A stretch of 64,000 bases of DNA from Sulfurirhabdus autotrophica. Lineage in GTDB: Bacteria; Pseudomonadota; Gammaproteobacteria; Burkholderiales; SMCO01. The DNA lies in contig NZ_SMCO01000001.1 in the NCBI RefSeq assembly GCF_004346685.1, positions 248,001-312,000 of the forward strand, given 5' to 3'. The notes beneath the pieces were generated by a model that saw only the letters and a list, made by a program, of their open reading frames with translations, had not been told where the DNA came from and made no database searches. Shown in pieces: positions 1 to 64,000 of the stretch. The translations under genes and the position numbers were made by a program. The stretch's first letter is position 1. Each line of letters starts with the position of its first letter.

Positions 1-2
1 AA

Positions 3-596
3 AAACCATATAGGGACAAGAACGGCATCGTCATTGTAGAGACGGAAGATATTGCTGAATTCTTCGAAGAATTCATCGATGTCCGAGAAAAAGAATTGGA
101 GGACAAGAAAAAGGAGCAGAAGGCTTTGACGGATCTTGCAGGCCAGCTTGACGAGCCTGACGGCGCAATGATCGAAAAATTTATTGATGACGACAAATTC
201 AGGTTAGAAATACTAAATGTTCTCTCAAAGTTCTCAATTCACCTTATTTCTGGCTTTGTCTCTTTTTTGAATAAATGCATTGATGAGACATGGGCACGTT
301 CTGAGCCACAAGGTGCATTCGAGGGGTACAACCAAAATCTAATAATTATTTTAGATATTTTGACTTCCTTTCCGATCAACCGCTTTCCACCCGCACTGTT
401 TCAGACGGCGGCTTATGGTCTTCAACGAGTTGGGTATTTCGTCGGCAATGATGGGGGCAAATCCTGGTCAGCGAAGAAAACGTGGGACAACCGCAAGAAT
501 GAGTTATCAATGGAGGTCGTTGCTGAGCTAAAAAGCATTGCCGACCAACATGGCTACAACTATGTCAAGCGGCTAGTGAAGACTATCAATGTATAA
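3..596 (+). CDS. Hypothetical protein, 5' end outside window (probable integron cassette gene)
   Basis: The reading frame is open from base 3 to the TAA at 594-596, so this is the C-terminal part (about 197 residues) of a gene that starts outside the window; the TTG at 96 is only an internal codon. The visible N-terminal part is acidic and lysine-rich, probably helical (around residues 20-50). It is followed by a mixed region with a hydrophobic stretch near ISGFVSFLNKCID and a tryptophan- and lysine-rich tail. I recognise no family. The stop codon lies inside the first box of an attC-like site, an arrangement typical of integron gene cassettes, whose products are often unknown. Coding status is likely; function is unknown. 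Confidence 0.6.
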   Translation, partial: KPYRDKNGIVIVETEDIAEFFEEFIDVREKELEDKKKEQKALTDLAGQLDEPDGAMIEKFIDDDKFRLEILNVLSKFSIHLISGFVSFLNKCIDETWARSEPQGAFEGYNQNLIIILDILTSFPINRFPPALFQTAAYGLQRVGYFVGNDGGKSWSAKKTWDNRKNELSMEVVAELKSIADQHGYNYVKRLVKTINV

Positions 597-660
597 CATT
601 TCGTTCGAGCGGGACTGCCGCGAAGCAGCCCGCGTCAGCCCCTCAACTTTACGTTGAGGC
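591..660 (+). repeat. Integron attC-like recombination site
   Basis: Seen: an R''-like box GTATAAC (591-597) overlaps the stop codon of the upstream gene. An imperfect stem follows (609-618 with 625-633), in which A614 is unpaired, then a six-base loop CGCGAA. The site ends with GTCAGCCCCTCAAC and an R'-like box GTTGAGG (653-659). Known: attC sites are folded single-stranded hairpins with extrahelical bases, and Vibrio cholerae repeats carry a very similar GTCAGCCCCT segment before the R' box. The R'' and R' boxes deviate somewhat from RYYYAAC/GTTRRRY. Inference: a cassette boundary, either in a chromosomal integron lying to the left or in a stray cassette lacking an integrase. Confidence 0.7.
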
Positions 661-755
661 TGTAGAAAAACCCCCTTTCCTGCAAAAACCCCTGCAAATT
701 TCCACGCAATATGCAATAATGACATTGTCCTATTGCATGCAAGGCAGACAAAGTC

Positions 756-1547
756 ATGGCACGGTTCAAACCCATCCACAAAGGCCTGAAACTCCTGCCG
801 GTCGATTTTGACCGGCAACTCATTCCCGGCAGTTTTGAATACGCGCTGTGTCATCTGGTGGATCATGAACTCAATCTCTCCGACTTTCATGCCCGTTATA
901 AGAATAATGACGAAGGCGCCTCTGCCTATGACCCTGCCGTGCTGATCAAGATCATCCTGCTGGCCTATAGCCGTGGCCTCATCCACAGTCGCAAGATCGA
1001 AGCGGCCTGCCGTGAGAATGTGCTGTTTATGGCGGTATCCGGCGACAGCCAACCCCACTTCACTACCCTGGCGGCTTTTGTATCTGGCATGGGTGACACC
1101 ATCGCCAAACTGTTTGGGCAAGTCCTGCTGATCTGCGACCGCCAGGGGTTGATCGGGCGGGAGATGTTTGCCATTGATGGCGTTAAACTGCCGGCCAATG
1201 CCAGCAAAGCGAAGTCAGGGACCCGTGCTGACTATCAACGTCAGGTGGACCGGATGGAGCGTGCAGCTAAGCAGATCGTGGCAAAACACCAATGCACCGA
1301 TGCGGCCCCAACCGATGAGGCGATCATGCTGCGCGATGCCCGCAAGCTGGAACGCCTGCACAAAGAAGCGCAGCAACTGCGCGACTGGCTTGTAAAGAAC
1401 CCCCATGATCGCAAGGGCAGTAAGAACAAAGTGCGGCTGTCGAATCTCACTGACAATGAATCTGCCAAGATAGCCACGAACAAAGGCGTCGTCCAAGGTT
1501 ATACCGGGGTGGCGACTGTGGATGAGCAGTCTCAATTAACAGCATAA
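756..1547 (+). pseudogene. IS1182-family transposase, truncated after the N-terminal half
   Basis: The 263 residues match the N-terminal half of IS1182-type transposases: MARFKPIHKGLKLLPVDF start, the DPAVLIKIILLAYSRG segment, the AIDGVKLPANASK segment and the KGVVQGYTGVATVDE segment. Full-length family members are about 450-500 residues, and the part after GVATVDEQSQ, with the rest of the DDE core, is missing. The frame closes in unrelated sequence (LTA, then TAA). A left-end region with TGTAGAAAAACCCCC lies just after the attC-like site; no right end was found before the mscS gene. It is therefore an immobile remnant, deleted at its 3' end. Confidence 0.85.
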
Positions 1548-1643
1548 ATAGGACTGAACCGGGGTATAAAGTGACTTTAAATAGCGTGGTAAGTTGTTCA
1601 GTAAATTGCATAAAGGTTCCGGTTAATATCGCTATCTAAGTGC

Positions 1644-2504
1644 TTATGATACTTGAGCTGGTGCATGAAGAAACTCTACTGGAGCCAACTGAATAGTTTG
1701 GTACGGCATATCAATGCCTGATTTGCGAAATGCTTCAAAAAGACGCTCTCTTAATTCAAACCGGCGTGAAATATGTTGCGTTTCATCATCAATCCACACT
1801 CTGAACTGGGTGGTAACATTGTAATCGCCAATCGCAGTCACCACCATTACCGGCTCGGGTGTATTCATAAAGCGTGGATCATCTTTGATCACATCCAGAA
1901 AAACTTTACGAACATGGTCGAATTGTTCTCGTGGACCAATTGTCAGTTCAACATCAATTCGCAAATGGGGAAAATTTGTGTACGAGGCTACGGCAGAATT
2001 TGCCATCACCGAATTGGGAATCGCCAGCATTTTTCCGTCAGGCGTAACAATCCGTGTCGAGCGCATAGTGATATTGGTTACCTTGCCGTATTTGCCGTCG
2101 ATTTCGATTAAATCACCCAATACAAACGGCCGATCCCAAAAAATGAAGATGCCGGATATCAGATTGGATAACGTATCTTTAGCTGCAAAGCCCAACGTTA
2201 AACCCAACACACCCAGACTGGTTAGAATGGAGGTCACATTAAATCCGATTTCATTTAATGCAGTAATCGCACCTACCGTCAGAATGCCAATTTTAAGCAC
2301 AGATTGAATAAAACCAGCCAGGGTTTCATCCAGTTTGGCGCGGGTTCGGAAGAGCCGAAAAGCATTGGAAAGGCCTTTCCAGACAATATAAAACACCAAG
2401 AATGTCACTACAGCAGTAATCAACTCCGGTAAAACACGCGACAAATAGGAACCGATAGCCTCAGGACTAAACCTGTCTGCCAAGTGCTGGAAAATCTGTT
2501 CCAT
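1644..2504 (-). CDS. MscS-family small-conductance mechanosensitive channel
   Basis: A 286-residue inner-membrane channel of the MscS family, which opens under membrane tension and releases solutes on hypo-osmotic shock. Three hydrophobic segments (about residues 20-45, 62-80 and 85-108) precede the conserved pore-lining helix with SLGVLGLTLGFAAKDTLSN. The beta-domain follows with GDLIEIDGKYGKVTNITMRSTRI and PNSVMAN. The length fits E. coli MscS (286). I chose ATG 2504 because AGGAAAG lies eight bases upstream; an in-frame GTG at 2519 would overlap that ribosome-binding site. It stands alone, facing the transposon remnant. Which ions or solutes it passes cannot be read from the sequence. Confidence 0.9.
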   Translation of the reverse strand: MEQIFQHLADRFSPEAIGSYLSRVLPELITAVVTFLVFYIVWKGLSNAFRLFRTRAKLDETLAGFIQSVLKIGILTVGAITALNEIGFNVTSILTSLGVLGLTLGFAAKDTLSNLISGIFIFWDRPFVLGDLIEIDGKYGKVTNITMRSTRIVTPDGKMLAIPNSVMANSAVASYTNFPHLRIDVELTIGPREQFDHVRKVFLDVIKDDPRFMNTPEPVMVVTAIGDYNVTTQFRVWIDDETQHISRRFELRERLFEAFRKSGIDMPYQTIQLAPVEFLHAPAQVS

Positions 2505-2802
2505 GTATGCTTTCCTCACCGTTTAATAATTGTAAAGTCGTTTTATTTATTCAGGAACTAAAGCCCGCCCATTGTACCCCGAGCACAAAAGTAGCTGAAA
2601 CTGAGTTTTCTATTCAAACACGGTATTTTTTTCTTTGCCAACCCAGCGCAGTATTACTCAACACTGAGTTCTGCATCTGAGCCATGGCCGACTTATTGCC
2701 AATAATATGCTGTGTTACTATCACACAGGAAGTAGATACATATGCACGCACCCATTTTCTGATTTTTCATGAAACTGCTTTATTCTCAATAAAGGAACAA
2801 TT

Positions 2803-3201
2803 ATGGCCATTCCATGGCTTATTGTACTCAAAAGCGTTCCTTGGACTGATGTCATCAGCAATGCTCCCAAGATTGCAGATGGCGCAAAGAAACTCTGGGG
2901 TGCTATCGGTAAAAAACCTCCAATTTCTGAGATGGACACCTCAAACGAGAGCCCTGTTCTTACACCCGAAGCGCATGAACTTATATTGCTCAAAAAACAG
3001 CTAAAGGTTATAGAATCGGCAACAGCTGATCTGCATGATCAAATGCTTGCCTCAACCGAACTGATTAAAGCGCTTGCAGAACAAAATGCCCAGCTAATAA
3101 AACGCATAGAGGAAAACCGGATTCGGATTCTATGGCTGGCAAGCATTGTTGTTGCCTTCGGCATTATGACAGTTATCAATTTGGTACTTACGCTACGCTA
3201 A
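2803..3201 (+). CDS. Small coiled-coil membrane protein of unknown function
   Basis: 132 residues with no recognised family. The start is supported by AAAGGAAC just upstream of ATG 2803. The middle (about residues 55-105) is a predicted coiled coil rich in L, E, K and Q, and the C-terminus (about 108-130) is a single transmembrane helix ending in a short basic tail. The topology suggests a tail-anchored cytoplasmic coiled coil. It precedes the decayed ZntB gene on the same strand, but the 70-base gap does not prove an operon. Confidence 0.6.
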   Translation: MAIPWLIVLKSVPWTDVISNAPKIADGAKKLWGAIGKKPPISEMDTSNESPVLTPEAHELILLKKQLKVIESATADLHDQMLASTELIKALAEQNAQLIKRIEENRIRILWLASIVVAFGIMTVINLVLTLR

Positions 3202-3277
3202 TGATGTGGATTATTTCTTCAGCTCAGCGAAATGTTTATAGCGCTCGCTACGCATAATTAAAATGATGGGAATTGCG

Positions 3278-3659
3278 ATGGATATTAAGAATGGACTGGT
3301 TTTATTCTTATATTTTAAAAGATGGTGCTGGCCAACCTATCGGCTGGGAACAAATTAATAACTGGACTTCTGCGCAAGGTATTTTGTGGCTTCACCTGGA
3401 TTATGCAAGAGACAGGACTGCGATTACTCAGGAAGAACTCAACAGTCATCTTTCTGAACAAATGAATAAGACAATGTATATACTCTCAATTGTTGCTGCA
3501 ATATTTCTTCCGTTAGGCCTCAGTACTGGTCTGTTAGGAATTAATGTTGGTGCGATTCCCGGCACGGATAATAAATTTGCCTTCGTGTTTGGCAGTATGT
3601 TTCTTGTGGCATTTGCCTTTGTTCAGATATTTATTTTTAAACGCAAAAAATGGCTTTAA
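3278..3659 (+). pseudogene. Decayed ZntB/CorA-type divalent metal transporter
   Basis: The two ends of a ZntB/CorA transporter are fused with the middle missing. The N-terminal part reads MDIKNGLV and then, after a one-base shift in the TTTT run at 3300-3303, YSYILKDGAGQPIGWEQINN. After about 45 residues it jumps to the C-terminal end: EELNSHLSEQMNKTMYILS, the first pore helix, a GLLGINVGAIPG version of the signature loop, the second helix and a basic tail. Intact family members have about 320-330 residues; roughly 200 residues of the cytoplasmic funnel are absent. It cannot form a normal pentameric channel. Confidence 0.8.
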
Positions 3660-3733
3660 GTTAAATTGTAAAAGTTTTGTACTGTGAAATGCTCAGGTGA
3701 AAAATTATAATAAATTTTTTTAAAGGTTAGGTA

Positions 3734-4162
3734 ATGAAAACAGCCTCTCAAAACAACGTCTCGCCTCGACACTTTTTGATTTTATTTGCTCTGACCATTG
3801 CACTCCTGATAGTAATGAGCCACTCGCCTCAAAGGCATTTTAATATTATCAATGTGAACGTTAATGAAGCCAAAGCCCTTATTGACAGTGGTGCCCTGGT
3901 CATTGATGTGAGAGAAAAGAAACAATTTGATTACCGCCATATTCCCGGTGCCATTTTGATACCTGTAGCAGTTCTGCGCAGCGGTATACCAGCATCTATC
4001 GCCTACGCTAAAGATAAACCCATTGTTGTTTACTGTGGCGATGGTGTGACACATGGACCGGAAGGTACAGAACTGCTGAATAAGGCAGGCTTTAATAAAG
4101 CAGTTAATATCCAGCCTGGTATTGAAGGTTGGGCAGGTGCCGGTCTGCCGGTTAAGAAGTAG
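3734..4162 (+). CDS. Membrane-anchored rhodanese-domain protein
   Basis: 142 residues: an N-terminal membrane anchor (about residues 13-29), then one rhodanese domain facing the periplasm. The domain shows VIDVREKKQFDYRHIPGA (about 56-73) and an active-site loop starting at Cys101 (CGDGVTHG), followed by NIQPGIEGWAGAGLPV. Rhodaneses carry a persulfide on this cysteine and transfer sulfane sulfur; the real acceptor here is unknown. The start ATG 3734 follows AAAGGTTAGGTA. It appears to be a single gene. A 9-bp hairpin downstream (4191-4219) may end transcription. Confidence 0.85.
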   Translation: MKTASQNNVSPRHFLILFALTIALLIVMSHSPQRHFNIINVNVNEAKALIDSGALVIDVREKKQFDYRHIPGAILIPVAVLRSGIPASIAYAKDKPIVVYCGDGVTHGPEGTELLNKAGFNKAVNIQPGIEGWAGAGLPVKK

Positions 4163-4190
4163 TCAACCCTATACTTATCGTAGATTATCA

Positions 4191-4219
4191 AATCCACCGA
4201 TCGCGCTTGGCATTCGGTG
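4191..4219. terminator. Hairpin after the rhodanese gene
   Basis: ATCCACCGA pairs with TCGGTGGAT across a loop of about 11 bases. There is no clear T run, so termination is possible but not certain. Confidence 0.4.
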
Positions 4220-4545
4220 GATCAATGCAATTACAAACTCTTCTTTATCTTCAAAATATTCATTAACTTCAATCCACTACACATCTCTGAAAGCATAATT
4301 ATCAATTTATCCTATACTGAAGATCGTCACAAGATATCGGCTGCTACTTCAGATAATGACGTATTTCTCAAGCTGCTTATGTCTCAGGCGAAGTTCACGC
4401 AATACTTCACTTGAGACGCTGACTGTTAGGCACTGATGCTCTGAGTAAATTGCCTAACCGTCTCTGTGATAGTTGTTCTTTGTAAGGCATTGATTGCTTT
4501 TAACTTAATCAATATAAATTCATATATTTAATGGGAGTAGACTTT
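4220..4545. promoter_or_regulatory. Globin upstream region with a TTGATT/AATCAA dyad
   Basis: No convincing gene lies between 4220 and 4545. A dyad TTGATT (4490-4495) and AATCAA (4507-4512) separated by 11 bases lies 33 bases before the globin start, followed by a -10-like TATATT near 4523. The half-sites resemble FNR half-sites but the spacing is far too wide for FNR (N4). An earlier inverted pair GTTAGGCA/TGCCTAAC (about 4425-4460) could also fold. Regulation by these elements is inference. Confidence 0.35.
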
Positions 4546-4908
4546 ATGGCTGTAACACTTTATGAACGGCTGGGTGGTTCTGATGGTATTGCAAAACTTG
4601 TTGATGATGCTGTTGATGCACACCTTAATAATCCCCTTGTACAGACCCGCTTTGCAAATACAAAAGACATTGAACATGCAAAAATGATGTCTCGGGAGTT
4701 TTTTTGTGCAGGTGCCGGCGGCCCAGAGTCCTATACAGGGAGAGACATGCTCACTACACACAAGGGCATGAATATCTCTGAACAGGAGTTCATAGCAGTA
4801 GTTGACGATATTCTCGGTGCCATGGATAAGAATAAAGTGGGCGATGTTGAGAAAAAAGATGTGCTTGCGATTCTCTATTCTCTTAAGGGTATGATAATTC
4901 GCGTGTAA
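4546..4908 (+). CDS. Truncated hemoglobin, group I-like
   Basis: 120 residues with the truncated-globin (2/2 fold) pattern: LYERLGGSDGI at the start, FFCAGAGGPESYTGRDM in the middle and THKGMNISEQEF carrying the proximal heme histidine (His72). Such globins bind O2 or NO and often serve in NO detoxification or oxygen sensing. The usual B10 tyrosine (in DDFY) is not evident here, where the segment reads DDAVDAH, so ligand chemistry may differ. ATG 4546 is preferred over ATG 4531 because GGGAG sits about nine bases upstream of it. It is monocistronic by spacing. Confidence 0.88.
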   Translation: MAVTLYERLGGSDGIAKLVDDAVDAHLNNPLVQTRFANTKDIEHAKMMSREFFCAGAGGPESYTGRDMLTTHKGMNISEQEFIAVVDDILGAMDKNKVGDVEKKDVLAILYSLKGMIIRV

Positions 4909-5041
4909 TAAAATATGACATGTAATTTTTATAAACACCTTAACACTTGATGACACTAGAGCCACTTTCCGTGAACCGACAGGCTTTTACCAATCGGCCA
5001 GGTTGAAATTTGATGCTTGACTAACTATCGCTAGTGCGACT

Positions 5042-5578
5042 ATGAGCAGAAAATCACTTCCTTTATCCAAGGTATATGGCTTACTCGAACCCGGGCCGGT
5101 GGTTTTAGTCACTACTTTTCATCGTGGACGTTCAAATATCATGACCATGTCGTGGCACACCATGATGGAGTTTGAGCCACCGCTGGTAGGTTGTGTTATC
5201 AGCAACCGTAACTATTCATTCGGTTTGTTGAAAGCATCCAGGGAATGTGTCATTAACATTCCAACTGTAGAAATAGCTGAGAAAGTTGTAGGATGTGGCA
5301 ATACGTCCGGTGAAAATATAGATAAATTTAAGTTATTTAACCTCACACCAAAATCTGCTGCACATGTCGGTGCACCAATCATAATCGAATGTTATGCAAA
5401 TCTGGAATGCCGGGTAATAGATACTAAGATGGTTACAAAGTATTGCTTCTTTGTAGTTGAAGTCATCAAGGCCTGGATTGACCCCGCTGTAAAAAACCCG
5501 CATACGATTCATCACCTTGGAGACGGTAATTTCATGGTTGCCGGTGAAAAAATCAAGCTAAAGTCGAAAATGAAGTAG
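5042..5578 (+). CDS. Flavin reductase-like domain protein (FMN-binding)
   Basis: 178 residues of the flavin reductase/DIM6-NTAB split-barrel family, which binds FMN or FAD. Visible family features are PGPVVLVTT near residue 17, a TMSWHTMMEFEPPLVGCVIS segment (about 35-54) and NYSFGLLKASRECVINIP (about 57-74). Related proteins either reduce flavin with NAD(P)H or serve as flavoprotein oxidoreductases; substrate is not evident. No good ribosome-binding site precedes ATG 5042, so the start is tentative. It follows the globin by 133 bases on the same strand, so a shared role in NO or oxygen chemistry is possible but unproven. Confidence 0.75.
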   Translation: MSRKSLPLSKVYGLLEPGPVVLVTTFHRGRSNIMTMSWHTMMEFEPPLVGCVISNRNYSFGLLKASRECVINIPTVEIAEKVVGCGNTSGENIDKFKLFNLTPKSAAHVGAPIIIECYANLECRVIDTKMVTKYCFFVVEVIKAWIDPAVKNPHTIHHLGDGNFMVAGEKIKLKSKMK

Positions 5579-5913
5579 CGCCACGGCTAACTCTGATTGA
5601 TTAAAAAACCTGTTACGGCTTAATTTACCCCGCCTATTTACATCACAATCATCTCGTAACATATTGTAAGTTAAGTATTTAGTTTCCGATATGGGATATC
5701 TGATTCTTGACACATATATTTAAACTGCATACAATAATAACATTGTCATTTTTGGCATTTGGTGTGTTTGATATAGCGGTTGATGTTATGGGTTTTCTTA
5801 ATCTGTTTTGCTAAACAAAATAGTCGAATGGCCCGTGTTGCTCAAACGATGTTATTCAACAAATCGTATTATTAAAATCAATGATGCAGAAATATATATC
5901 ATAAGGAAAGTAA
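5579..5913. other. Intergenic region without a recognised gene
   Basis: 335 AT-rich bases. No reading frame of note and no strong hairpin were seen. AAGGAAAG at 5903-5910 provides the ribosome-binding site for the next gene. Confidence 0.5.
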
Positions 5914-6321
5914 ATGAACATCTCTAAAAAGGTCATGTTTGCTGCAATCGCCATAGCTGTGATGCTATCAGGCTGTGCAACACCACCTCCAAAAGAAGCA
6001 ATCAAAAAAACGTATGCTGTTCAGGGGCAAAAACTGGAACTTGGTGGCACATATCAACCCAAGTCAAAAGAATTGATTATTACAATCAATAACGAACCCA
6101 TTATGAAAGGGACCTTCCCACCCTTCACACCAACCATGAAATTAAATGGCAAATACAAGAATTTTCAAATTTCGGGTGATTGCTATTTTGGCTCTGTTTT
6201 GGGTTCCCAGAAAGGCTTGGTGGGTATCATTGCTGGCGCAGTTCAAAGTGGAAACAGCAAGACTTCTGATAAATGCGATATGTTGGTTGATTCAAAAGCT
6301 GCGGATTCTCTGTATTTCTAA
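5914..6321 (+). CDS. Putative lipoprotein of unknown function
   Basis: 135 residues. The N-terminus has a lipoprotein signal with lipobox LSGC (Cys at residue 21), so the mature protein should be lipid-anchored in the envelope. The rest is a small, probably beta-rich domain with YQPKSKELIITINNEPIM and a hydrophobic segment VGIIAGAVQS near residue 105. Two later cysteines (in GDCYFG and DKCDM) could form a disulfide. No family is recognised. A strong hairpin follows at 6332-6364. Confidence 0.7.
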   Translation: MNISKKVMFAAIAIAVMLSGCATPPPKEAIKKTYAVQGQKLELGGTYQPKSKELIITINNEPIMKGTFPPFTPTMKLNGKYKNFQISGDCYFGSVLGSQKGLVGIIAGAVQSGNSKTSDKCDMLVDSKAADSLYF

Positions 6322-6331
6322 CCCGTCTCTT

Positions 6332-6364
6332 GCCCTGCACTGGCGCAAAAATCCAGTGCAGGGC
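6332..6364 (+). terminator. Strong hairpin, probable terminator
   Basis: GCCCTGCACTGG (6332-6343) pairs perfectly with CCAGTGCAGGGC (6353-6364) across a nine-base A-rich loop. The T run downstream is poor, so it may act as a weak terminator or an mRNA end protector. Confidence 0.6.
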
Positions 6365-6681
6365 ACCCTATTTGGCTTTACCTTAGCCATGATCACTTTA
6401 ACACAGTCATCATGGGGCAATTTGGAAGCAAATAGCCTTATACTCCTCCGGTTTTTTTCTGTTGCACCCTTCCAACTTTATTGAAACATAGGTATTGGAT
6501 TGCCACAGCAATTTTTCGCATACGTATTAAGCGGTTCCAACCTCAGCTCCTATATAATTAATAGCCAGCGGTTGATCAAACTATAACCATATATTGATGA
6601 AGATAGCCGCTTGTGACAAGATACATAGATGTTTTCAAACTGAATTCAGTTAATTATAAGCATTACTCGGAATCCTGAAGA
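6365..6681. other. Intergenic region before the SulP gene
   Basis: 317 bases with no supported gene. It should hold the SulP promoter, but no clear -35/-10 pair stood out. TCCTGAAG lies just before ATG 6682. Confidence 0.4.
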
Positions 6682-8388
6682 ATGTTCTCGGCAATTAAAA
6701 AATCAGTTCAACATGAACTATCTCTGGTCAAAATACAGTCAAATATTCTGGCTGGTTTAACTGTCGGTGTCATCGCGCTGCCCCTTTCCATGGCTCTGGC
6801 CATTGCGAGTGGCGTTCCTCCTCAACATGGGCTTTACACGGCAATTGTCGCAGGCATTGTCATTGCATTGACAGGCGGCTCCCAAGTGAATATTTCGGGT
6901 CCGACTGCTGCTTTTGTTGTGGTCCTGTTACCGATTGTTCAGCTTTACGGTTTTGGGGGGTTGCTGGTCAGTGGATTTCTGGCGGGGGTTATTCTAGTGC
7001 TGATGGGTGTTGCCCGCCTAGGCCAGTTAATTGAAATCGTTCCTTATCCAGTAACTGTTGGATTTACAGCAGGAATTGCTGTTGTCATTGCGACGTTTCA
7101 GATAAAAGATTTTTTTGGTTTAGATATTTTATCTTTGGATGGTCATTACGTGGATAAGCTTATTTTGCTTATCAAATCGTTGCCGACAATGCATTGGCAG
7201 GAAACGCTGATTGGTATGATTACTTTAGGTATTCTGATAGTTTGGCCAAAGATGCGCTCAAGAATACCAGGACATTTGGTCGGCTTGATTGCCGGGTCGG
7301 TCATTGCCTGGATTTTCAGTCTGATCATCAGCGATTTTTCGGTTGCCACAATCGGCAGTCGCTTTCATTACGAGATTAATGGCGTTACAGGCAGCGGGAT
7401 ACCCTCTGTCCTTCCATCATTTGAATGGCCTTGGAATTTGTCTGGTGCGGATGGCAAACCGATTGGTTTCAGTTTTGGCTTATTAAACACACTCGTCGCG
7501 TCAGCCTTTACCATTGCGGTACTTGGCGCCCTTGAATCATTGCTCTGTGCGGTAGTGGCGGATGGCATGTCCGGAAAAAAACATGATCCCAATGATGAAC
7601 TGATCGGACAAGGCATTGGTAATATGATTGCACCATTATTTGGCGGAATACCGGCAACTGCTGCAATTGCCAGGACAGCCGCCAGCATCCGGGCCGGGGG
7701 TTCTTCACCAATTTCTGCTGTAGTACACAGCCTGTTTATTATACTGGCTATCATTTTGCTTGCCCCTCTGCTTGCTTACATACCCATGGCCTCCATGGCG
7801 GCACTGCTGCTTATGGTTGCGTGGAATATGAGCGAAACAAAGCATTTTATCCGGACTCTCAAAATTGCCCCGAAAGATGACATTGTTACTTTGCTTACCT
7901 GTTTTCTGCTAACGGTTCTCTTTGACATGACCATTGCTGTGGCAGTCGGGATGGGGCTGGCAGCGATGCTATTTATACGCAGAAGTATTGATCTGGCTGA
8001 ATACAACGTTATTCATTCAGAACATGAGAAAGATGTTGATTTGCCAAAAGAAATAGTCATTTATGACATAAACGGACCGTTATTTTTCGGATCTGCCCAG
8101 AAGGCAATGAAAAATATTATCAAGATTTCGCCGGAAGTCAGGGTAGTTATTCTGGATATGTCTGAAGTAACCATGATTGATATGAGTGCAATTGTCGCGA
8201 TGGAGTCAATACTAGCCAATTTATCAGCCAGTAATGTAGGGCTGGTGATTAACAATTTACAGCCTCGTATGATTCTGAAGCTGAGACGTGCCGGCGTTAG
8301 AACCCAGACCGGAAAACTGCACTTTTCAAGATCAATGGTAGACGCGCTGGAAAAGGCAAAAGAAATACGCAAAGAATTATTGTTATGA
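6682..8388 (+). CDS. SulP-family anion transporter with STAS domain
   Basis: 568 residues: a multi-helix SulP membrane domain (about residues 25-425) and a cytoplasmic STAS domain (about 450-560). Family marks include ALPLSMALAIASGVPPQHGLY, GGSQVNISGPTAAF, GIGNMIAPLFGGIPATAAIARTA and, in the STAS part, VILDMSEVTMIDMSAIVAME. SulP proteins carry sulfate, bicarbonate or C4-dicarboxylates; which one cannot be decided from sequence. No carbonic anhydrase gene lies beside it. In a possible autotroph, bicarbonate uptake is one option. The length is normal and the gene looks intact. Confidence 0.92.
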   Translation: MFSAIKKSVQHELSLVKIQSNILAGLTVGVIALPLSMALAIASGVPPQHGLYTAIVAGIVIALTGGSQVNISGPTAAFVVVLLPIVQLYGFGGLLVSGFLAGVILVLMGVARLGQLIEIVPYPVTVGFTAGIAVVIATFQIKDFFGLDILSLDGHYVDKLILLIKSLPTMHWQETLIGMITLGILIVWPKMRSRIPGHLVGLIAGSVIAWIFSLIISDFSVATIGSRFHYEINGVTGSGIPSVLPSFEWPWNLSGADGKPIGFSFGLLNTLVASAFTIAVLGALESLLCAVVADGMSGKKHDPNDELIGQGIGNMIAPLFGGIPATAAIARTAASIRAGGSSPISAVVHSLFIILAIILLAPLLAYIPMASMAALLLMVAWNMSETKHFIRTLKIAPKDDIVTLLTCFLLTVLFDMTIAVAVGMGLAAMLFIRRSIDLAEYNVIHSEHEKDVDLPKEIVIYDINGPLFFGSAQKAMKNIIKISPEVRVVILDMSEVTMIDMSAIVAMESILANLSASNVGLVINNLQPRMILKLRRAGVRTQTGKLHFSRSMVDALEKAKEIRKELLL

Positions 8389-8522
8389 CAATAAGGTGGA
8401 GATCGCTGTCGCATTCATTTGCCTTTATGCGTGTTTGCACCTTGTTCAGTGCAATAAAACAGCACACACAGTGGTATATTTAATCTGGATAAAGCAGAAA
8501 GCCATGTTATTTCAAATCTCCC

Positions 8523-9405
8523 TCAACTAGCTGCACTTCCACTTGAAGCTTCAATCAAATTGGGTGCTCCGGGGTAAACTGTCAGATGCGGGAAGGGAAT
8601 TTCGATGCCCTTCTGGTCGAAAGCATATTTCAGGCGGCGCAGATATGCTCGCCGGATTCCCCATTGTTCCAATGGTTTAACTTTAAAGCGACACTTTAAC
8701 ATCACGGCGGAGTCGGCTAATTGGTCAACACCAGCCATTTCAAGATCATCCAGAATTTTTTCCTGATATTCGGGGTCTACACAGTGATGCGCCAACTTCA
8801 CGCATAATGCTGATAGCACTATCAATATCTTCCTTGTAAGCAATGCCGACATCAATGACGGAGTTGGAAAACTGACGGCTCATATTGGTTACCGTAGTAA
8901 TTACGCCGTTTGGAATGTAATGGACATTACCTGAGCAGTCTCTGAGACGGACATAGCGCAATGTGACTTTCTCTACCAGGCCTGATTTTCCAGCGGCTTC
9001 GATGACATCACCCTGGCTGATCTGATTCTCAAGTAGTAAAAATAATCCGTTAAAATAATCTTTGACCAGACTTTGCGCTCCAAAGTCTATAGCAAGGCCC
9101 ACTACTCCAGCTGTCGCTAAAATGGGCGCAATAGAGATGCCAAACTCTGAAAGCATCAGCATACCGGCGACAACCGAAATAAGGACCGAGGCGATATAGC
9201 GAAACACGCGTCCCAAGGTTTCTAATCGTTTGTTCTCTTCCGGGCTGTCTGTTCGATTGCACATATAGGAACGGAATGAGCGGATTACCCGATTAGCAAG
9301 CCGCAACAGCAATGATGCCATAATCAGAATCAACAGCACATGAATCAAAGATTGCACTAAGCCAGCGTATTCTTTTAAGCCGATAACGTTAAGTATTTCC
9401 TGCAT
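8523..9405 (-). pseudogene. MscS-family channel gene broken by a one-base frameshift
   Basis: Two overlapping frames together make one MscS-type protein of about 293 residues. The first (from 9405) carries the membrane helices, the GVVGLAIDFGAQSLVKDYFNG pore segment and the beta-domain. The second (ending at 8523) carries DPEYQEKILDDLEMAGVDQL and a C-terminal GIEIPFPHLTVYPG. The frame changes near 8777-8784, where one extra base breaks the match. If real, the product loses its C-terminal domain; a sequencing error is equally possible. It lies just downstream of the sucrose genes on the same strand, and osmotic release would fit with sucrose as a compatible solute. Confidence 0.8.
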
Positions 9406-9420
9406 TGTTTGTGATTACCT

Positions 9421-11816
9421 CTAAGCTAAATTTTCCCCATGCAATTGCGCTGCAAGGGGGCGGAACTGGAGTTGGTAGAACATATGCAAATAACGCGATG
9501 TTTCTTCTCTTTCGAGATCACTGATATATTTCCAGAAACCGTAAATTCGGGAAAGCGTCATCATGCGTTCTGCGTATTTTTTCCAGGTATAACGGGACTC
9601 GACCCTTACCAAAGCACCATCTGATATACGCTGCCATTCCTGAGGGTTTTTACTGCATTTTTCGAAGAAATCCGCCATTAAATCTGCGCTGGCAGCGCCT
9701 TCATTTGGATCAATATGAAAACCGGATTTGTTATTTTGAATGATTCCAGCGGACCACCATAACGCGTGGCAAAAGTTGGCAAACCTGATGCCATGGATTC
9801 AATAATGGTCAAACCAAATGCCTCGAACAACGCAGGCTGGACGAAAATACCCTTATGGTCAGCAACAAAACGGTATATTTCACCGGACAGATTTTTTTCA
9901 AGGCGTATCCCCAGCCAGCGCATTTGCCCATCAAGCTGGTGCCGATCCATCAGTTTGTGCATGTTGCGTATTTGTGCTTGCTCTTCGTGGTCACGAGATT
10001 CTTCGGGTGTGACATAGCCACCTATCACGACAAGATTTGCGAGTTCACGTAGCCGAGGTGAGCTGCCATACCAGTCCACAAGGCCGGTAAGATTCTTGAT
10101 TCGGTCTAGTCGCGCCATGGTAAAAATAATGGGTTTGTCTTTGTTTGTCAGCACGCCGCGAGTATGGTCGCGTGAACTGCCGAAAATGTATTCTTCAATT
10201 TCGGGATGCAGGGATGTGAGGCGACGCTGTTTTTCTGTGTAAGGAAAATAAACATCTGCATCTGCGCCAGGAGAAACAATATTGAATTTAGGGTCAAACA
10301 GATTGATACCATCAATAACCCGGTACAGTCCCGGCATGGTAAAAGAGCGATAGCTTTCGTACTGCCCGACAGAATCTGCAGTCCCTGCAATCTCCTGATA
10401 CGTGCTGGTTATAATGAAATCAGCCTTGTTCATGGCAATCAGATCGGCGGTGTATTGGCATGAAAAGTGATATTGGGGATCGTTTTCCTGCCAGTACAGG
10501 TCAGAGTGAAGATACTTGGTTTTTTCAAGTGCATGGGCGATATTGCATTGAGTGACACCCAGACGCTGGCTTAAAAGTGATGCCACCAGATTACCATCAG
10601 AGTAATTACCAATAATGAGATCAGGACGACCACCAAGTTCTGCCAACGCTTCCCGTTCTACATTACGGGAAAAGTCCTCCAGATGAGGCCATATTTCAAA
10701 CCGTGAAATCCAGTGACGTATAATTTCGCCGTTCTGTTTGTGAAACGGCACACGTAAAATCCAGGTGTTGTCACAGCCGTTCACTTTTTCCATGCGCTGG
10801 TTGCAGGTTGTGCCTTCTGAATCCGGAATTAGTCGGGTAACTATCAGGATTTTTGGCTCAACAAAGACGCCTTGCACAGCCAGACGCTCGCGCATTTCAC
10901 TCTCAAGCGCACGCACCTGATCCAGAATGTAAACGACCTGTCCGCCAGTATCTGGCAAACCAAGGACATTATCTTGCCCAAAATAGCCGTGTGGCGACAT
11001 TATAAGTAACCGCGAGATCATTGGTATGCGCGAAAGGAATGCTTCCAGTGCTACAGGTGAAGGCGCTTCCAGTATATCCACCAGTAAATTCATGGTATCA
11101 ACGACACGGCCTGCACTATTGCCCCAACCGGGCGCAAAACCCATTTTGTGCAGGCTGTCTTCAAATTCAGCCAGGGGGGTTCCACCGTCCATACGTTCTA
11201 TTTTTGATATAGATTTACGCAACGCCTCTCGCAAGGCTGAAACAGAATCAAATTCTCCGTTAATCATCAGCGGTTTGCCGTCTATAGAATGCACTTTAAG
11301 AAAATAAAGCAATCGCGCTTCACCTTCATGTACACGCTGGAACATGGTGCTGGAAAGTTGCCGATTAAGAAACATCACACCCTGCCCGATGGACTTTGCC
11401 TCTTTTAAATGGGGAAAATTGCGACCGAATGGCCCAAAATCAATTTCAAGCACAGGATCCGGGTTTTCAGAAGAATGGACTTGTGATTCTTTAAACTGCA
11501 AAAATTCTGCACTACTGATTTCCTCGGCCACCATATGATCGAGGTGAATACGCAGATAACGCCATTGAGCAATCCGCTCGCGCAGGGCAAAATAGGCCCA
11601 AGGCTGTTTGAAAACGCCTTCCTGCAAGTGCTGTACCAATTCATGCAACGTTGTATCACACAGCGCTTTTTTGTCTGGTTCTGCACACATCTGCGAGAAT
11701 TCATGGCGCAAATCTGATTGCAGCAAAAAAGGTCTGTTTTGTCCGAAGTAGCGACGTAGCAGCGTATAAACTGCATCCCGGTTTTCTTTAGTGTAAAGAA
11801 TCAAATCATCAATCAT
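9421..11816 (-). pseudogene. Sucrose synthase, interrupted by a frameshift near the C-terminus
   Basis: Sucrose synthase reversibly converts sucrose and UDP/ADP to fructose and NDP-glucose. The main frame (11816 to 9678) has the N-terminal regulatory region, [37 protein letters not shown] and the E-x7-E nucleotide-sugar motif in [18 protein letters not shown]. Near 9740-9748 one base is missing: restoring it continues the protein as [18 protein letters not shown] and joins the 85-residue frame ending QLQFRPLAAQL at 9421. The restored protein has about 798 residues, close to the roughly 794 of the Nitrosomonas enzyme. The start ATG overlaps the stop of the preceding gene by eight bases. Either the gene is recently broken or the base was lost in sequencing. 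Confidence 0.9.
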
Positions 11817-13983
11817 GCTTCAGTTGCCTGTCATGCTTGCCTGAGAAATTGCCAAACTGGTAGTTTCCGATCCCTTCCATAATGCCCAATGCGTTACCTG
11901 CTTCAGCAAAATAGACCTGATGCTCGCCCCTGAGTGGTTTGAGTTCCGGGCTGTGATTGCCAACGATTACGGCAAGGGTGTCTCCGATCATCATTTCTGC
12001 GTCATTTCCTGAATCTCCGGCTACCAGGAAGGCATTCAACGGCAATCCCCATTTGTAAGCAAGATAGCGTATAGCCTGTCCTTTTGAAGCGCGAGCCGGC
12101 AAAACATCCAGGTAAGCCTGGTGCGAGTAAATCAGATTGGCGTGTAAATTCAATGCGCGCAGATGGGCATAAATCTTTTTAAGTGGCGGCAGCATATCGG
12201 GAATGACGTTATAACTTATTTTGTATTCACGCTGATTTTCACGGGTTTGAAGTTTGATTCCCGGGATGGCTTCAAGGGCGATCATCAAGGCATCTCGCCG
12301 CCATTGGTGACGGATATGTTTTTCCCATCCTGTATCAGGACGCAGATCAGGGCCATAATTGATTTCTGACCCTACAGAGGTAATCAGTACATCCGGCAAG
12401 GGTACACGCCATTCCTTCAGTACTTTTACTGCGCTATCCAGATTACGCCCGGTTGCGATCCCAAATGCAATTTTTTCAGCATTTTCTCTTAACCATGCAA
12501 TCAGCTGGTTCAATCCGTTCTGATTGCCGATGAGAGTATTATCAATATCACTGACGAGCGCTTGCTTGACCAAGGGTAGGGGCGATTTTCCCTCGTGCAG
12601 GATTGCAGCATGTTCCCGTCGCACGCGTTTGCGCTCTTTATGTATTAATCGACTTACAGACTTGAGATATTTTGTAACATGGGCATCCCAACTATAATGC
12701 CGCTTCACCCCGTTTACGCCATTTCGCGCCCAGCTGCGCCAGATTTTCGGGTTTCCCAGCGCTGTTTTCAGGGCGCTGGCAATGGATTCGGTATCGAGGG
12801 GATTAATTAACAAACCATTCCGACAGTTACTGATAATATCGCGGGGGCCACCATCTTCCGTGGCGACGATCGGCAGCCCGCTTGCTGCAGACTCGATTAA
12901 AGTCAGCCCAAACGGCTCGGTCAACGCCGGGTTAACAAACAGGCCCCGCCTGCGAGCTGCCAGACGATATAACTCAGGCACATCATCCATCTGGTGATGC
13001 TTGGGCAAGGCAACCTTGCCCCACAAGTCATACCGGTCCAGTGCGAATAATAAATCTGAAAGTTCTTTCTTCTGTGACTCTTCCATAGTCTGAATATCAT
13101 CTCGATTTCCAGCCACAATCACCAGATTTGCTTTTGACTGGAGTTCCTCATCCTCTCCATAAGCAGCTATCAGACGTTGCAGGTTTTTGCGTGCATCTGG
13201 ACGGCATATAGTAAGGATCATCGGCTTTTCAGGCTCTTCCAGAAAACGATCTATCATTTGCACAACCGAATCTTGAATTTTACGTCGACCAGGTGGAGAA
13301 AAACGTGATGCATCTGTGCCAGGTGGAATAACGATAGAACGTTGCATATCAAAATTCTTGTATATGCCATATTGTTCAACGGCTTCCTGTCGTGTACTGG
13401 TGACAATCATGGAGGCATGGCTCAATACTTCTTCTTCGGCGGAAATACGCTGCGCAAAGTTAAACTGACGTTCCAGAGATTGTTCCTTACGGCCTGTATC
13501 AAGCATGCGTTGCAGCTTGCATCTTCCCAAAGAATGCCCGGTGTGTACCTGCGGAATGCCCAGCAATTGCGAGAGTTGGCGTCCTACATAACCCGCGTCA
13601 GCATAATGCGTGTGAATGACATCCGGCAGTTTTTCCTTGCCACGCAGATAGTGGAGGCAACGGTCAACCAGATGATCCAGATGTTTCCATAAAAGTTCTT
13701 TGCGAAGATAACGTTTTGGCCCAAACGGCAACCGGACTATACGGACCTTGGGCCCGAGTTTTTCTTCAAGCAACGCATAATCAGAAGACACTTCCGGATC
13801 ACTGATCATACGGGTAAGCAGGTCCACGCGTTCGACCCCGGGATTGCGCCCCAGGGCACGTGCCAGTTCAACGACATAGGTAATCTGACCGCCGGTGTCT
13901 GCGTCACGTCCCAATTCCAGATCATGACTACGAATTAAACCGTGCAAGCTAAGCATCAGAATGTAAATTGGCTGTTCATTCAT
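11809..13983 (-). CDS. Sucrose-phosphate synthase fused to sucrose-phosphate phosphatase-like domain
   Basis: 724 residues. Residues about 1-460 form a GT-B glycosyltransferase ([48 protein letters not shown]) that makes sucrose-6-phosphate from UDP-glucose and fructose-6-phosphate. From about residue 480 a HAD phosphatase domain follows with SDIDNTLIG (DxDxT) and [10 protein letters not shown], as in sucrose-phosphate phosphatase. ATG 13983 is chosen: GGAAG lies eight bases upstream and the ATG overlaps the fructokinase stop as ATGA; an upstream in-frame start at 14070 lacks such support. The operon as a whole suggests sucrose made as a compatible solute or carbon store. Confidence 0.92.
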
Positions 13984-14963
13984 GAATGGTCTTCCTTTTT
14001 TAAACTCCATGCCGTTCGGAATGGGGCGTAAAATTGATCGTCTTGTGGTATGGCACCACGAATCCCGCATATTGCTCGTGCGAATTGATCAGCTCGCTGC
14101 AGAGATTGCTCTGGAGTCCACTTTTTGAATAAACCAAGAATAAAGACAGAAGCAAAACCATCTCCTGCACCAACAGTATCGGCAATATGTATATCGGGTT
14201 GTGTGGCATCAGGTTGCAAATCAGTAATAGCGCCTGATTCATTACGTAACCAGGCGCCCTGCTCCCCTTTTGTTACCAAGACTTGGCTTATATTAAATTG
14301 CTCTGCCAATAATGCAGCTTTCGTGGTTTCATCTGTTCCACCAATACGTAGCAGTTTTGAAATGTGCAGTAACTCCTCATTATTCAGTTTGATTATATTA
14401 GCCTGGTTAAGAGAGCGTTTCAGGGTTTTAAGGTCGTACCACGGCTCGCGCAGATTAATATCCAGAAAACGGGGAGCGATTGCACTTTTGAGTAAGGAAC
14501 CCAGCGCGCGTCGAGATGTAGGATGGCGTTGTGCAAGCGTACCGAAATATACAAGTTCCGGCTGCACTGCCAGTGCAATCATGCGTGTCACTCCGGCATG
14601 AATATAGTCATAGGCCTGTTCGGATAAAATTTCAAACCGATGTCCACCATTTTCCATATGGACCATCACCTGACCAGTGGGGTGAACAGGGTCAGGCTGT
14701 ACTCCACGAATGTCCATCCCACGCTCTGTCATGGCCCCTAGCAGTTCATCGCGTAACTTGTCATTACCAGTACGCGTGATCAACACAGGATGAAGGCAAA
14801 ATGCTTGCAAATGTCGTGCTACATTAAATGGTGCCCCACCTAGTACATTTCTGTCAGGAAATTTATCAACTAACACTTCACCAAATAATGCAACGGTTCC
14901 GGTATGGGGGGAAGGTATTGCTACGTTATTATTTTGTATCTCTTTCTGAGATGAATCTTGCAT
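13980..14963 (-). CDS. PfkB-family fructokinase
   Basis: 327 residues of the ribokinase/PfkB family. The first signature region contains VLGGAPFNVARHLQAF and the second contains DTVGAGDGFASVF, whose Asp is the catalytic base. Fructokinases phosphorylate fructose to fructose-6-phosphate with ATP; here that would recycle the fructose released by sucrose synthase into the sucrose-phosphate synthase reaction. First gene of a three-gene leftward operon; its stop overlaps the next start (ATGA), implying translational coupling. A 15-bp palindrome lies about 120 bases upstream. Sugar specificity is inferred from context. Confidence 0.9.
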   Translation of the reverse strand: MQDSSQKEIQNNNVAIPSPHTGTVALFGEVLVDKFPDRNVLGGAPFNVARHLQAFCLHPVLITRTGNDKLRDELLGAMTERGMDIRGVQPDPVHPTGQVMVHMENGGHRFEILSEQAYDYIHAGVTRMIALAVQPELVYFGTLAQRHPTSRRALGSLLKSAIAPRFLDINLREPWYDLKTLKRSLNQANIIKLNNEELLHISKLLRIGGTDETTKAALLAEQFNISQVLVTKGEQGAWLRNESGAITDLQPDATQPDIHIADTVGAGDGFASVFILGLFKKWTPEQSLQRADQFARAICGIRGAIPQDDQFYAPFRTAWSLKKEDHS

Positions 14964-15420
14964 GTCAGTGTGTTACACCTCGACTTAGATTAAATATGTA
15001 ATTTTGTACATAACCTTTACAGTCTCTCACAAAACAGAGTCATTAATCAAATTTGCTAATATCGCATAATATTGATTTATAACAAATAATTTGTTTTTAT
15101 GAATTAACTGACGATAGAATCAAGCAATTTTTTGGGTATAATAAAGGCAAAAAAACTTGGTAGTTTTTTCTGTCTGAAATATATGTAGTGATAACATCAA
15201 ATGCGCTCTTAACACCCACACAACGCTATTTACGCACTGATTGTTCAAAGCGCTAATTATCATCAGTCGCTATTACATAACGAGAGATTACACATTTAAG
15301 ATTAGATGGATTTAACGTCTTTTCAAGTAACATTTATTAATACATCACAGCATAAAACAATGATATCTTTCTGAAAAATATAATTAATTCAGCAATAAAT
15401 TTTGAGAATAACATGAATAA
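14964..15420. promoter_or_regulatory. Upstream region of the sucrose operon with a perfect 15-bp palindrome
   Basis: 457 AT-rich bases without a supported gene. AACAAAT-A-ATTTGTT (15081-15095) is a perfect palindrome about 120 bases before the fructokinase start, so a candidate operator. A TATAAT at about 15139 on the plus strand has no gene behind it. Confidence 0.35.
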
Positions 15421-15440
15421 CCCGTGCCGGTCGGCACGGG
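15421..15440 (-). terminator. Terminator hairpin of the copper operon
   Basis: CCCGTGCC/GGCACGGG with a four-base loop, directly after the last gene of the leftward operon. On the minus strand it is followed by TTATTCATGTTATT. Confidence 0.65.
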
Positions 15441-15458
15441 TAGGAAGTACAGCTTTAC

Positions 15459-15863
15459 TTATTTTGCTTCTTCGATTTTTGTGACCGTCAGGTCTCCGTT
15501 TATGCTCTCTGCGACAAAATTTACTTTGTTACCTGACTTAACTTGTTCCAGCATGGCAGGGTCTTTCACCTTAAATACCATAGTCATCGCCCCCATACCC
15601 AAATTATTCAAGGGACCATGCTTAATCGTAATTTTCTTACTGGATTTATTTACTTTTCTAATTATACCGTTAGACATGCTTGTTGATGCCATTTCGGGCA
15701 TATTAGCAGCACCTGGCATACTACTTTTTCCCATATCCATGGTTTCTGGCGTCATACCTTGATGCGGAATGGTACCGGGTTTCACTGACGTTTGTTCTGC
15801 CGCGTTAACAATTAAAGGTAAAGCAAATACCAGCGTTAATGCGATTGAATGAATTTTTTTCAT
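15459..15863 (-). CDS. CusF-like periplasmic copper-binding protein
   Basis: 134 residues with a signal peptide (about 1-22). The C-terminal domain matches the CusF/CopK-like OB fold: KKITIKHGPLNNLGMGAMTMVFKV, with candidate copper ligands His82, Met93 and Met95. The tryptophan that caps Cu(I) in E. coli CusF is not evident. A Met-rich linker (about 37-63) may also bind copper. Such proteins hand Cu(I)/Ag(I) to an efflux system. Last gene of the copper operon, 21 bases after the DUF411 gene, with AGGAG-type spacing before its ATG. Confidence 0.85.
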   Translation of the reverse strand: MKKIHSIALTLVFALPLIVNAAEQTSVKPGTIPHQGMTPETMDMGKSSMPGAANMPEMASTSMSNGIIRKVNKSSKKITIKHGPLNNLGMGAMTMVFKVKDPAMLEQVKSGNKVNFVAESINGDLTVTKIEEAK

Positions 15864-15884
15864 GTATTTCTCCTAAGGGTTGAT

Positions 15885-16352
15885 TTATTTTCCGTTGTAA
15901 TTCTGATAAACGCTGGCATTACCATCAGTTTTAACCAGCAAAACTTGATAAGGGTCGCTACGCGGACCTTCCATACCAGGTGACCCAGCTACCATGGCAG
16001 GAACGGCAAGGCCCGTTGCTTTGGGTTTTTCTTTAAGCAATCGCTTGATTTCCCTCGCTGGGACGTGACCTTCAATGGTGTAACCGTTAATGCTGGCAGT
16101 GTGGCATGAACCATATTTCATAGGCATACCGAGCTTTTCACGGTAAACGGATGTATCCTGCACGTTGTGCACATCCACAGCGAAACCATTCTGCTTCAAG
16201 TGCTCCACCCATTTTTCACAGCAACCGCAAGTGGGAGATTTGAAAACCGAAATTGTCTCACCCGCAAACGCTGCTGAAGGAAGCAATACCGCCGCCACAA
16301 GCAACACGCTGACCAAAAGTTTGTTAACAGTCTTTAAAATAGTATTCATCAT
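15885..16352 (-). CDS. DUF411-family exported metal-binding protein
   Basis: 155 residues with a signal peptide (about 1-30) and the DUF411 core: SPTCGCCEKWVEHLKQNGF with Cys42, Cys44 and Cys45, then GSCHTA (Cys83, His84) and IEGHVPA. DUF411 proteins recur in copper and silver resistance clusters and are thought to bind metal through these cysteines; mechanism is not settled. Its start overlaps the stop of the multicopper oxidase by four bases, so the two are probably co-translated. Confidence 0.88.
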   Translation of the reverse strand: MMNTILKTVNKLLVSVLLVAAVLLPSAAFAGETISVFKSPTCGCCEKWVEHLKQNGFAVDVHNVQDTSVYREKLGMPMKYGSCHTASINGYTIEGHVPAREIKRLLKEKPKATGLAVPAMVAGSPGMEGPRSDPYQVLLVKTDGNASVYQNYNGK

Positions 16353-17674
16353 GCTTTTCCTCCTTTAGGTGCTTTTACTGGATCAGGTACCGGGCCGTTC
16401 CATTCTGAAGCCACGGTACCCTTCGGATGCTTGTACCAGCCTGGATCTTTGAAATCGCCACGTTTGATGCCTTCATGAACTTTCACTACGCTGAACATAC
16501 CGCCCATTTCTACCGGTCCAAATGGTCCCTGTCCGGTCATCATGGGTAAGGTATTATCTGGCAAGGGCATAGACATCACTGCCATGTCGGCCATACCATC
16601 CTGCCCCATTGCCATATAGTCTGGTACGAGCTTGGTGATCTTCTCCACTACATCCTTGGTTTCAACATTGATGGAAGTCGGTACCGAATGCCCCATAGCA
16701 TTCATCGTGTGGTGAGATTTGTGGCAATGAATAGCCCAATCACCTGGATAAATTGCATCAAACTCAAAAGCGCGCATTTGTCCTACCGCGCAATCTACAG
16801 TCACCTCCGGCCAACGTGCTGCTTTGGGAACCCATCCGCCGTCAGTGCAAGTCACTTCGAAGTCATAGCCATGCATATGTATCGGATGATTGGTCATGGT
16901 GAGATTACCAAAGCGAATCCTGGCGCGATCGCCTTGATTGATTACAAATGGATCGATACCTGGAAATACGCGGCTGTTCCAGGTCCACATATTAAAATCT
17001 GTCATGGTGTTGATTCGAGGTGTGTAGCTTCCAGGATCAATATCATAGGCCGTCATGATGAAGATGAAATCCCGGTCAACCCGATGATGATTCGGATTTT
17101 TGGGATGCACAACCAGTGAGCCGTACATACCCATGGCCATTTGCACCATTTCATCGGCATGAGGATGGTACATGAACGTGCCGGATTTTTTCATCTCAAA
17201 TTCATACACAAAAGTCTTGCCTGGCGGTATTTGCGGCTGGCTGAGACCCCCTACTCCATCCATCCCGGCAGGCAGGATAATGCCATGCCAGTGGGTGGTG
17301 GTATGTTCTTTGAGTTTGTTAGTGACAAAAATACGTACTTTGTCGCCCTCTACACATTCAATGGTCGGTCCCGGGCTTTGCCCGTTGTATCCCCAAAGGT
17401 GCGCATTCATTCCCTCGGCCATTTCGCGGACGACCGGTTCAGCTATCAGATGGAACTCCTTCCACCCATTATTCATGCGCCACGGTAATGTCCATCCGTT
17501 AAGGGTGACAACCGGATTATAGGGACGGCCATTTGGAGGAATGAGTGGTGGCTGTGTTGTTGCGACAGTTTGCATGGGTGCTTCAGGCACTGAAGCGGCA
17601 CCTACTTTACTGACTATGCCAGCACCTAGTATGGTTGCACCTGCGGTGCGAATAAAATTTCTACGAGAGTTCAT
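16349..17674 (-). CDS. Tat-exported multicopper oxidase
   Basis: 441 residues. A Tat signal (RRNFIR at 4-9, hydrophobic stretch to about 27) implies folded export with copper inserted. All four copper-ligand motifs are visible: HWHG (128-131), HPHA (170-173), HPIHMHG and HCHKSHHTMNAM near the end of the core. Multicopper oxidases of resistance operons oxidise Cu(I) to the less toxic Cu(II). It is shorter than the roughly 600-residue CopA type because it lacks a long Met-rich insert, though Met residues cluster in the C-terminal part (MGQDGMADMAVMSMP). It sits between the TolC and DUF411 genes. Confidence 0.92.
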   Translation of the reverse strand: MNSRRNFIRTAGATILGAGIVSKVGAASVPEAPMQTVATTQPPLIPPNGRPYNPVVTLNGWTLPWRMNNGWKEFHLIAEPVVREMAEGMNAHLWGYNGQSPGPTIECVEGDKVRIFVTNKLKEHTTTHWHGIILPAGMDGVGGLSQPQIPPGKTFVYEFEMKKSGTFMYHPHADEMVQMAMGMYGSLVVHPKNPNHHRVDRDFIFIMTAYDIDPGSYTPRINTMTDFNMWTWNSRVFPGIDPFVINQGDRARIRFGNLTMTNHPIHMHGYDFEVTCTDGGWVPKAARWPEVTVDCAVGQMRAFEFDAIYPGDWAIHCHKSHHTMNAMGHSVPTSINVETKDVVEKITKLVPDYMAMGQDGMADMAVMSMPLPDNTLPMMTGQGPFGPVEMGGMFSVVKVHEGIKRGDFKDPGWYKHPKGTVASEWNGPVPDPVKAPKGGKA

Positions 17675-17692
17675 GTCATTTATCCTTGTTAA

Positions 17693-19123
17693 TTAATGGC
17701 CGCCGGATGATTCGCCAGGCATGGCTGTATCGCCTGATGTGCTCATGCCGGAATCTGTTCCTGCCCCCAATAAAGCCATTTTCAGATTTGTGTCAGCCAA
17801 CCAGAATTCGCGCAATGTGCTTATGTACGCATTAACGCTCAACACCTGTTCCCGCGCATCAGCAAGCAATTCAAATGTGCCGATCAGCATGCCGTTGTAA
17901 CGCAGCAGGTTTTCCTCCGAAATTCTTTTGCGCAACGGCACCAGATCGTCACGGTAATGTCGGGAAATATCGTAAGCGGTTCTGTAGGCTGAATAAGCAC
18001 CTCGGGTTTGCGAACGGGCATTCACAGCTATCTCAGCAACTCGGTTAACCGCTTGCATGTACATGGCTTCTGCTTTCGCCACCTTGGCATCACCCCAATC
18101 AAAAATCGGAATTTGAAGCTCTACTTCATACCCGGTCTGATTAGGCTCGCCTGCGGTGCTTTTATTAAGGTAACTGACATCCAGCACATTGATAAAACGG
18201 GTGGCTTTAGTTAAGCCCAGTGATTTGGCCAAGCCTTCCACTTCCTGTTTTGCCATTTGAACGTCCATTCGCTGGGACATCGCAGTTTGTTCCAGATTGT
18301 TAATTTCTCTTGGTGCGGCAGGCAGATCAGGTAACCGCTCAGAAAGGGTAAACTGTGCGCCTGCTCCCCATAGCCCCATCAACCGGGTCAGCTTTTCTCT
18401 TTCTGATCTGGCGGCTTGATGAGAACGTGCAACTTGCGACATCACCTCCACATAAAAAACTTGCTGTCTTGCCTGGTCCAGCTTGCTCCAGTTTCCCACT
18501 TTGGCCATCCTGTCTGCCAGTTGCGCGCTCGCTTCTGCCGCATCCCTGACATCATCCATGTAACGAGCGGTTTGCTGTGCTGCTACCGCATCCAGATAAG
18601 CTCGTCGCGTATCTGCTGCTATGCGCATAACTTCACCAGTAACACGCCGTTTAGTCTGATCAAATCGACGTTGCTCAAGTGCAGTTCGGGTTGGCATCGT
18701 TAACAAACCAAAAACATCAAAGATGAACTTTCTTTCGTATTCGAAAACGTTTGCTTTTTCAAGGCGCTGAAAAGAAAAGCCAGGATTATGCAAGCGTCCA
18801 GCCTGCACCAGATCAGCCTCAGCGATTCCAAGATTTGAATAAGTCGCTTGCAAACCTGCATTGTTGAGCAATGCTACTTGAACTGCATCGTCTGCTGTCA
18901 GGGGTTTGGCTAAAATTGCAGTGACTTGAGCATAGACCTTCTGCCTGTCTTCATCGGTCTTGACCCATTTTACTTCCTTGCCAAGATGCTCCTTGGCGAC
19001 TGATTCAACGCTATTGAACCCGCCATCAGGCGAAAACGTGGCGCATCCACCCAGTAGCGCAACCAGTGTGATGCCTGCCAGCAATCTGAGTTTCGTAGAC
19101 GGTTGTTTTTTATTCGTTATCAT
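17693..19123 (-). CDS. TolC-family outer-membrane efflux lipoprotein
   Basis: 476 residues. The lipobox LGGC puts the acylated cysteine at residue 27. The remainder is the TolC-type helical repeat, with LLNNAGLQATYSNLGIAEADLVQAG and the second-half match VELQIPIFDWGDAKVAKAEA. It should form an outer-membrane channel. No RND pump or membrane-fusion partner is encoded here, so it either works with a pump elsewhere or has a single-protein role in copper handling, as in other TolC/multicopper-oxidase pairs. The C-terminal tail has Met, Ser and His residues (GMSTSGDTAMPGESSGGH), possibly metal-binding. Confidence 0.9.
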   Translation of the reverse strand: MITNKKQPSTKLRLLAGITLVALLGGCATFSPDGGFNSVESVAKEHLGKEVKWVKTDEDRQKVYAQVTAILAKPLTADDAVQVALLNNAGLQATYSNLGIAEADLVQAGRLHNPGFSFQRLEKANVFEYERKFIFDVFGLLTMPTRTALEQRRFDQTKRRVTGEVMRIAADTRRAYLDAVAAQQTARYMDDVRDAAEASAQLADRMAKVGNWSKLDQARQQVFYVEVMSQVARSHQAARSEREKLTRLMGLWGAGAQFTLSERLPDLPAAPREINNLEQTAMSQRMDVQMAKQEVEGLAKSLGLTKATRFINVLDVSYLNKSTAGEPNQTGYEVELQIPIFDWGDAKVAKAEAMYMQAVNRVAEIAVNARSQTRGAYSAYRTAYDISRHYRDDLVPLRKRISEENLLRYNGMLIGTFELLADAREQVLSVNAYISTLREFWLADTNLKMALLGAGTDSGMSTSGDTAMPGESSGGH

Positions 19124-19132
19124 TTCTGACTC

Positions 19133-19441
19133 CTACATGTTGTGCATGTTATGCATTTGGTGTCCGGCTTTTCCGCCGTTTTGTTTTGGTGTGTCCTTTG
19201 TGGCCGGCATTTTCATATTGCCCATATCCATAGGCTCACCATTTTGCTTAGTTGCATTTTGGGTCTTAGTCCAGTCTTGAACATCACTCTCTTGATAGGA
19301 AAAGAACTGACTGAAACTGGATTTGTAGACATATGGCGGCACAGCCGCATTGGCATCGGCCGGGTCTGGAGTTTGGGCCCACACTATGGAAACTGGCAAG
19401 GCCAGAGTAGCTGTAGCTAAAAGCTTAAGCAGGAACTTCAT
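19133..19441 (-). CDS. Small exported protein with a Met/His-rich tail
   Basis: 102 residues. A signal peptide (to about residue 22, AQ cleavage region) precedes a short acidic domain and a C-terminal Met/His-rich tail ending HQMHNMHNM, a likely Cu(I)-binding sequence. No named family was recognised. ATG 19441 is preferred over ATG 19453 because GAGG lies 7-8 bases upstream of it. It is ten bases from the TolC gene, so clearly in the copper operon. A periplasmic copper-binding role is inferred. Confidence 0.7.
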   Translation of the reverse strand: MKFLLKLLATATLALPVSIVWAQTPDPADANAAVPPYVYKSSFSQFFSYQESDVQDWTKTQNATKQNGEPMDMGNMKMPATKDTPKQNGGKAGHQMHNMHNM

Positions 19442-19564
19442 GGAATACCTCATTCATTGTTGAAATCTGTGTGCGAAACAGTGCTATATATTCACTTGTA
19501 ACGCACGGAATAACAGCAAGTTCAGCTATAAAAACAGCAAACACGTGCTATAGCGAACAAGCTT

Positions 19565-19942
19565 TCAATGAAATGAGGTTTGAGGAGGGCGTTCAGGGCC
19601 GTCCGGGAAAAAACTGGGATAGGGGTGATTCAGAAAAGCAACAGGCTGTGATGCGGTAAAGTGGTTCGCAAAAACGTGATTATTGAATATGTTGGACAGT
19701 GCACCTGTACAGCAGGCACCGCATGTGCTGCAAGTATCAGCTTTTTTATCGTGATTGCTGTCATGGCGCTTGCCATGGTCATGGTGATGTTTCATCGTTG
19801 ATGCATCATCCATCTGATACATTACAGCATTCGCATCATGATTATGACCCTGGCCGTGCACAAGCATCACTGATGCGAAACTGCGCAGCGGCAGTGTCAG
19901 CAACAATGTTACGAGTAAAAAGGCTTTAAAGGTTTTCGTCAT
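19565..19942 (-). CDS. CzcI-like His-rich exported peptide
   Basis: 125 residues: a signal peptide (to about residue 23), a His-rich middle (MKHHHDHGKRHDSNHDKK), a cysteine cluster CSTCGACC, and the tail PYPSFFPDGPERPP, a PDG-ERPP ending seen in CzcI-type proteins of heavy-metal resistance operons. Probably a periplasmic metal-binding or regulatory peptide. First gene of the copper operon; a sigma70-like promoter lies 30-58 bases upstream. The CzcI assignment rests on the tail and the context. Confidence 0.7.
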   Translation of the reverse strand: MTKTFKAFLLVTLLLTLPLRSFASVMLVHGQGHNHDANAVMYQMDDASTMKHHHDHGKRHDSNHDKKADTCSTCGACCTGALSNIFNNHVFANHFTASQPVAFLNHPYPSFFPDGPERPPQTSFH

Positions 19943-19971
19943 GTACTTGCTTAGTATTGCGTATCGTTTTT

Positions 19972-20000
19972 AATATACCACTATTCTTAAGTTCGTCCAA
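19972..20000 (-). promoter_or_regulatory. Candidate sigma70 promoter of the copper operon
   Basis: On the minus strand TTGGAC (19995-20000) and TATATT (19972-19977) are separated by exactly 17 bases, 30 bases before the first start codon. No MerR-type 19-bp spacer was seen, so a CueR-like regulator is less likely. Confidence 0.45.
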
Positions 20001-20105
20001 TAAATCCCCAAAAAGTTCATTTTGGCACGTATGTCGAGTTATTTTTTACTTAATATCCCGATTTAAGTTCAGCTTAATCAGTAGCATCACGTGATGATGG
20101 CATAG

Positions 20106-21506
20106 TTAAACTCGTTTACTTACCACAAAGACATTCTCAATATCAAAACGTGTTTTAAGCCAGTTTTTTATACGAATTTTAGTGGCATTACGTACAGTGA
20201 CACGCGCTTCAAGATATACAATCAAAGTATCGTCAGTTTTAGATTCAATAGCCGATTTATCAGCTGCCTTTGTGTTTTCTGGCATGTTTTTACCGTGAGT
20301 GATCAGCACATTTTTTATTTCTGGATATTGGGCCTTTAACTCTTCACGTACTTGAACATACTCACTGACTTGTTCAGCCTGTTTACTACGGGTGTCTTTT
20401 TCATTCCGTATAACATCTTCAAGTTGCTGTATTTTAGCATTTTTCGTTTCAAGCAAATGCAGGCTGTTACGATAAAGATCCTGTTGCACTTCATTTTTCA
20501 CCATACTTAAATCAACGCTATTTTCTTGTTGCAATGGATGCACTATCAGTTTTGTGTTTGCTAGCTGAAATTCAGAAAGCTGAGCGTTTAAACGCTCTAG
20601 CGTCGCTTTATCAAGTTCTTTACCGGCAATTGTCAGGGTGATTTCATGGCTTTTAGGGTCGATGTTTTTTTCCAGAATAAACAGATTTTTTTCTGAATGC
20701 GTCATCATTTTCAGATAACGGTTAGCATCTGTTTTAAAAACTTCCTCCTGCACAAGATTGAAAGCTAGATAAACACTAGGGACAATCGTGACGATAATGG
20801 CTGTGTAAATAATTAACCGTGCCTGTCTCTGGCTTGCAGGCGATGGGAAACTTAGCCTAGGCAAACGTAATAATTTAGTAAACAGCAATGCGGATAACGC
20901 AATATAAACAGCATTAATAGTAAACAGATAAAATGCACCAAGAAAAAATATAGGCTGGCGAGTTGCGATACCGTACCCGGCTGTACAAAGCGGCGGCATT
21001 AGCGCTGTTGCAATGGCCACACCGGGAATCACTGTGCTTTTTTCTTTGCGTGTTACACCTATGATACCCGCCATTCCGCCAAACAAGGCAATCAGCACAT
21101 CCCATAGATTAGGTGCGGTGCGCGCCAATATTTCAGATTGTGCCTGAGTGAGAGGCGTTAACGCAAAATAGAGTGTAGAGGTCAGCAGGCTGAGAAATAT
21201 AAATATGCCCAAACTACGGGCTGATTGCCTGATAAGCTGGAAGTCGTCTACCCCTGCTCCGTATCCAATGCCCATGATCGGGCCCATTAGGGGGGAGATC
21301 AACATGGCACCAATAATGACGGCTGTAGAGTTAACGTTAAGGCCGATAGAGGCTACCAGAATGGCAAACATCAAAATCCACAGATTGGTTCCCCGTGTTT
21401 TGACACCATGTCGGATACTGGCCTCGATATCCGCAGGTTCATCCATGTCCGAGCGCAAATCAAATAATTTGCGTAATTCGCGTAAAAAAAGGTGCTGACG
21501 GGTCAT
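20106..21506 (-). CDS. DUF389-family membrane protein
   Basis: 466 residues. The N-terminal half is a DUF389 membrane domain with VASIGLNVNSTAVIIGAMLISPLMGPIMGIG (read in two parts, about 51-81) and IPGVAIATALMPPLCTAGYGIA. The C-terminal half (about 235-466) is soluble with a coiled-coil stretch around KIQQLEDVIRNEKDTRSKQ and a BON-like terminal fold. The function of DUF389 proteins is not established. It stands alone between the copper operon and a divergent hydrolase gene. Confidence 0.85.
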   Translation of the reverse strand: MTRQHLFLRELRKLFDLRSDMDEPADIEASIRHGVKTRGTNLWILMFAILVASIGLNVNSTAVIIGAMLISPLMGPIMGIGYGAGVDDFQLIRQSARSLGIFIFLSLLTSTLYFALTPLTQAQSEILARTAPNLWDVLIALFGGMAGIIGVTRKEKSTVIPGVAIATALMPPLCTAGYGIATRQPIFFLGAFYLFTINAVYIALSALLFTKLLRLPRLSFPSPASQRQARLIIYTAIIVTIVPSVYLAFNLVQEEVFKTDANRYLKMMTHSEKNLFILEKNIDPKSHEITLTIAGKELDKATLERLNAQLSEFQLANTKLIVHPLQQENSVDLSMVKNEVQQDLYRNSLHLLETKNAKIQQLEDVIRNEKDTRSKQAEQVSEYVQVREELKAQYPEIKNVLITHGKNMPENTKAADKSAIESKTDDTLIVYLEARVTVRNATKIRIKNWLKTRFDIENVFVVSKRV

Positions 21507-21725
21507 GGCTGAAATATATATTCAAAAATAAAAGTCGAAGATTATATGTTAAACGAGATCGTAATTGGGTACTAAGGTATCAGTATTTTACATCATGCTA
21601 AACAATTATGATCAGCAAATAAATAAGCATAATAATGCAACCAATCAATGATTTGTTTGTTATAGTAAAAAGGCAATACTTTGTAATATGAACAGAAAAA
21701 TATTTATATAATAATTGGAGGTTTC

Positions 21726-22808
21726 ATGAAAGCATCACATTTTGTACGCACACTTTCAACCGTGGCTCTCTGCACAGCTGTTTTATCAGCACCATTGGCT
21801 TATGCCGATCAAAATGGTCAGGAAAAACCACAAAAACTGGCTGTTGATGAAGTCAGTGGTGATTTGTCAGTTATGGTTTTGGGTTCAGGTGGACCTATGG
21901 CCACTGCCAGCGGCCGTGCAAGCGCAGGTTATTTGATATTTCTTGACGGTAAACCGCGCATCTTGATGGATATAGGCGGTGGCGCATATCAACGCCTTGC
22001 AGCAAGTGGTGCCAATATTAAAGACTTGGATATTGTCTTGTTAAGCCACCTGCATATCGACCATACGGGCGATTTATCTGCTGCAGTAAAAACCATTTAC
22101 TTTCACAACAAGAGCGCAGGAACGTATCGCACAGCACCCATCCGGATATTTGGCCCAGGTGCAAATGGCGTCACCTTTCCCAATACGCAAATTACGCAAT
22201 ATCCTGGTTCAAGTGAATACGTGCATAATCACTACGACATGCCAGCCGGTGTGGAACGTTACCTGAATGCATTTGCACCTGCTATCAGTGGAGGCGACTT
22301 CAAATACACGGCAACTGATGTATCCCCTGCCATTGCGAGTGCCGGACTGCCACCGCCAGTACAAGAAATTGTCAATGAAAACGGACTTGTGATCAAGGCG
22401 ATTGGCGTTTTCCATGGCCCTGTACCGGCTTTGGGATTTCGTATTGATTACAAGGGGAAAAGCATCGCCTATTCCGGAGATACCAACTCCAAAACAAACA
22501 ATATGATTACGCTATCCGAAGGTGCGAACATGTTGATTTACGACACAGCAATTACAGACACCATGCCGGACATTTCAGTTAATCCCAAAGATGCCCTGTT
22601 TTACCAATTGCACACTACACCTAGCCGCATGGGTGTCGTCGCACGGCAGGCTCATGCACAAACATTGGTGTTATCTCACCTGACGCCCATTACCGAGCCA
22701 CGACTGGATGAAGTAAAAACCCTGATTCGTGCACAGGGCTACACGGGTAAAATCAAAACCGCGAAGGATTTAAAAGTTTACAATCTTCCTGACTCATCCG
22801 ACATGTAA
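21726..22808 (+). CDS. Exported metallo-beta-lactamase-fold hydrolase
   Basis: 360 residues with a signal peptide (to about residue 27). The metal-binding motif HxHxDH is complete: SHLHIDHTGD (His108, His110, Asp112, His113), followed by FHGPVPALGFRI, SGDTNS and LSHLTPI ligands. The pattern resembles the RNase Z/arylsulfatase-like MBL branch, but the export signal points to a periplasmic hydrolase rather than tRNA processing. Substrate unknown. TTGGAGG precedes ATG 21726. A clear terminator follows, so it is monocistronic. Confidence 0.85.
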   Translation: MKASHFVRTLSTVALCTAVLSAPLAYADQNGQEKPQKLAVDEVSGDLSVMVLGSGGPMATASGRASAGYLIFLDGKPRILMDIGGGAYQRLAASGANIKDLDIVLLSHLHIDHTGDLSAAVKTIYFHNKSAGTYRTAPIRIFGPGANGVTFPNTQITQYPGSSEYVHNHYDMPAGVERYLNAFAPAISGGDFKYTATDVSPAIASAGLPPPVQEIVNENGLVIKAIGVFHGPVPALGFRIDYKGKSIAYSGDTNSKTNNMITLSEGANMLIYDTAITDTMPDISVNPKDALFYQLHTTPSRMGVVARQAHAQTLVLSHLTPITEPRLDEVKTLIRAQGYTGKIKTAKDLKVYNLPDSSDM

Positions 22809-22832
22809 TTGGCAATTCACCAATTGGTTTTA

Positions 22833-22866
22833 CTTGCCCGGCACTTCACCGGGCAAGCTCGTTTTT
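22833..22866 (+). terminator. Rho-independent terminator
   Basis: CTTGCCCGG (22833-22841) pairs with CCGGGCAAG (22849-22857), followed by CTCGTTTTT. Confidence 0.85.
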
Positions 22867-23033
22867 ATTCAAGCGTTTCAAAACCACCACATTTTGCTTT
22901 CATATCATGAAAAATTTGAACACATAGCCTGATTATAAGTTTCGATCCTACCAAAAATTGGTGCTTTGCCATTTGACAGGGGCGGAATGGTCTATGATAC
23001 TTAGATTCTAGCGTTTAATTTTCCATCATAAGG

Positions 23034-23612
23034 TTTAAACCACCGGCTTTAGCCGGTCAGCTTTAGCTGCGATAATATGCCGCATGAAGGGAGGTGCGTC
23101 ATGGAATGCAGATAAGGTAGCCATACGATTTTTCAAATTGAGTATCACTTTGTATGGGTGACGAAGTACCGTTACAAAGTGCTGAGAGGAGAGATTGCGG
23201 AGCGAATTCGGGAGTTGGTGCGAGAGACCTGCGAAGCCTTTGAGATCAGGATAGTAAAAGGAATGGTGAGCAAGGATCATGTGCACATTCTGGCTAGTTG
23301 CCCACCGACCATGGCGCCAAGCGAGATTATGAGGCGGATCAAGGGGCGCACATCGAGCGAGCTGTTCGAAGAGTTTCCACACCTGAAAAAGAAATATTGG
23401 GGCAGGCACTTTTGGGCAAGAGGGTACTTTTGTGCCACGGTAGGCCAGATGACGGAAGAAATGATTGAGCAGTATTTGGAACATCACTTTGAGCCGAGAC
23501 CGAATGATGATTTCAAAATGGAACCCGATTAAGACGCGTCGTTCAGGCGACGCGTATCCGGACTTTCAGTCCGTAATTCAAACCCACCGGCTTTAGCCGG
23601 TGGTTGTTTAGT
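23034..23612 (+). mobile_element. IS200/IS605-type insertion sequence, tnpA only
   Basis: Both ends carry the same hairpin-forming sequence: CACCGGCTTTAGCCGGT at 23041-23057 and again within 23586-23602. Such subterminal hairpins, not terminal inverted repeats, are what Y1 transposases of this family recognise. Two more hairpins lie after the gene: ACGCGTCG/CGACGCGT (23534-23555) and CGGACT/AGTCCG (23559-23573). No TnpB or guide-RNA-associated nuclease gene is present. Exact ends are estimated; no target duplication is expected for this family. Confidence 0.8.
23101..23532 (+). pseudogene. IS200/IS605 TnpA transposase with a nonsense codon at position 5
   Basis: The family start is visible at ATG 23101 with GGGAGG upstream, but codon 5 is TAA (23113-23115) where relatives have a tyrosine codon; the frame then continues as GSHTIFQIEYHFVWVTKYRYK. 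The HUH nuclease motif (DHVHIL) and the catalytic tyrosine in EQYLEHHF are intact. A GTG at 23158 could start a 124-residue product, but this would lack the first beta-strand. Probably inactive unless the stop is read through or a homologue acts on the ends. Confidence 0.85.
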
Positions 23613-23716
23613 TTCTAATCTTCGTAATCTTTAAGTCATCGTTGAAGTCTATTATTACATTACCAAATTTGTTCCCGCACAGTTTAACTCCACTAATCAG
23701 AAAAAGAAAAACTCCC

Positions 23717-24955
23717 GTGACCCTATTTCAAATTATTGCTGTACTCATCTCTATGGCTGCTATAGCCAGCTATCTGAATCACCGTTTTCTGCGTTTGCCT
23801 TCTACTATTGGACTGATGGTCATTGCGCTACTGATGTCTCTTTGTTTTGTTGCACTTGGCAAGTTGGGGCTGGTTGAACTCAGCCATGCGGCTGCATTCA
23901 TTCGCTCTATTGATTTCAGCGAAGCACTGCTCCATGGCATGCTCGCATTTCTACTGTTTGCAGGTGCGCTGCACGTAGATCTTTCCGATCTGGCGAGCCA
24001 GAAGCTGCCGGTTGCAGTTCTGTCTACGGTAGGCGTTGTTATTGCGACATTCATTACTGGTGCGCTTTTCTGGTTGGGCATTCACGCACTGGGAATAGAT
24101 TTGCCATTCATCTATGCTTTGCTGTTTGGCGCGCTTATTTCCCCGACCGATCCTATTGCCGTACTTGGTATTCTCAAGAGTGCAGGCGCACCCAAAAGCC
24201 TGGAAATAAAAATCACAGGTGAATCATTATTCAATGACGGTATAGGCGTAGTGATCTTCCTGACCATTCTGGGCATTGTGGTCAGCGGCCACGAACCTGA
24301 TTTCTCCCATATTGCTTTATTTCTATTAGAAGAAGCTGTCGGTGGAATAGGACTGGGGCTTAGTCTGGGTTGGATCGTTTACCGTTTGCTGCGTTCTGTA
24401 GATAATTATCAGGTGGAAGTTTTACTCACCCTTGCTTTGGCCGCTGGCGGATATTCTCTAGCAGAAGTCATTCATGTCTCCGCCCCGATAGCCATCGTGG
24501 TTGCAGGTCTGGCAATAGGCAACCATGGCAGGGCTTTTGCCATGTCGGAGAAAACACGCGAACATCTGGATCCGTTCTGGGAATTACTGGATGAAATTCT
24601 GAACGCGGTGCTATTTGTTTTGATCGGGCTGGAAGTGCTGGCGGTCACACTGGACTGGAATACTGTTGCAGCTGGAATCATGTCCATTGTGGTCGTACTG
24701 ATCGCACGTTTTATCAGCGTATCCATCCCTGTATTGGCAATGCAATTCAAACGTACATTTACCAAGGGTGCGATCAAAATACTTACCTGGGGTGGCCTGC
24801 GCGGAGGGATTTCCATAGCATTGGCTCTTTCACTACCCCCTTCAGAGTATCGTGATCTGATCCTTGCCGTTACCTACATGGTTGTGGTCTTCTCTATCTT
24901 GGTACAGGGCCTGACACTTGGTCGCGTCATTCGCGGTAAAAAATCCAAGGCATAA
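23717..24955 (+). CDS. CPA1-type Na+/H+ antiporter (NhaP-like)
   Basis: About 412 residues with around 12 membrane helices. Key family motifs: LLFGALISPTDPIAVLGILK, ITGESLFNDGIGVVIF (ion-binding Asp) and TWGGLRGGISIALALSLP. It exchanges cytoplasmic Na+ or K+ for protons and serves pH and salt balance. GTG 23717 gives the usual N-terminus VTLFQIIAVLISMAAIASYL; the frame is open further upstream to 23642 with polar sequence, so the start is a choice. A 12-bp perfect hairpin follows the stop. Confidence 0.9.
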   Translation: MTLFQIIAVLISMAAIASYLNHRFLRLPSTIGLMVIALLMSLCFVALGKLGLVELSHAAAFIRSIDFSEALLHGMLAFLLFAGALHVDLSDLASQKLPVAVLSTVGVVIATFITGALFWLGIHALGIDLPFIYALLFGALISPTDPIAVLGILKSAGAPKSLEIKITGESLFNDGIGVVIFLTILGIVVSGHEPDFSHIALFLLEEAVGGIGLGLSLGWIVYRLLRSVDNYQVEVLLTLALAAGGYSLAEVIHVSAPIAIVVAGLAIGNHGRAFAMSEKTREHLDPFWELLDEILNAVLFVLIGLEVLAVTLDWNTVAAGIMSIVVVLIARFISVSIPVLAMQFKRTFTKGAIKILTWGGLRGGISIALALSLPPSEYRDLILAVTYMVVVFSILVQGLTLGRVIRGKKSKA

Positions 24956-24960
24956 TAAAC

Positions 24961-24989
24961 GTGTGACATAGCTAGATGCTATGTCACAC
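24961..24989 (+). terminator. Perfect 12-bp hairpin
   Basis: GTGTGACATAGC pairs with GCTATGTCACAC across TAGAT, six bases after the antiporter stop. There is no T run, so it may be a weak terminator. Confidence 0.55.
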
Positions 24990-25080
24990 CGCACCTGACT
25001 CTATTTCAAATACCTTTCCCAGTTTTTCTCTCATATCATTTTTGCTATCAAAACTAACTCGCACGCTCATATCAGCATTA

Positions 25081-25124
25081 CTTTAAATACGTTAAGTTTG
25101 TGTTAAGAAAGTCAGCGTACAGTT
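25081..25124 (+). promoter_or_regulatory. Promoter with GTTAAG direct repeats (response-regulator site)
   Basis: GTTAAG at 25091-25096 and again at 25102-25107 are 11 bases apart start to start, that is one helical turn. A weaker CTTTAA lies at 25081-25086. A -10-like TACAGT follows near 25118. PmrA/QseB-type OmpR-family regulators bind tandem TTAA-containing half-sites of this spacing. The operon encodes such a regulator, so autoregulation is a reasonable inference. Confidence 0.55.
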
Positions 25125-25159
25125 CATCTCAAGCAAGTTTCTTTTTGAGGTGAAAAGCT

Positions 25160-25789
25160 ATGGAAACAATCACATATGAACGCAGAAAAACATACGATGG
25201 TGTATTGAGGCTGATCCATGCATGGAACGGCATCGCCATTTTATTCATGATCATTACCGTACTCCTATCAGAATTTTTCGGAAACGGTCCTGGTGAAAAA
25301 ACGCTTTGGCTGATACATATCTACGGCGGCTATGCGCTGGTTACTGGGCTTGTTGCACGCCTTGTGTGGGGGATAGTCGGGCCAAAGCATGCACGCTTTT
25401 CTGATATGTGGTACCCCAGCCATTGGTGGAATGCAGTGCGTTCGTTTAGCCTGCGTTCACCATCAGGTTTCGGCCATAACACACTGGCAAGTGCTGCGTA
25501 CCTGGCAGTGTACGCTATATTATTTATGATGGCAGCAACAGGACTTTCTTTGGCTGCAATCGAGCACAGCGTCGGGCCGCTTTCACCCTGGTTAGCTGAC
25601 AGTGCCTGGCTCAAGGACCTATTCAAAGAGCCTCATGAGTTTGGCTACAACGTAATTATTGCGTTCATCGTTGTGCATATTGCAGCCTTGATCTGGCATG
25701 AATGGAAGGACAAAACACCCACGGCACAATCCATGGTGAGTGGTTATCAGTATCGAGTATCTGAGTCAGAGGAGAAAAATCATGAGTAA
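25160..25789 (+). CDS. Cytochrome b561-type membrane cytochrome
   Basis: 209 residues with four to five hydrophobic helices and candidate heme-b histidines in LIHAWNG (His19), WLIHIYGG, and the later EFGYNVIIAFIVVHIAALIWHEW. It is the membrane electron carrier that, in the known SHP operons of Rhodobacter and relatives, passes quinol electrons to the periplasmic diheme and SHP cytochromes. Good ribosome-binding site (TTTTTGAGGTG). Its stop overlaps the SHP start by eight bases. First gene of a five-gene operon. Confidence 0.88.
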   Translation: METITYERRKTYDGVLRLIHAWNGIAILFMIITVLLSEFFGNGPGEKTLWLIHIYGGYALVTGLVARLVWGIVGPKHARFSDMWYPSHWWNAVRSFSLRSPSGFGHNTLASAAYLAVYAILFMMAATGLSLAAIEHSVGPLSPWLADSAWLKDLFKEPHEFGYNVIIAFIVVHIAALIWHEWKDKTPTAQSMVSGYQYRVSESEEKNHE

Positions 25790-26189
25790 AGCTTTCTGGT
25801 TAATCCTGCTCATGCTGAGTACCAATGCACATGCGGCAAGTCCTGCTGAAACACTGCAGAACTATACAGCACAGGCAAAACAGGAGAACCCTACCTTCGG
25901 AACATCTTCATCAAGCAAAGGCGATGTGTTTTTTCATGCTACTCGCCAACATAGTAACGGTGACAAGGTCAGTTGCGCAACATGCCATACCGACAATCCA
26001 AAACAAAATGGCAAAACACGTGCCAACAAGGAAATTTTACCTATGGCGACTAGCGCCAATGCCCAGCGGTTTACCGATTTAGCTAAAACAGAAAAATGGT
26101 TTCGCCGTAATTGTCAGGACGTATTGGAGCGAACCTGTACAGCACAGGAAAAAAGCGATTTCATTGCGTACCTCCTCTCTATTAAATAA
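25782..26189 (+). CDS. SHP-type cytochrome c (DUF1924)
   Basis: 135 residues with a signal peptide (to about residue 18) and one heme site CATCH (Cys65, Cys68, His69). Asn110-Cys111 and Cys119 match the sphaeroides heme protein pattern, in which an asparagine is a distal, displaceable heme ligand and a disulfide spans the same eight-residue interval. SHP binds O2 and other small ligands when reduced; its physiological substrate is not settled. The start at ATG 25782 follows GAGGAG. A nine-residue lead from 25740 is a shadow. Confidence 0.88.
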   Translation: MSKAFWLILLMLSTNAHAASPAETLQNYTAQAKQENPTFGTSSSSKGDVFFHATRQHSNGDKVSCATCHTDNPKQNGKTRANKEILPMATSANAQRFTDLAKTEKWFRRNCQDVLERTCTAQEKSDFIAYLLSIK

Positions 26190-26200
26190 CAGGATCGATC

Positions 26201-26719
26201 ATGTTGATACGTAAAACTTTACAATTAGGGACGCTGATTGGTGCTATTTTTGCTACTGGGTATCTTCTGGCAGACGACCATGAAGGTGGCGGAAACCGCT
26301 CATTACCCATCGTCTCAAACCAAAAATGGCAAGCCGAATGCGCAAGCTGCCATATGCTATATCATCCAGGTTTGCTGCCAGAAAGGTCCTGGCGCAAGCT
26401 GATGGGTGGTCTGGATAAACATTTTGGTGAAAATGCCAGTCTGGATAAAGCAACCCAACAGGAAATTTTGCAATTTCTGGCAACCAATAGTGCTGATCAC
26501 AGCGGCTCACGCCGTTCAGCCAAAATCGCCAGTTCCATACCGGCGAAGTCTGTGCCAATACGTGTTACTGAAACTGCGTATTTTCAGGGAAAACACGACG
26601 AAATAAGCCCCGCAACATGGAAAAGTCAAAAAATAGGTAGTCAATCCAATTGCATAGCGTGTCACAGTGGTGCTGAAAAAGGCAATTTTTCTGAGGACAA
26701 TGTTCGCATTCCTCGTTAA
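26201..26719 (+). CDS. Diheme cytochrome c (DHC-type)
   Basis: 172 residues: a signal peptide (to about residue 24) and two c-heme motifs, CASCH near residue 47 and CIACH near residue 152. This matches DHC, the electron donor to SHP encoded next to it in other proteobacteria. Between the hemes lies a polar linker (SADHSGSRRSAKIASSIPAK) separating two domains. It is 11 bases after the SHP gene and 39 before the regulator. Confidence 0.88.
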   Translation: MLIRKTLQLGTLIGAIFATGYLLADDHEGGGNRSLPIVSNQKWQAECASCHMLYHPGLLPERSWRKLMGGLDKHFGENASLDKATQQEILQFLATNSADHSGSRRSAKIASSIPAKSVPIRVTETAYFQGKHDEISPATWKSQKIGSQSNCIACHSGAEKGNFSEDNVRIPR

Positions 26720-26758
26720 CGCTGTTAATCTATGCCTGATACCAACGATGGAACATAC

Positions 26759-27427
26759 ATGCGGTTATTATTAGTTGAAGACGATACAATGCTTGGAGAC
26801 GGCGTGCGCGCCGGTCTTATGCAGGAAGGGTTTACTGTCGACTGGGTACAGGATGGTGCCTCAGCTCAGCTAGCCATCCAGGCGGAAACTTATTCTCTGA
26901 TAATCCTTGATTTGGGTTTACCCAAATTGTCCGGACTGGATTTACTCAAGCAATTACGTCAATCCGGCAACACCATACCAGTACTCATTCTGACCGCACG
27001 AGACACAGTGGCTGATCGGGTCAAGGGTCTGGACAGCGGCGCAGATGATTACCTTATTAAACCTTTCGATCTGGACGAGCTATCCGCACGTATCCGTGCA
27101 TTGCTGCGTCGTAACACCGGGCGCGCCACCCCGCAAGTCATTCATGGCAATATTATGCTTGACCCTGCAGCCCATTCTGTCACTTCCTCTGGCATACCAA
27201 TAGAACTTTCCACACGTGAGTTTGCCGTATTGCAAGCCTTGCTCGAAAATTCGGGTCGTGTGATGTCGCGGGAACAACTAGAGCAACAACTTTATGGCTG
27301 GAACGATGAGGTAGAAAGTAACGCGGTTGAAGTTCATATTCACCACCTGCGCAAAAAACTCGGTACAGAACTGATACGCACCGTACGCGGTGTCGGCTAC
27401 ATGGTGGATAAGGCAAAAAATGTCTGA
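26759..27427 (+). CDS. OmpR-family response regulator (QseB/PmrA-like)
   Basis: 222 residues. Receiver domain: MRLLLVEDDTMLGDG with the phospho-acceptor Asp51 (LIILDLGLPKLSG) and Lys in DDYLIKPFDLDELSAR. The C-terminal winged helix contains ELSTREFAVLQALLE and HHLRKKLG. ATG 26759 is used because the MRLLLVEDD start matches the family; the frame opens at 26732. It likely controls its own operon through the GTTAAG repeats upstream of the cytochrome b gene. The stop overlaps the kinase start by eight bases. Confidence 0.93.
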   Translation: MRLLLVEDDTMLGDGVRAGLMQEGFTVDWVQDGASAQLAIQAETYSLIILDLGLPKLSGLDLLKQLRQSGNTIPVLILTARDTVADRVKGLDSGADDYLIKPFDLDELSARIRALLRRNTGRATPQVIHGNIMLDPAAHSVTSSGIPIELSTREFAVLQALLENSGRVMSREQLEQQLYGWNDEVESNAVEVHIHHLRKKLGTELIRTVRGVGYMVDKAKNV

Positions 27428-28757
27428 ACAAGCCCCAATCTCCATCCGACGCCGCCTGCTTACATTGGTAATTGCTACTGTTGCCGTACTTTGGGCGATC
27501 ACTGCCATCATGAGCTATATCAGGACTCACCACGAAATAGACGAATTATTTGACGCACAATTGGCGCAATCTGCTCATGTCCTGCTCGCTCAATCAGGGC
27601 ATGATTCAGATGAAATTGAAATAGAATTTGACGAGCAATTCCACAAATATGAAAAGAAAATTGCCTTTCAAATATGGGACAAAGAAAACAAACTGCTCCT
27701 GCGTTCCAACAGCGCACCCATATCGCCACTCTCCGCTACCAATGATGGCTTTAGCGATATCCAGATTGAAGGCCATCCATGGCGTATATTTTCTCACTGG
27801 GATGCACAACATAAATTGCACATTCAAGTAGGAGAGCGGCACGATGTCAGGAATGAACTGATTCAAGGCATTGCCGTGCAACTACTCTACCCTATCCTGT
27901 TCGCCCTGCCCGCACTGGCATTCTTGATTTGGATCAGCATTAGTCAGGGGCTTTCCCCGATCAAACGGGTAGCACGCGATGTTGCGCAACGTGCTCCGCA
28001 GCATTTAGCACCCCTTGACACAAGCCATGTCCCTGAAGAAATTCAGCCCCTGACTGATGCGCTCAATGGATTATTTGCTCGTTTGGAACAAGCATTCGAT
28101 CACGAACGTCAATTCACAGCCGATGCTGCCCACGAACTGCGCACCCCGCTAGCTGCGCTAAAAACCCAGGCCCAGGTCGCTAAACGTGCTACAGATGATG
28201 CAACCCGGCAGCACGCGCTGGAACAACTCGACCTTGGCGTAGACCGCGCTACCCACTTGGTGGAGCAACTCCTGACACTTGCCCGGCTAGACCCGGAAAT
28301 AGGGCTAGGCAAGCGTGAGCCAGTTGATCTGCAGGGATTGGCAGTCAGTGTTTTAAGCTATCTGGCTCCTGAAGCTATCGCCAAGCATATTGATTTGAGC
28401 CTGACACCGCACTCATTAATCAATGTATCAGGAGACAGTGCCGCACTAGGTATACTCCTGCGAAATCTGGTAGATAACGCTATTCGCTACACACCAGAAG
28501 GCGGTAAGATAACAGTTGAAATTATGACAGAAAACGGCCATACAGTTTTGAGCGTTACTGATACCGGACCGGGGATTACCGCAGAAGATCAACAGCGGGT
28601 ATTCGAGCGTTTTTACAGAGGAATGGGGACACGAGCTATGGGAAGTGGGCTGGGTTTATCTATTGCAAAACGAATAGCTGAATTACATGGCGCTGTAATT
28701 ACACTAGGCGCACCGAAAAATGGTTCCGGATTACGTGTGATGGTTAGTTTTCAGTAA
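27420..28757 (+). CDS. Membrane sensor histidine kinase (QseC-like)
   Basis: 445 residues: two transmembrane segments (about 12-33 and 150-172) flank a periplasmic sensor domain of about 115 residues, then a HAMP-like linker, a HisKA domain with His238 in AADAAHELRTPLAAL-type context, and the ATPase domain (NLVDNAIRYTPEGG, DTGPGI, GSGLGLSIAK). Partner of the response regulator encoded just before it. The sensed signal is unknown; SHP operons have been linked to oxidised ligands in the periplasm. Confidence 0.92.
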   Translation: MSEQAPISIRRRLLTLVIATVAVLWAITAIMSYIRTHHEIDELFDAQLAQSAHVLLAQSGHDSDEIEIEFDEQFHKYEKKIAFQIWDKENKLLLRSNSAPISPLSATNDGFSDIQIEGHPWRIFSHWDAQHKLHIQVGERHDVRNELIQGIAVQLLYPILFALPALAFLIWISISQGLSPIKRVARDVAQRAPQHLAPLDTSHVPEEIQPLTDALNGLFARLEQAFDHERQFTADAAHELRTPLAALKTQAQVAKRATDDATRQHALEQLDLGVDRATHLVEQLLTLARLDPEIGLGKREPVDLQGLAVSVLSYLAPEAIAKHIDLSLTPHSLINVSGDSAALGILLRNLVDNAIRYTPEGGKITVEIMTENGHTVLSVTDTGPGITAEDQQRVFERFYRGMGTRAMGSGLGLSIAKRIAELHGAVITLGAPKNGSGLRVMVSFQ

Positions 28758-28786
28758 TGAGCAATGTAAAATTTTAGCAAGCTCAG

Positions 28787-29005
28787 CTAATATGAAAAGT
28801 TATTCCAACATAATCTATAGAACCAGTCTCGAACTATTTTCTCGTCACTGTCGTTGAAAATAGGGTCTACGAATTTATTTTGCATCTCGTATAGGTAATA
28901 TATTAACTTCGCTTCAAGCCCCTTAAAGACGATCATACTGAAGCCACTAAGGGTCTGCTCAGTATCATATAGCGGTCTGCCCAGAACAAGAGCATAATAT
29001 GCCAC
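28787..29005 (-). CDS. Possible small protein or gene remnant
   Basis: 72 codons from a GTG, without a clear ribosome-binding site. The middle (TLSGFSMIVFKGLEAKLIYYLYEMQNK) is amphipathic and looks more protein-like than chance. No family recognised; it could be the end of a larger lost gene. Facing both neighbours. Confidence 0.25.
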   Translation of the reverse strand: MAYYALVLGRPLYDTEQTLSGFSMIVFKGLEAKLIYYLYEMQNKFVDPIFNDSDEKIVRDWFYRLCWNNFSY

Positions 29006-29284
29006 ATGTGCAAATCAGCTTTTTATGTAAGTGGTAAATTGAATTGTAAATTGCCCTTCTGCACTCAATATCGTTTACTCGATACAGGTTGATGACCTAA
29101 ATATTTATATAAATGGTACGCACTAAAATGGATCGGTAACCGAGGCAATATATTGAGTAAATCGGCTAAGATCTGGAAGGTATTCAACTTCCACTCATGA
29201 AATTTTAGCCATTGTTTCTAATGGCAGAATACTGAAATAATAATTACTCTGGCGGGTGAATCCGATATTCATAAGGAAGCTCAT
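29006..29284. other. Region upstream of the MASE3-GGDEF-EAL gene
   Basis: No supported gene. ATAAGGAAGC just before 29285 is the ribosome-binding site of the next gene, which uses a TTG start. Confidence 0.4.
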
Positions 29285-31819
29285 TTGAATCCTGTTGTTG
29301 ATTATATGCTTGAGCGGCCAGTTGCCGGATTGAGCGTGAGAGACCTGAAAGCGAATGCACGACTAAAAAAATTTGCTCTGGCATTTTGTGTACTGGCTAT
29401 CTTTGCTTTGTTTATCACAATGACAATACCTCCGATCACGAAGGTGGCACATGGGCAAACTAGCATGCTGGCGGTGCACTTGTTGCTGGAGCTGTTCGCC
29501 ATCATCATTGCTATCCATGTAGTAACAATATCATGGCATACGTTTGACACAAAATATGAGCACTCCGCCAATATTTTGATCTGCGGTTTTTTAATTGTTG
29601 CCAGTTGCGATCTTGTGCATGCTCTTACCTACGAAGGGATGCCACCTTTCCTGACCGAGAGCAGCACTCCGCGAGCGATCTTTTTCTGGCTGATGGGGCG
29701 CACTTTTGAAGTTGTCACCATGTGGTTGCTCGCGATCAACTGGACTCTTCCTTTGTCACGCAAGCTATCACTACTGTTAGGGGTCATGATTTCAGCCCTG
29801 CTGATATGGTTTGGATCCTACAGTATAGAAGCGTTCCCAGTTACTTTTATAAATGGCCAGGGTGTCACATCATTCAAGGCATACTACGAATATTCGCTCT
29901 GTCTACTCTATATTGTTGTAGCTATTTTATTGTGGCAGCGTGCAAACCGCAGCGGCGAGACCAGATATTACTTACTGGCCGTGTCATCCTTTGTAATGGG
30001 TATCGGTGAGATTTCGTTTACTGCTTATGTCGCACCATCTGATTTTCAGAACATATTCGGGCATGTCTACAAAGTGGTGGCTTATGCTCTGCTTTATTGG
30101 GCTACCTTCATCATAAACATCAGGGCGCCATTTGAAACGGTTCGTAAAAATGAAATGCGATTCCGCTACATGCTTGAAACCAGCCCAATCGCAGTTCGAA
30201 TTACTGATTCCTCGAGTCACAAAGTCATATTTGCTAATCAACGCTATGCAGAATTGATTAATTTGCCACGAGAGCAGGTTGTTGGAACAGATCCAATACT
30301 TTTCTATTTAAATCCACAGGATTATAAAAATGTTCTCCAGCAGCTCGAAAAAGGATTCTCGGTTACTGACAAGATGGTTGAGTTAAAAATTCCCGGCGCA
30401 CAAGCGGCCTGGGCTTTGGCTTCTTACTTCATGCTGGAATATGAGAATAAACAGGCAGTTCTAGGCTGGTTCTATGACGTGACAAACCTCAAGGATGCTG
30501 AGGCTAAAATTCAACATATGGCATTCTATGATGCACTGACTCAACTTCCTAATCGTCGTTTATTGATGGACCGCCTGAATCAGGCGCTTGCAACGAGCAC
30601 CCGCAATGGACAATATGGCGCGGTACTATTTATTGATCTCGATCGATTCAAAACCATTAACGATACGAAAGGTCATGAGATTGGAGATTTGCTGCTTATC
30701 GAAGTAGCGAAAAGATTGCAATACTGTGTACGAGAAGGCGATACTGTGTCGCGATTGGGTGGCGATGAATTTCTGGTTGTGCTGGAAACACTCAGCACTG
30801 ATACCGACGAGGCAGCAATTCAAGCCGAGATGGTTGCTGAAAAGATTCGCGCGACCTTGAGCGAACCTTATATGCTTAAAGAACGTTCTTGCTACACCAC
30901 ATCGAGCATTGGCATCATTTTGTTTACTAGTCATCAGGAAAATCCTGATGACTTGCTGCGATATGCCGACACGGCGATGTATCAAGCCAAAACGAGTGGC
31001 CGCAATACCATTCGCTTTTATGACGCTTCTATGCAACTCGCCATTGATACCCGCGCAGAACTGGAAGATGAGATGCGCCTTGCACTCAAAAATCAACAAT
31101 TTTGTCTTTATTACCAAATTCAAGTGGACAATTTGCGCCATTCCATTGGCGCAGAGGTGTTATTGCGTTGGCAACATCCTGAACACGGTTTGATATCTCC
31201 TGCCCAATTTATCCCATTAGCCGAAGAAACAGGTCTAATCATCCCGATAGGGAAATGTGTGCTTCAAATAGCCTGTACACAACTTGCCGCGTGGCAAAAT
31301 GATGCATTGACCCGCGACCTCACGCTGGCGGTAAATGTCAGTGCAAAGCAATTTCATGAAGTGGATTTTGTTAACCAAATGCAGCAAGTATTGCTAGAGA
31401 GCGGCGCAAACCCATCGCTATTAAAGCTGGAATTGACCGAAAGTACCATGCTGGAAAACATCGAGGAGACCATTGCCAAGATGCGTGAAATTGAAATGCT
31501 TGGAGTGAGTTTTTCGATGGATGATTTCGGCACCGGTTATTCTTCGTTGCAATATCTGAAACGCTTACCATTGAGTCAAATCAAGATTGATCAATCATTT
31601 ATTCGCGATATTGTAAGCGATGCTAACGATGCTTCCATCGTGCAAACCATCATCGCCATGACTGAGACACTTGGATTAAACGTCATTGCTGAGGGCGTAG
31701 AAAATGAAGAGCAGTGCCAATTTCTCGAATTGCGCGGCTGTCATGCTTTCCAAGGGTACTTATTCAGCAAACCTGTGCCATTGGATGAGTTTATGATTTT
31801 CCTGAATAACCGGAGCTAA
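29285..31819 (+). CDS. MASE3-PAS-GGDEF-EAL cyclic-di-GMP enzyme
   Basis: 844 residues. About 30-280 is a seven-helix MASE3-type membrane sensor domain; about 285-395 a PAS domain; about 410-570 a GGDEF domain with RLGGDEFLV (492-496 region); about 590-840 an EAL domain. GGDEF makes cyclic di-GMP and EAL breaks it down. The EAL signature here reads EVL (about residue 624), a common conservative variant; the later DDFGTGYSSL loop is intact, so phosphodiesterase activity is possible. Both activities may be present. TTG start with AAGGAAGC upstream. Confidence 0.92.
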   Translation: MNPVVDYMLERPVAGLSVRDLKANARLKKFALAFCVLAIFALFITMTIPPITKVAHGQTSMLAVHLLLELFAIIIAIHVVTISWHTFDTKYEHSANILICGFLIVASCDLVHALTYEGMPPFLTESSTPRAIFFWLMGRTFEVVTMWLLAINWTLPLSRKLSLLLGVMISALLIWFGSYSIEAFPVTFINGQGVTSFKAYYEYSLCLLYIVVAILLWQRANRSGETRYYLLAVSSFVMGIGEISFTAYVAPSDFQNIFGHVYKVVAYALLYWATFIINIRAPFETVRKNEMRFRYMLETSPIAVRITDSSSHKVIFANQRYAELINLPREQVVGTDPILFYLNPQDYKNVLQQLEKGFSVTDKMVELKIPGAQAAWALASYFMLEYENKQAVLGWFYDVTNLKDAEAKIQHMAFYDALTQLPNRRLLMDRLNQALATSTRNGQYGAVLFIDLDRFKTINDTKGHEIGDLLLIEVAKRLQYCVREGDTVSRLGGDEFLVVLETLSTDTDEAAIQAEMVAEKIRATLSEPYMLKERSCYTTSSIGIILFTSHQENPDDLLRYADTAMYQAKTSGRNTIRFYDASMQLAIDTRAELEDEMRLALKNQQFCLYYQIQVDNLRHSIGAEVLLRWQHPEHGLISPAQFIPLAEETGLIIPIGKCVLQIACTQLAAWQNDALTRDLTLAVNVSAKQFHEVDFVNQMQQVLLESGANPSLLKLELTESTMLENIEETIAKMREIEMLGVSFSMDDFGTGYSSLQYLKRLPLSQIKIDQSFIRDIVSDANDASIVQTIIAMTETLGLNVIAEGVENEEQCQFLELRGCHAFQGYLFSKPVPLDEFMIFLNNRS

Positions 31820-32108
31820 CAGCTAGGTGACAAGGGCGGATTCAACCCTGAAGTGCCACGTTTTTAACGTGAATTTACGAGCTGAACTGAAACACTTATA
31901 CAATATAATCTGAAGAAATAGATTGTGGACTAATTTCTAGATATTGTAGTAGATAATTATCATCTACAAATTTATTTCGAAATCTTCACAGGAAAAACAT
32001 TAACTTACCTTCGTGCGCCCTTTCGGACAGCGTTGGCCTTGACGTAAAAGGTCTATTAAGTCGACAGAATCAGAAATACATTTATCTTGTGCAAGTACTT
32101 TAACACGT
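31820..32108. other. Intergenic region
   Basis: 289 bases between convergent genes. CACGTT/AACGTG (near 31857-31871) is a small hairpin. No gene seen. Confidence 0.4.
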
Positions 32109-32903
32109 TCAACTTGACCCCTGACTCCCCTGAGCTTGAAGAATAAGAGCGAGGAACAATAACTCTCGCGGGTTTAGATCGGAAACCACCCAATAGACCA
32201 TCCCACCCTCGGCCCAGTGCAACAACTGATAGCCTTGGCTCGACAATGTCTTCACTGCAATGTTTTGTTTGTTGGCGACAGGCCAGATATAAACATTAAT
32301 TAGATGCTGGCGATGACGATAAACCAGCGCCGCAACCGACCGATGATCGAGGTAGTCGAGTCTGCCGCCCACCAGCGGGAACCCTTGCGCGGTCAGATCA
32401 CTGACGGTTGGTGAAAAGTCTAGCTTGCCGTTAAACCAAGGCTTTACCGTATGATGATCAGAAGAAGTGACGTCAGCAATATGATTAACCATCAATGAAC
32501 GTACATGGTTAGAAACCACGTCTTCCGCGAGCAGGTCATTGGGGGAAGGTATGGCCAAATAGAAGCTGACACTCAATGTAAGGGCAACAACCGAGGTGAT
32601 CGCAGTGCCAAAACTAAACCAGTTGAATGGTCCTAACCATTTCAAGGCAGGCTTTCCCGACCGCCCAGAATGAGCGTTATCCAAAGGTAACGCAGCTCTG
32701 ATATGATTTTCAAGATGGTTAGGCGCTTTGAAATAAGTAGCGTGCTTTTTAAGTGCGCCGCGCAGAGCATTCTGGCTTGCTAATTCGTTTTGGCAAGACA
32801 GACAGCCTAGCACGTGATTATCGACCTCGATAGACTCCGACACACCCAGTTCCTGATCCACGTAGGCTGGCAATAGCGCCAAGATTTCTTTGCAATCCAT
32901 CAC
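32109..32903 (-). CDS. Membrane anti-sigma factor with zinc-finger domain
   Basis: 264 residues. The N-terminal anti-sigma domain has the zinc motif H-x3-C-x2-C (DNHVLGCLSCQNE, about residues 29-41). A single transmembrane helix (about 96-118) is followed by a periplasmic domain that ends GMVYWVVSDLNPRELLFLA. It should hold the partner sigma factor inactive at the membrane until an envelope or redox signal is sensed. Its start overlaps the sigma-factor stop by four bases. Confidence 0.9.
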   Translation of the reverse strand: MMDCKEILALLPAYVDQELGVSESIEVDNHVLGCLSCQNELASQNALRGALKKHATYFKAPNHLENHIRAALPLDNAHSGRSGKPALKWLGPFNWFSFGTAITSVVALTLSVSFYLAIPSPNDLLAEDVVSNHVRSLMVNHIADVTSSDHHTVKPWFNGKLDFSPTVSDLTAQGFPLVGGRLDYLDHRSVAALVYRHRQHLINVYIWPVANKQNIAVKTLSSQGYQLLHWAEGGMVYWVVSDLNPRELLFLALILQAQGSQGSS

Positions 32904-33460
32904 TTAACTCCTTCATTTATCCGCGCAAGATATTCCAGCAACATTTTGCGGCCACGCGCGAGACGCGACATCACCGTTCCGATGGGAATACCCGCAACAA
33001 TGGCAATTTCCTTGTAGGATAAATTTTCCAGTTCTCTCAATACTAATATCTCACGAAACTCCAAAGGCAATTGCTCCAGAGATTGGTTTATTTGCCGTTT
33101 ATCATCATTTCGCGCCAAAATTGCTTCGGGATTGTTGTCTGCCTGATTGATCAATGTGGCCGAACCCTCTGAATCAAGGCCGTGAACCTCTTCGTCGAAT
33201 GGCGTGTTCTTTACATGCTCGCGGTTTTGTTGCAACCAGGTGTAGGTGGTATTCCTGACGATAGCGAGCAGCCAGGCTCGCGCATCTTCCCCATGGCATC
33301 CATCGAAGAATTTGTAGGCGCGCAAATAAGCTTCCTGCACAATATCTTGTGCATCCTGGTCGCTGCGACTCAACCAGCGCGCCAGATTGTAAGCCATATT
33401 CAGATGCGGCAATACAATCTCTTCAAATCGCCGTGCTTTCATTGCTTCAGTGGCCGCCAT
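32900..33460 (-). CDS. ECF-family RNA polymerase sigma factor
   Basis: 186 residues of the RpoE-like ECF group: region 2 with LARWLSRSDQDAQDIVQEAYLRAYKFF (read in two parts, about 28-54) and region 4 with LPLEFREILVLRELENLSYKEIA and IPIGTVMSRLARGRK (about 130-178). Controls its own promoter and probably the divergent metallophosphoesterase operon, since both share a two-part motif. The start ATG is close to the -10-like element, so the leader is short. Confidence 0.92.
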   Translation of the reverse strand: MAATEAMKARRFEEIVLPHLNMAYNLARWLSRSDQDAQDIVQEAYLRAYKFFDGCHGEDARAWLLAIVRNTTYTWLQQNREHVKNTPFDEEVHGLDSEGSATLINQADNNPEAILARNDDKRQINQSLEQLPLEFREILVLRELENLSYKEIAIVAGIPIGTVMSRLARGRKMLLEYLARINEGVK

Positions 33461-33477
33461 TTATCATTATCTTCAAA

Positions 33478-33509
33478 GTGCAATACCAATCATTAAACCA
33501 TTTTATTCC
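33478..33509 (-). promoter_or_regulatory. ECF-type promoter of the sigma/anti-sigma operon
   Basis: Minus strand: GGAATAAA (33502-33509), 14 bases, GGTATTGCAC (33478-33487), 17 bases before the sigma start. The same two blocks with the same 14-base gap occur in the divergent promoter at 33668-33699. Confidence 0.7.
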
Positions 33510-33667
33510 ATAACCAGTGTTTTAAATCCCGATTCATGGTCATTGAATAGTCACAAAGCTTTCATTATCTCGATAATGACAACGCAAAAAATAACGACAC
33601 GCGTTTGCAAACACCTCAATCAAATCCAGCCAATTTATTTACGCAATAATACTTTTTCTAAATGAAG

Positions 33668-33699
33668 GGAATAAATAATCCACAGAAACGGTATTGCAC
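33668..33699 (+). promoter_or_regulatory. ECF-type promoter of the metallophosphoesterase operon
   Basis: GGAATAAA (33668-33675), 14 bases, GGTATTGCAC (33690-33699), 44 bases before ATG 33744. Identical in both blocks and in spacing to the promoter of the ECF sigma gene, while the 14-base spacers differ. This is the pattern expected of -35 and -10 elements for one sigma factor. Confidence 0.72.
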
Positions 33700-33743
33700 G
33701 TTACTACCCATTAATTTCTAGATAACCTAATTAGGAGCACAGC

Positions 33744-34652
33744 ATGAAAAAAACAATAAACCGTCGTGATTTTTTCAAATTGGCTGGACTAGGCGGTGTG
33801 GTATTCGCCTCCGGCCTGGGCAATTTATCCAGTGCTGCCAACAAAGCCGGAAGGGAGGGTAACGCTTACGACGATTTCTACTTCGTCCAATTATCAGACA
33901 TGCACTGGGGATTCGAAGGACCACCCAATCCAGACGCTAAGGGCACATTGAAAAAAGCCGTTACTGCGGTCAATAGTCTGGAGCTACAACCGGACTTTAT
34001 TGTATTTACCGGCGACCTGACCCACACTACCGACGACCCAAAAGAGCGCAGGAAACGTATGGCAGAGTTCCGTGATATCGTGAGTGAACTGAAAGTTAAA
34101 GACATTCGTTTCTTGCCGGGTGAACACGATGCCTCACTTGACCGGGGCGAGGCCTATCAGGAATTCTTCGGCAAGACCCATTATACCTTTGACCACAAAG
34201 GCGTTCACTTTATTGTACTCGACAATGTTTCAGACCCAGGCGCTATCATTGGTGAGGAACAATTACAGTGGCTCGCGGCTGATCTGAAACAATTACCGAA
34301 TGATGCAAAGATCGTGGTATTTACCCACCGCCCATTGTTTGATCTTTACCCGCAATGGGACTGGGCCACTCGCGATGGAGCCAAAGCCGTGGAGTTACTT
34401 ATGCCACACCCCAATGTCACGGTTTTTTATGGGCACATCCATCAGGAACACCATCACATGACGGGTCATATCTCCCACCATGCTGCCAAATCGCTCATAT
34501 TTCCCTTGCCGATTGCCGGTTCGCAACCCAAACGCGCACCTCTACCATGGGATCCAGCACAACCATACAAAGGATTAGGGTTTCGCCGGGTCGAGGCAGA
34601 GGTTAAAAAAGCCGAATACGCTATTACAGAATTCCCCTTGTCTAAAGGATAG
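33744..34652 (+). CDS. Tat-exported metallophosphoesterase
   Basis: 302 residues. Tat signal with NRRDFFKLAG (residues 6-15). Calcineurin-like metal motifs in order: SDMHWG (Asp52, His54), GDLTH (Asp91), GEHD (126-129), THRPL and YGHIHQEH. The third motif is normally GNH(D/E); here Glu127 replaces the metal-bridging Asn, so metal use may differ. A dense histidine patch (EHHHMTGHISHHA) follows the last motif. Substrate unknown; export and the partner cupredoxin point to an envelope function under ECF control. LGAGC-type ribosome site TTAGGAGC precedes ATG. Confidence 0.88.
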   Translation: MKKTINRRDFFKLAGLGGVVFASGLGNLSSAANKAGREGNAYDDFYFVQLSDMHWGFEGPPNPDAKGTLKKAVTAVNSLELQPDFIVFTGDLTHTTDDPKERRKRMAEFRDIVSELKVKDIRFLPGEHDASLDRGEAYQEFFGKTHYTFDHKGVHFIVLDNVSDPGAIIGEEQLQWLAADLKQLPNDAKIVVFTHRPLFDLYPQWDWATRDGAKAVELLMPHPNVTVFYGHIHQEHHHMTGHISHHAAKSLIFPLPIAGSQPKRAPLPWDPAQPYKGLGFRRVEAEVKKAEYAITEFPLSKG

Positions 34653-34656
34653 CGTC

Positions 34657-35031
34657 ATGAAAATAAAATCAGGTAGATTCAAGATTTTCATTCTGGCTGC
34701 TGCGGTTGGTACAGGTTTGTTTGGTGCTTTTGTGAATGCTCAAACAAACCCAACAAACGAGCAAGTTATCCAGATTGTGGCAAAAAAATTCAATTACGCA
34801 CCAAACGTCATTATGTTGAAAAAAGACAGGCCGGTCGTACTGGAGTTCACCACACTGGACGTCGTGATGGGCTTCAACGTACCAGATCTTAAAATTCGCA
34901 CCGACATTATTCCTGGAAAAGTCTCACGGGTTCACTTAGTACCGGACAAAGCAGGGACTTTTCCGTTTGTTTGCGATATATTCTGCGGCAGCGGCCACGA
35001 AGATATGTCAGGGAAAATTATCGTAACATGA
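34657..35031 (+). CDS. Exported cupredoxin with CuA-like site
   Basis: 124 residues with a signal peptide (to about 28). The C-terminal loop CDIFCGSGHEDM gives Cys106, Cys110, His114 and Met117 with the spacing of the binuclear CuA site of cytochrome oxidase subunit II. The second CuA histidine is replaced: the segment that normally reads DVxHSF is DVVMGF here (Met71). It is unclear whether this makes a CuA, a type-1-like or another copper site. Five bases after the metallophosphoesterase, so co-translated. Confidence 0.85.
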   Translation: MKIKSGRFKIFILAAAVGTGLFGAFVNAQTNPTNEQVIQIVAKKFNYAPNVIMLKKDRPVVLEFTTLDVVMGFNVPDLKIRTDIIPGKVSRVHLVPDKAGTFPFVCDIFCGSGHEDMSGKIIVT

Positions 35032-35079
35032 TGATATTAATAATATTTATTTTGTAAAAATAAAATATTGGAGGACATT

Positions 35080-35127
35080 ATGACTAAAGTCGTTTTGGCA
35101 CATGATTGCTTGCCAAAAAATTTCTAA
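35080..35127 (+). CDS. Very short reading frame with a strong ribosome-binding site
   Basis: Fifteen codons (MTKVVLAHDCLPKNF) preceded by GGAGG at 35070-35074, five bases from the ATG, 48 bases after the cupredoxin gene. It could be a leader peptide, a remnant of a third operon gene, or chance. Confidence 0.25.
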   Translation: MTKVVLAHDCLPKNF

Positions 35128-35198
35128 CACATCATCAGCAGAAAGTGGGCTCAGGGCAGGAAGTTATTGCACTAAAACGCACTAAACTTCCCTCTGTA

Positions 35199-36347
35199 TT
35201 ATTCAGTACGTTGATACATCTTCAGATAAGCTGTTTTCTCAATCGGCATCATTTTGGCTACTTCCAGAACATCCTCCAAATGAGAAGGTGTGCTGACCCC
35301 GACCAGTGTCGTGCCTAACCCAGGAGTTGAACGGTTGAATTGCAACGCACGCTGGGCGTGGTTTTTTAATTGAGACATACTCTGAAGAACAGTATCAGTA
35401 CACTGCGTTGCCAAATGCCCCTTAAACATCGTGTGGCTAGCCATGAGATAAACTTTGAGCTGATGGGCAGCCTGAAAAGTTCCGGCTATATTCCCCTGCC
35501 CTGTTGTCTGGCTAAAGCGGGTAAAGCCTTCCAGCATGACCTGATTAAACGGCATTTGTACTACTTTAAAGTGGTGCTTGGCCATCACATCGCCCTGCAC
35601 AATTTTGGCTGCGCGCTCAGCCAAGCCTTGAAGCGAAGTGATAGACTGAAACAGCTTATCGTCCGTTTCAACACGAAAACCACTAAAGGTTGAAATACCG
35701 TAGTAACGAATGCGCCCATCTTTCACAGCTTGTTCCAATACAACAAAAATTTGTTCCAGTTTTTTATTCAGCATTTCTTTCCCGATTCTCGGGATATGCA
35801 CTTCCGGCTGATCAATCAGAAATGCGTCCAGCGTTTCAACCCCCATGGCTTGGCGTGATAGCTCTAGTTGAAAGGCGATATAACGTGGATTAAGCAGATG
35901 TGCCTGGGTGAGATCATCCAGATTGCCGAGGTTTTTCTTCACAATTTCCGCATCAAACCATGCGGCCATATCCTGTGGCGGGCCCTCTTTAAAAGTAAGA
36001 AAACCACCTTTGGAAACCAGAAATAACTCTTCCCTGCTGACGCCGGCTTCAAATGCCTTTCTAAGCCCCATGCCAACTGCACCCAAAGAACGTCCATAGC
36101 GGTAATGGGCGCCAGTGTCGATCACGTTGATCCCGTTTTGCAACCCTTTGCTGATAATTTCAGCATATTGCCCATCTACTTCATCGGTTGCAGCACCCGG
36201 AAATGTACCAAGTCCGATCGAAGAAAGTTTCAGATGCAAATTGATAAAGTCGCTGTAATGGCCTTCAGCGCAATTTTTGCCAAAAGTCTGGGTGTACCGC
36301 TCAGTTGCTTCGCGCGTAGCAAAGCCGGGAATCAAATTTGTTTTCAT
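35199..36347 (-). CDS. Aldo/keto reductase-family protein
   Basis: 382 residues, a TIM-barrel aldo/keto reductase that would use NADPH to reduce carbonyls. Visible: GINVIDTGAHYRYGRSLGAVG (about 75-95, catalytic Asp and Tyr), VSKGGF (Lys, about 111-116), and the C-terminal TTLVGVSTPSHLEDVLE nucleotide-binding stretch. It is longer than the usual 320-340 residues, with extra sequence at the N-terminus. Substrate unknown. Confidence 0.85.
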   Translation of the reverse strand: MKTNLIPGFATREATERYTQTFGKNCAEGHYSDFINLHLKLSSIGLGTFPGAATDEVDGQYAEIISKGLQNGINVIDTGAHYRYGRSLGAVGMGLRKAFEAGVSREELFLVSKGGFLTFKEGPPQDMAAWFDAEIVKKNLGNLDDLTQAHLLNPRYIAFQLELSRQAMGVETLDAFLIDQPEVHIPRIGKEMLNKKLEQIFVVLEQAVKDGRIRYYGISTFSGFRVETDDKLFQSITSLQGLAERAAKIVQGDVMAKHHFKVVQMPFNQVMLEGFTRFSQTTGQGNIAGTFQAAHQLKVYLMASHTMFKGHLATQCTDTVLQSMSQLKNHAQRALQFNRSTPGLGTTLVGVSTPSHLEDVLEVAKMMPIEKTAYLKMYQRTE

Positions 36348-36398
36348 AGGGTTGTTTGTATCACCTGGATTTCCAGGTTTTATTACCTTGGTGATGAC

Positions 36399-37589
36399 TC
36401 AATTATTAAAGAATGGATGTTGTTGAAAAAGCGTAATCAATTTTGTTATTTCATCCCGTACCGGCTGTAACTGAGGATGATCCAATCTTGAAACAAACAG
36501 GTTTTCAAAATAATCCTCATCTTCATCCATATCCCAGTCAACAGCACGGAGCAATTCGCTGCCTTGGGGCGGAATTTCAACGGGCAATTTTCGCCCTGAA
36601 AGCAGCGCCCAAAGCCCAGCCCATGCTCGCGCCAGTACCAGTGGATGATACCCCCCTCCGCCCGTCACAAGTAAGCGCGGCGTACCATCAGGATGCTGGG
36701 GTGCTGAGCGCATGATTTTATCAACTGTTTCCAGAAAACACTCAGTAGATATCTGGAATTTGCCCAGCGGGTCAGCTGCCAGCATATCCGTGCCGGCCTG
36801 CAACACGATTGCACCCGGTTTGAATTTCTTAATTACAGGATACCAGACAGCGTCAAACACCGAACGATACTCTGCGTCGTGAGTGCCCCGTGGTAACGGC
36901 ACGTTAATCGTACTGAATTCGCCTTGCGGAGTTCCATAATCTGATAGCTGCCCTCCATTAAACGGATAAGCGTAGGCTGCATCCATGTGCAATGATAATG
37001 TCAGCACTTCAGGATCATTGATAAAAGCCTCTTCCACGCCATCCCCATGATGGGCATCAATATCAATATAAAGCACCCGCCAGCCTTCTTGGCGCAAACG
37101 GGTGATACCCAGTACCGGGTCATTAAAATAACAGAAGCCCTGGGCCTTATCAGGCCGTGAGTGATGCATGCCGCCAGCTGGATTAAACCCGATTCGACCA
37201 TTGATCACTTCTTCTGCTGCCTGCACACTGGCACCAGTTGCGGTTGCCGGAATCGTGAAAAAATTCTCAAAATACGGGTTTTCCAATGTTCCCAACTGAT
37301 GTATCTGGCGATATTCATTTTTTACGCGACCCAGTACCTCGGCTCGTTTAATCGCATCGATATAGTCTGCCGTATGAAACCAGGCCAGTTCATAATCGGC
37401 CGCTTTACGAGCAATTTTATATTCGTCCTGAGATAGTGCATGGTAGGCATTGATCAAGTCAAAAGTTAGCGACACTCTGGGAATAGCCAACGGATGATTA
37501 GAACCATACATTTTACGACGATATTTAGCGGCACCAATAAAAGTGGCTTTTTGCGTAGGTTCTGAGGGATTTTCGCTAAATTTTTCCAT
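36399..37589 (-). CDS. Histone-deacetylase-fold amidohydrolase (AcuC-like)
   Basis: 396 residues of the class I/II HDAC superfamily, which removes acetyl groups from lysine or acetylpolyamines with zinc. Motifs: GGMHHSRPDKAQGFCYFND (twin His general base), YIDIDAHHGDGVEEAF (Asp and His zinc ligands), QAGTDMLAADPLG (third ligand) and LVTGGGGYHP. Acetoin-utilisation AcuC is the closest named type but no acs or acetoin genes are nearby. The weak ribosome site leaves the start a little uncertain. Confidence 0.88.
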   Translation of the reverse strand: MEKFSENPSEPTQKATFIGAAKYRRKMYGSNHPLAIPRVSLTFDLINAYHALSQDEYKIARKAADYELAWFHTADYIDAIKRAEVLGRVKNEYRQIHQLGTLENPYFENFFTIPATATGASVQAAEEVINGRIGFNPAGGMHHSRPDKAQGFCYFNDPVLGITRLRQEGWRVLYIDIDAHHGDGVEEAFINDPEVLTLSLHMDAAYAYPFNGGQLSDYGTPQGEFSTINVPLPRGTHDAEYRSVFDAVWYPVIKKFKPGAIVLQAGTDMLAADPLGKFQISTECFLETVDKIMRSAPQHPDGTPRLLVTGGGGYHPLVLARAWAGLWALLSGRKLPVEIPPQGSELLRAVDWDMDEDEDYFENLFVSRLDHPQLQPVRDEITKLITLFQQHPFFNN

Positions 37590-37660
37590 TATTTATTCAT
37601 TTTCACTAGATACACCATTAAGCATTGAGTCAGGAGCAGCGGTGTAAATGCAGTGAGCTG

Positions 37661-40153
37661 TCATCGCCTTAATCTCAAATAAACTTCCGGCAGTTTTTTA
37701 GGGAGATCGTTGATGTGGTCCAGAACCAGGTAATGGCCAGGTCCGAATATCTGCGGCAGATATTTGTTACCTGATGCATCCAGCGTGATGCAGAATGGAT
37801 GTACGCCGGAATCTACGGCTTCTTTAACGGCCATACGCGTATCTTCATGCAGATAGCGTTCATCGCCGCCATCGTCGTAATCAGCCGGCCGCCCATCAGA
37901 CAAAATCAATAACAACCGGCGATGGCTAGGGGCATCATCAAAGCGTTTTACTGCATGCCGGATTGCTGTACCCATACGTGTTGCAAGCCGTCCAGAAATT
38001 CCACCAATGGTAGCGCGGATAGGCGTAGTTAAAGACTCATCAAAATCCTTGATCGGATAGTAGCTGACATTGTCTCGGTATTTGGAAGCAAAGCCGGCAA
38101 TCGCATAGGGATCACCTACTTCTTCCATACTCTCAGCAAACAGCAATAATCCGGCACGAATACCATCTACTACCCTGCCACCTCCATCCGGGTGTTGCGC
38201 CATAATTGAAGTGGAAATATCAGCCAGCAATATGACTGCAGTATCTCTATGTTGCACCACTCTCTGGCGATAGATATTGGCCTTAGGGGACATACCCGCC
38301 CGCTTCTCGGCGATATACGACATGGTTGCTTCCAGATCCAGTTCATCGCCATCAAACTGGCGCCGCAACGGTGCCATGCGGGTTGGCTTTTGGGACTGAA
38401 TCGCGCGTTTAAGTCGCTTTAGTGCAGGTGCATACTGAGCTAATAAGCGCGTTGCTTCTGCCAGGTTTGTCTCATCCAGTTTTTTTTCCTGCACCCAAGC
38501 CCAGTTTCGCTTATAACGCCCATCCCGGTAATCCCATTCCTGATAGGGCGTGCCTTTTTCGCTTAAGCCATGCCCCTTGGCGTAGCCATATACTTTGGCC
38601 GGCTGGGGTATACCCACACCTACTCGACCACCGGAGCCCTTGGTCTCTTCGGGGGGAATATCAAAATCCGGATCATCACCTTCCGCTGCTTTAGGAATCT
38701 CCCGTTGATCAGGATTAGGGCGGATTTCGTCATGGGCTACAACATCATCTTTATCCATCTGCCCGGTGCCTAACTCAGCACGATCCATTTCAGCTCTTGG
38801 GTAAACAGGTCGGGCAGCATTAGGTGATCGCCCAGGCAAGTAGGCTTGCTGCCGCTCTTCCAGCGCAACAGGGGGCAGCGTTGTGCTGCTATAAATCTGA
38901 TTGGCTATACGGAAAGCGTCCACAATGGTAGCCGTTTCATTCAGCAATGGCTTCAGATCACTTAACCAGGCAGAAACATTACCAGCATCAACCGGTGTTT
39001 GCGCATAACGCAAGCTTTTCAGGGCAACTTGATAATATTCACCAGCAGCAGATTCTGGCAAAGGTTGCTGTTCAGCCGCCCGGATCATGCGGGCAAGATA
39101 GTTCGGCACAATTTGATGAATACGCCAATCAATCCGTAAATCTTCGCAAAGATCGAAAATCAGCTGAAAACGCAGCATATCTTCGCCATAAGCAGCAAAT
39201 AGCGGACGCCAGGTAATACGCTGATCGGTATCCAGTGGCGGGTGTGCCATACCTGCCGCCTCAAATAGCGCTTCGATATATCGGCGTTCGTAAGAATAAA
39301 AAACCAGATGCCCTGCCGTATGCAAAATACTCAAAATCGCATCATTACGACTAGGCATGGCAATCGGCACAAACAGCGCGGTGCCATCCGTTTCAACAAA
39401 TGCACGACCTTTGTCTGGCGACCAGTTTCCCTCCAGCAAATCAAACGATTCACCAAACCAGGCAGCAATCAGCAACTGTAATAGCCGCTGGTGATCGGTC
39501 ATGCGGAAGCCGGGCAAGTTTTCCAGCAGAATGGCAATACTTTCTTCAGACTCCAGCTTAAAGAAAGCTTCACCACGCACTCTGCCAGCCTGAAGAATAT
39601 CTGCTCCTCGCCTGGCCCAAGGCACAACAGCATCGATACCCAGCAAATTTCTTACTCGGATGGCACCACCTAAATAGGTGCCTAATGCCAGCCTTCGAGT
39701 AGAAAACAGATCTTCCGCTGGTTCCAGCAGTTCTTCCAGCCCTTTTACACCAAGATTGCTTGCCAGCTCCTGTATGGGTGTACGGAAATAAATGCCACCG
39801 CTATCCAGGTGCCGCTCACACCAACTTAATCCAATTTCCACCCAGCGCGCTTCACCTTCCTTGCCCAAGATTTCATAGGCATCGGGAAGGTTTAGCATAA
39901 AACCGTCCACTGCTTTCCAGGAGGCGCGCCACTGAGTAAATTTCAGGGCTTGTTCAGTCCAGAACAGTACTTCTCCACTGGCCTTTACAGCAAGGGCACT
40001 ACCTCTGATAAAGGCCTTGCCTGCATCACGGTCATGCAAAAACATGGCTTTACATGCTTTTACCCACACTAATGTGACTTCTTCACCCTGTGCCTCAATA
40101 ACTGGCAGAGCCTCAGTCGTGTCACGGTGCGCAACAAAACTGATTTCAGCCAA
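37661..40153 (-). CDS. cbbO: CbbO/NorD-type von Willebrand-domain protein
   Basis: About 830 residues. The C-terminal VWA domain (about 630-825) has the MIDAS start LLADISTSIMAQ, DGRPAD and TSTMxG-like TRMGTAIRHA segments. The middle is acidic and proline-rich. CbbO works with the CbbQ ATPase to remodel RuBisCO by removing inhibitory sugar phosphates; the near relative NorD serves NO reductase. The frame is open upstream through 40209 without an ATG or GTG; TTG 40153 has no ribosome-binding site, so the true start is unresolved. No cbbL/cbbM in the window. Confidence 0.85.
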   Translation of the reverse strand: MAEISFVAHRDTTEALPVIEAQGEEVTLVWVKACKAMFLHDRDAGKAFIRGSALAVKASGEVLFWTEQALKFTQWRASWKAVDGFMLNLPDAYEILGKEGEARWVEIGLSWCERHLDSGGIYFRTPIQELASNLGVKGLEELLEPAEDLFSTRRLALGTYLGGAIRVRNLLGIDAVVPWARRGADILQAGRVRGEAFFKLESEESIAILLENLPGFRMTDHQRLLQLLIAAWFGESFDLLEGNWSPDKGRAFVETDGTALFVPIAMPSRNDAILSILHTAGHLVFYSYERRYIEALFEAAGMAHPPLDTDQRITWRPLFAAYGEDMLRFQLIFDLCEDLRIDWRIHQIVPNYLARMIRAAEQQPLPESAAGEYYQVALKSLRYAQTPVDAGNVSAWLSDLKPLLNETATIVDAFRIANQIYSSTTLPPVALEERQQAYLPGRSPNAARPVYPRAEMDRAELGTGQMDKDDVVAHDEIRPNPDQREIPKAAEGDDPDFDIPPEETKGSGGRVGVGIPQPAKVYGYAKGHGLSEKGTPYQEWDYRDGRYKRNWAWVQEKKLDETNLAEATRLLAQYAPALKRLKRAIQSQKPTRMAPLRRQFDGDELDLEATMSYIAEKRAGMSPKANIYRQRVVQHRDTAVILLADISTSIMAQHPDGGGRVVDGIRAGLLLFAESMEEVGDPYAIAGFASKYRDNVSYYPIKDFDESLTTPIRATIGGISGRLATRMGTAIRHAVKRFDDAPSHRRLLLILSDGRPADYDDGGDERYLHEDTRMAVKEAVDSGVHPFCITLDASGNKYLPQIFGPGHYLVLDHINDLPKKLPEVYLRLRR

Positions 40154-40209
40154 CTCATGAAGTACTTGCTGGATGGCGCCCAGTATTTCGTTATTAGCAG
40201 TAATATTAA

Positions 40210-41052
40210 TTACTCAAAATGCGCACGGAAAATTTCCATTAACGCTTCTGCCAGTTCCGGATCATCCGTTATGGGATTGACCATCGCGGCACGGCAAGCC
40301 TCAATTGGCGCAATACCTGCACTCATCATGTTTGCCGCATAAACCAAAGCACGTGTAGAAGTTGCTTCTTCCAAGCCATGGTCTTTCAAGGTTCGGGCCT
40401 TGCGCCCGGCGGCTACAAGTTTATGGGCTAATTCTTCAGGTAGTTCTGGCACTTCGCTACGCAGAATTTTCCGTTCAATCTCTTCATTAGGATAATCAAA
40501 GTTAATTCCGATAAAACGCTGTTTGGTTGAAGGCTTCAAATCTTTCAAGACGGTTTGATAGCCGGGATTATAGGAAATCACCAGCATGAAGTCTTCATGG
40601 GCTTCGATCTCCATTCCCCGTTTTTCCAGCGGTAATTGACGGCGATGATCGGTGAGAGGATGGATAATGACCGTGCTATCGGTGCGTGCTTCAACGATTT
40701 CATCCAGATAACAGATTGCACCTGCTTTAACAGCTCGGGTCAAAGGCCCGTCTTGCCATACGGTTTGTTCCCCCTCCAGCAAAAAACGCCCTACCAGATC
40801 AGAACTGGTCAAATCTTCGTGGCAGGATACTGTCACTAACGGACGATGCAATCGATGCGCCATGTATTCAAGAAATCGCGTTTTTCCACAGCCAGTTGGT
40901 CCCTTCAGCATGACTGGCAAGCGTTTCTTATACGCGGCTTCAAAAATCTCTACCTCGTTTGCCTGGGCTTCGTAATAGGGCGCATTGGATTCATCTGGTT
41001 GTTGGAGAATATCGCGCTCAACACCGCGTAAACGATTCAATAACTTCTTCAT
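40210..41052 (-). CDS. cbbQ: CbbQ/NorQ-type MoxR AAA+ ATPase
   Basis: 280 residues of the MoxR AAA+ family. Walker [21 protein letters not shown], Walker [13 protein letters not shown], sensor [22 protein letters not shown] and the CbbQ-type [22 protein letters not shown]. It forms hexamers that act on RuBisCO with CbbO. ATG 41052 is used, with AAGGA nine bases upstream; the 24-codon extension to 41124 lacks support. Confidence 0.92.
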
Positions 41053-41133
41053 TTCATATCCTTCAGATTTTTCCACAAAGGCGAAAGTAAATGACCAAAA
41101 TGGCATGTGTAAACACACGCACAACGTGAAATT

Positions 41134-41544
41134 TTAATCCCCTAATCGACCTTCTCGCATACAGCGGGTTTTCATAAACAGGAAAAGATGCCTCAAAGTA
41201 CGAACAGCCATTTTTTCAGGCACTGGAGGCAATGCATCATTACGGTCCATGGTGATGCAGTTTTTGTAATAGACAAGTTCGCGAATATTGTCTCGAATCG
41301 TATTCCAGCTAGGATCACCCTTCACCAGAATTTTAAACACATCGAGAACTTCGTCTGTTTCTGCCGGTAAATTTTTCTCGCCCAAATCTTCGATGTAAGC
41401 AATAATCATTTGCCTGATCAATCCTATCGCATGATCAACTGTCTCGAGTAATGGTAATGAACCTCTTGACGAAAGAATACGCTCAAGGTCCCGAGTCTGC
41501 TCGTCTACGCTATCAAAAACCTGTATTAAATTTGTGTGATCCAT
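41134..41544 (-). CDS. Small helical protein co-transcribed with cbbQ
   Basis: 136 residues, almost all predicted helix (for example RDLERILSSRGSLPLLETVDHAIGLIRQ read in parts), with no signal peptide or membrane segment and no recognised family. It lies 81 bases upstream of cbbQ on the same strand and is probably the first gene of that operon. It could be an adaptor or a regulator of the chaperone; this is context only. Confidence 0.7.
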   Translation of the reverse strand: MDHTNLIQVFDSVDEQTRDLERILSSRGSLPLLETVDHAIGLIRQMIIAYIEDLGEKNLPAETDEVLDVFKILVKGDPSWNTIRDNIRELVYYKNCITMDRNDALPPVPEKMAVRTLRHLFLFMKTRCMREGRLGD

Positions 41545-41658
41545 ATTATGGTTGCTAATTCCCGACTAGACTACTCAGATTAAACCAACTAAAATGTATT
41601 GATTGCTTTATAATACCCGATCATTTTACTCAACTTCACAAAATAATGGAATGCTAAT

Positions 41659-41982
41659 ATGAAGAAGCTGGTTAAACTCATAAAAATGAATAACCTACAA
41701 TACAATGCCAACCGCGATCCAGAAGTATATCGCCGATGCGCCAATGAAAATTTCCGTATTCAGGTGTTACTTGACGGGACTGGTCAGGCTAATTGCAAGA
41801 TTGCAGATGTCACAGGTAAAGTGGTTGCAGAAAAGACAGTTAGTTTACCAGGTACCTTTACGCATGAAATCTCATTCCCTACACCAGGTATCCGCGTTGT
41901 TACGCTGTCTGTAGATGCCAGCGGAGAGAAATTCTCTCAAGACCTGCGCCTGGATGTCATGGAGCATGCCTGGATAGGTTAA
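41659..41982 (+). CDS. Hypothetical protein with a beta-sandwich look
   Basis: 107 residues. After a basic N-terminus (MKKLVKLIKMNN) comes a run of alternating strands (FRIQVLLDGTGQANCKIADV; HEISFPTPGIRVVTLSVDA) resembling an Ig-like domain. No signal peptide. Family not recognised. Start ATG 41659 is tentative; ATG 41689 is possible. A strong terminator follows. Confidence 0.65.
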   Translation: MKKLVKLIKMNNLQYNANRDPEVYRRCANENFRIQVLLDGTGQANCKIADVTGKVVAEKTVSLPGTFTHEISFPTPGIRVVTLSVDASGEKFSQDLRLDVMEHAWIG

Positions 41983-42005
41983 ACACCTGTTGCATGCACA
42001 TTATT

Positions 42006-42033
42006 AAAGCGGTCCTCTGGGCCGCTTTTTTTT
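42006..42033. terminator. Bidirectional Rho-independent terminator
   Basis: A ten-pair stem (42006-42015 with 42019-42028, one T-G pair) with a TCT loop and a run of five T; on the other strand the TTTAATAAT after the stem serves the leftward TPM operon. Confidence 0.9.
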
Positions 42034-42039
42034 CACCCG

Positions 42040-42537
42040 TTACAACAGAACCGGCGTATCGGATAGCTCATTTGCATTCGCACCTTTTCCTGGATAATGT
42101 TTTATCAGGTGCTCACTAACCGCTTTAATCCCTGTAATCACCCCTGCTTCAAATTGCATTTGCTTGAAAGCAAGTTCCATCTTCTGGCAAATGACTTCCC
42201 ACCCATCATGCCCGACATGTGCATGTATGCCCCTGTCAGCAACAATTTCAAAATCATGATCGGCAAATAGCAAATATATCAAAATACCGTTATTTTGAGC
42301 GGTATCCCATACACGCATTTGAGAGAAAACTTCAATTGAGCGCTCTCTTGCAGTTTGGCCTTTCAATAACGGCATCATGTCGAGGGATGCTTCTACTGCA
42401 AAGCGAATCTGCCCTTGATGGGTCTTTTCAGCCAACCGAATTGCATCTTCAATTGCCTGCATAGCGTGTGCGGGAAAAGCGCGGCGAACCGCCCAGCGAT
42501 CAGTCAGCAGATGCTTGATGATACGCATAAGGTTCAT
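42040..42537 (-). CDS. TPM-domain protein, short form
   Basis: 165 residues of the TPM (TLP18.3/Psb32/MOLO-1) domain family, a periplasmic-type fold found in phosphatases and in photosystem assembly factors. Matching segments: FSQMRVWDTAQNNGILIYLLFADHDFEIVADRGIHA (read in two parts) and VICQKMELAFKQMQFE. No clear signal peptide. ATG 42537 with GGAGAAG just upstream overlaps the preceding gene's stop as ATGA; the longer frame to 42606 would overlap 72 bases. Confidence 0.8.
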   Translation of the reverse strand: MNLMRIIKHLLTDRWAVRRAFPAHAMQAIEDAIRLAEKTHQGQIRFAVEASLDMMPLLKGQTARERSIEVFSQMRVWDTAQNNGILIYLLFADHDFEIVADRGIHAHVGHDGWEVICQKMELAFKQMQFEAGVITGIKAVSEHLIKHYPGKGANANELSDTPVLL

Positions 42538-43433
42538 GGCTTCTCCAGCAGTAATTTTGGTGGCGTCATTACTGGGTACAGCCTTAGACTCAACGCTTCC
42601 CGCCATTTACCCGAAGCACCGCCCCCACCGAAGCCGCCACCGCCCCCACTGAACCCGCCACCTCCGCCTCCAAAGCCGCCGCCTCCAAAACCACCACCAG
42701 GCCAATTGCCTCCGCTGCTCCGTCCGCCACCTAACGAGAACACAAATGCAAGAATACCCGCAATCACAGAGCCAATAATGGAACCTATCACCATCCAGAA
42801 AATAATCGCCACGATACTGCCAACAATAGATGCACCCAAAACACGTCCAAAAATTGAACGCAATATACCTGCACCAACAAAAATCACCATAAAAGCAACG
42901 GGGAGATAGTCTTCAAAACTGGACCATGACACATTTTTCTTGCGTGGGGGTGGCAAAGGCTCACCATCTACAAGTCGAATGAGCCGCGTTACCCCTGCAT
43001 CAATTCCCCCAAAAAAGTCATTCTGTTTGAAATAAGGCAACATGATTTCGCTAATCACCCGCTTGGCAATGGCATCAGGAATCACCCCTTCCAGTCCATA
43101 GCCGACTTCAATCCGCAGAGCATGGTCATCCTTGGCAACCAATAACAGCACACCATCATCCACACCCTTTCTACCAAGCTTCCACGCATCTGCAACCCGA
43201 ATTGCGTATTGCTCAATCGTTTCAGGTTCTGTGGTGGGAATAATCAGTACTGCAATCTGGCTGCCTTTTCGGGTCTCAAAACCAGCTAACTCTTGTTCCA
43301 GTTTGCTTTGTTGCGATGTCGTCAGTGTGTTGGTTAAATCTGTGACGCGTTTTTGCAAAGGCGGAACGGCAACATCCGCCGAAGCAAAACCGAATGCCAG
43401 CAATAGCACACAAGTAATCAGCCACCGAAACAT
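42534..43433 (-). CDS. YgcG-type TPM-domain membrane protein with Gly-rich tail
   Basis: 299 residues: signal peptide (to about 19), TPM domain (about 30-155; QIAVLIIPTTEPETIEQYA, DDGVLLLVAKDDHALRIEVGYGLEG), two hydrophobic segments (about 175-230) and a Gly/Phe-rich tail with repeated GGGGF units (about 235-280). It likely sits in the envelope. LemA/TPM operons are widespread and are linked to envelope stress, but the biochemical role is open. Middle gene of lemA-TPM-TPM. Confidence 0.85.
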   Translation of the reverse strand: MFRWLITCVLLLAFGFASADVAVPPLQKRVTDLTNTLTTSQQSKLEQELAGFETRKGSQIAVLIIPTTEPETIEQYAIRVADAWKLGRKGVDDGVLLLVAKDDHALRIEVGYGLEGVIPDAIAKRVISEIMLPYFKQNDFFGGIDAGVTRLIRLVDGEPLPPPRKKNVSWSSFEDYLPVAFMVIFVGAGILRSIFGRVLGASIVGSIVAIIFWMVIGSIIGSVIAGILAFVFSLGGGRSSGGNWPGGGFGGGGFGGGGGGFSGGGGGFGGGGASGKWREALSLRLYPVMTPPKLLLEKP

Positions 43434-43471
43434 TGCTGGCGCTCCGAGCAGGTTATTGCGATCAGATTTGA

Positions 43472-44086
43472 TTACTTGCTACCCGCTGCAGCTGGCGCAC
43501 CAAAATCCACTTTTGGCGCTTTTGAAATTTCTTTTTCATTTTCAACAGTAAATGATGGCTTGGTTTTATAACCAAACACCATAGCTGTCAGGTTGCTTGG
43601 GAAAGAACGTACCGTGACGTTATATTCCTGAACCGATTTGATATAGCGGTTACGTGCAACTGTAATCCGGTTTTCAGTCCCTTCAAGCTGAGCCTGCAAA
43701 TCCCGGAACAAGCCATCCGCCTTTAACTGAGGGTAGTTTTCAGCAACCAGCATGAGGCGTGATAACGATGAAGTTAATTCGCCTTGTGCTGCCTGAAACT
43801 TGGCAAATGCCTGCTCGTCATTAATCAGTTCCGGTGTAGCCTGAATGGAACCCACTTTTGCTCTTGCTTCAGTCACCTGGACGAACACGTCTTTTTCATG
43901 GCTCGCATATCCTTTGACGACATTCACCAGATTAGGCACCAGATCGGCCCTCCTCTGATACTGGTTCAGCACTTCCGCCCAGCTTGCCTTAACCTGCTCA
44001 TCGGAAGTCTGAAAAGTATTGTAACCACATCCACTTAAAGTCAAACTCACCATCATCAGCACAACATAAAACAAGCTTTTGCGCAT
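43472..44086 (-). CDS. lemA: LemA-family lipoprotein
   Basis: 204 residues. Lipobox LSGC near residue 19 and the LemA helical core: YNTFQTSDEQVKASWAEVLNQYQRRADLVPNLVNVVKGYA in parts, FAKFQAAQGELTSSLSRL, YPQLKADGLFRDLQAQLEGTENRI in parts. ATG 44086 is preferred, having GGAG six bases upstream, over the frame start at 44107. LemA proteins occur with TPM proteins in one operon, as here. Confidence 0.9.
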   Translation of the reverse strand: MRKSLFYVVLMMVSLTLSGCGYNTFQTSDEQVKASWAEVLNQYQRRADLVPNLVNVVKGYASHEKDVFVQVTEARAKVGSIQATPELINDEQAFAKFQAAQGELTSSLSRLMLVAENYPQLKADGLFRDLQAQLEGTENRITVARNRYIKSVQEYNVTVRSFPSNLTAMVFGYKTKPSFTVENEKEISKAPKVDFGAPAAAGSK

Positions 44087-44106
44087 AGCATTCTCCAATT
44101 GAAACA

Positions 44107-44859
44107 TTAATTAAATTCGTTATCTTGAACTGAGATTACGTCATTCATGGTTTTCACTGCAAAACATAAGTCATCCCACACCTTTGCCTTGTCCTGCGGG
44201 CTACGAAGCAAATAGGCCGGGTGGTACGTCACAATTAAAGGAATTCCGTTACTTGTGTGCACTGCACCGCGAAGATGGGCAATACTCTCATCAGTATTCA
44301 GTAAACGATGTGCGGCCACAGCACCGAGTGCCACAATCAATTTTGGCTGGATCAATGTGATTTGTCGTTTAAGGTAAGGTTCACAAGCAGTTGCTTCATT
44401 TGTTTTCGGATCGTGATTGCCAACTGGGTGGCATTTCACCACATTGGTGATATACACATTTTTTCTACGGTTCAGTTTAATGCTTCTCAGCATATTATCC
44501 AGCAATTGACCAGATGCACCGACAAAAGGCTCGCCGCTGGCATCTTCTTCAGCACCTGGCGCTTCCCCAACAAAAAGCCAGTCTGCGGATTGATCGCCCA
44601 CACCAAAAACAGTTTGCTGACGAAATTCAGACAAATTACAGGCTGCGCACTCAGCAACACTTTGCCTGAGCGCCTGCCAATCCATTTGCTGGATTGCCGC
44701 ACTTCGACCAACCAAATCCTGTGGGGAAACTCGCTTCAGGTCACTCACAACTTCAACTGGTGCAGCCGATTCTGGGCCTTGTTGTGGCGTAGCACTACGC
44801 AAGCGCCAAACAGGCCACAATCCCATTTCCTTCAGATAGGTCTCACGCATTGCGCTCAC
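44107..44859 (-). CDS. Family 4 uracil-DNA glycosylase
   Basis: 250 residues. Motif 1 GEAPGAEEDASGEPFVGASG and the later TYHPAYLLR are those of family-4/5 UDGs, which excise uracil from DNA. Four cysteines (AACNLSEF, KCHPVGN, ATACEPY and a preceding ECAAC) can hold the [4Fe-4S] cluster. The start overlaps the rimI stop as ATGA. Third gene of the tsaB-rimI-udg operon. An N-terminal extension of about 55 residues is present, as in many bacterial homologues. Confidence 0.9.
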   Translation of the reverse strand: MSAMRETYLKEMGLWPVWRLRSATPQQGPESAAPVEVVSDLKRVSPQDLVGRSAAIQQMDWQALRQSVAECAACNLSEFRQQTVFGVGDQSADWLFVGEAPGAEEDASGEPFVGASGQLLDNMLRSIKLNRRKNVYITNVVKCHPVGNHDPKTNEATACEPYLKRQITLIQPKLIVALGAVAAHRLLNTDESIAHLRGAVHTSNGIPLIVTYHPAYLLRSPQDKAKVWDDLCFAVKTMNDVISVQDNEFN

Positions 44860-45317
44860 AAAGTCATGCCCATCAATACAGCATCTTCTCTACCACCATG
44901 CGCTGGATAATAATTTTTGCGGATGGCCATTTCATTAAAGCCGATATCTTCATAAAGCCTGATGGCGGGGATATTACTGGGACGTACTTCCAGGAACATG
45001 AATTCCGCCTGATATTCACGGGACACTTTAATCAAATGCTGCATCAATTTTCTGCCCATACCCTGTCGTTGCCATTCTTTAGCAATGCCTACGTTGAGCA
45101 AATGGGCTTCCCCTGCAGCCAGCATGACCAATCCATAACCAATCAGGCTTTCGCCGTATTCATAAATCCAGCAACTATAACCGGCGTTTAAAGAATCGCG
45201 GAAATTACCAAACGTCCAAGGATGGGAATAGATTTTTAATTCCGATGCCATGACCTTATCCAGATCATCTAGACACATGGGCCGAAATGAAGGGGCATTA
45301 TTTAAAACTGCACTCAT
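44856..45317 (-). CDS. rimI: Ribosomal-protein S18 alanine N-acetyltransferase
   Basis: 153 residues of the GNAT fold. Acetyl-CoA motif LLNVGIAKEWQRQGMGRKL and the RimI-like end RKNYYPAHGGREDAVLMGM. RimI acetylates the N-terminal alanine of ribosomal protein S18. The tsaB-rimI pairing is common in proteobacteria. ATGA overlap on both sides. Confidence 0.92.
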   Translation of the reverse strand: MSAVLNNAPSFRPMCLDDLDKVMASELKIYSHPWTFGNFRDSLNAGYSCWIYEYGESLIGYGLVMLAAGEAHLLNVGIAKEWQRQGMGRKLMQHLIKVSREYQAEFMFLEVRPSNIPAIRLYEDIGFNEMAIRKNYYPAHGGREDAVLMGMTL

Positions 45318-45988
45318 CGTTCACTCGTCTTCAAAGCTACTTTGTCACGTATATAAAGCGGCGCGGCTTTACTGGCTTCGACAGCTCTACCTTGCTGAAA
45401 AACCGGAATCGCCAAACTGGCAATGTGACGCGCATGGGGGAACACATCGCCAAAAACCGCTTTAAGCTGACTTCCGTACTGCAACTTCAGCGCTTCACCA
45501 TAGGCAGAAAATCCACTGCCACAACCGATCCATTCATCTCCATCAATATGTGGGGCATTTTGCGGAGAATAAAGCCCTGGCTCACTTAAAATGTTCCACT
45601 GACCATCAGATTTTTCATATATCGCGTGATATATTTCACCCATACGCGCATCCAGACAACTAATGACCTTTGATTCATTACTGCCTTCTGCCAAAGCTTC
45701 CAATGTACAGATACCCGCTACGGGCAAATCAGCACCAAAAGCAAGCCCCTGCGCAACGCCACAGCCAATGCGGAGCCCGGTGAAAGACCCGGGGCCTGAA
45801 CCGAAAGCAACACCATCTAATTCATTGAGCGTAATATCAGCTTCATCCAGCATTTCCTGCAACATAGGTAGAATAAGTTCGGAATGACGCTGACCAGCCA
45901 GTACTTCCCGAGTCAACACTTCATTTCCCAAACTTAAAGCAAGCGAACAGTATTCAGTTGATGTATCTAATGCCAGTATTTTTATCAT
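45314..45988 (-). CDS. tsaB: tRNA threonylcarbamoyladenosine protein TsaB
   Basis: 224 residues. ILALDTSTEYCSLAL at the N-terminus and the GSGPGSFTGLRIGCGVAQGLAF loop identify TsaB, the non-catalytic partner of TsaD in making t6A37 of ANN-decoding tRNAs. Normal length; first gene of the operon. Confidence 0.94.
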   Translation of the reverse strand: MIKILALDTSTEYCSLALSLGNEVLTREVLAGQRHSELILPMLQEMLDEADITLNELDGVAFGSGPGSFTGLRIGCGVAQGLAFGADLPVAGICTLEALAEGSNESKVISCLDARMGEIYHAIYEKSDGQWNILSEPGLYSPQNAPHIDGDEWIGCGSGFSAYGEALKLQYGSQLKAVFGDVFPHARHIASLAIPVFQQGRAVEASKAAPLYIRDKVALKTSER

Positions 45989-46121
45989 ATTTCGATATTA
46001 TAAAGTATTCAGCTTGCGCTTTTACCTAATTAAATTTCGGATTCCAAACCACGCAATAATACGTACGTACATATGTGCTTATATAGCACCAAAAACGCAT
46101 CATTAAATACCAATTCAAACA

Positions 46122-48068
46122 CTAAACAGATGTAACTGTATTATCCTGCTCTACAAAAAAATCAGTTACCTCAGCTAACACCCGCGTCCGCTTCATAGGA
46201 GGCAAACTTTGCCAGATTCGTTTGCCGTAGGACTTGGTTAATAATCTGGGGTCACAGATCATCAACACGCCCCTATCTGTTTCATCGCGAATTAAGCGAC
46301 CTGCACCCTGTTTCAGGGTTATGACTGTTCGGGGAAGCTGGTATTCCATAAAAGCATTTCGACCTTCCCGGTTTATCTGCTCTATACGCGCAGATAGCAC
46401 GGGGTCATCAGGTGGGGCAAACGGCAGTTTATCTATGATGACCAGTGATAGTGCTTCACCTCGTACATCCACCCCTTCCCAAAAACTCTGGCTACCCAGC
46501 AATACCGCATTACCCAGCCTTCTGAATCTGTCCAACAGTTCAGTGCGTGACCCTTCGCCCTGCATCAACAAGGGGTAGGTCAAGCCCTCTGCTTCAAAGG
46601 CTTCTTTCAATTGTTCATGAGCTTCTTTCATTGCGCGCAGAGAAGTGAACAAACAAAAAGCGCGGCCTTTACTTGCCCTGATAATAGGCAAGGCGGCTTC
46701 TATAACCGATTTTGTATAATCCCTTGTATTGGGTTCTGGCAAACCTTGAGGAACATAGAGTATGGCCTGATTTTCATAGTCGAACGGGCTGTCCCAGCAA
46801 CCGGTAGTGGCGTCTATCAACCCCATCTCACCCTGGTAATGACCAAAATCTTTTTTAACAGCTAACGTGGCAGATGTAAAAATCCAGGAGCGCGCATTGC
46901 CATCTATCTGTTTCTGGAAAATCTCTGCAATCGATAACGGTGTCGCATTCAGTTGAATAGAATGCGTGAATGCCTCTACCCACCGTACATAACCATTATC
47001 GATATCCTCCTGCCAGTGCTTGATTTTTCCCTGAAGGAGCAAACCACGCTGCCAGCAATTTTCAAGTCCCGGACTACGTTCTGCCTGCGTTTTCAGCAAT
47101 TCCAGTAACTCAGCCAGTTTTTCAACCAGTGATTTTAACGCTTCATCAAATCCTGAATAACGCGAGATAACCTGCAGCGCAAAACGCCCGCTGTCCTCTT
47201 TTACAACCAGCCGCAAATCCCGTGCGGCTTTATCCATTTTTCCGGCAGCATCCGGCAACGCTGAAAAGTCCTTTGCGGAAACAATAGCTTCAGCCCGAAC
47301 ATCCCGCGCAAGCTCCAATAACTGGCTGGTAGAAATACTCTCACCAAAAAAAAGGCTTGCCGTTTCAGGTAGTTGATGCGCTTCGTCAAAAATAACGGTA
47401 TTGCAGGCAGGCAGCAACTCCGCAACACCCTCATCTCGCAGCATCACGTCCGCAAAAAACAAATGATGATTCACCACTACGACATCCGCATCCTGCGCTT
47501 TTTTTCGCGCCTCCAGCACAAAGCACTCTTTATGATACGGGCACTCCTGCCCTAGACAGTTATCCCGGGTAGACGTAACAAACGGCCAGATGCTTGCACT
47601 TTCCGGCACATCACTCAGACCACCCTTATCACCTGTGGTGCTGGTGCGCGCATAACTCTGGATCATGGGAAGGTATTTCACATCATCACGATTCATGAAA
47701 CGTCCTTCACTGACTGAACGCTCCAGATGATAATGGCACACGTAATTCGCTCTGCCTTTCAACATGGTGACAGTCACCGGGGCTTTTAGCGCAGCGCGAA
47801 CAGCAGGAATATCCCGGTTAAAAAGCTGGTCCTGGAGGGTTTTGGTGCCTGTAGAAAGAATCACTTTGCCGCCTGAAAGCAGAGCTGGAACCAGATACGC
47901 CAGGGTTTTGCCTGTGCCTGTACCTGCCTCAGCAATCAGAATTTCATTTTTCTTGATCGCTGCAGATACTGCATGCGCCATTTCCAACTGCTGGCTACGT
48001 AACCGATAGCCACCAATAGACTGTGCCAGCGGGCCTTGCTCAGAGAAAATGGAATCCAGATCGTGCAT
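46122..48068 (-). CDS. DinG/YoaA-type ATP-dependent DNA helicase
   Basis: 648 residues, superfamily 2 XPD-like. Walker A AEAGTGTGKTLAYL, DEAH (VIFDEAHQLPE), motif VI-like QGAGRLIRDETDRG. Four cysteines (YVCHYH, DNCLGQECPYHKECF) would hold a [4Fe-4S] cluster. Such helicases unwind 5'-3' and act on R-loops and damaged forks; YoaA is the nearest type. Single gene by spacing. Confidence 0.92.
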   Translation of the reverse strand: MHDLDSIFSEQGPLAQSIGGYRLRSQQLEMAHAVSAAIKKNEILIAEAGTGTGKTLAYLVPALLSGGKVILSTGTKTLQDQLFNRDIPAVRAALKAPVTVTMLKGRANYVCHYHLERSVSEGRFMNRDDVKYLPMIQSYARTSTTGDKGGLSDVPESASIWPFVTSTRDNCLGQECPYHKECFVLEARKKAQDADVVVVNHHLFFADVMLRDEGVAELLPACNTVIFDEAHQLPETASLFFGESISTSQLLELARDVRAEAIVSAKDFSALPDAAGKMDKAARDLRLVVKEDSGRFALQVISRYSGFDEALKSLVEKLAELLELLKTQAERSPGLENCWQRGLLLQGKIKHWQEDIDNGYVRWVEAFTHSIQLNATPLSIAEIFQKQIDGNARSWIFTSATLAVKKDFGHYQGEMGLIDATTGCWDSPFDYENQAILYVPQGLPEPNTRDYTKSVIEAALPIIRASKGRAFCLFTSLRAMKEAHEQLKEAFEAEGLTYPLLMQGEGSRTELLDRFRRLGNAVLLGSQSFWEGVDVRGEALSLVIIDKLPFAPPDDPVLSARIEQINREGRNAFMEYQLPRTVITLKQGAGRLIRDETDRGVLMICDPRLLTKSYGKRIWQSLPPMKRTRVLAEVTDFFVEQDNTVTSV

Positions 48069-48167
48069 TGAAGCGACTAAATATGTGAATTGGCCATTTT
48101 ACCACGATAGCGACGCATAATACCTTCTGCAGCTTCTAATCAATATGCGCATCTAACGTCCAGCACG

Positions 48168-48791
48168 TTATGGTTTTTTATGGAGAAAAACTTCCAGTTG
48201 ACGATCATGCCAGCGACTCATTACCAGCAATGAGGTAATTGCACCAGTCAAGGCTAAAAACATATCCCACTGGGTATCCCACACATCCCCTTGTGTTGCA
48301 AGAAATGCGACAGCGGCTTCCCCTGATGCTACTGCCACCCGCCATTCAATCAATTCGTAAAACGCGCTGATTGCCAAACAGATGCAAATAACAATAAAAA
48401 TCAACCATTTCCCCTTATTCAAAGGAGAATTACGCAACAAAATTTCTCTGGCAATGATTGCAGGCACAAATCCCTGAAAAAAATGACCTAGCCGATCGTA
48501 GTAGTTTCTATCGAGAGTATAAGTATCCCGTAGCCAGTTAAATAAGGGCATTTCTGCATAGGTATAATGCCCGCCAACCAAAAGAACAACTGCATGCAAC
48601 CATATCAACTGATATGCAAGATCAGTCAGTCTGAATCGCTGATAAGTGAAACACAGGACTAAAAGACCGATAAATACCGGCATAACTTCCAGATACCATG
48701 TAAGACGGTCGTGCGGGTGCATACCAGACCAGGCAGAAATGCTGACAATACTGGCCAGCAAAAATATATGTAAGGAATAGCTTGATCTCAT
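48168..48791 (-). CDS. DUF2238 inner-membrane protein (YjdF-like)
   Basis: About 207 residues with six hydrophobic helices. Family marks: YTLDRNYYDRLGHFFQGFVPA and LIEWRVAVASGEAAVAFLATQGDVWDTQWDM in parts. Function unknown. Start could be ATG 48791 or GTG 48797; neither has a clear ribosome site. Confidence 0.82.
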   Translation of the reverse strand: MRSSYSLHIFLLASIVSISAWSGMHPHDRLTWYLEVMPVFIGLLVLCFTYQRFRLTDLAYQLIWLHAVVLLVGGHYTYAEMPLFNWLRDTYTLDRNYYDRLGHFFQGFVPAIIAREILLRNSPLNKGKWLIFIVICICLAISAFYELIEWRVAVASGEAAVAFLATQGDVWDTQWDMFLALTGAITSLLVMSRWHDRQLEVFLHKKP

Positions 48792-48880
48792 GGTCACGTA
48801 AGGGCAAAATTACAAATTAAATCTAACTATTTCAATTGGCTTCCCAACATTATATAAATACCATATATAAGGAGCTGATA

Positions 48881-49756
48881 TTGATCAACATCAAAGTTAA
48901 TGTTTACCTGCTACTCCTATTCGCTGGTTTTTCTCTCCTCCCAAGTATTTCCAAAGCGCAGATAGTAGATTTAAATATTACATCTAAAATTACTGCAACG
49001 GCTGATTACCGAGAGGGCAAAACAGGTTTTCCGGCCGTCATTCTGATTCACGGGTTCCTGCAAACGCGTGAATCACCAACCATACGCCGACTGGCCGATG
49101 AATTGGCCAGTAATGGTTACACTACACTTTCACCTACCTTAACGCTAGGCATTACCAAACGTGCTCAAAGTTTGGGCTGTGAAGCCATTCACAAACACAT
49201 CATGGAAGATGATAAAAAAGAAATTTCGCTGTGGGTAGAATGGCTTAATTCCAAAAAACAAAAGAATATTGTCTTGATTGGACACAGTCGGGCAAACAAT
49301 GTCATTCTGTCTTATTTAAACGAAACTCCAGATCAATCTGTAAAAAAAGGAATATTGATCAGCTTACCGGATGATGACTTTACCAGCACGGCTCAGGACC
49401 GGCAGAAAATGGTTGCATTTGCAAAGCAAAATCTTAAAAACAGCCCCAATACGCTTGCCCCTTATAAAATAGCATTCTGTGATAAATATATGGCCACACC
49501 GGAAAGTTATTTATCCTTTTTTGGTTACTCGCGTAATGTCGTTTTAAATTCAATCAAGACCAGTAAAAAGCCAATTGAAGTTATTTTAGGCAATAAAGAT
49601 GAACGTATGATGAAAGACTGGCCAGACCAGGTTAAAGAAAGTGGCGCTTCTATTTCTGTGATTAATGATGCCAATCATTTTTTTAGCGACCAGGCAGAAT
49701 TTGAATTAAATGATGTGGTAATGAAATCATTACGTTCATTGCAAGTAAGGCGTTAA
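48881..49756 (+). CDS. Exported alpha/beta-hydrolase-fold protein
   Basis: 291 residues with a signal peptide (to about residue 25). The oxyanion part is VILIHGFLQTRES and the nucleophile elbow reads GHSRAN, Ser in GxSxA context; a later Asp (NKDE) and His (DANHFFSD) complete the triad. Substrate unknown. TTG 48881 is chosen because AAGGAG lies seven bases upstream; the frame continues back to 48836 with no better start. The GGDEF-EAL gene follows closely. Confidence 0.75.
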   Translation: MINIKVNVYLLLLFAGFSLLPSISKAQIVDLNITSKITATADYREGKTGFPAVILIHGFLQTRESPTIRRLADELASNGYTTLSPTLTLGITKRAQSLGCEAIHKHIMEDDKKEISLWVEWLNSKKQKNIVLIGHSRANNVILSYLNETPDQSVKKGILISLPDDDFTSTAQDRQKMVAFAKQNLKNSPNTLAPYKIAFCDKYMATPESYLSFFGYSRNVVLNSIKTSKKPIEVILGNKDERMMKDWPDQVKESGASISVINDANHFFSDQAEFELNDVVMKSLRSLQVRR

Positions 49757-49759
49757 AAT

Positions 49760-52024
49760 TTGTTACCCATGAAATTTAAAGGCCGTTTTCTCCCCCTTTC
49801 CATCAGGCATTATGCATTCGCATTTTTTGTCATCATCGGGGTATTCATTACGTTCATCGCTATTCTGATGCGTTACGAAATACAATCACTCAATGAAGAA
49901 ACATCAATCAAAAATAAAAAATCTGCCCAACAGGAAATATCAGAAGCAATCACCCAACTTGATTCGGACTTTCAGAAATATGCATTAGCTGCGAGCAAAT
50001 GGGACGAACTACGTCAACAATTTTACGATCCCAGTTATTACAGATACTGGCGAAATTCCCGTGCATTAAGCGCAGGTGTTTTCCCGGAACACCTTGAAAT
50101 AGTGGAGTTATATAATACAAGAGGTGAGAGCTTTACCAAAGATTTGAAAGGTGAGGCTTCGATGCCTTTAAAAATAACAAAGGCTGATATCGGGTTGACG
50201 TTAAAAAAAGAAGCCCTTCATGACCATCTCTATTATTTTTTCCCAGTCTGGTCAGACGAAGATCACCAGTTCCTGCTTGGATATGCTGGTTTCAAGATAG
50301 ATTTCCTTGCTCAGATTCAAAGATTGAAAAAATTTCGCTTTCTTGACATTAATTCTATATCGCTAAATTCAGCGCCCGGCTACCGTTTGCTCGCAACAGA
50401 TATTGTTTCTCGCCTGAAATACAACTTGATTAGCGATGAAACAAATAATCAACTTGAAAACGTCATGTCAATGACGCTTTATCGCGTAATCAGTGTCATT
50501 ATTCTGACATCCATTCTGGCTTATTTCTTTGTGAACCACTTTTTGGCAAAGCCTTTGCGCCAGATATCCAAAAGCATTGACAGCACGCATGACGAACATG
50601 GCCATATATTGCAAATCACCTCGCGTGACAGATTTGCTGTAGCTGAACTTGAAAAAGTACGTAAATCATTAAATGATTACCAGAAAAATCTTGATGCAAT
50701 GCATCTCAGCCTGGAAGATTCTCATAACGAACTCTGGACGCTCGCGCACCATGACCCGCTAACCAGTGTCTATAACCGGAGAGCTTTTGAAGATGACTGG
50801 TATGAGCAATTAAAAAATTCGGGCGCCTCTCAAAAGCAAGCCACATTTTTATTGTTTGATTGCGACCACTTCAAAGCAATCAATGACACCTACGGACATC
50901 AGATTGGTGATCTGGTTATCCAGGGAATTGCCAAAACCCTGCAAGCCGCTTTACGAACCGGTGATCGGCTATACCGGTTGGGGGGAGACGAATTTGCCAC
51001 GATTCTGTTTAACACGGATATTGCTGCTGCTGAAAAGATTGCTCAACGCTGTTTTGCTTTCATCGCTGAATTTGATTTTACTGAGTTGGGCATCCACGAA
51101 CCTGTCAAAATCAGTATTGGCATGGCGTACGAAAAAGATCTATCAGTTGATGACCTGTCTGTTCTCCACAAGCAGGCAGACCTGGCTATGTACCATGCCA
51201 AGCGCCCGGGTCAGAAAAACATCTCGATTTACTCTGAAGAAATGAGTCAATCGCACGAATCAGTTGTTTCCAATAAAGAAACCCATGCGGTTTATGAAGC
51301 GATAGCGTCTATTGATATGCTCCAGATGCATTATCAAATGATTGCTCGTTTACCAGCCGAAAATTGCGATTATTACGAAGCTTTGGTGCGCATTCAGGAC
51401 AAAGGGATTCTCATTATGCCTTCAGGTATATTCCCGGTTGTTGAAAGACGGCGTCTTGAAGTTGAATTCGATCTGGCCATTCTGGAACGTATTCGTCGCG
51501 ACCTGGAAAACAAGGTTATCCCGTCTGGGACTGGCGTTTCAATGAACGTTTCAGGCCCAGGTATTGTTAACGAAGACGTCACGAAAAAACTCCTGGAATT
51601 TGAACCATTCTTTAAAGAGTACAAACTGGTACTGGAAGTCACTGAAACTGCCCTGATTACACAAATCACCCATGCATCGGCCAATTTAAACAAATTACGC
51701 AAAATCGGCTTTTTGATTGCACTGGATGATTTCGGCAGTGGCTATTCTTCTCTTCGATACTTATCCAATATGCCGGTAGACCTGATCAAATTCGATATTT
51801 CAATGATTCGCAGCCTGGAGCGAAATGACCGGCAAAGTATTATTGTAGAAAACCTCGCCAAGCTGCTCATTAGCGCAGGCTATAATCTTGTAGCAGAAGG
51901 AATAGAAACAAAATCATTGCTGGATAAAGTGATAGCGCTAGGTTTTACCCACGCACAAGGTTACTACCTCGGGCGGCCTCAAGCTTTTGAGCATACTACC
52001 CAACTTCTGACGAAAAACGGTTAG
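49760..52024 (+). CDS. GGDEF-EAL protein with periplasmic sensor
   Basis: 754 residues. Two transmembrane helices (about 17-37 and 240-262) flank a periplasmic CHASE4-like sensor of about 200 residues. GGDEF signature at about 408-412 and EAL signature EALVR at about 540-542 are both intact, as is DDFGSGYSSL, so it may both make and degrade cyclic di-GMP. The start may be TTG 49760 (AAGG nine bases upstream) or ATG 49769. Confidence 0.92.
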   Translation: MLPMKFKGRFLPLSIRHYAFAFFVIIGVFITFIAILMRYEIQSLNEETSIKNKKSAQQEISEAITQLDSDFQKYALAASKWDELRQQFYDPSYYRYWRNSRALSAGVFPEHLEIVELYNTRGESFTKDLKGEASMPLKITKADIGLTLKKEALHDHLYYFFPVWSDEDHQFLLGYAGFKIDFLAQIQRLKKFRFLDINSISLNSAPGYRLLATDIVSRLKYNLISDETNNQLENVMSMTLYRVISVIILTSILAYFFVNHFLAKPLRQISKSIDSTHDEHGHILQITSRDRFAVAELEKVRKSLNDYQKNLDAMHLSLEDSHNELWTLAHHDPLTSVYNRRAFEDDWYEQLKNSGASQKQATFLLFDCDHFKAINDTYGHQIGDLVIQGIAKTLQAALRTGDRLYRLGGDEFATILFNTDIAAAEKIAQRCFAFIAEFDFTELGIHEPVKISIGMAYEKDLSVDDLSVLHKQADLAMYHAKRPGQKNISIYSEEMSQSHESVVSNKETHAVYEAIASIDMLQMHYQMIARLPAENCDYYEALVRIQDKGILIMPSGIFPVVERRRLEVEFDLAILERIRRDLENKVIPSGTGVSMNVSGPGIVNEDVTKKLLEFEPFFKEYKLVLEVTETALITQITHASANLNKLRKIGFLIALDDFGSGYSSLRYLSNMPVDLIKFDISMIRSLERNDRQSIIVENLAKLLISAGYNLVAEGIETKSLLDKVIALGFTHAQGYYLGRPQAFEHTTQLLTKNG

Positions 52025-52038
52025 AAACAGGAACGGTA

Positions 52039-52968
52039 TTAAAGCGCCCCTTTTTTCCCTGGCTTCCGAGTCATAAAAAATTCTTGCCGCGCCGCACGGC
52101 TAATTGCAACCACTGCCGGGTGCGTCAATTTACGTTCCACAGAAATAGCATAAAACTGCTCTATCACTTCTTCAGTCGAACCTATACTGATAACTTCATG
52201 CTGCCGTATCACCTGTTCCGCAATCGCCGAAGGGGCTGCGAAAATGCCCACTCCAGCCTGGCCAAAAGCGGTCATCAAAGCACCATCATCAAACTCACCG
52301 GTAATACGTGGACGGATCTGGTTGTCGTTAAACCAGCGAGTCAGCCTGGATCTGACTGCCACCCCTTCCCCGGGCAGAAGCATGGGCGCCCCATCCAGAC
52401 ATTTAGGGAAAGGGCCAGAATGCTGTTTTGCGAGATCGGCTGTGGCAAAAAAAGTCAGGCCACATTCACCAAGTGGATGACTGAATCCCTTTATATCCAC
52501 GGTACGTGGCATGGGGCTATCGGCTATTACGATATCCAGTCGGTGCAACGCCAATTCTGCCAGCAGATCAGCCACTTTTCCTTCACGGCAAATGATACGC
52601 GGGGGCTGAGGAACCTGCATTGCGGGTTCCAGCAATTGGTACGCAACTGCTTTGGGCACGGCATCTGTGACGCCCACTTTGACTTGCAACGGCCTGTCCA
52701 TGGGTTGATGATGCAATGCCTGTTCTAGTTCCTGTCCAAGCGAAAATATTTCTTCCGCGTAACTGAACACCATCCGTCCTGATTCAGTCAGCTCGAATTG
52801 ACGGCCAGTACGATTAAACAGTTCCACCCCCATCACTTCCTCGAACAGACTCAACTGCCCGCTGATGGTTTGTGGCGTTAAATGCAACCGTTCGCTGGCG
52901 CGGGTCACACTTCCCGCTTTAGCTACCGCCCAGAAATAGTGAAGATGTTTGTAATTTAGCGTTGCCAT
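52039..52968 (-). CDS. nhaR: LysR-family regulator, NhaR-like
   Basis: 309 residues. Helix-turn-helix VTRASERLHLTPQTISGQLS and the NhaR-type N-terminus LNYKHLHYFWAVAKAGS. NhaR activates Na+/H+ antiporter and stress genes in response to sodium. It is divergent from the Bax-inhibitor-family gene, so may control it. The NhaP antiporter at 23.7 kb is far away. TATAG-rich DNA lies between the two genes. Confidence 0.88.
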   Translation of the reverse strand: MATLNYKHLHYFWAVAKAGSVTRASERLHLTPQTISGQLSLFEEVMGVELFNRTGRQFELTESGRMVFSYAEEIFSLGQELEQALHHQPMDRPLQVKVGVTDAVPKAVAYQLLEPAMQVPQPPRIICREGKVADLLAELALHRLDIVIADSPMPRTVDIKGFSHPLGECGLTFFATADLAKQHSGPFPKCLDGAPMLLPGEGVAVRSRLTRWFNDNQIRPRITGEFDDGALMTAFGQAGVGIFAAPSAIAEQVIRQHEVISIGSTEEVIEQFYAISVERKLTHPAVVAISRAARQEFFMTRKPGKKGAL

Positions 52969-53078
52969 ATAGTTTATGCTTCGAATTTTTCGAATAACTT
53001 ATCAATTATAATCGAATTTATAGAATATAAAAGTAGCACTATACTTCATGTTGTAATTACTTTAAGGAGTATAAATCC

Positions 53079-53762
53079 ATGAACACTATTCATTCGATTG
53101 ATCAGAATAAGGGTATGTCTTCACAGGCATCTCTCGTTCTTTCCACCAACAAGATGATTCGCAACACTTATATGTTGCTATCCATGACACTGCTATTCAG
53201 CGCATTAACCGCCGCAGCTGCCGTTGCGATGAAATTGCCGCACCCGGGGATTATTATCACTTTGATAGGTTATTTTGGCTTGTTATTCCTCACCTCCAAG
53301 TTTCGCGATAGCGCACTTGGGCTTGCTTTTGTTTTTGGGCTTACGGGTTTCATGGGCTACACATTGGGCCCGATTGTCAGCCATTATCTCGGTTTGCCTA
53401 ACGGTGGCCAAATTGTCATGACCGCAATGGGGCTTACCGGCGCGATTTTTCTTGGGCTCTCAGGCTATGCACTAACCAGCCGCAAAGATTTCAGCTTTAT
53501 GGGCGGCTTTCTGATGGTGGGTATGGTAGTCGGCTTTTTGGCTGGGCTGGGTGCGATGTTTTTTGAAATCCCTGCCTTATCGCTGACAGTTTCCGCTGTC
53601 TTCGTACTGCTGATGTCAGGGCTGATCTTGTATGAAACCAGCAATATCATTCATGGTGGTGAAACCAATTACATCATGGCAACAGTCACGCTATTTGTTT
53701 CCATCTTCAACCTGTTTACCAGCCTGCTTCACTTGCTGGGATTCATGAACAGTGATGATTAA
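53079..53762 (+). CDS. Bax inhibitor-1/YccA-family membrane protein
   Basis: 227 residues with seven helices. Typical sequence: RNTYMLLSMTLLFSALTAAAAV and GLFLTSK-like FGLLFLTSKFRDSALGLAFVF in parts, ending with SIFNLFTSLLHLLG. YccA-type proteins modulate FtsH protease and membrane quality. AAGGAG about ten bases upstream of ATG 53079. First gene of a rightward run. Confidence 0.9.
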   Translation: MNTIHSIDQNKGMSSQASLVLSTNKMIRNTYMLLSMTLLFSALTAAAAVAMKLPHPGIIITLIGYFGLLFLTSKFRDSALGLAFVFGLTGFMGYTLGPIVSHYLGLPNGGQIVMTAMGLTGAIFLGLSGYALTSRKDFSFMGGFLMVGMVVGFLAGLGAMFFEIPALSLTVSAVFVLLMSGLILYETSNIIHGGETNYIMATVTLFVSIFNLFTSLLHLLGFMNSDD

Positions 53763-53770
53763 TAATCAAC

Positions 53771-54313
53771 ATGTTGAATTACATAGAAAGACTGTTTGAG
53801 AAACCCCTCTGGAGTGGACGCTTTGTCGTTGTGGTAGCAGTGGTAGCCAGTATGGCTGCCGCTACAGCCATCTTCTACATGGCCACTGTAGATGTAATCT
53901 ATCTGGTTGGCCATATGCTGCATTACGCAGACCCGGCCCTGACAGAGGACGCGCGAAAACTGTTGCATGACCAGACTATCACGCACGTAGTGGAAGTGGT
54001 AGACGGTTATTTGCTTGCCACTTTCATGCTGATTTTTGCGCTCGGCATGTATGAATTGTTCGTCAGTGATATCGACGATGCCCATGGCAGCAAGACATCC
54101 AGCAAAATTCTGGTAATTGAAAGTCTGGATGACCTCAAAGCACGGCTGGCCAAGGTGATTTTGATGATTCTGATCGTCACCTTGTTTGAGGAAGCATTAA
54201 ACATGAAGGTCACTTCACCGCTGGATCTATTATATCTCGGTGGTGCCATTGCCCTGATTGGTGCATCACTGTTTTTGACTCACAAAGCTGAAGATCATGG
54301 GAAAGAACATTAA
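53771..54313 (+). CDS. YqhA-family (UPF0114) membrane protein
   Basis: 180 residues with four hydrophobic segments. LATFMLIFALGMYELFVSDID and LEALNM-type FEEALNMKVTSPLDLLYLGGAIALIGASL segments fit YqhA. Function unknown. Eight bases after the previous stop. Confidence 0.85.
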   Translation: MLNYIERLFEKPLWSGRFVVVVAVVASMAAATAIFYMATVDVIYLVGHMLHYADPALTEDARKLLHDQTITHVVEVVDGYLLATFMLIFALGMYELFVSDIDDAHGSKTSSKILVIESLDDLKARLAKVILMILIVTLFEEALNMKVTSPLDLLYLGGAIALIGASLFLTHKAEDHGKEH

Positions 54314-54331
54314 CACTCAGGAGATTGAATC

Positions 54332-55207
54332 ATGAACCGCATTATTCTGTTTCTGGCCACCAATATGGCCATTGTTCTTGTGCTCTCCGTCACTATGCGG
54401 ATTTTGGGCGTAGAGCCATACCTTACTTCGTCGGGGCTGAATCTCACTTCGTTGCTGATTTTCGCCGCCATTATGGGTATGGGAGGCTCATTCATTTCCC
54501 TCGCCATATCAAAGTGGACTGCCAAACGCTCTACCGGCGCAAGGGTGATTGAAACACCAGAAACTCCCGGAGAGAAATGGCTGGTCGAAACAGTGCAGCG
54601 TCAGGCTAAGGCAGCTGGTATCGGCATGCCGGAAGTAGCGATTTTTGACTCTCCTGATGTCAATGCTTTTGCCACCGGAATGAACAAGAACAATGCACTT
54701 GTGGCTGTTTCAACGGGACTGCTGCAAGCCATGACAAAAGACGAGGCAGAAGCGGTACTGGGCCACGAAATTTCTCACGTTGCTAACGGTGATATGGTGA
54801 CACTGGCGTTGATTCAAGGTGTAGTGAACACTTTTGTCATGTTCTTGTCCCGTGTCATTGGTTACCTAGTGGACAAAGTGATATTTAAAACAGAGCGCGG
54901 CACAGGTCCGGCATTTTTCGTTACCATGATCATCGCTGAAATGGTGCTTGGCGTTCTGGCTTCAATCATCGTCATGTGGTTTTCTCGCAAGCGAGAATTC
55001 AGGGCCGATTTTGGGGGAGCAACACTGGCAGGGAAAGGGGCCATGATAGCGGCACTGGAACGATTAAATTCGTTGCATCCACAACCATTGCCTGAAAAAA
55101 TGGCGGCCTTCGGTATTGCAGGCGGGGGGGCAAGTGGATTCAAGCGTCTTTTCATGACTCACCCGCCTCTGGAAGAGCGTATTGCTGCGCTAAAATCAGG
55201 CCAATAA
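54332..55207 (+). CDS. htpX: HtpX membrane protease
   Basis: 291 residues, an M48 zinc metalloprotease of the inner membrane with active site HEISH ([13 protein letters not shown], about 147-155) and the third ligand in AELRAD-type [10 protein letters not shown]. Degrades misfolded membrane proteins along with FtsH. CAGGAG just before ATG 54332. The C-terminus [18 protein letters not shown] is typical. Confidence 0.95.
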
Positions 55208-55516
55208 GTGCGTGCAAAGCTGGCAGCGTTAGCCCAGGCGTTCAAACGAGAGTTAGCCGTCTATCGGTGCGCCCTTTCCCATCCGCACACGCCACTTGCT
55301 GCCCGCCTGCTGCTTGGTGCAGCGGTGGGCTATGCTCTGTTGCCATTTGATCTCATTCCGGACTTTTTACCCATTATTGGCCAACTTGATGACCTGATTA
55401 TCGTTCCGGGTCTGGTCTGGCTGGCGCTGCGACTGATACCACCTTCAGTTATTGAAGAATGCCGGGCAAAAATTGCTGATTCACACCCTCACAATAAAGA
55501 TCTAACAAACATATGA
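55208..55516 (+). CDS. YkvA-family (DUF1232) membrane protein
   Basis: 102 residues. The DUF1232 core is AVGYALLPFDLIPDFLPIIGQLDDLIIVPGLVWLALRLIP, read in two parts (about 38-77). A GTG start directly abuts the htpX stop; the stop overlaps the TerC start as ATGA. Function unknown. Confidence 0.85.
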   Translation: MRAKLAALAQAFKRELAVYRCALSHPHTPLAARLLLGAAVGYALLPFDLIPDFLPIIGQLDDLIIVPGLVWLALRLIPPSVIEECRAKIADSHPHNKDLTNI

Positions 55517-56478
55517 ATAACACAGCTGTTTCTATCGGTGAGCCCTGGATGTGGGCGAGTTTTATCGGTTTTGTACTGGTAATGCTCGCGCTGGATTTGT
55601 TCGTGTTTGGTGGCAGGAAGGCGCATAAGGTCAGTGTCAAGGAGGCTGCAACCTGGTCACTGGTATGGGTCAGTATGGCGCTCCTGTTTAATGCAGGCCT
55701 TTGGTGGTATCTCAATGGTACGTTCGGACAAGAAATTGCTGATCGTAAAGCGCTGGAATTTTTCACCGGTTACCTGATTGAAAAATCCCTGTCGATAGAT
55801 AATGTTTTTGTCTTCCTGCTGATTTTCTCAGCTTTCCATGTTTCTGCTGAATTCCAGCGCCGGGTACTGATTTATGGCGTGCTTGGGGCTATCGTCCTGC
55901 GCGCAATCATGATTCTGGCTGGCGCATGGCTGGTGCGTGAATTCAGCTGGGTGCTCTACCTCTTTGGCTTTTTTCTGGTATTTACCGGCTTACGCATGTT
56001 GGTTATGGCAGAAAAAGAACCTGATCTCACTCACAACCCGGTACTCAAGTTCGCGCGCAAACATTTGCGAATTTCCGATGATTATCATGGCGAAAAATTT
56101 TCCATTATGAAAGACGGAGTTCGTTACTTCACGCCACTCTTTCTGGTGCTGATTCTCATTGAAGTCTCTGATCTGGTATTCGCGGTAGATTCCATCCCGG
56201 CAATCTTCGCCATCACCACAGACCCATTCATTGTGTTTACCTCAAACATCTTCGCTATCATGGGCTTGCGAGCGCTGTACTTCCTGCTCGCGGACGTCGC
56301 AGACCGTTTCCATTTATTGAAATACGGTTTGGCCATGGTGCTCACCTTCATTGGTACAAAGATGCTCATTGCCCCCTGGTACCATGTACCCGTTGCCGCC
56401 TCGCTGGCCATCGTCGCCGTTTTAATCGGGGCTAGCGTTATTGCGAGCTTAATTGCCACCCGTAAGGAGAACCATTGA
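55513..56478 (+). CDS. TerC-family membrane protein (Alx-like)
   Basis: 321 residues, about eight helices. Conserved acidic sites: EKSLSIDNVFVFLLIF and VSDLVFAVDSIPAIFAITTDP. TerC/Alx proteins export metal, mainly Mn(II), and often help load exported enzymes. No yybP-ykoY-type leader is visible because it sits inside the operon. Confidence 0.92.
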   Translation: MNNTAVSIGEPWMWASFIGFVLVMLALDLFVFGGRKAHKVSVKEAATWSLVWVSMALLFNAGLWWYLNGTFGQEIADRKALEFFTGYLIEKSLSIDNVFVFLLIFSAFHVSAEFQRRVLIYGVLGAIVLRAIMILAGAWLVREFSWVLYLFGFFLVFTGLRMLVMAEKEPDLTHNPVLKFARKHLRISDDYHGEKFSIMKDGVRYFTPLFLVLILIEVSDLVFAVDSIPAIFAITTDPFIVFTSNIFAIMGLRALYFLLADVADRFHLLKYGLAMVLTFIGTKMLIAPWYHVPVAASLAIVAVLIGASVIASLIATRKENH

Positions 56479-56882
56479 TGCTGACACGACTATTAGGAAT
56501 TCTGTTGCTCACATTTTCCCTTGGGGCATGTTCCGAACCGCCTTATACCAGCATCGACAATGCGCAATTGAAAACGTTGATCGCGCAGGGAATTCCTTTA
56601 TATGACATCCGCCGCCCAGAAGAATGGATGCAAACAAACGTAGTGGAAGGCAGCCATAAACTCACTTACGTTGACGCAAGCGGCAGGATGAATCCAGCGT
56701 TTCTGGGTCGATTTACAGCAGAAGTGAACAAAAACGATCCGGTTATATTGATCTGCCGTACCGGTAGCCGCACCCGATCACTGGCACATGAACTGACTGA
56801 TATGGGGTATACCAAAATTTACAACGTTCGCAACGGCATTACTAACTGGATCAGTGAAGGCAATCCAGTCGTCAAAAACTAA
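56478..56882 (+). CDS. Rhodanese-domain lipoprotein
   Basis: 134 residues. Lipobox LGAC (Cys18) and a rhodanese domain with YDIRRPEEWMQTNVVEGS and active-site CRTGSRTRSLAHEL (Cys93). ATG 56478 overlaps the TerC stop as TGATG and has AAGGAG eight bases upstream; the TTG at 56475 is a less likely start. Likely a periplasmic sulfur-transfer protein. Confidence 0.85.
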   Translation: MLTRLLGILLLTFSLGACSEPPYTSIDNAQLKTLIAQGIPLYDIRRPEEWMQTNVVEGSHKLTYVDASGRMNPAFLGRFTAEVNKNDPVILICRTGSRTRSLAHELTDMGYTKIYNVRNGITNWISEGNPVVKN

Positions 56883-57002
56883 AGGCCGGATTTACCATGT
56901 TTAGCGCGACCAAGCCATTCAGCTAAACACATACAAGACACCATGCTAATCCAAATACTTGATGAGGTGCTTGTCACCACTTTACTTTAAGGCAACTGCA
57001 CC

Positions 57003-57590
57003 ATGCGCATATTTTCTTCATTTTACAGCCGTGCAATGAAATGGTCTCGGCATCCACGCGCCCCGTGGTATCTTGGGACATTAAGCTTCGCAGAATCATC
57101 TTTCTTTCCCGTACCGCCAGATGTCATGCTCGCTCCAATGAGCCTCGCCAATCCTTCAAAGGCCTGGCGCTTCGCATTGCTCACTACGCTGGCATCCGTG
57201 GCAGGCGGCCTATTAGGTTACACCATCGGCTTTTTTGCCTTCGACGCCATAGAACCATGGCTACGCGAATCTCATTACTGGGAACGGTATCAGTCGGCAG
57301 TAGACTGGTTTACCCAGTGGGGTTTCTGGGCAATCTTCATCGCTGGTTTTTCGCCCATACCCTACAAAGTGTTCACTATTGCAGCCGGTGCCCTGTCGAT
57401 GGCATTACTGCCCTTTACACTGGCCTCACTGATAGGGCGCGGAGCACGCTTTTTTCTGGTTGCCGGACTGATGGCATGGGGAGGAAAAAGTATGGAGGAA
57501 AAGTTACACCTCTATGTAGACCGTCTGGGCTGGGCGACTGTCGCGCTGGTAGTCATCGGCGTAATCGGCTACAAATGGGCAGGTGTGTAA
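57003..57590 (+). CDS. DedA/YqaA-family membrane protein
   Basis: 195 residues, DedA (SNARE-associated) superfamily. ESSFFPVPPDVMLAPMSLA and FIAGFSPIPYKVFTIAAGA are the conserved re-entrant motifs. These proteins are linked to membrane lipid flipping and cell envelope integrity. 120 bases after the rhodanese gene. Confidence 0.88.
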   Translation: MRIFSSFYSRAMKWSRHPRAPWYLGTLSFAESSFFPVPPDVMLAPMSLANPSKAWRFALLTTLASVAGGLLGYTIGFFAFDAIEPWLRESHYWERYQSAVDWFTQWGFWAIFIAGFSPIPYKVFTIAAGALSMALLPFTLASLIGRGARFFLVAGLMAWGGKSMEEKLHLYVDRLGWATVALVVIGVIGYKWAGV

Positions 57591-57670
57591 TTGCAAAATG
57601 GGCATAATGCCTGCCCTCGGTAACAACGTATTACTAAGTTTTACAAGTAGTTTGAATGACTTTTTATATG

Positions 57671-57802
57671 AACCGCAGAGGCGCTGAGGTGCGGAGAAAT
57701 GCAAAGCTTTGTAAAAGCGTTAACAAAGTCGCCATGTAACAATTCATCACAGATTGTATGTTACAAGTCACATCAACTCCGCGCCTCAGCGCCTCTGCGG
57801 TT
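57671..57802. repeat. Long inverted repeat of a dispersed type
   Basis: Arms at 57671-57696 and 57777-57802 match at 25 of 26 positions (inverted), with an 80-base loop. The arm contains CCGCAGAGGCGCTGAGG, similar to a repeat scattered in many proteobacterial and cyanobacterial genomes. Could act as a terminator for the DedA gene. Confidence 0.7.
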
Positions 57803-57873
57803 AAAAACCCATTTCTTATATTACAAAAACCCCAAAATTTGCAAAATTTGTCAATCCAACTGAATTTTCTAAG

Positions 57874-58020
57874 TAGTTCCCATCCAGAAACGCTACATCC
57901 CCCTCTCCCCTTGTGGGAGAGGGTTGGGGAGAGGGGTTGAATTTCAAGGGGTTATCACCCTTTCCCTAGCCCTCTCACATCAAGGGGGAGAGAAAAACAG
58001 ATGTTTCCAGATGGGAACTA
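57874..58020. repeat. MITE-like element with terminal inverted repeats
   Basis: 18-bp terminal arms (57874-57891 and 58003-58020, 16 of 18 matching) enclose a folded C/T- and G/A-rich core with CCCTCTCCCC/GGGAGAGGG type hairpins. No coding sequence. The core resembles a repeat common between proteobacterial genes. Confidence 0.6.
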
Positions 58021-58038
58021 GTTAATTAGTCAAAAAAC

Positions 58039-58911
58039 TTACTTTAACTCTTCCACTTTAAGCAATATCCGGCGCTGATCCTGCCCGGTTTCATTGGTAG
58101 AATAAGCAATGCCAGATTCGTTTACAGAACGTTCCTGATTAATTCCGCCAATTTCCATCCATTCCCCAATCCGGCCAGAAACCTCAGTCTGGGCTTGTTG
58201 AATGTTGATGCGCCCCCGGCTGTCTACCGTATTATTCTGAGGAGAAATTTCCAGCGTCACTCGATTCCCCTGAATTCTCGGCCTCACATAAAACCCACTG
58301 GTCACATCCCGGTAAGAAGTACCCTGTATTACGGTAACAGTCTGCCCGTTTCTCACCACAGTTCTTTCCGGTACAGGCACGGAAGTACCCATACGAATAA
58401 AAGCTTGTCCTCCTTCAAGCACTTGCAACTGCTGGGTGTTTGCAGAATCTTCCTGCCTTTGTGAGCTATATACGCGGGCACGGGCAACATCACCACCGCG
58501 CCCTACTTCAATAGACCCGCCATCCCTGCTTCTGGTGCTTCCCACCACAACCCTGGCATTGTCACCCACACCCAAACGCCCTGAAACCTCGGCTTCCTTA
58601 CCTTCTATATCACGCTGCGTACTCTGCTTCACCGTGATCAGCAGCTTTCGCTGAACTGTATCAATCTGATTCAGAATTTCCTTTATTTGGCTCAGATTGG
58701 CAGGCGTAGCGCGGATAATCAGTTGATTATTCATCCCATTAATTGCTCCCTGCTTTTCAACAAATGGCTGAAGAATCGGCAACACCTGATCCACAGTTCT
58801 GTGTTTTAGAGGAATAATTTCAAGCACAGTTTGGTCAGCGTAGCTTAATGAAACAGGGGAAAATAATGTCAAAAACAGAAATGGCCATAAGCATGATTTT
58901 ATAAGCCTCAC
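58039..58911 (-). CDS. Secretin N-domain-like exported protein
   Basis: 290 residues. A signal peptide (to about residue 25), then a secretin short (NolW-like) domain: LEIIPLKHRTVDQVLPILQPFV and NQLIIRATPANLSQIKEILNQID. The rest (ARVRVY..., YRDVTSGFYVRPRIQGNRVTLEI in part) resembles part of a secretin beta-domain but no pore-forming C-terminus is seen. Perhaps an accessory to a secretion or pilus system; none is nearby. Confidence 0.75.
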   Translation of the reverse strand: MRLIKSCLWPFLFLTLFSPVSLSYADQTVLEIIPLKHRTVDQVLPILQPFVEKQGAINGMNNQLIIRATPANLSQIKEILNQIDTVQRKLLITVKQSTQRDIEGKEAEVSGRLGVGDNARVVVGSTRSRDGGSIEVGRGGDVARARVYSSQRQEDSANTQQLQVLEGGQAFIRMGTSVPVPERTVVRNGQTVTVIQGTSYRDVTSGFYVRPRIQGNRVTLEISPQNNTVDSRGRINIQQAQTEVSGRIGEWMEIGGINQERSVNESGIAYSTNETGQDQRRILLKVEELK

Positions 58912-59427
58912 GGAAATACTCCATTCAAAATTGCTGATAGGTGAATATAGTAAACTGAATATTAACAGACAGAAAATAATATTTTAGAAGTGCACTATTA
59001 ACTTGATTGGGGTAAAACTGGGTTGTTTATACGCTTAGAAATATCGCAAACTGATTTGATAAGATTCACAATCAGAATGCATCCCAAAATTATGCAATTC
59101 AAGACAAAGCCATATGCAGATAGCCTGAGATAATCAAAAGCCCTAAACAAGCATTTAATATATTTTATGCCTTTAGGCTATATTGTACGTTATAGTTGTT
59201 CCGCAAAGTTGCGACAACATCCAGTATGCCTCGTGCACGGATATACATACCTTGCATTTAAATGCAGGACTGACGAAAAAGGGGTTTTATATAGGTCGTG
59301 TAATTGATACATACCCATTGATTTTACGTGGAAAATTCTGATGAAATATGTTTAATACGTCACTATGATGTATTACTTTCCGTCTTTTAGGACGGCTACT
59401 TAACGTTAGGAATTCGGAGGAATTACC
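58912..59427. other. Intergenic region with a 14-bp palindrome
   Basis: 516 AT-rich bases with no supported gene. TGCATTTAAATGCA (59253-59266) is a perfect palindrome, a candidate operator. A hairpin CCGTC/GACGG lies near 59380-59396, and a GTTAGGA at 59406-59412 resembles one attC box but has no partner. Confidence 0.35.
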
Positions 59428-59757
59428 GTGGCCATGATCAAGTGCAAGGAATGTGGGGGCGAAGTCAGCTCGAAAGCTGATGCTTGCCCCAAATGCGGTG
59501 TTCGATTGAAAGCCAAGCCATCTGGCTGCATTGTCGGCTTCTTCAAGCTTATCGGCGGGATTGTTGGCACAATTATCGGCCTGATGGTTGCTATTTCATT
59601 CCTCTCAGGCGGCGACAAACGCGATCCACTTCAAGAGCTTGAAAGCAGGTGTCGAGCACTGTCCGATTCATATTCCATCGAATCTGAAAAGCCGACCGTC
59701 TATTCAAGTTGTGTGTCTTCGGGCAAGGCAGCACTGAAGTCTCGCGGTGTGAATTAG
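59428..59757 (+). CDS. Zinc-ribbon membrane protein
   Basis: 109 residues. An N-terminal zinc ribbon with CKECGGE and CPKCG (Cys pairs about 6-9 and 20-23), a single transmembrane helix (about 35-60) and a small C-terminal domain with two cysteines (SRCRALSD, YSSCVSS). GTG 59428 has GGAGG seven bases upstream. Function unknown; paired with the next gene. Confidence 0.75.
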   Translation: MAMIKCKECGGEVSSKADACPKCGVRLKAKPSGCIVGFFKLIGGIVGTIIGLMVAISFLSGGDKRDPLQELESRCRALSDSYSIESEKPTVYSSCVSSGKAALKSRGVN

Positions 59758-59805
59758 CCGCGACTATCAAAACATATAATTAACCTTAACAGGAAGGACT
59801 CGATC

Positions 59806-60216
59806 ATGAACAAGAACCACATTGGACAACTGGCGCTGGCACTTGTGCTCATGGCTTCGCACATAGTTGCCCATGCCGGTGTTTGTGAATACGCAGACAC
59901 GACCTACGCGAAAATCTCTACTGGCTTAGCCGGTGCCGGAGTTGCAACAGGCATCGGTCTAAATGTCGCTGGAGTAACTGCGCTCGCACACAGTTCAGGT
60001 GCCGCAATTGCAGCTACCGCTTCCAGCGGCTACTTGGCGGGAACATTGGGCACCGTCGGAACTGTAGTCGGTTTTGTTACCGCCCCTGCCACCCTCGTGG
60101 TTGGCGGAGTCGCAGTAGTGGCGGCAGGTGGAACAATTGCTTATTGCCACTACACGAAAGACGAAAGACCAGGAGTGCCTGCGCGTCCTGCTTCTGCGCA
60201 TGGCAAAGCAAAATAA
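59806..60216 (+). CDS. Small exported hydrophobic Gly/Ala-rich protein
   Basis: 136 residues. A signal peptide (to about residue 23), then long Gly/Ala/Val-rich hydrophobic stretches (about 40-65 and 73-117), ending in a basic Pro-rich tail. The layout suggests a hairpin inserting into a membrane. AGGAAGGA precedes ATG 59806. No family recognised. Forty-eight bases after the zinc-ribbon gene, so likely one operon. Confidence 0.65.
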   Translation: MNKNHIGQLALALVLMASHIVAHAGVCEYADTTYAKISTGLAGAGVATGIGLNVAGVTALAHSSGAAIAATASSGYLAGTLGTVGTVVGFVTAPATLVVGGVAVVAAGGTIAYCHYTKDERPGVPARPASAHGKAK

Positions 60217-60848
60217 ATGCAGTGCTGCTCGCTCAACCACGTGCAGTCGCCGTCTCGCCAGCACCGCCTTTTGAGGCAACATCTAGTCGTCACGCCATTC
60301 CTAACCCTTATGAGGCCCCACTGTGTCAAGAGGCAAAGAATTGCCTTTGACTTGACGCGAAGCGTTTAGTCTAAGTATTCACGTCACTCCAGACGAATGA
60401 ACATGCGCTGACTTGATTTCAACAGCTGGCGCGAAACATGTCCTGCACCAAACACCTATCGGGGCTCTACAGCATCGATGTTGCACGACACCATTACAGA
60501 CAGTTGGTCTGTGCCCCAGAAATAATATCGTGCCCTTGTACCGGCTCATTCATCGCATCGGGTTGAGATCTTGCGATCTTTCCAGTTATAGCCGAGCTCG
60601 GGTAAGGGGCAGTACACGCACAACACCTTCCATACCGTGTTATGAGAGGAACGAAGCGGTCCGTCAATCACGGCAGCGGGCTGCCAGGATGCTGTCCATT
60701 GACCATTGGGCGTTCTTTGACGCAGCATGTCATGGGCTATAGGCGGGCTGATCCCTGTGGCGAGTTAGACGTCGAACTGGACCGCTTCCTCCTTAATCTG
60801 CAAAAAACTTGTCTCTGTCGAATACGTGGTGGCTAGAATGGGATTTTT
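60217..60848. other. Gene-poor region, probably degenerate
   Basis: 632 bases with only short, unsupported frames on both strands. A hairpin near 60325-60351 (AGGCAA/TTGCCT core) may end the upstream operon. No tRNA, repeat or known IS was recognised. Confidence 0.4.
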
Positions 60849-61039
60849 GTGTGCAAACCGTTGGTTGGGCTGTTGGCTGGTGTGCTTGTCGCACACTAAC
60901 ATTAGGTCGCTTCCCGGCAGAGAAGATTACGCAAGTGGATGATGACGCCCCATTTCAGGCCTTCATCGTTGAAATCATTGGTTTGGCGCTTATTGCACTT
61001 ACCATTTACCAACTTTCCGAAAGTTGGCCTAGAATGTGA
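60849..61039 (+). pseudogene. Small membrane protein gene, probably frameshifted
   Basis: In one frame VCKPLVGLLAGVLVAH (from GTG 60849) looks like a membrane anchor and stops at about 60897; in another frame TLGRFPAEKITQVDDDAPFQ, then AFIVEIIGLALIALTIYQLS, continues to the stop at 61039. Together they read as one small membrane protein broken by a single-base change near 60895-60900. Family unknown. Confidence 0.4.
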
Positions 61040-61132
61040 GAAGCACGCCCTTTAAAATACAGCACAGCCGTGATTTGACCTGAATAGTTGGCCTGCAACC
61101 CAGTTCTTGATACTTTCCCAACAGGAGTTTCA

Positions 61133-61954
61133 ATGATTAACAAAACATCTGAAACGCTTTCACCTGTTTTATATCTTCCCCATGGTGGGGGTCCCCTGCC
61201 CTTGCTTGGCGATGAAAGACATGCGGAGTTGGTGAATTTTCTGAAGGAAATTGCAACCAGAATTAGCGAACCTTCAGCGATTTTGGTGATCAGTGCTCAC
61301 TGGGAAGCAGAGCAGCCGACGATAACGAGTGGCAGCCATCCAGAGCTAATCTATGATTACTTTGGATTTCCTGCGGAATCTTATGAAATACAATATCCTG
61401 CTCCAGGTAACCCGCCACTGGCTCACGAAGTACTTGAACTGATACAACGCAGCGGTGTATCAGCAATACTTGATGATCGGCGTGGTTTTGACCATGGATT
61501 GTTTGTGCCACTTAAGCTGATGTATCCGAATGCGAATATTCCTTGCATCCAGCTATCATTACTGAATCATTTAGACCCATTGCAACATATTGCAATGGGA
61601 AAATCTTTGGCTGCTTTACGTAAAAATAATGTGCTGATTATTGGGTCAGGTATGTCGTTCCATAATATGCGGGCATTTTTTTCATCGGACACCAACAGTA
61701 ACAAAGAAAGCGAATTATTTAATGACTGGCTGATCGAAACCTGCGCAAGTCAGACGATTCCAACTGAAGAACGTGAGCAGAGACTGATTGAGTGGGAAAA
61801 GGCACCGTCTGCAAGATTTTGTCACTCTAGAGAAGAGCATCTTTTGCCTTTACATGTTTGCTTTGGCATCGCATGCGCTGAAACACCCATAGCCGAAGTG
61901 GTATTCAATCAGGGAGTCATGGGGAAAAGAGTAGCGGGCTTGCTGTGGAAATAG
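61133..61954 (+). CDS. DODA-type extradiol dioxygenase (YgiD-like)
   Basis: 273 residues of the LigB/DODA family, single-domain ring-cleaving dioxygenases with a divalent metal. Metal ligands are visible in YLPHGGGPLPL (His), VISAHWEA (His) and REEHLLPLHVCFG (His), with RRGFDHGLFVPLKLMYP. The true substrate is unknown; the E. coli homologue YgiD cleaves DOPA. ATG 61133 with CAGGAG upstream is preferred over ATG-like starts at 61088. Confidence 0.88.
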   Translation: MINKTSETLSPVLYLPHGGGPLPLLGDERHAELVNFLKEIATRISEPSAILVISAHWEAEQPTITSGSHPELIYDYFGFPAESYEIQYPAPGNPPLAHEVLELIQRSGVSAILDDRRGFDHGLFVPLKLMYPNANIPCIQLSLLNHLDPLQHIAMGKSLAALRKNNVLIIGSGMSFHNMRAFFSSDTNSNKESELFNDWLIETCASQTIPTEEREQRLIEWEKAPSARFCHSREEHLLPLHVCFGIACAETPIAEVVFNQGVMGKRVAGLLWK

Positions 61955-62019
61955 CTTTGTGGAATACCTCTATGCAAACCTATCTAATGAGGCACAGGTA
62001 TATCCGGATTGCTCGTTCA

Positions 62020-62041
62020 GGTTAGGCTTCCCAGCCTAACA
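62020..62041 (+). terminator. Small hairpin after the dioxygenase gene
   Basis: GTTAGGCT and AGCCTAAC flank TCCC. No T run, so weak as a terminator. Confidence 0.35.
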
Positions 62042-62128
62042 TTCGACAATATTTTCGCTACAATAAAGAAAACAGGACTTTGTTTACGTTGGGCTACACA
62101 AACTGGAAACGAGGAAAGGTATCAACCT

Positions 62129-62743
62129 ATGTTCTGCTCAAATTGTGGCGCGAAGATTTCTGGCAAATTCTGTTCGGAATGTGGTGAACCTGTCACCGTT
62201 CTTGATACTCCCGAATCGCAGCCCACCGATTGGACTCAGGAATTTAACTATGAAAAGCTGGTTAGCCTACCGAAAGTAAAGGAAATGATAGCTAAACATT
62301 CATCTATGTCCAAAAAAACCGTATCTGGAGAGGAGTTTTTAGCCATAGCCGATAAAATCATACCGCTACCGATTTCCCTGGAAAAACTGACCTCCGTTGC
62401 TCAACCGATCTCAGCAAGACTTGGCATTAAGACTGGAAAAGAACGTTCTCAAAATCTGACTATTCCCATTGGTACGGCAATTGTTTCGGCCCTCTGCTCT
62501 TTGGCTCGCCATGGCCAGGTTTTGCAGCAGGTTCACCAGTTTGAAGATGGATGTCTACTTGAATCAACCTTACCCTCAGACATGTGGTCTTTCGCTGGTA
62601 CGCTCTATGTAACATTGCGAAAGACACAATCAGGTACACGCATGGATTGCGCGACTCATATTGAAGGTCAGTTCTTTGACTGGGGAAAAAGCAACCGCTG
62701 TATAGATGAACTCTTCGCTGACATCCAATCTACCCCCGCATGA
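62129..62743 (+). CDS. Zinc-ribbon protein of unknown function
   Basis: 204 residues. MFCSNCGAKISGKFCSECGE gives a CxxC-x9-CxxC zinc ribbon at the N-terminus. The rest is soluble, with a globular segment of strands (GSQVLQQV-type HGQVLQQVHQFEDGCLLESTLP; TLYVTLRKTQSGTRMDCATH). GAGGAAAGG precedes ATG 62129. The frame opens upstream at 62009 but that part is not protein-like. Role unknown. Confidence 0.75.
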   Translation: MFCSNCGAKISGKFCSECGEPVTVLDTPESQPTDWTQEFNYEKLVSLPKVKEMIAKHSSMSKKTVSGEEFLAIADKIIPLPISLEKLTSVAQPISARLGIKTGKERSQNLTIPIGTAIVSALCSLARHGQVLQQVHQFEDGCLLESTLPSDMWSFAGTLYVTLRKTQSGTRMDCATHIEGQFFDWGKSNRCIDELFADIQSTPA

Positions 62744-62850
62744 AGAAAATACTTTCCCTACAAGTGATACTGAGCGGTCAGTGACATTAGTAACACTTTA
62801 GCCCAGAAAAGTATTCACACTATGTGAGTTTTATTTTGCAATATTGATCT

Positions 62851-63330
62851 TCAATTTTCATTTCTTTCAAGTATAACTGTCACTTCATCCTCTATTGCAT
62901 TAACCAGCGCCGGAATTGCCTCACGTACTGTGTCACTCATACCCATTGCTGGATCAGCCGATACTATTTCCATTCCCCATAACACAACATTCGCAGGTGC
63001 CTCCCCCAACGCTTGAGCTAATTTTAAAGCCTCTGCCAAGCCGAATCCATGGGTTGAAGTTTGATTTTGAAACGCCTGGTGAATTGCATTACCTTCCAAG
63101 CGATACAAGGTTCCGGGAGTTGCCTCCGTTATAATGGCATCTATCAATATAACTATTTCTGCCCCATGCATTAACCTGATCAGGTTTGCGCCTGGTCGAT
63201 CATGCATTGAAACGGATAAGTTATTCAGGTCTAAATTTTGCTGTAATACCTTAGCGACTAACCACCCTACTTCATCATCGCCTAACGGTGACCCAATACC
63301 CAAAATTCGGATAGGTGCAGCGACTTTCAT
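62851..63330 (-). CDS. [NiFe]-hydrogenase maturation protease
   Basis: 159 residues of the HyaD/HybD/HoxW endopeptidase family, which removes the C-terminal peptide of the large subunit after nickel insertion. GIGSPLGDDEVGWLV (first acidic nickel ligand), LIDAI (second) and STHGFGLAEALKLAQAL (His) are all present. Its start overlaps the large-subunit stop by four bases, tying it to that substrate. Confidence 0.92.
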   Translation of the reverse strand: MKVAAPIRILGIGSPLGDDEVGWLVAKVLQQNLDLNNLSVSMHDRPGANLIRLMHGAEIVILIDAIITEATPGTLYRLEGNAIHQAFQNQTSTHGFGLAEALKLAQALGEAPANVVLWGMEIVSADPAMGMSDTVREAIPALVNAIEDEVTVILERNEN

Positions 63331-64000
63331 TCCCGCTCAACGCGCAAATCAAGAAAATGCGTGGCACAAGAAATGCAGGGATCATAGTTACGAATGACAG
63401 TTTCTGCACGGTGGCGAATGATGTCGTCCGGCTGATCAAAACCAAGCTGTTCTATACTGAGCTTCAAATCTTCTTCTATGCGCGCCTGATTTTGACTGGT
63501 GGGAGGGACTATCCGAGCATTTACTACTTGTCCGCGACCATCCATTTCATATTTATGCCACAAAATGCCTCTGGGTGCCTCGGTGCACCCGTAACCTGTC
63601 CCTGCTTTTGGCTGCGATTCACTATATGAACTGTTTGGTAATTCATAGGCTTCCAGTAACCGAATGGCTTCAACAAACGCATAATGAATTTCAATCGCTC
63701 GCGCCACCAAACTGTGATACACATTTTGAGATGGCCAGGTAATACCCGTGGATTCAGCATTTTTGCGAACACTGGCTGGTAACTTGTCCCAATTCAGATT
63801 TAGCCTCGCCAGTGGGCCAACCAGATAAGGTTTTCCGTTGTGTAAGCAATGCAATGCGGTTGAATAAGGTACTTGATGTTCGATAAATTCATTTTCAAAA
63901 TCAGAAATAGCGATATCCATACCACGGCTGGAAACCAGTCGGCCTTCGTTCATGGGATATTCGTCTGGATGGCTAAGGCTAACGCACTCAAAATCCTGCT
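63327..64000 (-). CDS. [NiFe]-hydrogenase large subunit, C-terminal part
   Basis: The frame runs off the right edge; about 224 residues are visible, starting within DFECVSLSHPDEYP. The C-terminal nickel motif DPCISCATH is complete and is followed by FLDLRVERE, the peptide removed by the maturation protease. No signal or membrane features appear. GTGYGCTEAPRGILWHKYEM is typical of group 3 (cytoplasmic, NAD(P)-linked) hydrogenases; the subgroup (3b, 3c or 3d) cannot be fixed without the N-terminal part. Confidence 0.92.
   Translation of the reverse strand, partial: QDFECVSLSHPDEYPMNEGRLVSSRGMDIAISDFENEFIEHQVPYSTALHCLHNGKPYLVGPLARLNLNWDKLPASVRKNAESTGITWPSQNVYHSLVARAIEIHYAFVEAIRLLEAYELPNSSYSESQPKAGTGYGCTEAPRGILWHKYEMDGRGQVVNARIVPPTSQNQARIEEDLKLSIEQLGFDQPDDIIRHRAETVIRNYDPCISCATHFLDLRVERE

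Follow-up and report, generated by a model that had tools for sequence, protein, structure and literature searches.

The window, as we call the whole 64,000-nucleotide stretch of the Sulfurirhabdus autotrophica genome analyzed here, raises the question of what is signified by two copies of a single two-part motif that lie between an ECF sigma factor gene and a divergently oriented metallophosphoesterase gene. The first-pass annotation had reported an identical motif before both genes, with the same N14 gap and different spacers, and a search of the window reproduced it exactly: GGAATAAA-N14-GGTATTGCAC occurs at 33509-33478 on the minus strand and at 33668-33699 on the plus strand, both gaps being 14 bases long. 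The spacers of the two copies differ and are unrelated, which argues against a recent duplication. We consider it very probable, judging from sequence comparisons, that the two sites are -35/-10 promoters of the adjacent ECF sigma factor, and that they belong to an autoregulated sigma/anti-sigma module driving an exported metallophosphoesterase and a cupredoxin (Table 1). What the sequences show directly is that the sites are paired and conserved, that their occurrence depends on gene order and on whether the sigma factor is present, and to which families the genes belong.

Table 1. Genes and predicted promoter elements of the divergent module, in window coordinates.
Feature	Position	Strand	Basis and remarks
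Anti-sigma factor	32109..32903	-	zf-HC2 (PF13490) N-terminal; probably a single membrane helix (by eye); C-terminal domain conserved
ECF sigma factor, 186 aa	32900..33460	-	PF04542 and PF08281 (sigma-70 regions 2 and 4)
-10 region GGTATTGCAC, sigma-gene promoter	33478..33487	-	Exact match; conserved core GGTAT
-35 element GGAATAAA, sigma-gene promoter	33502..33509	-	Exact match; GGAATAAA conserved here before the sigma gene in relatives
-35 element GGAATAAA, metallophosphoesterase promoter	33668..33675	+	Exact match
-10 region GGTATTGCAC, metallophosphoesterase promoter	33690..33699	+	Exact match; TGCAY extension kept in relatives
Ribosome binding site AGGAG, metallophosphoesterase gene	33733..33737	+	Sequence
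Metallophosphoesterase, 302 aa	33744..34652	+	Twin-arginine signal RRDFFKLAG (by eye); GEHD for GNHD
CuA-like cupredoxin, 124 aa	34657..35031	+	4 bases past the metallophosphoesterase stop; presumably same operon

The genome scan that had been proposed as a check of the motif gave a clear outcome. In the 3.86 Mb genome the exact pattern was found twice only, at the two divergent genes of the window, and the seven further matches all carried three mismatches, with four matches returned by the reversed control pattern; in shuffles of 64 kb the mean expectation at up to three mismatches was 0.08. Among the near-matches of the pattern and the profile elsewhere in the genome we found no further convincing target. 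Most of them were intragenic or low-scoring and were rejected, including two inside genes (L119, 17.3 bits; L132, 15.3 bits), and a site at 172013-172044 of contig C2 (L134, 6.7 bits), directly 5' of a SoxB-like (soxB) gene, was taken as probably a chance match. A slightly relaxed form of the pattern, searched across 399 genomes belonging to the order, gave six matches in four genomes, and none with the reversed control; all six fell within this module or its relatives.

Conservation was followed by footprinting in 84 loci, mostly from Betaproteobacteria (80 named loci that encode a metallophosphoesterase orthologue, and four from same-order genomes), and all four genes of the module were retained in most of them. 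Upstream of the sigma and metallophosphoesterase genes, matches to the window pattern were far above those in single shuffles of the same regions. The consensus of the relatives reads CGGGAATAAA-N13-CGGTAT before the sigma gene and CGGGAATAWW-N13-CGGTATTGCAY before the metallophosphoesterase gene. Since TGCAY is missing from the sigma-side consensus, the extension belongs to the metallophosphoesterase promoter, and its copy before the sigma gene of the window is not general. This refines the extent first given to the motif: the core is conserved at both genes, the -10 extension TGCAC only at the metallophosphoesterase gene, and the literal 18-base motif of the window is longer than the conserved core. 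A profile of the sites matched 173 times in the 84 loci against twice in shuffled copies, with 135 of the 173 matches upstream of a sigma or metallophosphoesterase gene; as the profile was scored on the very loci used to build it, this comparison does not count as an independent one, and the exact-pattern scan of the 399 genomes comes closer to independence. The counts of loci, too, overstate the number of separate events, as the loci are related by descent.

The sites also depend on gene order and on the sigma factor itself. A sigma promoter is expected only where the sigma gene heads its own transcript, and with a 12-bit threshold a site was present upstream in 67 of 67 such loci and in none of the nine in which the sigma gene shares its strand with the metallophosphoesterase and cupredoxin genes and lies downstream of them, a split that agrees with the expectation without exception (raising the threshold to 14 bits leaves two of the 67 narrowly below it). 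Likewise, if the sigma factor reads the metallophosphoesterase site, the site should track its presence. Among loci from genomes with the orthologous sigma factor, 70 of 78 had such a site upstream of the metallophosphoesterase operon, versus one of six from genomes without it (Fisher P = 0.0002). The one exception (L063) has strong sites, and its genome has only more distant ECF factors. Additionally, none of 17 distant metallophosphoesterase matches that lack the module had a site nearby. The predictions of an ECF promoter, of autoregulation and of one small regulon thus agree with all of our computational tests, namely geometry, conservation in the 84 relatives, gene order and sigma presence.

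Two readings would deny that the sites are promoters. The copies lie about 160 bases apart in an A+T-rich intergenic region of 283 bp, and one may ask whether they resemble each other by chance or through a functionless local duplication, a notion that we find hardly credible at all: in 2,000 dinucleotide-preserving shuffles of this region, in which non-overlapping copies on opposite strands were compared and overlapping copies excluded, a shared spaced word pair with the 18 matched bases seen here was never reached (the best score, 17 matched bases, was attained twice), and the match is conserved across the 84 relatives. The element might also be the operator of a DNA-binding transcription factor, for which two copies flanking a divergent intergenic region would be a common layout. 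This is highly improbable, given that the element is non-palindromic, that in dozens of loci its strand is constant and the start codon usually lies close by, that it has the geometry of an ECF promoter, and that among the families recurring across loci no regulator gene besides those of the sigma and anti-sigma factors stands beside it. The other recurrent "families" near the loci, beyond the four genes and DsrE, look mostly like antisense reading frames and were set aside. Sigma-70 type matches in the intergenic region were within about 1-2 standard deviations of shuffles.

Taken as ECF promoters, the two sites have the core geometry GGAAT-N18-GTAT, counted from GGAAT, and score 18.5 bits (sigma gene) and 27.0 bits (metallophosphoesterase gene) on the profile. 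The transcription start of the sigma gene is predicted at about 33474 on the minus strand, leaving a leader of some 14 bases to the ATG at 33460, and that of the metallophosphoesterase gene at about 33703 on the plus strand, a position occupied by a purine in 88% of the relatives. The sigma factor has regions 2 and 4 only and its gene adjoins that of the anti-sigma factor, as befits an ECF sigma/anti-sigma module, and the shared promoter motif upstream of both the sigma gene and a target gene is what an autoregulated one would be expected to show. The closest relatives of the proteins are in Sulfuriferula multivorans (75% identity for the sigma factor, and 64% each for the anti-sigma factor and the cupredoxin), which would make the host probably a member of the Betaproteobacteria in or close to Sulfuricellaceae, and a search of PDB sequences returned Mycobacterium tuberculosis SigH as the closest solved relative of the sigma factor, which shares with it the region-4 segment PIGTVMSRL-RGR.

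Promoters of the SigR/SigH kind have been described as GGAAT-N18-19-GTT, and Corynebacterium glutamicum SigH uses the -35 element GGAAT (PMC10012870, PMC9205884). The window promoters resemble those of this ECF12 group (Streptomyces SigR, M. tuberculosis and Corynebacterium SigH) in having a -35 GGAAT and N18 to a -10 element that starts with GT; they differ from it in that the -10 element is GTAT or GTCT, with A or C as the third base, rather than GTT. In sequence, the sigma factor scores 102.3 bits against a cut-off of 251.55 on the TIGR02947 model and falls outside that family. The anti-sigma factor has a zf-HC2 zinc finger and is weakly RsrA-like (33.7 on the RsrA model, cut-off 62.5), and it has in addition a probable membrane helix and an extra C-terminal domain. 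ECF26 promoters combine a -35 GGAATA with a -10 GT, and the RpoE1 promoter of Sinorhizobium meliloti, GGGAATAAATCCATAGCCCTCCGTGTCTT, can be written as GGAATAAA-N14-TGTCTT (PMC6180224). The window promoters carry both of these ECF26 elements and have the same geometry as the RpoE1 promoter. Among the ECF26 factors of S. meliloti (RpoE1, RpoE4, RpoE6) one also finds an anti-sigma factor with a membrane helix and a periplasmic domain, and RpoE6 has a divergent target gene as well; in contrast, the sulfite oxidase gene is absent from the window module, and RpoE6 and the window sigma factor match at 51 bits (136 bits for a Mesorhizobium relative). On these comparisons, we place the sigma factor in neither group. 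By far its best family is NF009185 (PRK12533), which covers nearly the whole protein at 237.8 bits, a near miss of the curated cut-off of 248 that leaves it just outside the family; in the literature, we found no description of a regulon for the members of NF009185.

In the relatives, similar sites are not confined to the two divergent promoters. They occur upstream of a cytochrome c gene that itself precedes the metallophosphoesterase gene, of DsrE-like genes (L037, L046), of CzcE-like genes (L063) and of a DUF305 gene (L100), and this set of targets suggests periplasmic redox or metal stress. Beside the module of Sulfuriferula multivorans (L037), a DsrE-like gene on the minus strand near 5361-5930 has the motif, and on its sequence is likely to be a third member of the regulon. 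In L063, three strong copies of the motif at 938, 1376 and 3424 (plus strand) each precede a small secreted protein, of which the one after 1376 was scanned and is CzcE, the other two resembling CzcE; the genome contains no close orthologue of the sigma factor.

The two proteins that the rightward promoter would deliver are both unusual. The metallophosphoesterase fits the calcineurin-like fold and the corresponding Pfam family, and of the metal ligands D, H, D, N, H, H, H it keeps all but the N: in 85 of 85 sequences, Glu replaces this Asn (GEHD for GNHD). Its nearest folds, Rv0805 and GpdQ, agree with it at the other metal-ligand positions, whereas their ligand is Asn and the window enzyme additionally has a twin-arginine export signal. 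The cupredoxin shares Cys-x3-Cys-x3-His-x2-Met (C106, C110, H114, M117) with the Thermus CuA domain and cytochrome c oxidase subunit II, from which it differs as a free-standing exported protein with Met (M71) in place of the first His, so that the CuA set of two Cys, two His and Met is incomplete. Across the family, the first His-ligand position is His in 42 and Met in 40 of 82 sequences. In all ten loci that contain an additional cytochrome c gene, the cupredoxin is of the His type. In the literature that we searched for ECF sigma factors together with metallophosphoesterases and cupredoxins, we did not find this module described.

The promoters being accepted, two further issues concern who reads them and what they are for. 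Two other sigma factors of the same genome, C17 and C7, also have the PIGTVMSRL segment of the window sigma factor. Moreover, a second divergent ECF pair (contig C17, 6312-6401; L130, L131), in which the sites separate a DsrE-family gene from the genes of the C17 sigma factor and its anti-sigma factor, repeats the layout of the window with GGAATAAA-N14-CGTCT on both strands, that is, with an identical -35 and a different -10. Cross-recognition is possible on account of this shared segment and this pair, cross-activation among ECF26 sigma factors has been published (PMC10880074, PMC6180224), and L063 has sites without the orthologous sigma factor. The C17 module is the main candidate for cross-talk. 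That C17 or C7 reads the window promoters, either alongside the neighboring sigma factor or in its place, within a wider network, nevertheless seems to us rather unlikely: the -10 is GGTAT in the window versus CGTCT at C17, the C17 sites score 7.6 and 10.1 bits versus 18.5 and 27.0, and the presence of the sites tracks that of the orthologous sigma factor. As to purpose, the enzyme might serve envelope-lipid recycling and not redox or copper stress, in the manner of UpsH of the Bacillus subtilis SigM regulon. UpsH is a metallophosphoesterase under ECF control that releases undecaprenyl phosphate, and its authors expect more such enzymes in envelope-stress regulons (PMC11898649). We regard such a role of the window enzyme as unlikely, as its partner is a CuA-like cupredoxin, the additional targets (cytochrome c, CzcE, DUF305, DsrE-like) point to redox or metal chemistry, and its fold is nearest to GpdQ and Rv0805.

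Our preferred reading, recognition by the neighboring sigma factor, gives rise to the following scenario. An envelope signal would cause the membrane anti-sigma factor to free the sigma factor, which, together with RNA polymerase, would bind GGAAT-N18-GTAT directly. Leftward initiation near 33474 would then yield more sigma and anti-sigma factor, a positive autoregulation limited by its own inhibitor; since the two genes overlap at the stop codon of sigma, induction would raise activator and inhibitor alike. Rightward initiation near 33703 would yield the Tat-exported metallophosphoesterase and the CuA-like cupredoxin, and the output of the regulon would serve protection or repair in the periplasm, probably by way of redox or copper chemistry. 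We further propose, tentatively and as a possibility that we would not yet call probable, that an ECF-controlled periplasmic defense or repair pathway is widespread in Betaproteobacteria, in which the Glu-site metallophosphoesterase and the mini CuA protein, joined in some species by the cytochrome c, act on a new substrate or redox stress. A motif noticed by eye has become a tested and conserved promoter signature of a widespread sigma group for which we found no description in the literature, and the module offers a candidate regulon in concrete form. Dozens of related bacteria share the arrangement, which looks like a conserved self-amplifying stress switch, and the function of the two odd exported proteins can be approached through the inducers of these promoters.

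A few observations concern the regulators alone. In the zinc finger of the anti-sigma factor (HxxxCxxC), both cysteines are present in about half of 75 sequences; conservation is much higher in the C-terminal part (HVRSLM...VKPWF), a hint that this part does the sensing. The C17 anti-sigma factor ends in a weak DsrE-like domain that scores below the Pfam cut-off.
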